This document shows, piece after piece, positions 1 through 29,751 of a stretch of DNA of 29,751 nt. Each line of letters starts with the position of its first letter. Position 1 is the first letter of the stretch. The position numbers and the translations under genes were made by a program. The stretch spans positions 1 through 29,751 of IMG/VR virus record IMGVR_UViG_3300032053_000363; one strand, 5' to 3'. Below the pieces are notes generated by a model. It saw nothing but the letters and a program-made list of their open reading frames with translations, searched no databases and was not told the DNA's origin. Origin of the DNA: a virus.

Positions 1-129
1 GGCGCACGCACCAACAGTCTTTCTGCCGACGTGTGCCATAAGCTGGCATTTAGGAGCTATGAACCATGACATGGATGCGACAGCGCAGCGGAAATCCCGG
101 CGGACCTGGTTAGCGGCCACGTTGGGGTA
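1..129. other. Left edge, no confident gene
   Basis: Two short frames are open from the window edge: one closes at a TGA at 67-69, the other at a TAA at 128-130 that overlaps the ATG of the next gene (TAATG). The second contains an internal ATG at 59 with an AGGAG-like sequence just before it, which would give a 23-residue peptide. Either frame could be the tail of a gene lying outside the window, but neither has a recognisable motif. Confidence 0.25.
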
Positions 130-450
130 ATGAGCATGGTGTCCAAAGCAAAGGCAACGGCGGGGCAGGAGCGCAGGTATGGGCCTACTCTGCGCCGCAA
201 GCCGGCGGGTCACACGGCGGCGCAGGCATCGCGGAAACATGCCGCCTCGGCGGATGTACCACCCGCCGATCTAGCGCACCTGACGCTCATGCAATTGGCC
301 CATCTAGTGGCCTTGCCGCTCTCGATGATTACCGAGCAGGTCCGGCAGACTGAGCTGGCCGGCGAGGATGGGACGGTGAATCTACAGACCTATGCCGGGT
401 GGGTTTACACTCGGCTATTGGATATGGAAGGACCACAGAGGCATGCCTAA
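130..450 (+). CDS. Small helix-turn-helix protein, possible terminase small subunit
   Basis: This 106-residue protein has a basic, low-complexity N-terminus (about residues 1-40, rich in R, K, A and G). A compact C-terminal part (about 50-98) reads like a helix-turn-helix followed by a short wing: LTLMQLAHLVALP, then a turn, then VNLQTYAGWVYTRL. This layout resembles Nu1-like terminase small subunits, which recognise phage DNA for packaging. Its position, two genes before the large terminase, fits. The ATG overlaps a preceding stop (TAATG). The 3' end overlaps the next gene by 8 bases, so the two are probably translationally coupled. No family-specific residue proves the function; it could also be an unrelated DNA-binding protein. 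Confidence 0.6.
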   Translation: MSMVSKAKATAGQERRYGPTLRRKPAGHTAAQASRKHAASADVPPADLAHLTLMQLAHLVALPLSMITEQVRQTELAGEDGTVNLQTYAGWVYTRLLDMEGPQRHA

Positions 451-1807
451 AACACGCCGCAAAGGCAAGACGGAAGCGACTGTAGTTCTACCCGCGGGCA
501 CGACCGATTCGCGGGGCTCGTCATGCGCCATCACGTTGATGGACATAGGTTTGATCCGCCCATATGACCGCAACCCGCGCGTGAATGACGCGGGCGTCGA
601 TGCCGTGGCCGAGAGCATCAGGCGGTTCGGTTTCCGACAGCCCATAGTCGTGGACGGTCGCCGCCTGATCATCTGCGGGCATACGCGATGGAAAGCCGCA
701 CAGAAACTGGGGTTGGCCAAAGTGCCCGTTCATGTCGCCGCGGACCTTACCCAGGAAGAGATTCGGGCCTACCGGATCGCCGACAACAAGACGGCAGACT
801 TGTCTGGTTGGAACGCTGACCTGCTGGCCGGGGAGATGATTGCGCTCCAGGCGGCCGACGTGGACCTGACCGGGCTGGGCTTCACCGCCGATGAGCTTGC
901 CGGCTTGCTCTATCCGGGGATTACCGACGGGCGGACCGATCCGGATGAAGTGCCATTGCCGCCCGACGCGGCAGTTACACAGCCGGGCGATCTATGGCTC
1001 ATGGGCGACCAGCGGTTACTGTGCGGCGACAGCGGCAATCTGGCGGACGTCGACAGGCTGCTCGATGGTGCGCCGGTTCATCTGGTGAACACCGATCCAC
1101 CCTACAACATTCACATCGAATCGCGCAGCATCAATGCGTTGGTAATGGCGAAGAGGTCTAGACCACACGTTTTAGTTTCAGACCACAAGAAACGTCAGGC
1201 CGGACGGACAAACAAGCAGTTGAAACCTCGGGATTGCTTAACGGACCGTCCTCTAAGCAAGCAGGGCTACGGTGAAAAACTGTCCGGCTGGTTTGGCAAC
1301 ATTGCCCGCGTGCTGGTGCCGGGCCGAAGCTTCTATCTGTGGGGCGGCCTGCCGAATCTAACAAACTACCCGCCTGCTCTCGCGGCCTCCGGAATGCACC
1401 TCTCGCAATTGATAGTATGGGTCAAAAATCAGCCGAGTGCGCCCTGCTCCGACTTCATTCCTAGACACGAAAGCTGCTTCTATGGGTGGCGGAAAGGCGC
1501 TCCGCACAAATGGTTCGGCCCGCGAAACATCGCGGATGTCTGGGAGGTGCCGGTAGTTCATCGCGGAAGGACCGTGCACTTGTCCGAGAAGCCGGTCGAG
1601 CTGGCAGCGCGAGCGCTTCAATATTCATCGCGCCCCGGTGAGAACGTCCTGGACCTGTTCGGCGGCTCCGGCTCGACCTTGATCGCCGCCCAGCAGAGTG
1701 GTCGCCGGGCGTTCCTGATGGAAATCGACCCGCTTTACTGCGACGTGATCCTCAATCGCTGGGAGAAGTTCTCGGGGCAGAAGGCTGAGTGCCGGCGGCC
1801 CACGTGA
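443..1807 (+). CDS. ParB-like domain fused to beta-class DNA methyltransferase
   Basis: The protein has 454 residues. The start at 443 is preferred over an upstream ATG at 392 because it sits only 8 bases inside the previous gene and the protein then begins at a normal ParB position. Residues about 33-120 are a ParB/sulfiredoxin-type domain: a PYDRNPR box at 40-46, the SIRRFG helix, and ICGHTRW at 77-83. The second half is an N4-cytosine/N6-adenine methyltransferase: DPPY (motif IV) at 218-221 comes before the SAM-binding FGGSGST (motif I) at 406-412, an order characteristic of the beta class. This domain pair is common in phages and usually sits beside terminase genes. The target sequence cannot be read from the protein. 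Protection of phage DNA from host restriction is the likely role. Confidence 0.93.
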   Translation: MPKTRRKGKTEATVVLPAGTTDSRGSSCAITLMDIGLIRPYDRNPRVNDAGVDAVAESIRRFGFRQPIVVDGRRLIICGHTRWKAAQKLGLAKVPVHVAADLTQEEIRAYRIADNKTADLSGWNADLLAGEMIALQAADVDLTGLGFTADELAGLLYPGITDGRTDPDEVPLPPDAAVTQPGDLWLMGDQRLLCGDSGNLADVDRLLDGAPVHLVNTDPPYNIHIESRSINALVMAKRSRPHVLVSDHKKRQAGRTNKQLKPRDCLTDRPLSKQGYGEKLSGWFGNIARVLVPGRSFYLWGGLPNLTNYPPALAASGMHLSQLIVWVKNQPSAPCSDFIPRHESCFYGWRKGAPHKWFGPRNIADVWEVPVVHRGRTVHLSEKPVELAARALQYSSRPGENVLDLFGGSGSTLIAAQQSGRRAFLMEIDPLYCDVILNRWEKFSGQKAECRRPT

Positions 1808-2090
1808 GCGGCACCGGTCCCACTGAATTGAAAAGCGGCTGAAGGAATTGGGTGGTGCACGGCGAGCGCTCCATGAAGCGCTCCGGCAACGCGGCCCGCG
1901 GCCCTATGGCGTCGATTATGGCCGGTAGTCCTACCAGTCGGCCCTCTCTCGCCGCGGGCCAGGGCGGGCGGTTTCCGCCAGCCGGCGCAGGGCTACTGCG
2001 GGCCTAAGATCGTCGCCGAAGGATGCCCCAGCGGCTGGGGAGGCAGGGACGGACCCATCACGGGCTACAGCACAAGAAATCCGCCGATGG
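1808..2090. other. Gap with a possibly decayed or recoded small terminase frame
   Basis: No intact gene is evident. A GTG at 1804 overlaps the preceding stop and opens a 12-residue peptide (MSGTGPTELKSG). A -1 shift at its AAAA run (about 1831-1834) would continue it into a protein-like frame (RLKELGGARRALHEAL...) that runs to a TAG at 1926-1928. The same frame is then open again, without any ATG or GTG, straight into the terminase gene. A second reading, from GTG 1852 or 1855 with AAGGA at 1842-1846 to a TAA at 2005-2007, gives about 50 residues of S/R/G/P-rich sequence. Two AGCGCTCC direct repeats lie at 1865-1872 and 1877-1884. Confidence 0.4.
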
Positions 2091-4325
2091 TTGGCGACAC
2101 CGGTGATGCGGATGCAAGGGCGGCCGGTCCGCATTGCTGACATCCGGCGGCACCTGGACGCCGCCGGTCCGGCTTGCGGAGACGGCGACCGCTTTCACCT
2201 ACTGGCCTACATTCGCTGGCTGGCACAGACGGTAGCCGGTACTCAGCCCACGGGTGGCGAGTACCTGAGCGCCCGGCACCGCATAGCCGAACGGAGCCGG
2301 CTCCAAACTCGCGCCGGGCAGGATATCTATCCCATTCCGGACGTCGTCAATTGGGAGCGGCGGTCGCTCTGCGCTACCTCATTTCGCCTATTCGCTGAGA
2401 CGTACTTTCACGACGTCTTCCACCACCCCTGGGCGCCTATGCACCTACGAACCATCGAGGCCATAGAGCGGGCGGTGCTGGATGGTGGTCTGTTCGCATG
2501 TGCACTGCCGCGGGGCGGCGGTAAGACCGCGCTCATGCGCGTAGCCGCCCTATGGGTGGCCCTCTTCGGCTACCACCCGTTCATATGCCTCATCGGGGCC
2601 AGTCAGACGCGGGCGTTGGGCCTGCTGGCTCCCCTGCGACTGGCCGTCTTGCGCAATAGGTTGCTCACGGGCGATTTCCCCGAGGCGTTCTATGCCCTAA
2701 CGGCCTTGGAGAACAGTGCCAAACGGCAAGGCCAGCAGCACGTGCGGGGAGAGCTGACTCACGTACTGTGGGCGCCGGAGCGAATCGTCTTCCCGTGGCT
2801 GAGCGAATCGAACTGGCCTAGTGCGTTTAAGAGTCGCGGCCTGAGACCGCCCGCCTGCGGAGCTGTCATCGGCGTGACGAGTCTGGACTCGCACATAAGA
2901 GGCCAGGACCATCCCCGCCCGGACGGAACCATAGTCCGACCATCTCTCGTTTTCATCGACGATCCGCAGACACGGGAATCGGCCTCCTCGGCGACGCAAA
3001 CCGCCTATCGACTGAGCCTTCTGCGGGGTGATGTCATGGGAATGGCACCGCCGGATCGGCAAATGTCGGCGATAGCCGCGGTGACCCGCATTTATGCGGG
3101 CGACCTAGCGGATCAGTTGCTCGATCCGGCTCTATCGCCGGAGTGGACTGCGTTCTGTAGTGGCTTTTTCGTCAGTATGCCCACGAACATGGAGCGGTGG
3201 GATCAACATGGGCGGGTCCTGATGAGCCACGGCCCGGCGGCGGCCAAGAAGTTCTACAGCCTGCATCGCGCGGAGATGGATGAAGGCGCGCAGGTAGCCT
3301 GGCCGGAGGCATACGATCGAACCAAGGAAGGCAGTGCCGTAGAGCACGGGATGGTGCGTCGGTTCCGAATGAAAGAGGTTGCCTTCCGAGCGGAGTATCA
3401 AAACGAGTGCGCCCCGGAGTCCGATGAGCCTACCAGCAGGCGACTGACGGTGCCTGAAATCTGTACCCGCGGAAACGGTTATCCACGCGGGTACGTGCCC
3501 GCCGGGGCGGTCAAGATCACCGGCTTCATCGACGTGCACGATTCCGTTCTGTATTGGATGATCTGTGCCTGGGAGGTGAACTTCAAGGGCTACATCATCG
3601 ACTACGGTACATGGCCGGACCAAGGCCGGACCGACTTCACCCTCGACGACCCGCCCATGTCACTGACGCGGGCCTATCCGGGCCTGGGCGTAGAGGGGGC
3701 TATTCACGCCGGGCTGACTGACCTAGCGAAGAACCTGATGGCCCGTGAGCTGCCACATGGAGCCGGCCACGCCCAGGTTGATCGCCTACTCGTGGACAGT
3801 GGCTATCAGGCGGGCATCGTCGCCTCCGTGCGCCGGACGCTTGGCTCCCCTACGCTGACCCTGAGCCGGGGGATGGGAATCTCGGCAACGCGGAAGCCGA
3901 TGTCCGCGTATCGCCGGCGGGCTGGAGAGGTGCATGGCCACCACTGGTTTCAGCCAAGCGTCGCCAAGACCGCCGAGTATGGGCATGTCCTCATTGACGT
4001 AAACTGGTGGAAGTCCAGCGTTATGGGATGGCTCAGGGAGCCTCCCGGCAGCCCTGGTGCATTGACGTTTTGGGGGACGACCCCAAGCGACCATGAAGCG
4101 CTAGCTTCGCACTTCCTTACAGAAGTCGGAATCACCGCCCACGCCCTGGGGCGGACGGTCACGGAATGGCGCCTAAAAGTGGGTGGCTCGGACAACCATT
4201 GGTGGGACTGCTTAGTCGGCTGCGCCGCAGCCGCCAACATGGTGGGGATCAGCGCTCCAGGGATGCTCTGCCCGCCAACCCGGAGTGTGGTCGCGCCCGG
4301 GAGCCTGAAGAGAAGGAGGCCGTGA
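2091..4325 (+). CDS. Terminase large subunit, gpA type
   Basis: This protein is the ATP-driven motor and nuclease that packages DNA into proheads. It has 744 residues from a TTG start; ATG 2106 is an alternative. The Walker A-like LPRGGGKT lies at 139-146, Walker B with its acidic pair (LVFIDDPQ) at 286-293, and three candidate nuclease aspartates at about 481 (FIDVH), 569 (LLVDS) and 706 (HWWDC). The NHWWDC ending resembles the C-terminal motif of lambda gpA-type terminases. Residues 1-45 look like a separate small DNA-binding helix-turn-helix plus wing (IADIRRHLDAAG..GDRFHLLAYIRWL), similar in layout to terminase small subunits. The frame stays open upstream to a TAG at 1926, so the true N-terminus is uncertain. 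The 3' end overlaps the next gene by one base. Confidence 0.93.
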   Translation: MATPVMRMQGRPVRIADIRRHLDAAGPACGDGDRFHLLAYIRWLAQTVAGTQPTGGEYLSARHRIAERSRLQTRAGQDIYPIPDVVNWERRSLCATSFRLFAETYFHDVFHHPWAPMHLRTIEAIERAVLDGGLFACALPRGGGKTALMRVAALWVALFGYHPFICLIGASQTRALGLLAPLRLAVLRNRLLTGDFPEAFYALTALENSAKRQGQQHVRGELTHVLWAPERIVFPWLSESNWPSAFKSRGLRPPACGAVIGVTSLDSHIRGQDHPRPDGTIVRPSLVFIDDPQTRESASSATQTAYRLSLLRGDVMGMAPPDRQMSAIAAVTRIYAGDLADQLLDPALSPEWTAFCSGFFVSMPTNMERWDQHGRVLMSHGPAAAKKFYSLHRAEMDEGAQVAWPEAYDRTKEGSAVEHGMVRRFRMKEVAFRAEYQNECAPESDEPTSRRLTVPEICTRGNGYPRGYVPAGAVKITGFIDVHDSVLYWMICAWEVNFKGYIIDYGTWPDQGRTDFTLDDPPMSLTRAYPGLGVEGAIHAGLTDLAKNLMARELPHGAGHAQVDRLLVDSGYQAGIVASVRRTLGSPTLTLSRGMGISATRKPMSAYRRRAGEVHGHHWFQPSVAKTAEYGHVLIDVNWWKSSVMGWLREPPGSPGALTFWGTTPSDHEALASHFLTEVGITAHALGRTVTEWRLKVGGSDNHWWDCLVGCAAAANMVGISAPGMLCPPTRSVVAPGSLKRRRP

Positions 4326-4525
4326 TGACTGCACCGCATGAAACAGCCAAGGTGGAATGTCCCGTTTGCGGCTCGACGTGGCTCCCGGTCACTCACGTGA
4401 GGCCGGGGCAGGGCTGGACCATACGCTATCGACGCTGCGGAATCTGCGGCAGAAGGATGACCACCTATGAGGTCCACGGGCGATTCGTAAAATGGGACGA
4501 TCTACGGCCAGGCCCGAATCCGTAG
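4325..4525 (+). CDS. Mini zinc-ribbon protein resembling the NrdR N-terminal domain
   Basis: The protein has 66 residues with two CxxC knuckles (C12/C15 and C38/C41), so it should bind one zinc ion. The order CPVCGS, then IRYRRCGICGRRMTTYE, closely follows the NrdR zinc-ribbon pattern (CPxC ... IRRRRxCxxCxxRFTTYE). The ATP-cone that makes NrdR a ribonucleotide-reductase repressor is absent. It has one of the best ribosome binding sites in the window (AAGGAGG at 4313-4319) and its ATG overlaps the terminase stop (TGATG), so it is coupled to terminase. A DNA-binding or packaging accessory role is inference. Confidence 0.78.
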   Translation: MTAPHETAKVECPVCGSTWLPVTHVRPGQGWTIRYRRCGICGRRMTTYEVHGRFVKWDDLRPGPNP

Positions 4526-4562
4526 CGCTTCTCGAAGCGCCGGCGAGCGCTTTGCAAAGCGC
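4525..4562. repeat. Tandem AGCGCTT palindromes after the zinc-ribbon gene
   Basis: Two inverted repeats abut the stop codon of the zinc-ribbon gene: GCGCTTC-TC-GAAGCGC (4525-4540) and the perfect 16-base palindrome GCGCTTTGCAAAGCGC (4547-4562). The right arm of the first can also pair with the left arm of the second (AAGCGC with GCGCTT), so two exclusive RNA folds are possible. No T-tract follows, so this is not a textbook intrinsic terminator. It belongs to the same motif family as the hairpins at 15406 and 22350. Confidence 0.7.
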
Positions 4563-4563
4563 G

Positions 4564-4582
4564 CCCCCCCCACACCCCCCCC
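4564..4582. repeat. Double poly-C tract (C8-ACA-C8)
   Basis: Two runs of eight cytosines separated by ACA lie in the gap between the zinc-ribbon gene and the small gene before portal. On the other strand these are paired G8 runs that could fold into a quadruplex. Homopolymers this long are also places where replication or sequencing slips. The rest of the gap to 4715 holds no gene I would defend; an 8-residue leader-like ATG frame occurs at 4640-4666 behind AAGGAAGG. Confidence 0.6.
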
Positions 4583-4715
4583 GGTGCGCGCGCTCCGCTA
4601 ACGCGGGCGCGCCGGGAAGGGAAAGGAAGGCTCACACGTATGTCTCAGATGCTACTGGCAGCATAACCCGGATTTGGGCCTTGCTTTTCCCATGAACCCG
4701 GCCGATGGTTGTGGC

Positions 4716-4901
4716 ATGAGCGATTCACTAACCGAAGCCGCTGCCGCTCCTAAGTCCGTCACCATAGACGGCGTTGCGATTGAGCAGCATGACCTGAAAT
4801 CGCAGATTGAGCTTGACCGATACCTACGGCGTGCGAACGAGGCGGTTTCGCCTCAGGCGCGTTGTGGTTTTGTCAAGATAGTTGCCCCCTCGGCTCGGTA
4901 G
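4716..4901 (+). CDS. Small head-joining-like protein in the gpW position
   Basis: The protein has 61 residues from ATG 4716. An ATG at 4692 and a TTG at 4674 extend it but give an unlikely N-terminus. The pattern AAAAPKSVTIDGVAIEQHDL..QIELDRYL, with a basic/hydrophobic end (FVKIVAPSAR), is one I associate with short proteins lying between terminase and portal in proteobacterial and planctomycete phages, the place held by lambda gpW. A role in head completion or portal handling follows from position and length only. The ribosome binding site is weak, and portal follows after about 20 bases. Confidence 0.7.
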   Translation: MSDSLTEAAAAPKSVTIDGVAIEQHDLKSQIELDRYLRRANEAVSPQARCGFVKIVAPSAR

Positions 4902-4920
4902 CCTGTAGGAATTGCCAAGG

Positions 4921-6405
4921 ATGGCCCATCGTCACCATCGGCACCACGATCGGTTCCACCCGCGTTCAGCTACCCGGTCGCGGGTGGAACCCCTCCTTCC
5001 TAGACGCCTGTCCGGCTCCTACGATGCCGCCGCCACTACCCCGGATAACCGCCAGCACTGGGTCTACGCTGACAGTCTGGACGCTCTGGCGGCGGGAAGT
5101 CCGGAGGTCCGGCGGGTTCTGCGGAATCGGACTCGGTACGAGGTGATGAACAACTGCTACGCCGCGGGCATCTGCCTCACGTTGGCGGAGAGCCTGGTTG
5201 GCATCGGGCCGCGATTGCAGATGACCGGCTGGAGCGCGGCGCGCAATCGTGAAGTGGAGGACGCCTGGGAGGCATGGGCCAAGGAAATCAATCTAGCCGC
5301 CAAGCTGCGGGCACTCCGCATGGCGCGAGCGGTGGATGGAGAAGCCTTCGCCATGTTCGTTACGCGGCCTACTGGCCGGGTGCGTCTAGACCTACGTCTC
5401 ATCGAAGGCGACCAGGTGGCCAGCCCGCTCACCCTCAGATATGATCCGGCGGCGGTAGATGGTCTGGAATACGGCCCCGACGGTTTACCGAGCGGTTACT
5501 ATGTGCTGCGGCATCACCCCGGTGCAGCCGGCTTCTACGGCAGTTATGATGAGGCCGACCTCGTTCCCTCCCGCTACATGATTCACTGGTTCCGGGCCAC
5601 TAGGCCCGGTCAGGCGCGTGGCATCCCCGAGCTGGCGCCGGCACTGCCTCTTTTCGCACAACTGCGGCGATACACGCTGGCCGAATTGGGGGCCGCAGAG
5701 AACGCGGCGTCGATCAGTCTTGTTATGAAAACCACCCTGGTGGATGGAGCTGCCGCCAAAGTTCCGTATATGGAAGAAATGGAGCTTCCTCGAGGCACGG
5801 CGATCTTCCCGCCGGAGGGTTGGGAACCCTACCAGCCCAAGGCGGAACATCCGGTCACAAGCTACCAGGATTTCAAACGTGAAGTACTCAGCGAGATTGC
5901 CCGCGTACTCTGCATGCCCTACCTGGTGGCGGCCTTGACGTCCCGCGATATCAACTACGCCGGCGGCCGACTCGACATGCAGGCGTGGTATCGGGCAATC
6001 GCCGTCGAGCAGACAGACATGGCCATTGTGGTTCTGGACCGCATCTTCGTCGAATGGCTCCGAGAGATGCAGATGACGACTGAGGCTTTGGACATCAAGC
6101 ATCAGTGGTTCTGGCGTGGGTTGGAGCACGTGGACCCGGCAAAGGAGAGCACCGCGCAGGATAGACATCTGCGTAACTACTCGACGACCCTAGCAGCCGA
6201 ATACGCGGCACGCGGGCTGGACTGGGAGACTGAGCTGCGGCAGGCGAAGCGTGAACGCGATCGCTTGAGAAAGTATAGGCTGATTCCCGCTGAGAATCTT
6301 GCCCCGGCACCGGTGGATGATGGCGATGCCGATGAGGAGGATGATGGGGACACGGGAGAGGAAGATACCAGCGCCCGCCGGGCAAGAGTGAGGATCGCGC
6401 AGTAA
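4921..6405 (+). CDS. Portal protein, lambda gpB type
   Basis: Portal proteins form the dodecameric ring at one capsid vertex through which DNA enters and to which the neck binds. This one has 494 residues, a usual family length. ATG 4921 is chosen because GTAGGAA (4905-4911) lies about nine bases before it; the TTG at 4912 is too close to that site. Features seen are a basic His/Arg-rich start, the core NRTRYEVMNNCYAAGI, the VDGEAFAMFV strand, DLRLIEGDQV, and the MIHWFRATRPGQARGIPELAPAL block that is characteristic of lambda-type portals. The last 40 residues are very acidic (runs of D, E and G). The capsid fusion gene follows nine bases later. Confidence 0.93.
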   Translation: MAHRHHRHHDRFHPRSATRSRVEPLLPRRLSGSYDAAATTPDNRQHWVYADSLDALAAGSPEVRRVLRNRTRYEVMNNCYAAGICLTLAESLVGIGPRLQMTGWSAARNREVEDAWEAWAKEINLAAKLRALRMARAVDGEAFAMFVTRPTGRVRLDLRLIEGDQVASPLTLRYDPAAVDGLEYGPDGLPSGYYVLRHHPGAAGFYGSYDEADLVPSRYMIHWFRATRPGQARGIPELAPALPLFAQLRRYTLAELGAAENAASISLVMKTTLVDGAAAKVPYMEEMELPRGTAIFPPEGWEPYQPKAEHPVTSYQDFKREVLSEIARVLCMPYLVAALTSRDINYAGGRLDMQAWYRAIAVEQTDMAIVVLDRIFVEWLREMQMTTEALDIKHQWFWRGLEHVDPAKESTAQDRHLRNYSTTLAAEYAARGLDWETELRQAKRERDRLRKYRLIPAENLAPAPVDDGDADEEDDGDTGEEDTSARRARVRIAQ

Positions 6406-6414
6406 AGGACTTAC

Positions 6415-8448
6415 ATGAAGGCTCAGAAACAAAAATCCCCGGACCGGACTCGATCGCCCATACTCCTGGCCCTGACCGGGGCGCCGGTCAAGATTCTTCA
6501 GACTGCGGCAGGCTCAGATGAGCCCGCGTCCACCCCGCGGTTTGAGGGAATAGCCTACACCGGTGCGGCGATGAGAGTGGGCAGTTGGTCGAACCCCGTC
6601 GTAATTGACCTGGACGGCCTCCTCATTGAACGGCAGGATATTCCCGTCCGCCACTCGCACCGCGAAGCTGAGGGAGTAGGCCATTGTACATCGGTGGCCG
6701 TGGTGGCTGGTGAGCTACGGGCATCCGGCCTCATCTCGCGCGACACCCCCCAGGCCGCCGAAATCATTGCATCGAGCGCCAAAGGCTTCCCCTGGCGAAT
6801 GTCCGTAACCATGATCGTTTCCGCAACCGAAGAGTTGGGGAACGGGCAGACTACCACTGTCAACGGTCGCAATGTAAAGGGACCGCTCACCATCATGCGC
6901 AGTGGTGTATTGAACGAAATAAGCTTTGTTGACATGGCAGCCGATCCCGAGACCAGCGTCTCGGTAGCGGCGAAGCAGGAAGAGGAGCGTACTCAGATGA
7001 AGCGGACCAGCACAGTTGTTGATTGTCAGAGTGATGCGGTGGATGAAGACGTCAATCACGCCGGCGTCCCGTCCAGCATGGATGCAGTGGCTGTCGAGGG
7101 TGAGCAAGCCGCGGAGACGGGCTGCGGCCAGGTCACGACCTCCTTGAGAGCCGCCGCCACCGACGAACTTGCCCGCGTGAACGCCGTGAGCGCGATGGCT
7201 GACGGCTTCCCTGAGATTCAGGCGCGGGCTATCGCGGAAGGCTGGAGCAACTCCCAGACGGCAATGGAGGTCGTCCGGGCCGGCCGGCCTCGAGCGCCTG
7301 CCACGCACGTGCCGGACAGTTCCATCAATCGTGGCATACTGGAGGCCGCGATCTGCATTCACGGGCACTTGCCCGAGCAGAGCATAGAAGCGGCCTATGG
7401 TGCACCGGTCATGGATCAAGCGATAAAGCGATACCCGCATGGGATGGGTATACGCGAGCTGCTGTGTGAAGCGGCCCACGCAAATGGCTTCACTGGTCAG
7501 TGGCGTGACATCCGCGGCATCTTTGAACACGCCTTCAGGCGGTCGCTTCAGGCCTCCATGTCGAGCATCGATATTGGCGGCATCCTCAGTGCCGTGGCCA
7601 ACAAGTTTCTGTTGGCCGGCTTTTTGAACGTCGAAACCACCTGGCGCGAGATCACCGCTATTGTGCCGGTGTCCAACCTTCTCGAGCACAAGTCCTACCG
7701 ACTGACCGGCAACAGCATGTACGAGGAAGTCGGGCCGGGGGGCGAGCTGACCAACGGCACGTTGGGAGAGAGGGAATACGCCAACCGCGCCAAGGTCCAC
7801 GGCCTCATTCTCAATGTGAGTTACGAGGACATCGTCAACGACGATTTGGGAGCAATCACGCGCGTGCCGCAGAACCTTGGCCGCGGCTCAGCCCTGGCGA
7901 TCAACAAGGCCTTCTGGACGGCCTTCCTGGACAACGCCGCGTTCTTTACGGCTGGGGACGCGAACTTCTTTGATGGGAGTGGGACCGCCCTGAGCATTGA
8001 CGGCCTCACCGCCGCTGAACTGGCATTCTACAGTCTGACCGACCCGGACGGGAATCCGTTGGGGACCATGCCGAAGCTGCTGCTGGTGCCGCCGGCGCTC
8101 ATGTCCACGGCTCAGACCTTGTTCACGGCGCAGGAAGTTCGCAACACGACGGCCACGACTAAGTACCCGACGGCCAACCCTCATGCCGGCAAGTACCGCG
8201 TGGTGGTAAGTGCCTACATTGGAGCACCGGCTTTCGCCGGTTCCTCGACGAAAGCGTGGTACTTGCTCGCCGATCCCGCGGACCTGGCGGTTATGCAGGT
8301 GGCGTTTTTGGATGGGCGCGAGTCGCCGACCATCGAGACGGCTGACGCCGACTTTTCCGTCCTGGGAATCCGGATGCGAGGCTATCATTCATTCGGCGCG
8401 GCCAAGATGGAACGGCGCGGCGGTGTGAAGATGAAAGGCGAGGCATAG
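6415..8448 (+). CDS. Prohead protease / major capsid protein fusion
   Basis: The protein has 677 residues. The N-terminal 190 look like an S78-type prohead protease: the HSHR histidines at 80-82, FPWRMSVTM with candidate serine 130, and the strand LNEISFVDMAADPE at 166-178 that matches the LxEvSlVxxPA end of such proteases. Residues about 195-300 are a linker or scaffold-like part with charged helices. From about 310 to the end is an HK97-fold-like major capsid protein. Fusions of this kind are known in phages. Protease action on itself should release mature capsid. An in-frame ATG at 6997 (residue 195) has GAGGAG nine bases before it and could give a separate scaffold-capsid product. Confidence 0.88.
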   Translation: MKAQKQKSPDRTRSPILLALTGAPVKILQTAAGSDEPASTPRFEGIAYTGAAMRVGSWSNPVVIDLDGLLIERQDIPVRHSHREAEGVGHCTSVAVVAGELRASGLISRDTPQAAEIIASSAKGFPWRMSVTMIVSATEELGNGQTTTVNGRNVKGPLTIMRSGVLNEISFVDMAADPETSVSVAAKQEEERTQMKRTSTVVDCQSDAVDEDVNHAGVPSSMDAVAVEGEQAAETGCGQVTTSLRAAATDELARVNAVSAMADGFPEIQARAIAEGWSNSQTAMEVVRAGRPRAPATHVPDSSINRGILEAAICIHGHLPEQSIEAAYGAPVMDQAIKRYPHGMGIRELLCEAAHANGFTGQWRDIRGIFEHAFRRSLQASMSSIDIGGILSAVANKFLLAGFLNVETTWREITAIVPVSNLLEHKSYRLTGNSMYEEVGPGGELTNGTLGEREYANRAKVHGLILNVSYEDIVNDDLGAITRVPQNLGRGSALAINKAFWTAFLDNAAFFTAGDANFFDGSGTALSIDGLTAAELAFYSLTDPDGNPLGTMPKLLLVPPALMSTAQTLFTAQEVRNTTATTKYPTANPHAGKYRVVVSAYIGAPAFAGSSTKAWYLLADPADLAVMQVAFLDGRESPTIETADADFSVLGIRMRGYHSFGAAKMERRGGVKMKGEA

Positions 8449-8453
8449 ACAGA

Positions 8454-8471
8454 ACGCGCCCCCGGGCGCGT
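8454..8471. repeat. Perfect hairpin after the capsid gene
   Basis: The inverted repeat ACGCGCCC-CC-GGGCGCGT starts six bases after the capsid stop and ends before the AGGAG site of the cement gene. With no T-tract it is more likely an mRNA-stabilising or partial-termination structure. It could set the ratio of capsid to cement protein; that role is inference. Confidence 0.6.
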
Positions 8472-8490
8472 ACTGATACAGGAGAAACAC

Positions 8491-9303
8491 ATGGAGGCTA
8501 CCTACTTGCAGAGCGGCGACACCATTCCCTACACGCCGGTAGGTGCGGTTGCCGCGGGAGTGGTCGTGACGGTCGGGACAGAACTGATTGGCATCGCCAC
8601 CCATCCCATTGCCGCCGGTGCCTTGGGGGCCCTGGCGGTGCGTGGCATCTTTGACGTAGCCAAGGAAGCTACAACTACCTGGGCAATCGGGGATGCGGTG
8701 TACTTTGCCGCGGACGACCGCGAAGCGACGAAAACCACCAGCGACGTGTACATCGGCATGGCGGCCCTGGCCGCGGCGGCGAACGATGCTACCGTGCGCG
8801 TGCAGATTCGGGCTCGTGATGAGCGATCCACCGACGGACTGGGTGACCTTTCGGACGTCGGCAATGCCACGCCCACACTTGGACGTCTGGTGGTCGGCGA
8901 TGGTGCGGCATGGCAATCGGCGTACCTGTCGCCGCTTTCCCTACCGGTAAGTGCGTCGGGCATGGGCCACCTGATTGTGCTTCACGCCGTCTGCACCGCC
9001 GCCGGAGCCGAGGACGAAGTTGTGGCGACATGCCCTGCCGGAGAGAGCCTGAAGTTGATTGATTGCTGGATAGTGGCAAGGGATACTCAGGCCGCCAATG
9101 TCAAGCTTCACAAGGGCACGGCTGGGGCGGATGATATCACCGTCGCGGTAGCCAAGGGGACCGCCGACGATAGGATCGTGCGATTCACGACACTGGTCGA
9201 TGCCAAGAATGTCTTGGCCGCCGGCGAGACGCTCATGGCGAACTTCAGCGCCGCCGGATCGGCGGAAGTGTTTGCCCTATGCGTGCGCGTTACACCGGAG
9301 TAG
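8491..9303 (+). CDS. Capsid cement protein with DUF2190-type N-terminus
   Basis: The protein has 270 residues behind a good AGGAG site. The first about 110 residues match the DUF2190/RecA-D-like capsid decoration pattern: DTIPYTPVGAVAAGVVV, IGIATHPIAAGALGALAVRGIFD, and WAIGDAVYFAADD. Cement proteins bind outside the capsid lattice after expansion and stabilise it. The remaining about 150 residues, after the linker near RSTDG, form a Thr/Ala/Gly-rich beta-type domain. DUF2190 proteins are usually only about 100-120 residues long, so this extra C-terminal domain is likely displayed on the capsid surface. It lies directly after the capsid gene, as expected for a decoration protein. Confidence 0.85.
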   Translation: MEATYLQSGDTIPYTPVGAVAAGVVVTVGTELIGIATHPIAAGALGALAVRGIFDVAKEATTTWAIGDAVYFAADDREATKTTSDVYIGMAALAAAANDATVRVQIRARDERSTDGLGDLSDVGNATPTLGRLVVGDGAAWQSAYLSPLSLPVSASGMGHLIVLHAVCTAAGAEDEVVATCPAGESLKLIDCWIVARDTQAANVKLHKGTAGADDITVAVAKGTADDRIVRFTTLVDAKNVLAAGETLMANFSAAGSAEVFALCVRVTPE

Positions 9304-9312
9304 AGTGTTAGC

Positions 9313-9675
9313 ATGACCAACGTCGTCGCTAGTGGAATCGAGACGTGGAACGCCTGGCGTCAACGTTACGTCAGTGAGACTGTTGAATACATACCGCTGG
9401 TGGGTGAGGTCTATGCACTGCTGGTAACTCCAGGGGCTACAGTCTACGATCTGACCGACGAGAACGGCATCACCGTTCGCCGGCGGACGGTGGATTTCAT
9501 CGCGCTGACTACCGATCTTGTCGCCCTGCCCAATCCGGGCGACAAGATCATCTTCAACGGGCGTGCCTACGAGGTCAATGTGCTGGGGCATGCCGCCTGC
9601 TGCGAGTATTGCGACTCGTACACGACGGCGCTCCGTATTCATACCGTTGATACAGGTCTAGCACCTGACGAGTGA
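9313..9675 (+). CDS. Probable head-tail connector protein
   Basis: The protein has 120 residues with a mostly beta-type composition. It contains GDKIIFNGRAYEVN, which resembles the exposed loop and strand seen in small head-completion or FII-like connectors. Its place, directly after the cement protein and before tail completion genes, fits. A CCEYC cluster near residues 96-100 is unusual for this group. There is no strong ribosome binding site and the gap to the upstream gene is only nine bases, so coupling is likely. The family assignment is by context. Confidence 0.68.
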   Translation: MTNVVASGIETWNAWRQRYVSETVEYIPLVGEVYALLVTPGATVYDLTDENGITVRRRTVDFIALTTDLVALPNPGDKIIFNGRAYEVNVLGHAACCEYCDSYTTALRIHTVDTGLAPDE

Positions 9676-9684
9676 GAACCGTAG

Positions 9685-9912
9685 ATGGTTGACAAACAGC
9701 CACAGCATTGGGATTCGCAGTTAGCGGCGATCCGCGCCCAATTATACCGGATCGATCAGGCCATTCGCGGCGATGGTGAGAAGAGCCCGGGGCTGTGCAT
9801 GCGTATGGATAGGCTGGAGCGGTGTGAGGCTGTCCGGGGCCGGATCATGTGGGCGACCGCAATGGGCGTACTCATGCTGCTTCTCAACCGGTTCTGGTCA
9901 TTTCTGAGTTAA
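9685..9912 (+). CDS. Small coiled-coil protein with C-terminal membrane helix
   Basis: The protein has 75 residues. The N-terminal about 50 are charged and helical with heptad-like spacing (QLAAIRAQLYRIDQAI ... MDRLERCEAVRGR). Residues about 53-72 form a single hydrophobic helix (IMWATAMGVLMLLLNRF) that ends at the C-terminus. This is the layout of XhlA-like membrane proteins and some small holins, so a lysis role is possible. I cannot exclude a virion component, because the gene sits between connector and tail-terminator genes. The sequence alone does not decide. Confidence 0.65.
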   Translation: MVDKQPQHWDSQLAAIRAQLYRIDQAIRGDGEKSPGLCMRMDRLERCEAVRGRIMWATAMGVLMLLLNRFWSFLS

Positions 9913-9917
9913 GCGAC

Positions 9918-10352
9918 ATGACCACATCAAGGGCATGGGATGTAACCAAGGCGGTTGCGGCACTGATTGAGGCTAGCGAGGCGCTGGTGTACGTCCGCGT
10001 TAGCGCGGAGCCGGCGCTGCAGCTAGCGGAGATGGGGAGCATAAATTGGGTCACCGTCCTGCCCAGCAGACTCAGATGGGCATGGCTGACGCGAGAGACA
10101 CGGGAGTATACCATCGACGTGGAGGTCGGTCTGCAACGAAAGATTGAGGCCGGCACCAGCCTGGAATCACAAGTTGAGACTGCTGTAGCGTTGCTGGAGG
10201 AATTGGGAGTGCTCCTCGATAGTAGTTCCTTGCCCGAGCTGCCGGCGGCAACATGCACGGGCGTTGAATTGCGTATTCTGGCATCGCCCGAGGATTTGAA
10301 TGCCCGCGTGTACACCGGAGTCCTGGTTGCAACCTATCGCTGGTTGGGGTAA
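9918..10352 (+). CDS. Tail-terminator-like (gpU-type) minor tail protein
   Basis: The protein has 144 residues from ATG 9918, six bases after the previous stop; longer frames overlap the membrane protein gene. An N-terminal helix (AWDVTKAVAALIEAS) is followed by strands TREYTIDVEVGLQRKI, a helix VETAVALLEELGVLL and a final strand VYTGVLVATYRWL. This order fits the small alpha/beta tail-terminator fold that caps the tail tube and joins it to the head. The position before the gpZ-like and tail tube genes supports it. The assignment rests on pattern and order rather than an invariant motif. Confidence 0.65.
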   Translation: MTTSRAWDVTKAVAALIEASEALVYVRVSAEPALQLAEMGSINWVTVLPSRLRWAWLTRETREYTIDVEVGLQRKIEAGTSLESQVETAVALLEELGVLLDSSSLPELPAATCTGVELRILASPEDLNARVYTGVLVATYRWLG

Positions 10353-10356
10353 GCGC

Positions 10357-10803
10357 GTGAACGTGAAGGCTCTCATAAAGCGTGTGGAATGGAAACCCGA
10401 AAGGGTCAACCGGGAGGTCGCTACGCGGACCCGGCGGACGATGACGGAAATGGGCCGGCGTATACGCCGGCATGCTCAGTTGAGCATGGTATTCGCTTCC
10501 GGCCCGTCCGCTCCAGGTACGCCCCCACACGCCCATAAGGGTCGCCTGCGGGATGTGGTTCTCTACCACTATGATCCGCGGGAGCGTAAGGTCACGACTG
10601 GAACAACGCCGCAATCCACAAGCGGAACCTCACCATCGCTCCCCGAACTGCATGAGTATGGTGGCAGGACCATGCGCACGGTGCGCGTGCGTGGTAAGGT
10701 CCGGCGAGTCCGGGTAACCTATCCCCGGCGTCCGTATCTTGCTCCGGCCCTGGAGGCTGAAGCCCCGCGGCTTCCCGATGTGTGGCGTAAGAGTGTTCGC
10801 TAG
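10357..10803 (+). CDS. HK97 gp10 / gpZ-like neck protein
   Basis: The protein has 148 residues from GTG 10357, five bases after the preceding stop (GTG 10363 is an alternative). It has a helix rich in Arg and Glu, then GRLRDVVLYHYD, a strand with a T/S-rich turn, ELHEYGG, and finally YPRRPYLAPALEAEAPRL. The aromatic-RP-x-L-x-PAL ending is the hallmark of HK97 gp10-type and related minor tail proteins, which link head and tail. It is highly basic overall. The tail tube gene follows after a strong AAGGAG site. Confidence 0.78.
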   Translation: MNVKALIKRVEWKPERVNREVATRTRRTMTEMGRRIRRHAQLSMVFASGPSAPGTPPHAHKGRLRDVVLYHYDPRERKVTTGTTPQSTSGTSPSLPELHEYGGRTMRTVRVRGKVRRVRVTYPRRPYLAPALEAEAPRLPDVWRKSVR

Positions 10804-10818
10804 CTCAAGGAGATTTAC

Positions 10819-11259
10819 ATGACCACAGCGATATGCAAGCTGGGTCGCAATGCCAAGTTGTACTACGGCCCGGAAGATACGGCTCTAGGTTCGCTGAGCC
10901 TGTGTGGAAACGTGCGCGACCTGGAGATCAACACGACCGCCAAGGAGGCCGACACCACAACGCGCGACTCCGGGGGCTGGACTTCCTCTGCCGTGGTGAG
11001 TCGGGAAATCACAATCACGTTTGAGATGCTCTGTCTCGACGACGATGACGGCTACGATGCTATGGAAGATGCCTGGCTGAACGGGACGTTTCTCAGTCTA
11101 GCCGCCTTGAGCGGTGCACGGGACGTATCCGGCAGCCGTGGCCCATACGGCAACTTCAGCATTACCGACTTCACGGTGAAAGAACCGCTGGAAGAGGCCA
11201 GTACAGTGAGTGTCACGGCGAAAGTCGCCGCGTTTGATAGCTGGGTCAAGGTCACCTAA
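10819..11259 (+). CDS. Major tail tube protein
   Basis: The protein has 146 residues behind a clear AAGGAG site, as expected for a highly made virion protein. The sequence is beta-rich: GRNAKLYYG, a strand around VRDLEINTTAKEADTTTRDSGGW, VVSREITITFEML, a helix with DDGYDAMEDAWLNG, and VSVTAKVAAFDSW at the end. The TTRDSGGW and ITITFEM blocks match the TP901-1-like phage major tail protein pattern. Polymers of it form the tail tube. No contractile sheath gene is present, so the tail should be long and non-contractile. Confidence 0.83.
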   Translation: MTTAICKLGRNAKLYYGPEDTALGSLSLCGNVRDLEINTTAKEADTTTRDSGGWTSSAVVSREITITFEMLCLDDDDGYDAMEDAWLNGTFLSLAALSGARDVSGSRGPYGNFSITDFTVKEPLEEASTVSVTAKVAAFDSWVKVT

Positions 11260-11275
11260 GTAGGGACCGGGTTGC

Positions 11276-13744
11276 ATGGCTTTCTACTTTGCTGGCAACG
11301 AAGCGAACGCGGAGCGGGTGTCCTACGGCAACGGCGTACCGCTGCTTGTCAATCAGATGAACTCCAGCATCTCCGGCTGGTTCAAGTTCGACGCTGGTGC
11401 TCTAACGAAGGACCGCTACCTGCTGGGAATCTGGCGCACGCAAGGGGGCGATCCAGAGTATGGACTAGGCCTGTTCTATGACCACTCCATCACGCCGGGA
11501 TCGATTGAAAAGCGCCTGCGCGTATACATGAGGGGTGCCGTCCCCGGCACCGGCGACGCTTACAGCAATCAAGAAATCACCGCCAACGTCTGGCATCACG
11601 TTCTCATCACGTTCACCAGTGCCGCGCCATGTCGGATTGGGCTCTATGTAGATGGAGTGGCCAAGGGCGGCACCACCGCCAATATGGCGGTGGCCGGGTG
11701 GCCGGACTTCGGTCCAAACGCCCTGACCTACGGATGGATTTATGGATTCGCGACCGCTCCGACGAAAGGCTATGAGGCCCACTGGTGTATTTGGAACACC
11801 GATCTAGGCGGCGGCCCGGCCCCGAATGGCACCGCTCTAGCCTACGCCCAAGCGATCTACGCGGGCGGCGATCCGGAATTGATCGAGCCCACACACCTGG
11901 TGCATTCCACGGCCGGTGAAAGCGAGGCCGATCCGGGCTACAACAGAATGGCTCTGCCGGCCATGATGCTCCCCGAAGTGCATGCCTGCCTGATGACCGC
12001 CGCGGATAATCCAGAGGCGGCCTTCACGCACGACGTCGACACGGCCATTGTCGTTATGTCGCCCGATGAACAGGGCTACACGCCCAACGCAAGCCGGTTC
12101 ACAACCTACTGCCTACCCATCGCCACCTGGGCGGCGGCGCAGATTGTGCCGAACAAGATCAAGGCCGTCGTGCACATGGGTGATGGCGTGAGCGACTGCA
12201 CGGTCTCAGCGGAGTGGGACCGCTACGAGGCCCTTATCGCCGCAACGGAGGACGTACTACCCACGGCCATTCTGCCGGGCAACCATGACTGGCCTCTAAA
12301 TGGGGGCGTGCGCCGGCCCAAGACGGCTTACGATGGCCGGTTCCCGGCTTCACGCTGGAGTGGCGAGACGTGGTGGGTGGATTCCTACCCCGCGGGCACC
12401 TGCCATAATATGGCGGTCGGCTTCACGGCGTGTGGTTTGACGTGGATCATCCTCACCCTGGAGTTTGGGGCCGACGACGGGGCCATAGCCTGGGCCAAGG
12501 CCCTGATGGAGGCCAATCCGCGCGTATGGTTTATAGTCGCCACTCACACGCTGCTAGAGGGCCAGGTAGGCCTGACCGCCGACGGCGACGTTCCGTTCCG
12601 TGACGATGCGGCGCTAGGCACCGACGCTGGCGTAGGGCCACCGAGCTATTGGGGATTCACCGAGGAGAACAGCAACACCGGCGCGGCCATATTCCTCAAG
12701 TTGCTGCGCAGTGCAATAAATGTGGCACTGGCGTTGGGCTCTCACATCTACGGAGCGCACAGCATCGCGGATGGGTGGAACCACTACGGTCAGTCGTACA
12801 GGCGCATCCTAAACCGTCGCGGCGGGATCATCCACGCCATACACGCGAACTATCAGGAGGGAACCGACGGCACGGGCAACGGCGGTGCTGGATTCGTGCG
12901 TCTCCTACAGTTTCGCCCCGGCGAAGGCCGCATTCAAGTTACCGCATGGACGCCGGTCGCTCGGAACTACTCCCACTACCGGTTCTACGATTACGTCACC
13001 GCGGGCGATGGCCCTGGAGGCCAGCGCACGGTCAATCCCAGCCTCTTAGAGACTATCTCCCTACCGTTCAACTTCCGTGCCCCGCGCGGCCCGGACGTGG
13101 ATGGGCTTCCTTCGGAGGGCAACTATATGGCTCCACAGACCGCAATACAGCAAGCGACAATGTCGATCGGCGGCATGAGCGTGCCGTCGCTGACTGTCAG
13201 AACCGGAGAGGCACATATCGGCGTGAAACCGGCACTCCCAGCCGGCGTCGCCGGCGCCATCGATGACGGTGGGGGCGTCGACGGGCTGCCTACCGGACAT
13301 GGTTTCGAGGCCGCGGACGTGGTTGGCGTGCATTGGATCGACGCGGACGGGATAGCTCGGTGCCGGCGCGATCTCATCGTCGATACCGCCGGTGCTAGCG
13401 GAATCACCTTCGAGGTTGGCGGCGCCGGTGATGCCCTACCGGTGGAGGATACCGCCGTGGTGGTGGGCATGCAGGTTGACATTACCATGTTGTTTCCGGG
13501 ACCGGACGTGCTCATGTTCACAGCCCGTGCGGATCAACAGTGTGCCGTCGATTTTCAAGCCACGGGCAGCGTCTCGATCGCCGCCCGTGCCATACCGGCC
13601 CTGGAGGGCTGGAACTGGGCCATAAACAACGGATGGACGAACCCGTTGGACGATGACATCGTGAAGGTCATAGCGAGCAACGGCGGCAGCGCCGAGGCAT
13701 CGCTTTATTTGGGCGTGCTCTACGACGCAGTGGGAGGCATTTAA
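11276..13744 (+). CDS. LamG / metallophosphoesterase multi-domain virion protein
   Basis: The protein has 822 residues. Residues about 1-200 look like a concanavalin/LamG beta-sandwich (SISGWFKFDAG, VWHHVLITFTSAAPCRIGLYVDG), a carbohydrate-binding fold. Residues about 255-530 carry calcineurin-like phosphoesterase motifs in order: DEQ at 264-266 (DxQ instead of DxH), GDGVSD at 302-307, GNHD at 335-338, His 424, and GSH-IYGAH at 488-495 in the GHxH position. The C-terminal about 220 residues are a beta-rich domain with no assignment by me. It overlaps the next gene by one base. It sits between tail tube and chaperone genes, so it is probably a tail-side protein; no signal peptide is seen. Hydrolysis of a surface phosphodiester polymer is inference. 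Confidence 0.82.
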   Translation: MAFYFAGNEANAERVSYGNGVPLLVNQMNSSISGWFKFDAGALTKDRYLLGIWRTQGGDPEYGLGLFYDHSITPGSIEKRLRVYMRGAVPGTGDAYSNQEITANVWHHVLITFTSAAPCRIGLYVDGVAKGGTTANMAVAGWPDFGPNALTYGWIYGFATAPTKGYEAHWCIWNTDLGGGPAPNGTALAYAQAIYAGGDPELIEPTHLVHSTAGESEADPGYNRMALPAMMLPEVHACLMTAADNPEAAFTHDVDTAIVVMSPDEQGYTPNASRFTTYCLPIATWAAAQIVPNKIKAVVHMGDGVSDCTVSAEWDRYEALIAATEDVLPTAILPGNHDWPLNGGVRRPKTAYDGRFPASRWSGETWWVDSYPAGTCHNMAVGFTACGLTWIILTLEFGADDGAIAWAKALMEANPRVWFIVATHTLLEGQVGLTADGDVPFRDDAALGTDAGVGPPSYWGFTEENSNTGAAIFLKLLRSAINVALALGSHIYGAHSIADGWNHYGQSYRRILNRRGGIIHAIHANYQEGTDGTGNGGAGFVRLLQFRPGEGRIQVTAWTPVARNYSHYRFYDYVTAGDGPGGQRTVNPSLLETISLPFNFRAPRGPDVDGLPSEGNYMAPQTAIQQATMSIGGMSVPSLTVRTGEAHIGVKPALPAGVAGAIDDGGGVDGLPTGHGFEAADVVGVHWIDADGIARCRRDLIVDTAGASGITFEVGGAGDALPVEDTAVVVGMQVDITMLFPGPDVLMFTARADQQCAVDFQATGSVSIAARAIPALEGWNWAINNGWTNPLDDDIVKVIASNGGSAEASLYLGVLYDAVGGI

Positions 13745-14595
13745 TGACGATCTTCCTGACTCTCTTGACCCTGGTCTGCGCCGCGGCACGGCCACAACCG
13801 GTGATCTATGGGCATCTGGACCGGCTGAGTGAGAACATGGCCCAGGTATCCCTCAGCATGAGCTGGCTTCCCCGGCCCTATTGGGCTCGCATCTACCCCG
13901 AAATCCGTCTGTCGCTCAGGGCCAGGCCGCTGGTGCCGTTGACCGTCACGCCGGGTCCGGCACTGGCGGCCACCACCATAGAGGAGACGGAGGAAGGTGT
14001 GCTGATCCGGGTTACGGTTCTACGCGACGGCTACCCCCCGCCCGGATGGCTGGGCATCCTCTGCACCGGTCCGCCGGTGCCGTTGCTTACGGTGGTGCCA
14101 GGTGGTGCCACAACTCTGACGCTCGACGATGGATTTGTGCGCCTATCGCCCTATCATCCGGTCAACCACTACTCGGGCTGCTACGCCGCCCCCCAGGTGT
14201 TCACCGAATCCGGGGCATGCTGTGATGGGGGTACGTGTCTGAAGATGGATGACTACTCATGCAGCGAGCGGCCCTTCGGCCAATGGTGTGGAGCGGGTAC
14301 AACATGCGAGGACGTTGAGTGCCCGGCCCCGCGCTATGGTGCCTGCTGCGATGCCGATGGTAGCTGCCGGGATGGGGTAGCTGAGCCGGAGTGTATGTTC
14401 ACGGCTGATGCCGCCTTCTGGCCCGCGACGGCCTGCGGCGACCTCTCATGTGACCCACTAGGCTCATGCTGGTTCGACGAGCAAGGGGTTCTCTGCTGGT
14501 CTGACTGCCTTAAATCGGTTTGCGATACATGGTGTGCATGGCGTGGCTCGGGTGAGTGGCGTCCGGAGCGGGAATGCCCGCGGCATGACGACTAA
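13744..14595 (+). CDS. Secreted cysteine-rich repeat protein, planctomycete style
   Basis: The protein has 283 residues. Residues 1-15 read as a short signal peptide (MTIFLTLLTLVCAAA). Residues about 20-150 are a beta-rich Pro-rich domain. Then come Cys-rich repeats: 157-195 (GACCDGGTC ... CSERPFGQWCG..TTCEDVEC) and 199-238 (GACCDADGSC ... C...WPATACGDLSC), and a more degenerate third unit at 239-278. The GACC..G.C....C..W.G..C....C repeat is one I know from secreted planctomycete proteins, so it looks host-derived. Its ATG overlaps the previous stop (TAATG), so it is co-translated with the phosphoesterase-like protein. A role at the cell surface or on the tail is inference. Confidence 0.75.
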   Translation: MTIFLTLLTLVCAAARPQPVIYGHLDRLSENMAQVSLSMSWLPRPYWARIYPEIRLSLRARPLVPLTVTPGPALAATTIEETEEGVLIRVTVLRDGYPPPGWLGILCTGPPVPLLTVVPGGATTLTLDDGFVRLSPYHPVNHYSGCYAAPQVFTESGACCDGGTCLKMDDYSCSERPFGQWCGAGTTCEDVECPAPRYGACCDADGSCRDGVAEPECMFTADAAFWPATACGDLSCDPLGSCWFDEQGVLCWSDCLKSVCDTWCAWRGSGEWRPERECPRHDD

Positions 14596-14652
14596 GGTGT
14601 GCTCGTGACCTCGAGGATCGGATGATGACCCACGTGTATCGGAGACGTGACG

Positions 14653-14976
14653 GTGAAGAACAAAATGGCAAGTGTACTGGTAACGGCGATGGTGGCTTTG
14701 ATGATCGCGGTGTTTCCCGGCTGCAAGTCGCCGGACAGAACAGAGGCGTGGCTGAACGGCCTGGAACGTATGCACGCCGAAGGGGACATGATCCTGGTAG
14801 GCAAACCCACAGCCGCGTTCTTCTGGAATCAACAGTGGGGGCTCGGCGCTGCCGAAACGACATTTGCTTTTCACGGGCGCCTCAACGCCAATCCCCAAGC
14901 GGCGGACATATTGCGAGAGCAGGTAGCTGCACGGGAATTGACGGTCCCCGCGCCCGCCTTGCCGCTCACGCCTTAA
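14653..14976 (+). CDS. Small lipoprotein
   Basis: The protein has 107 residues. The start at GTG 14653 is chosen because GGAG (14641-14644) lies eight bases upstream; GTG 14647 is too close to it. The N-terminus is a classic lipoprotein signal: MKNK, a hydrophobic stretch, and the lipobox FPGC with Cys 24. The mature part is about 84 residues and contains AFFWNQQWGLGAAETTFAF. It should be anchored in the outer membrane of a diderm host. The gene that follows overlaps its end in another frame. It may be an outer-membrane lysis or superinfection-exclusion lipoprotein; the sequence does not decide. Confidence 0.7.
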   Translation: MKNKMASVLVTAMVALMIAVFPGCKSPDRTEAWLNGLERMHAEGDMILVGKPTAAFFWNQQWGLGAAETTFAFHGRLNANPQAADILREQVAARELTVPAPALPLTP

Positions 14977-15371
14977 CGGCGATCCTGCTCTGTCTGCCGG
15001 GTTGCGCCGCGGGCAACCGGGTATCGCTGGCTGACTCGCTGGCGGTGGAGAACGGTCATCTCACGGTTGCCCTGGCCGCCCTGGAGCGAGTCCAGGTCGA
15101 CGTCGCCGGGATCAAGGCCCAGTTGGGCGGTGAGATGACGGTATCCGGCGGTCGTGCCACACAGGCCCTGGCCGCCGTGGAGAATCTCCAGGCCGACATA
15201 GCCGGGATCAAAACGCAGGTGGGTGGTGGGGGCGACTCCGTCACGGCGTGGATATATGCTGCCATTGGCGGATCGAACGTCATCACGGCTGCCATTTACC
15301 CATTGCTCATTCGCCCATTACGCAAACGACGGGAATCACACACGCGAATACGCCCCGACCATCCGCCGTAA
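14937..15371 (+). CDS. Candidate unimolecular spanin (lipobox plus C-terminal TM)
   Basis: The frame encodes a second lipoprotein signal (RARLAAHALTAILLCLPGC), then a helical periplasmic part with two near copies of a 26-residue unit (VALAALERVQVDVAGIKAQLGG and QALAAVENLQADIAGIKTQVGG). A C-terminal hydrophobic helix follows (about VTAWIYAAIGG...IYPLLI) and ends in RPLRKRR. An N-terminal lipid anchor plus a C-terminal membrane helix with a positive tail is the layout of the u-spanin of phage T1 (gp11), which fuses inner and outer membranes at lysis. No ATG/GTG/TTG lies at a sensible place. ATT 14937 is given as a provisional start; GTG 14835 would add a long leader. A frameshift from the upstream lipoprotein is another option. 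Confidence 0.58.
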   Translation: MDGPRARLAAHALTAILLCLPGCAAGNRVSLADSLAVENGHLTVALAALERVQVDVAGIKAQLGGEMTVSGGRATQALAAVENLQADIAGIKTQVGGGGDSVTAWIYAAIGGSNVITAAIYPLLIRPLRKRRESHTRIRPDHPP

Positions 15372-15405
15372 GGGCGCACAAACGACGTACTTCCGTGCAG
15401 GGGAT

Positions 15406-15435
15406 GGCGCTCCTCAAAGCGCTTTGGGGAGCGCC
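15406..15435. repeat. 30-base near-perfect palindrome before the tail chaperones
   Basis: GGCGCTCC (15406-15413) pairs with GGAGCGCC (15428-15435). Inside, CAAAGC|GCTTTG is a perfect palindrome, and the remaining T/G position can wobble, so a 15-pair stem is possible. It lies in the 192-base gap between the spanin candidate and chaperone G. It shares the AAAGCGCTTT core with the hairpins at 4547 and 22350. The rest of this gap shows no gene I trust. Confidence 0.75.
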
Positions 15436-15563
15436 AATTGAAAATGATCCTAAGCCCGTGGCGCTAGATTCCCGCCCGCTGGTCCAAACGGTCCACCCTG
15501 AGCCGGTCCGTGCCGGGAAGAGTCGATTCCGCCAGAGGGTGGACACAACATGAGAGGTCTAAC

Positions 15564-16034
15564 ATGGCGTGCTTCAAAGATTCAACCGGGCGATCTTGGC
15601 CGCTGCGATTGGATGTGGCCGCCGCCCGCCGCGTGCAGGACAGGCTGGGCGTGAACTTGCTGGCGCCGGAGGACGGCGATCCGCCTCTCCACGCGCGGCT
15701 GGTGACCGACGACATGCTCCTAGCCCAAGTCATCGCGGTCATTCTTGAACCACAGTTCGCCGTGATGCCGGAGCCGACTGACCCGTACACGATTTTCGAT
15801 GGGGTGAGCTTGGCGGCTGCCGAGGATGCGTGGTGGCAGGAGTACGCGGATTTTTTCCAGAGGCGCCCGGACCGGGCGATGCTGATCCGAAAGGGGACGG
15901 AGCGCATGGCAACCTGGATCCAGGAGGGCGTCAAGCTGATGAACGAACAGAAGGATCCGGCACTGCCGGTCGTGGACTCTCTGACTCCGGACGCCCCGGA
16001 CCCTGGAGTGGATGGGAACAGGTCTACGCCCTAG
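15564..16034 (+). CDS. Tail assembly chaperone G
   Basis: The protein has 156 residues from ATG 15564, preceded by GAGAGG. It begins FKDSTGRSWPLRLDVAAARRVQDRLGVNLL, a pattern I associate with the short tail chaperones that lie just upstream of the tape measure gene. These proteins coat the tape measure during tail assembly and are absent from the mature tail. The gene is followed in the -1 frame by a conserved extension (see the next entry), exactly as in lambda G and T. The C-terminal about 40 residues are acidic and Pro-rich. Confidence 0.78.
   Translation: MACFKDSTGRSWPLRLDVAAARRVQDRLGVNLLAPEDGDPPLHARLVTDDMLLAQVIAVILEPQFAVMPEPTDPYTIFDGVSLAAAEDAWWQEYADFFQRRPDRAMLIRKGTERMATWIQEGVKLMNEQKDPALPVVDSLTPDAPDPGVDGNRSTP
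15851..15896 (+). promoter_or_regulatory. Candidate -1 frameshift heptamers in chaperone G
   Basis: Two X-XXY-YYZ heptamers lie in the correct zero frame of G: T-TTT-TTC at 15851-15857 (codons TTT TTC after GAT) and A-AAG-GGG at 15890-15896 (codons AAG GGG after CGA). A -1 slip at either enters the frame that is open through the T segment to 16270. The second allows perfect re-pairing of both tRNAs. Which is used cannot be told from sequence alone. Confidence 0.55.
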
Positions 16035-16270
16035 CCGGATTGGTCGGCGTGGACCCGGCGGCCTTCACGGTGCGAGAGCTGGTTTGGATGCAGCGTGCTC
16101 GGTCGCGCGAAACGTGGATGCAGTGCGGTGTGATAGCCTCGGTGGTGGCCAACACTCGCATGGGGGCTTCCGGCAGAACCTACACGCCGGCAGACTTCAT
16201 GCCCCAGGTCTACAGCCCGAAACCGGCCCATATGGATATCCGCGATTTGGAGCACAAGTTGGGGGTCTGA
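15851..16270 (+). CDS. T segment of the G-T tail chaperone (-1 frame)
   Basis: The -1 frame relative to G holds a clear protein from about 16013: WEQVYALAGLVGVD, FTVRELVWM, a variable part, then ANTRMGASGRTYTPADFMPQV. It resembles the second tail chaperone of planctomycete and related phages (LAG..GVDP..LTLREL ... PADFNP). No ATG or GTG precedes its conserved beginning; the first normal starts (TTG 16040, GTG 16049) would cut into it. So it is most simply made as a G-T fusion by frameshifting. The frame upstream of 16013 is open but Gly/Asp-rich and would be a linker. The tape measure GTG lies four bases after its stop. Confidence 0.68.
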   Translation, partial: FFPEAPGPGDADPKGDGAHGNLDPGGRQADERTEGSGTAGRGLSDSGRPGPWSGWEQVYALAGLVGVDPAAFTVRELVWMQRARSRETWMQCGVIASVVANTRMGASGRTYTPADFMPQVYSPKPAHMDIRDLEHKLGV

Positions 16271-16273
16271 CGA

Positions 16274-18301
16274 GTGGCAAGCGACACGCGAATTGGGCGA
16301 GCTTTCGTCGAACTATTCGCCGACGGCAGGCAATTGACCCGCGGCCTAGCAAAGGCCAAGAGTCAATTCACCACCTGGAGCCGGAGCCTCACCCGCATAG
16401 GCACGTGGAGCATGGGGATAGGGACCGGCATTCTCACGCCCCTGCTGGCCGCCAGCAAACTGTTCGCCCGCACGGGCGATGCCATCGCCGAGATGGCGCA
16501 GCGGACGGGAATGAGCACCGAAGCCCTGAGTGAGTTGGGTCACGCGGCCAAGCTGGTCGGTATGGACGCCGAGACTCTCGAGGGCGGAATCCGCCGGATG
16601 CAAGCCTCCATAATCGCTGCCGGCGGTAAAGGTGCCAAGCGTAACCTTCTCCGCGACCTGGGCGTTGACGTGCGGAGACTCACTTCGCTCAAGCCTGAAG
16701 AGCAGTTGAACAAAATGGCCGATGCCTTGTCGGGCATCGCCGATCCGACAAAGCGTGCTGCCGCGGCGATGAAAATCTTCGGTCGCGGCGGGACCGCCAT
16801 GCTTCCCCTGCTGGCCGGGGGAACCCAAGGACTTGCACGCCGGCGCAGCGCAGCCGCCGCCGTGGGGGCCACCGTAACCGCGGGGGAGGCGGCAGCTGCC
16901 AGTGCCTACGCCGATATGCTCGACGATCTCAGCACCGGTCTACAATCGCTGGCTCGGGCGATTGGTGAAGCCGTGGCGCCGGTGGCCACGCGCTTGGCAA
17001 AGATCGTGACCGATAATGTGCTTACCGCCCGTGCTTGGATTCAGAGTCACGCCGATCTGATACGACTGACCATGCGCGCGGCCGTAGCCATGCTGGCCGG
17101 CGGAGCTGCCTGCATTGCCCTGGGAGGAGCACTCAAGGTGGCGGCGGTTGGCTGCGGGATTCTCAAGATTGTCCTCGGTACTCTCCTGAGTCCTATTGGA
17201 CTGACAACCGTTGCCCTGGCCGGAATCGGCTACGCCCTGGCCCGCCACACGGATAAAGGCCGAGAGATGGTTGAAGGCTTGGGTCAACGACTGCGCGGGC
17301 TGGGGGAGGATGCCCGCCTGGGTATGAGTGCTATAGTTGTGGCACTCAAGGCCGGTAATCTAAACGCGGCGTGGGACATCGTGGCCGCCTATGCGGCGGT
17401 TGTCTGGGAGCGGATAGGAGGGAGCGCGGCCGATTCACTTGCCAACATGGCCGCCGATGTGCAGGGGCGGTTTCAGAACGTGTGGGACAACCTGCGGGCG
17501 GGGTGGGAGGACTTGATCGACTGGGTGATGGTCTCCTGGAAAGTGGCCTGCGATAGTATGGCGACGCGACTGGAGAAGCTGCGGGACACTCTGGCGGTCC
17601 TAGCCGGCGGCATGAGCCAGGCTGTGGGGGCCGCAGTCAAGAGCATGACCAGCAGCGTTGCCAACAACTATAGGCGCGAAGGGCATCCGGGAGCCTACAG
17701 TCCGGGACACCTGCTGTTTGGCCGTCTTCCCGGAGGACAGATGAGCATAGGGCCGGACGCGGCTATTGGGGCGGCACAGACTGGCTTGGGCAGTGTACTC
17801 AATTGGCTTTGGCCGAAGGGCAAAACTGCGGCTCAGAAACGAGACTGGTATGCCTCCGCCCGGCAGGAACATGAGGCGAAGATGGCCGAGATAGGGGCGG
17901 CCAGTCTGGCACGCGAGGAAGCCCGCGCGGCCGAACGCCTGCGGCGCTCCAATGCCCGAGCCCATGAATTGTACAATGCAGAGGAGGCCTACCGCGCGGC
18001 GCTCAAGCGGGCGACGCATGATATGAGTCCCCTCCGACCCGAAGAGGGGCCGCCGCCGAAGGATTGGTCCATACTCTATACCTATGAGCCGCCCGCCGGC
18101 AAGGCTTTAGAAGTACCGGGCATGGAAGCGACAAAGCGGGAACTGAGCGTGGTTGGCACTTTCAACCCTCGAGTCATGGGCATGCTGGCCGGGGGAGCGG
18201 CGCAGGAACGAGCTGCCCGCGCTGCAGAGGAAACGGCACGCAACACGGGTCAACTGGTGAATCAAGGCCGTAGGAACCGCCGTGGTAACACCTTCGGCTA
18301 A
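16274..18301 (+). CDS. Tape measure protein
   Basis: The protein has 675 residues from GTG 16274. It sits inside the tail tube and sets tail length. The N-terminus (GRAFVELFADGRQLTRGLAKAKSQ) and the block QRTGMSTEALSELGHAAKLVGMDAETLEGGI are typical of phage tape measures, as is a central hydrophobic region (about 265-323) with several potential membrane-spanning stretches used at DNA entry. The C-terminal third is charged, helical and Ala/Arg/Glu-rich. By the usual rule of about 0.15 nm per residue the tail would be near 100 nm, but that is a rough estimate. It follows the chaperones as expected. Confidence 0.9.
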   Translation: MASDTRIGRAFVELFADGRQLTRGLAKAKSQFTTWSRSLTRIGTWSMGIGTGILTPLLAASKLFARTGDAIAEMAQRTGMSTEALSELGHAAKLVGMDAETLEGGIRRMQASIIAAGGKGAKRNLLRDLGVDVRRLTSLKPEEQLNKMADALSGIADPTKRAAAAMKIFGRGGTAMLPLLAGGTQGLARRRSAAAAVGATVTAGEAAAASAYADMLDDLSTGLQSLARAIGEAVAPVATRLAKIVTDNVLTARAWIQSHADLIRLTMRAAVAMLAGGAACIALGGALKVAAVGCGILKIVLGTLLSPIGLTTVALAGIGYALARHTDKGREMVEGLGQRLRGLGEDARLGMSAIVVALKAGNLNAAWDIVAAYAAVVWERIGGSAADSLANMAADVQGRFQNVWDNLRAGWEDLIDWVMVSWKVACDSMATRLEKLRDTLAVLAGGMSQAVGAAVKSMTSSVANNYRREGHPGAYSPGHLLFGRLPGGQMSIGPDAAIGAAQTGLGSVLNWLWPKGKTAAQKRDWYASARQEHEAKMAEIGAASLAREEARAAERLRRSNARAHELYNAEEAYRAALKRATHDMSPLRPEEGPPPKDWSILYTYEPPAGKALEVPGMEATKRELSVVGTFNPRVMGMLAGGAAQERAARAAEETARNTGQLVNQGRRNRRGNTFG

Positions 18302-18319
18302 GTCGTCGCGGAATCACGT

Positions 18320-19129
18320 ATGGCAACCGTAGTTGAACTCCCCGAGCGATTCGTTTTTCAGGGCGACAACCCCACAGCCGAGTACCACTACAGCGTAAAC
18401 GGCGCGGATACGGAGCGTGACGCCTGGGCCGCCGTCTCGGCAGTCGCTCCGATCTACTATGACATCAACGGCGATGGGCTCTTGCTGCTGCCGCGTGTCG
18501 AGTTGAACGTGGAAGAGATGGGGTCCGGATACTGGAGAGCGTCGGTTCGATGGGGTATACTACCACAGATCGGTGATGCTTCCGAATCCATTGAAATCAT
18601 CTCCGAAATGCACCACGTTACGCATGGCTTGGCGACCGTGTGGTCGCAGGGGTTGGGTAGCGAGCCGGCCCCGGCGGTTGACAATGGCATAAATCTGCGG
18701 AATCCCGGCGGTGTTCCAGAAGGCATCGACATCAACGTTCCCATCATGGGAATTACGTTCATCCGCTACTTGCCGGCTACGATGATAACCGCCGGCTGGA
18801 AGGGTACGATCTATGCCACCACCGCCAAGGTCAATGCCCTGCCTTACATGGGGTTTCTGCCCGGAGAGCTGTTGTTTGAGGGTGCCGTTCTCGCTGAACG
18901 CCGCCAGTTCAACGATTGGGAGGTACATTACAAGTTTCGGGCTTCGCCGAACGTCTCGGATGCGAAGCTGGGACCGTTTACGGAGGTTCCCAAGAAGGGG
19001 TGGGAGTATGCCTGGGCCATGACCGAAACGACGGTAGATGAAGAGACGAACGTTGAGACCAGTAGAGTCATCGCCGGTTATGTGGAACAGTTGTACGGAT
19101 ACGCTGACTTCAGCGTATTGGGCCTCTAA
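18320..19129 (+). CDS. Distal tail protein of unknown type
   Basis: The protein has 269 residues with no signal peptide. It is beta-rich with aromatic motifs: GYWRASVRWGILP, TWHVTHG-like MHHVTHGLATVW, MGFLPGELLFEG, FNDWEVHYKFRASPN, and a C-terminal VEQLYGYADFSVLGL. I associate the last two blocks with uncharacterised proteins found directly after the tape measure in planctomycete-type prophages. That position holds distal-tail or hub proteins in other siphoviruses, so a tail-tip hub role is likely but not shown. The next gene starts two bases after its stop. Confidence 0.7.
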   Translation: MATVVELPERFVFQGDNPTAEYHYSVNGADTERDAWAAVSAVAPIYYDINGDGLLLLPRVELNVEEMGSGYWRASVRWGILPQIGDASESIEIISEMHHVTHGLATVWSQGLGSEPAPAVDNGINLRNPGGVPEGIDINVPIMGITFIRYLPATMITAGWKGTIYATTAKVNALPYMGFLPGELLFEGAVLAERRQFNDWEVHYKFRASPNVSDAKLGPFTEVPKKGWEYAWAMTETTVDEETNVETSRVIAGYVEQLYGYADFSVLGL

Positions 19130-19131
19130 TT

Positions 19132-19968
19132 ATGTTGCAACACGTCGTCACCGGCCAACCGCTCCGCATTCCGGCGTCGGATTACAACGCCTTCGTCGAT
19201 GTTGCCTTGGGCCGTAAGCGGCCTATTCCTTCACCGGTGCAATCTGTGTCTCCGCTGCCCGCCGCAGCCGGCATGCTGCGCATTCGCAATGACAGCGGCG
19301 TAACCTGTCCGCGATATGGCATTCTTCAGGTGGACGCACCTGTTGTCCGTCCATCCGTGCGTCTTGAATCCTGGCTCTACCGACCCCTCATGATGGGAAT
19401 AGCTCCGGCGGCGGCCTCGATCAAGATTGCCGTAACCGATCAACGATTGCGCGATGGTGCATGCGGGCTGGCCTATACCAGTGGCGCCTGTCCGGTCCGC
19501 GTCGAAATGATCGCCGAATCACACGCCGCCGCAATCAGCATAGAGGGTGATGTAACCATGCTGCGGAGCGCGGTTGCCGGTATCGTCGAGCTGTTGTGGG
19601 TGGAGCCGATTGAAGAGCGGACCGATTCCGACGTGGCATGGTGCATGGCCCGACTGGGCGCCGGGGCCGGTATACACTTCCTGCACTTCATCGTCGATGA
19701 GATTCTAGACACGATCCGGGTCAAAGGCCGGCGAGTTGTACCGCTGGATCGGCTCGTGAAAAGTTACGTGGTGGAAAGCGTGCAAACCATTGCCTCGGTC
19801 GATCCGGACGTGCCGGCGGCGGACTATGATCCTTTCCTGCGAGAAGGCTGCTGGCTCCCGGCCATTGAGGATGCGTATGGCGTGACGGTCCTGTTCTACC
19901 CCAAACCCGGCATACGGCACGTGGATAGCCTGGCGGGGAAGCTGCCCAGCGAATGCAGGAACGATTGA
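19132..19968 (+). CDS. Putative tail-tip protein
   Basis: The protein has 278 residues. It begins HVVTGQPLRIPASDYNAFVD, followed by RIRNDSGVTCPRYGILQV and a region with DGACGLAYTSGACPVRV. I associate the 'G-PLRIPA-x-YNAFVDAA' opening and the 'ND-SG ... G-IL' block with minor structural proteins of planctomycete prophages. No catalytic motif is visible. It is tightly spaced with its neighbours (2 bases before, 1 base after), so it belongs to the tail-tip operon. Confidence 0.65.
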   Translation: MLQHVVTGQPLRIPASDYNAFVDVALGRKRPIPSPVQSVSPLPAAAGMLRIRNDSGVTCPRYGILQVDAPVVRPSVRLESWLYRPLMMGIAPAAASIKIAVTDQRLRDGACGLAYTSGACPVRVEMIAESHAAAISIEGDVTMLRSAVAGIVELLWVEPIEERTDSDVAWCMARLGAGAGIHFLHFIVDEILDTIRVKGRRVVPLDRLVKSYVVESVQTIASVDPDVPAADYDPFLREGCWLPAIEDAYGVTVLFYPKPGIRHVDSLAGKLPSECRND

Positions 19969-19969
19969 C

Positions 19970-20386
19970 ATGTCCGGCTTCACATGGCCACTGGATACAC
20001 CGTTCACCCAGGAGTACCCCACGCGCACCGCGTCGATCTGCGCCTGGATGACCATGTCCATGATCTTGCGCGGCGAGACGCAATTCGCCGAATGGATATC
20101 CACCACTGACGTGCGGGCCACGGGCGTAGGTCCACCCGCGGAGAGTGAACCCGGAGAGCGGTGCGCTCCCCACGTAGCCGATGACATGATGATCTGCCAT
20201 GACGGTCGGGCTCGGGTGTGCGTTTGCGGTCGCGGCACGTTTACGCTCTCGGACCTAGTCCTCGCCGACGTGGAGGATGAAGCACAGGGCTTTTCCGCTG
20301 GGAGAGCATATAGCATAGTGCCATACAGTCCACCCCCAACCTATGTTGTAATCTTCGATAGTTCTACTTCGGGGATGCCGATATAA
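19970..20386 (+). CDS. Hypothetical tail-region protein
   Basis: The protein has 138 residues. I do not recognise it. It has a Trp/Met-rich N-terminus (SGFTWPLDTPF, CAWMTMSMIL) and a C-terminal basic and Cys-containing stretch (RARVCVCGRGTFTLSDLVLADVEDE), ending in aromatic and Pro-rich sequence. No signal peptide is convincing. Its stop overlaps the start of the next gene (TAATG), so the two are probably made together. A structural or accessory role in the tail tip comes from position only. Confidence 0.55.
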   Translation: MSGFTWPLDTPFTQEYPTRTASICAWMTMSMILRGETQFAEWISTTDVRATGVGPPAESEPGERCAPHVADDMMICHDGRARVCVCGRGTFTLSDLVLADVEDEAQGFSAGRAYSIVPYSPPPTYVVIFDSSTSGMPI

Positions 20387-21771
20387 TGGGTCCCGACCCG
20401 CCATTTTTCTCGCCGTGGTTGTGCATACCGGAGATCAGTCCTTATCAAGGATGCTGTCTCGGCAATCTGTATGTTTGTGGCGTTTCCGATGGCGCCGGCA
20501 CGGCCACGGATGCCGGTCGGCGCGTGCTGACGGCCGAACCGCACGACATCCTAAGCCCCGCTTCATCCAAGGATGCCTGGGGGCGGGTGGCCAACCTCTG
20601 CGCTCAACAGCACCGTCGCTTCCCGATGGATCAGGGACAGCGCTTCAGTCTAGCACCCGGACAAGACCCGGACGATGGATGGGACGAACCGAACGGGGAT
20701 CCTCCCAACCTCCGCTTATGCTCGTACACGTTTGAGGGAGGACACCCGATACACCACATGGAGTGCGTGCCGAGGGACTATTCGCCCGCCGGATGGCGGC
20801 CGGTCAGCTGCGTATGGTACGGCGGGCGGCACATCGGCTTCATCCACACCAGCCCATGCATGGTGGTGCAGAATAAAGAGTGTTGGGGCAAGGGGCGTAA
20901 CTACTATTGCGGTCAGTATGGGTTCCCCGGCTGGATGGGTGAAGATGAACGCGGCATTTGGTCATACGCTGCGGTTGATATCTCCCACGCCCGCTATACC
21001 CATGTTGATCCCTACAATCAACTGCGATCGGCTGTACTCCAAGCGGTGGCGGGATTGCCCATGCTGGATCGATTGGATCAATTCAACGGTGGGGCTTACT
21101 CGTTCGAGTTGATTGATGCTTGGTCGCGCGAATGGAACGAGGCGGAACCAGAGTTGATGCCGGTCGTTGCCCAGTTCGAGGGGGCCACACTAGCCAGATC
21201 GGGACATCCGGTCACGGCGCGGCTGGTCCTGCGGTGGGCGAAACTCTCCATGTCCATGCTCTTATACCGCAGATACAAGATGCCCTCCCCTCCCCTCTTG
21301 TCCGACCTCTATCCGGCCATTCAATTCACGATTGAGGCCGAGACCGCGCTGTGGAGAGCCTTCGCGCCCTTCACCTGGCATAGCCCGTGGGGTGAGGATT
21401 ACGACATCAGCGTAGACGGCGATCCGGTCAACGGAAACATCATTGGGCTGGACGGCGAGCACGTGCGCTTGCTCGACGCCGATGGTAGAGCCCTGGAGCT
21501 GCCTACGTGGGTGCAGTGGCGTGGCCTCAGCGGCCCGGATTCGCAGCCACCCTGGCTGTCTATCATGCACGACTCCGCCGGTGGCGGCCCCAAAGGCCAA
21601 TGCTGCTGCATTGCAAAAAAGCTGGAGGGCTACCACATAGCCGCTGAGCCGAGTCATCGGGATGAGGTTGAGAGTGAGCGAGAATGGGCGGGCTACATTA
21701 CGATCCAAAACTTCCCGAACGCCGTCGACACGTGTGGGCCGTCATGGCATTCATGGCCCTGCCCGGATTGA
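20386..21771 (+). CDS. Large Cys/Trp-rich tail-tip protein, possible host-recognition part
   Basis: The protein has 461 residues and is not recognised as a family member. It is rich in Trp, Tyr, Pro and Cys. Examples are WLCIPEISPYQGCCLGNLYVCG near the start, FIHTSPCMVVQNKECWGKGRNYYCGQYG in the middle, and CCCIAKK plus HSWPCPD at the end. A middle helical part (LRSAVLQAVAGLPMLDRLDQF) separates two beta-like regions. Such a composition fits an extracellular disulfide-stabilised adhesion protein. No export signal is seen, as expected for a virion component. It is the largest tail-tip protein after the tape measure and so a candidate receptor-binding protein; this is inference. Confidence 0.62.
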   Translation: MGPDPPFFSPWLCIPEISPYQGCCLGNLYVCGVSDGAGTATDAGRRVLTAEPHDILSPASSKDAWGRVANLCAQQHRRFPMDQGQRFSLAPGQDPDDGWDEPNGDPPNLRLCSYTFEGGHPIHHMECVPRDYSPAGWRPVSCVWYGGRHIGFIHTSPCMVVQNKECWGKGRNYYCGQYGFPGWMGEDERGIWSYAAVDISHARYTHVDPYNQLRSAVLQAVAGLPMLDRLDQFNGGAYSFELIDAWSREWNEAEPELMPVVAQFEGATLARSGHPVTARLVLRWAKLSMSMLLYRRYKMPSPPLLSDLYPAIQFTIEAETALWRAFAPFTWHSPWGEDYDISVDGDPVNGNIIGLDGEHVRLLDADGRALELPTWVQWRGLSGPDSQPPWLSIMHDSAGGGPKGQCCCIAKKLEGYHIAAEPSHRDEVESEREWAGYITIQNFPNAVDTCGPSWHSWPCPD

Positions 21772-21789
21772 CCGGCTGGAGGTAGGAGC

Positions 21790-22332
21790 GTGGTATCAAT
21801 TCCTCGGGGCTTTCAACCTATCGCACCGCGGTCCTTCGACCTGCCACGGCGGCAACCTTTGCAAGCGCCGTTGCCCACGCCCTACCGCCCGCAAGCGCGA
21901 GGATCCCCGACCGGCGGGCATGTACCGGCATCGCCCCAACCGCCCGCGGACCCAGGCCTGCCGGCGGACGTCGCTCTTATCCTGCGCGCCGGAGCACGCT
22001 ATCGATCGCTCATTCACAAGTGTGCCCTGGCGTGCTGGTCGGTTCCCGCCTACCCGGACCGGTGGTATGCCTGGGCGCGCCTGCGATTGTGGCCGCGGGC
22101 TCGATCATTCTTCAGGGCGTGGGCCGGGCGACGGGTGCCACCGTCCGAGCTGGAGGCACGAATGGCGAGCTGTTCGAGCTGCCGATCCCGCCGCCTGGTG
22201 CACGCGCGCGACTACTGCACAGCCCGTAGTTGTGGATGCCCACAGGCGTGGTGGTGGCCCTGGGCCACTCTGTCCAAGATGGCGCGGCTACGCGCGGTAC
22301 GGTGCCCCCGCCAACTCTGGCCCCACGGCTAA
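21790..22332 (+). CDS. Cys-rich putative zinc-binding protein at end of the late block
   Basis: The protein has 180 residues from GTG 21790; GGAGG at 21778-21782 lies seven bases upstream. The first 60 residues are Pro/Arg-rich and look disordered. The C-terminal part has a metal-site-like pattern: C128xxC131, then C143, C148 and C150, a Trp-rich helix and a last C172 (RCPRQLW). I associate the order CxxC ... YC..CGC....W....L..K...A...CP..W with small late proteins of planctomycete prophages. It may fold around zinc or an Fe-S cluster. Overlapping longer frames in this stretch lack these patterns and were not chosen. Confidence 0.62.
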   Translation: MVSIPRGFQPIAPRSFDLPRRQPLQAPLPTPYRPQARGSPTGGHVPASPQPPADPGLPADVALILRAGARYRSLIHKCALACWSVPAYPDRWYAWARLRLWPRARSFFRAWAGRRVPPSELEARMASCSSCRSRRLVHARDYCTARSCGCPQAWWWPWATLSKMARLRAVRCPRQLWPHG

Positions 22333-22349
22333 GACTCCTGCGCACGCGA

Positions 22350-22367
22350 AGCGCTTTGAAAAGCGCT
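22350..22367. repeat. AGCGCTTT palindrome downstream of the late block
   Basis: AGCGCTTT-GA-AAAGCGCT is a perfect inverted repeat with an 8-base arm. It begins 18 bases after the stop of the Cys-rich protein, so it may help end or stabilise late transcripts. It has no T-tract. Confidence 0.7.
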
Positions 22368-22581
22368 CGGCAAACGCCGCCGCCTGCCCGCAGATGGATG
22401 ATCGGGCCGGATGATCTTCCCGGCCACCCCGGCCCCAATGCGTGGCAGGACGGGCGGCTTCCGCCAGCGGGCGGATACCTGCCGACGCTCCACCAGCGGC
22501 CAGGCCGGGGAGCTGCTCACCGCCGCCATAGCAGATTCGTGTCATTTCGCCAAATCCCGCCCTCAGACGCCATGTGCCACG

Positions 22582-22606
22582 TGGTAGGCCGTTGTTTAGC
22601 CTACCA
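22582..22606. repeat. Inverted repeat upstream of the early promoter
   Basis: TGGTAGGC and GCCTACCA form a perfect 8-base inverted repeat around a 9-base spacer (CGTTGTTTA). It could be an operator for a dimeric regulator or an RNA hairpin. It lies about 40 bases upstream of the -35 box. Confidence 0.6.
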
Positions 22607-22630
22607 GAATGCAAACAGGGTGAATGCAAA
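22607..22630. repeat. GAATGCAAA direct repeat
   Basis: GAATGCAAA occurs at 22607-22615 and 22622-22630, 15 bases apart, in the AT-rich stretch just before the promoter. Two copies could bind an activator or an initiator protein; two are too few to call an origin. Confidence 0.55.
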
Positions 22631-22647
22631 ATGTATACAGATTTTGT

Positions 22648-22675
22648 TTGACATGTTGCCGCCATGTGGTATGAT
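22648..22675 (+). promoter_or_regulatory. Strong sigma70-type early promoter
   Basis: TTGACA at 22648-22653 and TATGAT at 22670-22675 are separated by 16 bases, with an extended -10 TG at 22667-22668. The -35 matches consensus fully and the -10 in five of six positions. ACATG...CATGT forms an inverted repeat overlapping the -35 and spacer, a natural operator position. Transcription would start near 22682 and enter the 22750 gene. Confidence 0.75.
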
Positions 22676-22749
22676 TCAACTGCCGGTGGACACCCCGCCG
22701 GAGCCCGCCAGCCGGGCTTACGGCTGGAGCGAAAAACGGAGACAAAAAG

Positions 22750-22977
22750 ATGACGGACCGAATTATCGACGGGCAAAACCACGACGACCGGGCCTTCGCC
22801 CAGATGATGCGCAATCTTGCCAGCCCGCAGCCGGCGCGGACGGGACGGCTCGTAAAAAGCAAACGTGGATCTTGGGGACGAATCTTGCAGACCGGCTACC
22901 GTGCCGGCTGCGTCGGCGCGATCAGTCGCGCGGAATGCCTGGAACTTGGCCTCACGCCCGGCCCTGCGAACTATTGA
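22750..22977 (+). CDS. First early gene, small unknown protein
   Basis: The protein has 75 residues, with its ATG following GGAGACAAAAAG. It lies about 70 bases after the predicted start of the strong promoter, so it should be among the first and most abundant early products. It is polar and basic in the middle (TGRLVKSKRGSWGRI), with a possible helix-turn-helix-like end (AGCVGAISRAECLELGLTPG). I do not recognise a family. Small first genes of this sort are often host-takeover, anti-defence or regulatory proteins; here that is only a guess from position. Confidence 0.6.
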   Translation: MTDRIIDGQNHDDRAFAQMMRNLASPQPARTGRLVKSKRGSWGRILQTGYRAGCVGAISRAECLELGLTPGPANY

Positions 22978-22980
22978 ATT

Positions 22981-23003
22981 GGCGAGAGGCTGGTGATCTC
23001 GCC
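22981..23003. repeat. Hairpin after the first early gene
   Basis: GGCGAGA and TCTCGCC form a perfect 7-base stem around a 9-base loop, four bases after the stop codon at 22975-22977. There is no T-tract. It may be a weak terminator or an mRNA 3' stabiliser that sets the first gene apart from the rest. The gap continues to 23165 with no other gene I trust. Confidence 0.5.
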
Positions 23004-23165
23004 TGCCGACGAGCGAGGGAAGCGTGGCGGCATCGAAGTGGGCGGCGGTCAAGGTAAAAACCGTGATGCGTAGCTACCTCCGTATGGGGCCGGGCCTGGG
23101 CAACGGCGCGGTTGCCCCCCGGCCCCTCGCTGGTTCTACACTGCGGCGGGGTGGAGATGATGACG

Positions 23166-24194
23166 ATGGCACACACGGAAGGTGGCGGCTCGGGCGGCAG
23201 GGAAGACGGCGACGCCGGATGGGGAAATGCAGGCAGGTCTATGATGCAGAGCTACCTGATGCGTGGCGACTGCATTGTTGAGATGAAGAAGCTCAGCGAC
23301 GGGGTAGTCGATCTCGCCTTCGCCGATCCACCGTTCAACATCGGCTACGAATACGACGAGTACGACGACCGCCGGACGTGTGCCGACTACCTTGGCTGGT
23401 CGAGGGAATGGATCAGCCAGGTGGTCCGCGTGCTGAAGCCGTGCGGGACGTTCTGGCTGGCGATCGGCGACGAGTACGCGGCTGAGCTTAAGATGATGGC
23501 CACCCGCGAGCTGGGCCTGATCTGCCGAAGCTGGGTCGTGTGGTACTACACTTTCGGCGTGCACTGCACCCACAAGTTCACTCGCTCCCATGCCCACCTG
23601 TTTCACTTTGTCAAAGACGCCAGCCGCTTCACCTTCAACGATGAGGCCGTCCGCGTTCCGTCGGCCAGGCAGCTCGTCTACGCCGATAGTCGAGCGGATC
23701 CCAAAGGACGAGTGCCCGACGATACGTGGATCATGCGCCCCACGCCGCACGAGTCATGGATTCTAAGGCCCCAGGACCTGCCCGAAGGCTTCACCGCCGA
23801 CGGCGATACCTGGTACTTCCCACGGGTGTGCGGCACCTTTAAGGAGCGGATGGGCTTTCACGGCTGCCAGATGCCCGAGCAGTTGCTGGGTAGGATCATC
23901 AATGCCTGCTCGAAAGAAGGCGACCTGGTGATGGACCCCTTCGCCGGCAGCGCCACGACCTTGGCAGTCGCCAAGAAGCTCAGGCGCCATTACCTTGGCT
24001 TCGAGCTATCAAAGGAATACCGGGACCAGGGTGACAAGCGATTGAAGAAGATCACGCCCGGCGATCCTCTCGACGGCGCCGAGAACCCCCTGGTCAGCGT
24101 CCCCAATACAGCCAACGGCAAGGTCCGCGACGCCGACGGGCGGCGCGTTGGGCAGAACCACCGCCCACGGCTTAGATCGGTTGGTGGCGGTTAG
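23166..24194 (+). CDS. Beta-class site-specific DNA methyltransferase
   Basis: The protein has 342 residues from ATG 23166 (GGAG nine bases before). ATG 23241 is a shorter start just before LMRGDC and removes a Gly-rich leader; ATG 23157 and 23160 are also possible. DPPF (motif IV) at 54-57 precedes DPFAGS (motif I) at 257-262, with GFELSKEY after it, so it is a beta-class N6-adenine or N4-cytosine enzyme. The middle ([25 protein letters not shown]) fits the same family. No restriction endonuclease gene is next to it, so it is an orphan, probably protecting phage DNA or marking sites for replication. The C-terminal about 45 residues are a basic tail beyond the fold. Confidence 0.9.
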
Positions 24195-24262
24195 GCCGGG
24201 GGATGATCTAGCCGGCGTGGCGAAGCGGAATCACCGTGCCTTTGAACCGAAAGGAATGTGAG

Positions 24263-24874
24263 ATGAAACATTACGCCCAGAAGCCGGATGGGGTTAGCGG
24301 TGAGCCATTTCGGATAAACATGAACTATGGGACTCACCGTAAGTTGAGTACACTTGCCGAACGGACCGGGCTGACGAGGACCAAGTGCGTGGCCAACCTC
24401 GTCACGGCCGCATTCGAGCTGCGCGACATCGCCGAAAAGGAATCGCCCAATGAGGTAACCGAGGCCGAGGGTGACGTTGCCGCGTGCGCGATGTCATCGC
24501 GCAAGCGATGGGCTGTTTTGAATGCACAAGTGCAGCAAGTGGCAATCGCCCGCTTCCCACAGCGGGCAATTCAGAATGAACACGTCTGGTTGCAAATGAG
24601 CCGTGCCCAGCGTGACTTTGCCATACGTTGCTATCCCTACACCGGCCTGCTCTTTCCGCACGTCTGGGCGACCCTGGAGAAGGATCGCCGGGTGATGATC
24701 GAGGGCGGTTGCCTGGCATGTGTGAAGCCGCTTCCGGAAGTGGAGGTGGAGCTGGCGAAGGTGGTGGTGGCGAAACACGCAGCGCAGCAGGAGGCGGCGA
24801 GGGACGGTATTCGGAACTCATCGAGTTCCGATGCGTACCTGGGTGGAGGCGATCGATCTAATTCTCGATGGTGA
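24263..24874 (+). CDS. Ribbon-helix-helix-like N-terminus with unknown C-terminal domain
   Basis: The protein has 203 residues from ATG 24263, seven bases after AAGGA. Residues about 14-55 resemble a ribbon-helix-helix DNA-binding unit: strand EPFRINMN, helix THRKLSTLAERTG, turn, helix TKCVANLVTAAFELR. The C-terminal about 140 residues (with RKRWAVLNAQVQQVAIARFP, a Trp/Tyr-rich part and a Val/Glu/Lys helix) are not recognised. It may be a phage regulator with an effector domain. Its end contains a perfect hairpin and overlaps the next gene by 44 bases. Confidence 0.6.
   Translation: MKHYAQKPDGVSGEPFRINMNYGTHRKLSTLAERTGLTRTKCVANLVTAAFELRDIAEKESPNEVTEAEGDVAACAMSSRKRWAVLNAQVQQVAIARFPQRAIQNEHVWLQMSRAQRDFAIRCYPYTGLLFPHVWATLEKDRRVMIEGGCLACVKPLPEVEVELAKVVVAKHAAQQEAARDGIRNSSSSDAYLGGGDRSNSRW
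24812..24830. repeat. Hairpin abutting a start codon
   Basis: CGGAACTC-ATC-GAGTTCCG is a perfect 8-base stem with a 3-base loop, inside the end of the 24263 gene. It ends immediately before the ATG at 24831, which would mask any ribosome binding site until upstream translation opens it. Confidence 0.7.
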
Positions 24875-25106
24875 TAGACTTCTGGAAATACCTGCATCTG
24901 CGGTGATGCAGGCTCAGGGTGTAGCAATCGGCACCGCCAGAGGCATATTGCGAAAGCTGCGCCATCACCTGCCCAGTAGGGCTATTCGGCGGCTGGTGAC
25001 AAGACTTGTAGCTAAGCTCGTATCCGACTGCGGGTCCACACCGCCCGACGAGGGGTCACAGAGGCCGCGCATAATCGCCGCCATGCTGTTTTTGATCGAA
25101 ACCTAG
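24831..25106 (+). CDS. Small basic protein, translationally coupled
   Basis: The protein has 91 residues and is not recognised. Its start at ATG 24831 overlaps the previous gene by 44 bases; GTG 24843 is an alternative. The middle (VMQAQGVAIGTARGILRKL) is helix-turn-helix-like, with Gly and Ala at the turn, and the following stretch (RRLVTRLVAKLV) is basic and amphipathic. A DNA-binding role is possible. A perfect hairpin just before the start suggests it is translated only when ribosomes finish the upstream gene. Confidence 0.5.
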   Translation: MRTWVEAIDLILDGDRLLEIPASAVMQAQGVAIGTARGILRKLRHHLPSRAIRRLVTRLVAKLVSDCGSTPPDEGSQRPRIIAAMLFLIET

Positions 25107-25130
25107 CAACCCAATTGAGGGAGTACACTC

Positions 25131-25331
25131 GTGAATGATCTGAACACAGTAGCCGGTAGAGCCGAGGAGAATGGGTGGACCAACATACGGGTTCGGCGAG
25201 CCGTGCAGGAGAAGCTGCGAACCATCGCTCGGTTGACTCATCGCTCTATGGCCGGTCATGTGACGTTGCTGATTGAAGAGTGCTATGCAGCACTGAGTGC
25301 GTCGACGGGCGAGAAGGATAAACGGCCATGA
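25131..25331 (+). CDS. Arc-type ribbon-helix-helix regulator
   Basis: The protein has 66 residues from GTG 25131, preceded by GAGGGAG. The strand WTNIRV (16-21) is followed by helix A (QEKLRTIARLTHRS) and helix B (MAGHVTLLIEECYAAL). The G/S turn and hydrophobic spacing match Arc/MetJ-type repressors that bind DNA as dimers of dimers. It may control the early promoter at 22648. A short charged tail ends in an ATGA overlap with the next gene. Confidence 0.72.
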   Translation: MNDLNTVAGRAEENGWTNIRVRRAVQEKLRTIARLTHRSMAGHVTLLIEECYAALSASTGEKDKRP

Positions 25332-25537
25332 CACACACGTACATCAGTGTACTCGTGCCGTTGCTAGCTGATGACTGGGCTAACCGTTCTTGCGGCTCCC
25401 CGGTGTTATATGTGCCAATTCAGAAAGGATGCTTTAGTGAAGCCGACTATCCGGACGCGACGGCCCCCATCGGCGATGCCGATTGGTTCATAACCGGGAC
25501 GAGCCCGATGAATGGGTGGTGTTGCGAGCTGCACTAA
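25328..25537 (+). CDS. Small hypothetical protein
   Basis: The protein has 69 residues. Its ATG overlaps the stop of the Arc-like gene (ATGA), so it is coupled to that regulator. The composition is aromatic and acidic (VPLLADDWANRSCGSPVLYV, IGDADWFITG). I do not recognise a family. It might be the partner of the upstream regulator, but it lacks toxin motifs that I can name. Confidence 0.5.
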   Translation: MTHTYISVLVPLLADDWANRSCGSPVLYVPIQKGCFSEADYPDATAPIGDADWFITGTSPMNGWCCELH

Positions 25538-25551
25538 CCGTTGGGGGCAAC

Positions 25552-25962
25552 ATGGAGACTACCTGCAATTACCTGCCCTATCCGCCGTCGGTGAACCACT
25601 ATTGGGTGTACGCGCGGCGTGCCATACACCTGACGCCCACGGGGCGGATATACCGAAGAAGGTTTGCATGGGCGTGGGCATCTAATCGTGTAGAACGTGA
25701 TGCCACGCTCGACAACGATCCGGCGTCCCTGCGGTACGCCCTTGCAATTACCGTGCATCCGCCGGATCGCCGCAAACGCGACCTGGACAACGTGCTGAAG
25801 GCTATCCTCGACGCCCTCACGTTCTCCGGCGCGATCCACGACGACGAACAGATAGATGATCTCCACGTGCTGCGTGGCGATCGAGCTTGCGAAGGCTGTA
25901 TCGACGTGGTGTTGTCATCGTTAAAAAGAGCAGACCGGCGGAGCCCGAAGAGACGGAGGTAG
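25552..25962 (+). CDS. rusA: RusA-like Holliday junction resolvase
   Basis: The protein has 136 residues from ATG 25552 (a longer frame from 25483 overlaps the previous gene). PYPPSVNHYW at 9-18 is the family's N-terminal motif. The basic-acidic block RRKRDLDN (73-80) gives D77 and D79, and HDDEQI (96-101) gives D97/D98, matching the conserved metal-binding aspartates of RusA. RusA dimers resolve four-way junctions formed in recombination or replication. The C-terminus has a basic tail (KRADRRSPKRRR). It lies directly before the PrimPol gene, fitting a replication-recombination cluster. Confidence 0.92.
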   Translation: METTCNYLPYPPSVNHYWVYARRAIHLTPTGRIYRRRFAWAWASNRVERDATLDNDPASLRYALAITVHPPDRRKRDLDNVLKAILDALTFSGAIHDDEQIDDLHVLRGDRACEGCIDVVLSSLKRADRRSPKRRR

Positions 25963-25965
25963 CCT

Positions 25966-27732
25966 GTGCCCGACGCCCTGGTTAATCACGCCATGCGGTA
26001 TGCCGAATGGGGTTATCCAGTTTTTCCGGTTCGCTGGCGCGGTAAGATTCCCGCTACCACGCACGGCTGTCTCGACGCTACCGTGAAACCCGATGCCGTC
26101 CGGCACTTCTGGAATGGTCATCGCCTCAATATAGGCGTGGCTACAACTGATTGCGTGGTTATCGACGTGGATCGGCCGCTGGCCGATGATGCCGGCCATG
26201 AATGGCTCCGGAAACACCGCGCCGAGCTGGAGCGATCGGCTGGTGCCATAAGTCTTACGCCACGTGGGGGCCGCCACTACTGGTATGCTCAGCCGCGGGA
26301 CCGACGGATACAAAACAGTGCCTCCAAACTCGCGCCGGGAATCGATGTACGGGGCACGGGTGGTTACGTCGTCGCGCCGCCGTCCACGGGCACGAGCGGT
26401 GTTTACACGTGGATCGAAGACAGGAGTCTATCGGCGACGCCCCTACCGCTGCTGCCGGAATGGCTCTTGCACGAGCTGACGGATGCCCCTCGATCATATG
26501 AACCCGTGGCGTTGCCGCCGCGCGTTAGGGATGGAGGGCTTGCCACTCCCTCACCAAACGTGCCTATTGGCCGCCGCAATGCCTACCTGGCGACCGTGGC
26601 CGGACGTCTGCGCCGGTACGGGTGCAGTGCTGCCGAGATAGCCGCGGTGCTCGAGCTGCGCAATCGAGAGCGGTGCTCTCCGGCCCTCGATGCTCAGGAA
26701 GTTGCGGCGATCTCCGCTAGCATGGAGCGGTACGCCCCCGCCGCACGTCCGCATGCCGAGGATATCATCCGCCTGGCCGTACAGTCGCCTACACCGCTCC
26801 CGGCGGAACCGGTCATCGAGGGACTTCTGCGTCGAGGTGAGGTGGGGAACTTCATCGCGCCACCCAAGACCGGCAAGAGCTGGGCGGTTCTCGATTTGGC
26901 CCTGGCGGCCATTTCAGGCGGCCTCTGGTGGGGGCGGTTTGCCTGCCATGCTCGCAGAGTGCTGATCCTGGACTGGGAGATGCCCGTCATGCTCCTGGCG
27001 GCGCGCTTACCCGTAGCCGCCGCGCTGCGAGGCATCGCCCTTGCCGGACATGATGACAGCCTGTACGTTCTCCCGCTCCGCGGCTCTGGCGTGGGTCTGG
27101 AAGCGGTGCGCGAGCTGTGCACTGCCGGTGAGATTCCCGCCGCTGACCTCATCATCGTGGACCCCCTGTACCGAACCTACGGCCCCGGCTTAGATGAAAA
27201 CAGCAACGCCGCCATAGCCGGCCTATATGGTGAGCTGGACCAGTTGGTTCGGGCGACTAACGCCGCCATGATGATCGTTCACCACGCTGCCAAGGGAGGC
27301 CGCGGATCGAAGGCGCTGACCGATGTGGGCGCCGGAGCCGGTAGTCAGAGCCGGGCCGCCGACACGCATATCATCCTGACCCCGGATCGCGGGGGATCGC
27401 GTGCGATCCTCGAGGCAGCCGCCCGGAGCTGGCCTCCTATCGCGCCGGTTCATCTTGAATGGCGACCACCTTTCTGGGCGCCATATGACCAGGTGCCGCC
27501 CCTTCAGGGCGCCAACCCCACCGGTATGACTGCGGCGGAGTTTGTCACACGCTATGTTCGCCCCGGCAGCACGCAAGCTGCCATTCGGGCGCAAGCTCGT
27601 GGAGTGCTCTCCTGGCGAGGCACGGCTCAGATGATTGAAGCCGCCGAAGCCGCCCATCTAATCGAGCGCCGGACCGATTCGCGCCGCGGACACGCGGTTC
27701 TGTTCTACCCGGTTGGGGATTGCCCCGAATAG
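25966..27732 (+). CDS. PrimPol-AAA ATPase replication protein
   Basis: The protein has 588 residues from GTG 25966, with GGAGG just upstream. Domain 1 (about 5-165) is an archaeo-eukaryotic-type primase-polymerase: YAEWGYPVFPVRW, the VVIDVD acidic pair at D67/D69, LTPRGGRHYWY (98-107) and PGIDVRG..GYVVAPPS. Then comes a PriCT-1-like segment (201-256). Domain 2 is a RecA/AAA_25-type ATPase: Walker A APPKTGKS (298-305), DWEMP, Walker B LIIVDP (395-400) and VHH (438-440). The last 60 residues look like a winged helix. One protein would combine primer synthesis and helicase activity, as in many phages and plasmids. Confidence 0.92.
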   Translation: MPDALVNHAMRYAEWGYPVFPVRWRGKIPATTHGCLDATVKPDAVRHFWNGHRLNIGVATTDCVVIDVDRPLADDAGHEWLRKHRAELERSAGAISLTPRGGRHYWYAQPRDRRIQNSASKLAPGIDVRGTGGYVVAPPSTGTSGVYTWIEDRSLSATPLPLLPEWLLHELTDAPRSYEPVALPPRVRDGGLATPSPNVPIGRRNAYLATVAGRLRRYGCSAAEIAAVLELRNRERCSPALDAQEVAAISASMERYAPAARPHAEDIIRLAVQSPTPLPAEPVIEGLLRRGEVGNFIAPPKTGKSWAVLDLALAAISGGLWWGRFACHARRVLILDWEMPVMLLAARLPVAAALRGIALAGHDDSLYVLPLRGSGVGLEAVRELCTAGEIPAADLIIVDPLYRTYGPGLDENSNAAIAGLYGELDQLVRATNAAMMIVHHAAKGGRGSKALTDVGAGAGSQSRAADTHIILTPDRGGSRAILEAAARSWPPIAPVHLEWRPPFWAPYDQVPPLQGANPTGMTAAEFVTRYVRPGSTQAAIRAQARGVLSWRGTAQMIEAAEAAHLIERRTDSRRGHAVLFYPVGDCPE

Positions 27733-27764
27733 GACGTGCACATGGATTACTTGAGCCCGCATAG

Positions 27765-28157
27765 ATGCACCGAGGCGGCAGCGTGTGCCGGAAGGTTCAG
27801 GGCGGCGACTGGCTTCTTCTGTATGAAACCGCCCCTACCAGCGCCGCGATCGGTTTGGCCCGCATCACCGGGGTGATATCCGGCACCCCACAGACCATCT
27901 GGACCAGCCTGGAAGATGAGATGGGAATGACTCGTGAGCAATTCATGGATGCCTTCCGGCATCGGTGCCTCGTGCATGCTCTGAGCGTGTGGGAGCCTCG
28001 CAGGTTTTCCAGGCCCATGCCGTTGGCCCGATTGAGGACGCTCTATCACGGGTTCAACCCACAGGCATATACGTACTGGGTGGGGGAACCCTTGCATCAT
28101 TTAATCTTCGAGGCATTTTGCGGAGATGTGAACGATGGGACAGACTACACGGATTGA
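27765..28157 (+). CDS. ASCH/PUA-like domain protein, possible broken N-terminus
   Basis: The protein has 130 residues. WLLLYETAPTSAAIGLARITGV, followed by an aromatic acidic helical part and a C-terminal LARLRTLYHGFNPQAYTYW, fits the ASCH/PUA-type fold of COG4933-like putative RNA- or nucleotide-binding regulators. Family members usually begin about 25 residues earlier with a 'SIKP...I..G.KRYEFR' block, which is missing here. In another frame, ATG 27742 behind AGGA gives MDYLSPH..., which resembles such a start. A -1 shift between about 27760 and 27790 would join them. It overlaps the next gene by 23 bases. Confidence 0.65.
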   Translation: MHRGGSVCRKVQGGDWLLLYETAPTSAAIGLARITGVISGTPQTIWTSLEDEMGMTREQFMDAFRHRCLVHALSVWEPRRFSRPMPLARLRTLYHGFNPQAYTYWVGEPLHHLIFEAFCGDVNDGTDYTD

Positions 28158-28938
28158 ATGGGCCGATGCCACCTGGAATCCCGTTACCGGGTGCACGCCG
28201 GTAAGCGATGGATGCCGGAACTGTTATGCCAAGAGAATGGCATTACGACTGCACGGGATGGGCTTGCCCGCATACAAGGATGGGTTTGGGGTCCATCTCC
28301 AGCCTCACACCTTGAATTGGCCGGCGACTCTTCGAAGACGCAGTCGCATCTTTGTCTGTTCAATGGCGGACCTGTTTCACGAATCAGTACCGGAAGAATA
28401 CATCGACCTCGTGTTCGAGTCCATGTTGGAGAGTTCCGAGCACGTATATATGCTCTTGACCAAACGCAGCGGACGCCTGAGAAACTACGCCTATCGACGG
28501 GCGCAGGTGCCGGGCCAATGCTGGCCGGCACACGTATATGCCGGAGTCACGGTTGAGTCGGCCAGCGAAGCCTACCGCATTGCTGATCTGATCGCCGTAC
28601 CGGCGAAAGTGCACTTCATCTCGGCTGAGCCTCTGCTTAGTGCATTGCCACCGTTGCCGTCTCAAGGACTGGACTGGTGCATCGTTGGCGGTGAGACCGG
28701 GCCGGGGGCGCGCATCATGGAGCCGAATTGGGTGCGCGATATCCGCGACGATTGCCGGGCAAAACGGGTGCCTTTCTTCTTCAAGGGATGGGGCTCCCGT
28801 TACCTTGGTGGCTTCGATTACCGGCTCATCGATTGTGAGCGGCATGAGAACATGCCATACGAGGCCCAGGCGATCGCGTTGCAAAGAATGGCCCGGAAGT
28901 GGGAACTTGCGGTCCGAAAGCTGCACAAGGGGACGTGA
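28135..28938 (+). CDS. DUF5131 (phage Gp37/Gp68) radical-SAM-like protein
   Basis: The protein has 267 residues. IEWADATWNPVTGC..SDGCRNCYA puts cysteines at 20, 27 and 30 (CX6CX2C), the Fe-S-binding motif of this family. The family is related to radical SAM enzymes. Other family marks are IFVCSMADLFH, LLTKRSGRL, AGVTVES, HFISAEPLL, and DWCIVGGETGPGARIM..WVRDIRDDC..VPFFFKGWG at the C-terminal part. The reaction is not established to my knowledge; a nucleic-acid or protein modification is inferred. It overlaps and is coupled with the ASCH-like protein, suggesting a shared pathway. Confidence 0.93.
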   Translation: MGQTTRIEWADATWNPVTGCTPVSDGCRNCYAKRMALRLHGMGLPAYKDGFGVHLQPHTLNWPATLRRRSRIFVCSMADLFHESVPEEYIDLVFESMLESSEHVYMLLTKRSGRLRNYAYRRAQVPGQCWPAHVYAGVTVESASEAYRIADLIAVPAKVHFISAEPLLSALPPLPSQGLDWCIVGGETGPGARIMEPNWVRDIRDDCRAKRVPFFFKGWGSRYLGGFDYRLIDCERHENMPYEAQAIALQRMARKWELAVRKLHKGT

Positions 28939-28950
28939 TAGGAGAAGAGC

Positions 28951-29379
28951 ATGAAGATATATGTTAAGGAAATGGCAGCCCCTTTGTCCGACGCGGACAT
29001 TGAGCGAATCTGTCGATGCATCTGGGATGCACTGTGCTGGAGCCGTAGGAACCCGACGCAACGCATCACCTGGGCGATGGAGCAGACATATCTGACCCTC
29101 GGAAACGAGGAAGGGCGGCTGGTAAGGATAGTGTCATGGATGCCACCCCTCGGAGATTACTCACCCGCAGCGTGCGACCAGGTTGCCGGTGATGTGCAGC
29201 ACACCGGAGGCCGCGGTTTAAGGATGGCGTCTTTTGAAGATGGATTTCGATTCGGCCTCTTCGTGAAGGGCTTGGGGATTCTTATTGTGAAGTTGATCGC
29301 GTCACTGCTGTCGGCGTGCAGATGTGGCCTACACCGACTCATGTTTGGAAAGGAACAGGATAATGAGCGAAATAAGTGA
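28951..29379 (+). CDS. Hypothetical protein with possible C-terminal membrane segment
   Basis: The protein has 142 residues behind a strong AGGAG site. The N-terminus reads as a charged helical segment (LSDADIERICRCIWDALCW), followed by a mixed region. A hydrophobic stretch (FGLFVKGLGILIVKLIASLLSA) near 103-124 could be a single membrane helix or an amphipathic helix, and is followed by a Cys/Arg-rich tail. I do not recognise a family. The 3' end overlaps the next gene by 17 bases. Confidence 0.55.
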   Translation: MKIYVKEMAAPLSDADIERICRCIWDALCWSRRNPTQRITWAMEQTYLTLGNEEGRLVRIVSWMPPLGDYSPAACDQVAGDVQHTGGRGLRMASFEDGFRFGLFVKGLGILIVKLIASLLSACRCGLHRLMFGKEQDNERNK

Positions 29380-29698
29380 GGCACCACATAAGTGCTGGTT
29401 AGAGGCCGTCGAACCCATCGAAGTGGCCGGGGTAGAAACTATCCTTCAGATGGCATGGCTCACAGGGCACGCTCCCTGCCCTGGCCAGCGGGCCGCCAAG
29501 TACCTGGGTCTAACGCCTGAGTGCCTGCGCCAAGCCATTGCCGCAGGCAAGATACCCGGCGTGCTCATCGGCGATACCTTCCTAGTGTACCTGCCCACGT
29601 TATTTGCTCGGTTGAATGATCTGTGCAAGTCGGCCCCCGGATACGAGTTTCACACCAACGTCAAGGCAGTGAAGGGGATGACCACCTTTGGACTGTGA
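29363..29698 (+). CDS. Excisionase-like helix-turn-helix protein
   Basis: The protein has 111 residues from ATG 29363 (AACAGGA just upstream). Residues about 41-80 read as a MerR/excisionase-type winged helix: GQRAAKYLGLTPECLRQAI, AAGKIPGVLIGDTFLVYLPTL. Such domains bind and bend DNA. The N-terminal 40 residues are acidic and the C-terminal part ends in a basic Lys/Gly patch. No integrase lies in the window, so a regulator or packaging or recombination accessory role is as likely as excision. Confidence 0.62.
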   Translation: MSEISEAPHKCWLEAVEPIEVAGVETILQMAWLTGHAPCPGQRAAKYLGLTPECLRQAIAAGKIPGVLIGDTFLVYLPTLFARLNDLCKSAPGYEFHTNVKAVKGMTTFGL

Positions 29699-29751
29699 GA
29701 AATGCACAAGTGCTCTTAGGTACTACCGACGGCCCAATTGTGCTTCCTTAG
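29688..29751 (+). CDS. Possible partial gene running off the right edge
   Basis: A frame opens at TTG 29688 as MDCEKCTSALRYYRRPNC... and is open to the window end. Its CxxC and later Cys resemble a small zinc protein. If the window closes on itself, the frame would stop about 40 bases into the left end, giving a 33-residue peptide. A competing GTG at 29695 gives 18 residues that stop at the last base. Neither is secure. Confidence 0.3.
   Translation, partial: MDCEKCTSALRYYRRPNCASL

Follow-up and report, generated by a model that had tools for sequence, protein, structure and literature searches.

A candidate unimolecular-spanin-like protein with an internal duplication in the tail module of a probable planctomycete virus

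The window, i.e. the whole stretch of DNA that was analysed, corresponds to an entire IMG/VR virus record (29,751 bases), in which a lambda-type portal, a GpA-type terminase, a capsid and a cement gene were recognized by family and profile matches. The tail module comprises the major tail protein gene (MTP, at 10819), a pair of tail assembly chaperone genes (TAC, at 15510 and 15830) and the tape measure gene (TMP, at 16274); four genes are located between MTP and TAC, the last of them being the frame considered here (Table 1). The neighbors of this frame are tail genes and form no recognizable lysis cassette; indeed, the PHROG and Pfam searches revealed no holin, endolysin or other lysis-family match in the window. 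The two TAC frames (15510-16270) overlap in −1 register, probably representing the programmed frameshift common in siphophages, and both were matched in about 60 related loci. Counterparts of the LamG-phosphoesterase gene in the loci L022, L099, L104 and L140 consist of a match of about 200 residues only, likewise between MTP and TAC, and the neighboring Cys-rich gene exhibited no host link among 59 genomes. Elsewhere in the window, a 75-residue protein with a coiled-coil-like N-terminus and a C-terminal membrane segment (9685-9912), possibly a holin or XhlA-like protein, adjoins the head-tail joining gene and is kept in 23 relatives. The tail module is separated from a DNA methylase gene by a region of about 1.3 kb (21772-23111) in which coding potential is low.

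Table 1. Genes and sequence features around the candidate frame in the window.
Feature	Position	Strand	Description
LamG-phosphoesterase gene	11276-13744		LamG (PF13385) and calcineurin-like phosphoesterase (PF00149); 822 aa; tail module
Cys-rich protein gene with signal	13744-14595		
Upstream overlapping lipoprotein gene	14647-14976	+	109 aa; lipobox FPGC; no membrane segment; Pro-rich C-terminus VPAPALPLTP
Shine-Dalgarno-like AGGTAG	14921-14926	+	10 nt before ATT 14937
Candidate u-spanin-like gene	14937-15371	+	144 aa; ATT start; open frame; codon log-likelihood ratio +36.8 bits; sole architecture match in window
Lipoprotein signal	14937-15005	+	predicted from sequence; n-region DGPRAR; h-region LAAHALTAILLCL; lipobox LPGC
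Repeat copy 1, predicted helix	15053-15132	+	core ALAALERVQVDVAGIKAQLGG; helix 31-66 in low-confidence AlphaFold2 model
Repeat copy 2, predicted helix	15149-15228	+	core ALAAVENLQADIAGIKTQVGG; helix 73-96 in low-confidence AlphaFold2 model
C-terminal membrane segment (predicted)	15240-15311	+	VTAWIYAAIGGSNVITAAIYPLLI; residues 102-125
Basic stop-transfer tail	15312-15332	+	RPLRKRR; from sequence
Hairpin 3' of candidate gene	15405-15436	+	near-perfect; 16-nt arms, 94% complementary

The frame 14937-15371 is real. Scored with a codon model derived from the unambiguous genes of the window, it was strongly positive (Table 1; +34.6 bits for the part beyond the overlap with the preceding gene alone), the other two frames reaching −55 and −68 bits. 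The preceding lipoprotein gene, which the preliminary description of this DNA had missed, is coding as well (+27.7 bits), and the codon preference switches from the one frame to the other inside the 40-nt overlap. Upstream of 14937, the reading frame of the candidate scores −14.8 bits; the 249-residue open reading frame from ATG 14622 was therefore rejected as an artefact with a non-coding N-terminal extension. The only plausible start codons that retain the signal peptide are ATT 14937 and, less well, ATT 14910, the former being most likely the start of the gene: the anti-Shine-Dalgarno duplex over the 22 nt upstream of it (−6.4 kcal/mol) is within the range of the neighboring genes and represents a fair match. 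An unusual start or a frameshift had both been considered initially; the unusual start is the more likely, whereas a programmed frameshift from the upstream lipoprotein gene was dropped, as the ATT start with its Shine-Dalgarno match explains the frame, visual inspection of the overlap revealed no slippery heptamer, and the candidate frame opens with its own complete signal.

The candidate protein reads IDGPRARLAAHALTAILLCLPGC, about 78 residues, VTAWIYAAIGGSNVITAAIYPLLI, and then RPLRKRR, so that the lipobox, the C-terminal hydrophobic segment and the basic end are present as described previously. The Cys predicted to be acylated is Cys23 (15003-15005). With Pro at position −2 the lipobox departs from the consensus [LVI][ASTVI][GAS]C, from which some spanins in the catalogue differ too (LNGC, FVGC, AWAC; PMC6139136). 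The hydrophobicity of residues 102-125 is no more than moderate (KD19 1.42; Wimley-White octanol −3.7 kcal/mol); together with the basic end, this segment corresponds by sequence to the C-terminal transmembrane domain and cytoplasmic tail of a unimolecular spanin (u-spanin). The predicted periplasmic domain (residues 24-101) contains no Cys, as is the case for all u-spanins catalogued (periplasmic Cys in 0 of 58; PMC6139136). Judged from these sequence features, anchoring of the protein at both ends appears quite probable. A six-frame scan for this architecture (a lipobox with hydrophobic core, a mature length of 45-220 residues, a C-terminal membrane segment and a basic tail) returned one match in the window and none in 100 Markov-2 simulated windows, and the two matches in 395 kb of planctomycete DNA were both evidently polytopic membrane proteins.

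The internal duplication was confirmed: the two 80-nt copies are 75% identical, 96 nt apart and in frame. Within the 63-nt repeat core, 50 of 63 positions match and 14 of 21 residues are identical, the next best pair of 63-mers at that range in the window matching at 37 of 63. Hydrophobic residues recur in both copies at 3-4-3-4 spacing (L/V5, V/L8, V/I12, I15 and L/V19 of the core), and each copy is trailed by a Gly-rich stretch. The single-sequence AlphaFold2 model of the protein is all-helical at low confidence (mean pLDDT 54).

Searches of viral contigs, of the 50,697 phage records of INPHARED (by tblastn), of 46 related records and of 392 Planctomycetota genomes yielded no homologue of the candidate, and the protein matched no PHROG, no Pfam and no spanin family. 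T1-like phages are to be expected within INPHARED. The strongest match among the Planctomycetota genomes (L173; E 8.6e-5) was taken as chance, since it is interrupted by stops and runs antisense to a long coding frame; the match in L165 is an antisense frame too. Since neither homologue nor family match was detectable, relatives were compared by position instead. The portal has relatives in 160 loci, and those derived from genomes belong mostly to Planctomycetota; the diderm host proposed initially is thus likely a planctomycete, as far as the portal relatives indicate. Restriction and defence genes (ABC-3C, SAVED, type I and ISP restriction) were encountered beyond the tail modules in L174-L181.

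The comparison set consisted of 57 portal-anchored loci that contain both MTP and TMP, mostly planctomycete prophages. According to the architecture scan, a dual-anchor lipoprotein is encoded in the MTP-to-TMP stretch of 15 of them (98 kb scanned), compared with four plus-strand matches in 2073 kb elsewhere; the enrichment is about 80-fold (odds ratio about 79), and its p-value should not be read literally, the loci being mutually related. Two of the four outside matches (L033, L129) are members of Group B, as defined below, from loci in which no TMP was detected downstream. The 15 proteins fall into three mutually unrelated families, Group A (n = 7), Group B (n = 7) and that of L076, and the window protein constitutes a fourth, unrelated to them in sequence. 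Homologous frames with the same two anchors were not found in related planctomycete prophages, some of which encode unrelated dual-anchor lipoproteins in the same stretch. The distance from the mature Cys to the membrane segment is 59-95 residues in the relatives, periplasmic Cys is absent from 13 of 15, and basic tails occur throughout. The positions relative to TAC differ: the window gene precedes it, following MTP, whereas the genes of the relatives come after it and before TMP. Several further arrangements were observed in the related loci. The Group A gene of one planctomycete prophage is apparently broken by a frame change (L140:18981-19512), and in two MTP-to-TMP stretches a small lipoprotein and a separate multi-membrane-segment protein replace the dual-anchor protein (L008:17557-18554, L049:18121-19266). 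In L082 and L138, another lipoprotein that ends in a hydrophobic segment is encoded upstream of the terminase. Small membrane proteins, which may be holin-like, lie beside lipoproteins in the MTP-to-TMP stretch of L035, L060, L068 and L089; no endolysin was recognized downstream in seven relatives among the 25 families listed.

In six of the 15 relatives, all of Group A, the dual-anchor gene overlaps a preceding lipoprotein gene by 4 nt (GTGA or TTGA, the GTG or TTG start lying on the stop of the upstream gene); in L145 its start comes one base past that stop. The window pair has the same order as Group A, but with a 40-nt overlap. No homologue of the upstream gene 14647-14976 was found, and homology of the pair to that of the relatives, suggested by eye, gave an hhalign signal not above shuffled controls; the likeness is therefore one of shared arrangement rather than shown descent. 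Such tandem genes raise the question of a two-component complex, in which 14647-14976 would encode the o-spanin-like outer-membrane partner and the candidate would be the inner-membrane partner held by its C-terminal segment, its lipobox being unused or secondary. The gene overlap, the tandem order shared with Group A, the Pro-rich tail of the putative partner and the Rz-like plan of two periplasmic helices would all suit this arrangement. However, the transmembrane domain of i-spanins is N-terminal rather than C-terminal, and two-component spanins ubiquitously possess periplasmic Cys (PMC6139136), which neither mature window protein contains beyond the acylated residue; in addition, the architecture listing shows no partner of this kind for Group B relatives. 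On balance, the two-component complex seems rather improbable.

Only 5 nt separate the dual-anchor gene from the next tail gene in L109 and L023, which places the former in the late operon. This tight packing, like the 4-nt overlaps of Group A, is what would be expected of a late function and was counted in favor of a spanin. It also bears on the main rival explanation, a superinfection-exclusion moron, i.e. an envelope lipoprotein made by the prophage, perhaps together with its lipoprotein neighbor, that blocks phage DNA injection by way of the tape measure protein. Known injection blockers include the predicted inner membrane protein gp15 of HK97 and the lipoprotein Ltp of TP-J34, with escape mapping to the tape measure gene (PMC10883804). 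The candidate is a lineage-specific orphan near the TMP gene, and a strong hairpin (−27.7 kcal/mol, z −3.8) lies between the window pair and the TAC gene, as might be the case for a self-contained moron. Yet this terminator-like hairpin has no T-run, a sigma-70-type promoter match was not found, and the dual-anchor genes of the relatives are packed in the late operon, with no hairpin found after them. Moreover, an exclusion lipoprotein needs no second anchor, and the dual anchor nevertheless recurs in unrelated families. We consider an exclusion function unlikely, if somewhat less so than the two-component complex.

The lipid anchor, the membrane segment and a suitably long span devoid of Cys, together with the repeated appearance of this layout in unrelated families, point to a protein selected to bridge the periplasm; among phage proteins, it is this layout that defines unimolecular spanins (PMC6139136). 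A part in the envelope or the virion as a tail accessory protein, with no role in lysis, would agree with the cassette between MTP and TAC that the candidate shares with the LamG-phosphoesterase and Cys-rich genes; a cleavable lipoprotein signal plus membrane segment would be odd in a virion component, though, and the recurring dual anchor would be left unexplained, so that this is the least probable of the alternatives. Our main reading is a unimolecular-spanin-like protein, to which, including the lysis function, we assign a probability of roughly one half. Counting against a spanin are the missing holin and endolysin matches, the moderate membrane segment, Pro at −2, the ATT start and the predicted helical rather than beta-rich fold, as well as the missing homologue and the different position and lack of profile similarity relative to the genes of the relatives.

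As a unimolecular spanin, the protein would be lipid-anchored in the outer membrane through Cys23 and held in the inner membrane by residues 102-125, with RPLRKRR in the cytoplasm; the span between the anchors would consist of the two duplicated helices with their heptad-like spacing and Gly-rich hinges. After removal of the peptidoglycan mesh by an endolysin, the dual-anchor molecules might cluster and the helices pair or fold back at the hinges, whereby both membranes would be drawn together and fused; we infer this placement, oligomerization, fusion and lysis from the predicted architecture. A broader proposal is that planctomycete siphophages carry several independently evolved tail-module u-spanins, that of the window being helical, duplicated, Rz-like and class-I-fusogen-like, unlike the beta-rich T1 type; we put it forward tentatively, as an idea with less than even chances.

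The dual-anchor proteins that recur in one defined part of the tail module would provide concrete candidates for the breach of the outer membrane of Planctomycetota, whose viruses may have their own kind of membrane-bridging lysis protein. The u-spanins, which the preliminary description took to be known mainly from proteobacterial phages, are not restricted to these: according to a survey of 2025, every spanin type occurs in Pseudomonadota phages and u-spanins are the only type used by Bacteroidetes phages, planctomycetes being unmentioned (PMC12596118). In the open-licence literature, we found no report of planctomycete prophage spanins or of outer-membrane breach by Planctomycetota phages; both the tail-module setting and the host phylum would accordingly appear to be without an earlier report for u-spanins. 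It has been proposed that two-component fusogens are helical and one-component fusogens beta-rich (PMC6139136); a helical u-spanin, if true, would contradict this division.

Among known systems, the T1 gp11 family shares with the candidate the build as a single protein with an N-terminal lipoprotein signal (predicted for the candidate), a C-terminal transmembrane domain and a Cys-free periplasmic domain (PMC6139136). The dual-anchor layout claimed in the preliminary description is retained and the assignment to the T1 type is not. The candidate is outside this family: no sequence similarity was found, the periplasmic domain is beta-rich in the T1 family and predicted to be helical here, the short helix followed by at least four beta strands is not seen in the low-confidence model (pLDDT 54), and the candidate has no recognizable lysis cassette and a probable planctomycete host. 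With the i-spanin Rz of lambda it would share two helical, coiled-coil-like periplasmic stretches joined by a flexible linker, and according to the model its helix-hinge-helix domain may be closer in plan to Rz than to T1 gp11; Rz, in contrast, has only an N-terminal transmembrane domain and needs Rz1, where the candidate combines an N-terminal lipid with a C-terminal membrane segment. TP-J34 Ltp and HK97 gp15 are likewise phage-encoded envelope proteins with a tape-measure link (PMC10883804), but the host in which Ltp acts is Gram-positive, gp15 belongs to the inner membrane, and anchoring in two membranes is described for neither. The proteins of Groups A and B (e.g. L109:18077-18439 and L102:16611-17072) resemble the candidate in lipobox, periplasmic span, C-terminal membrane segment, basic tail and location in the MTP-to-TMP stretch, and Group A also in the overlapping upstream lipoprotein gene; they differ from it in having no detectable similarity, a position between TAC and TMP, GTG, TTG or ATG starts and no duplication noted.
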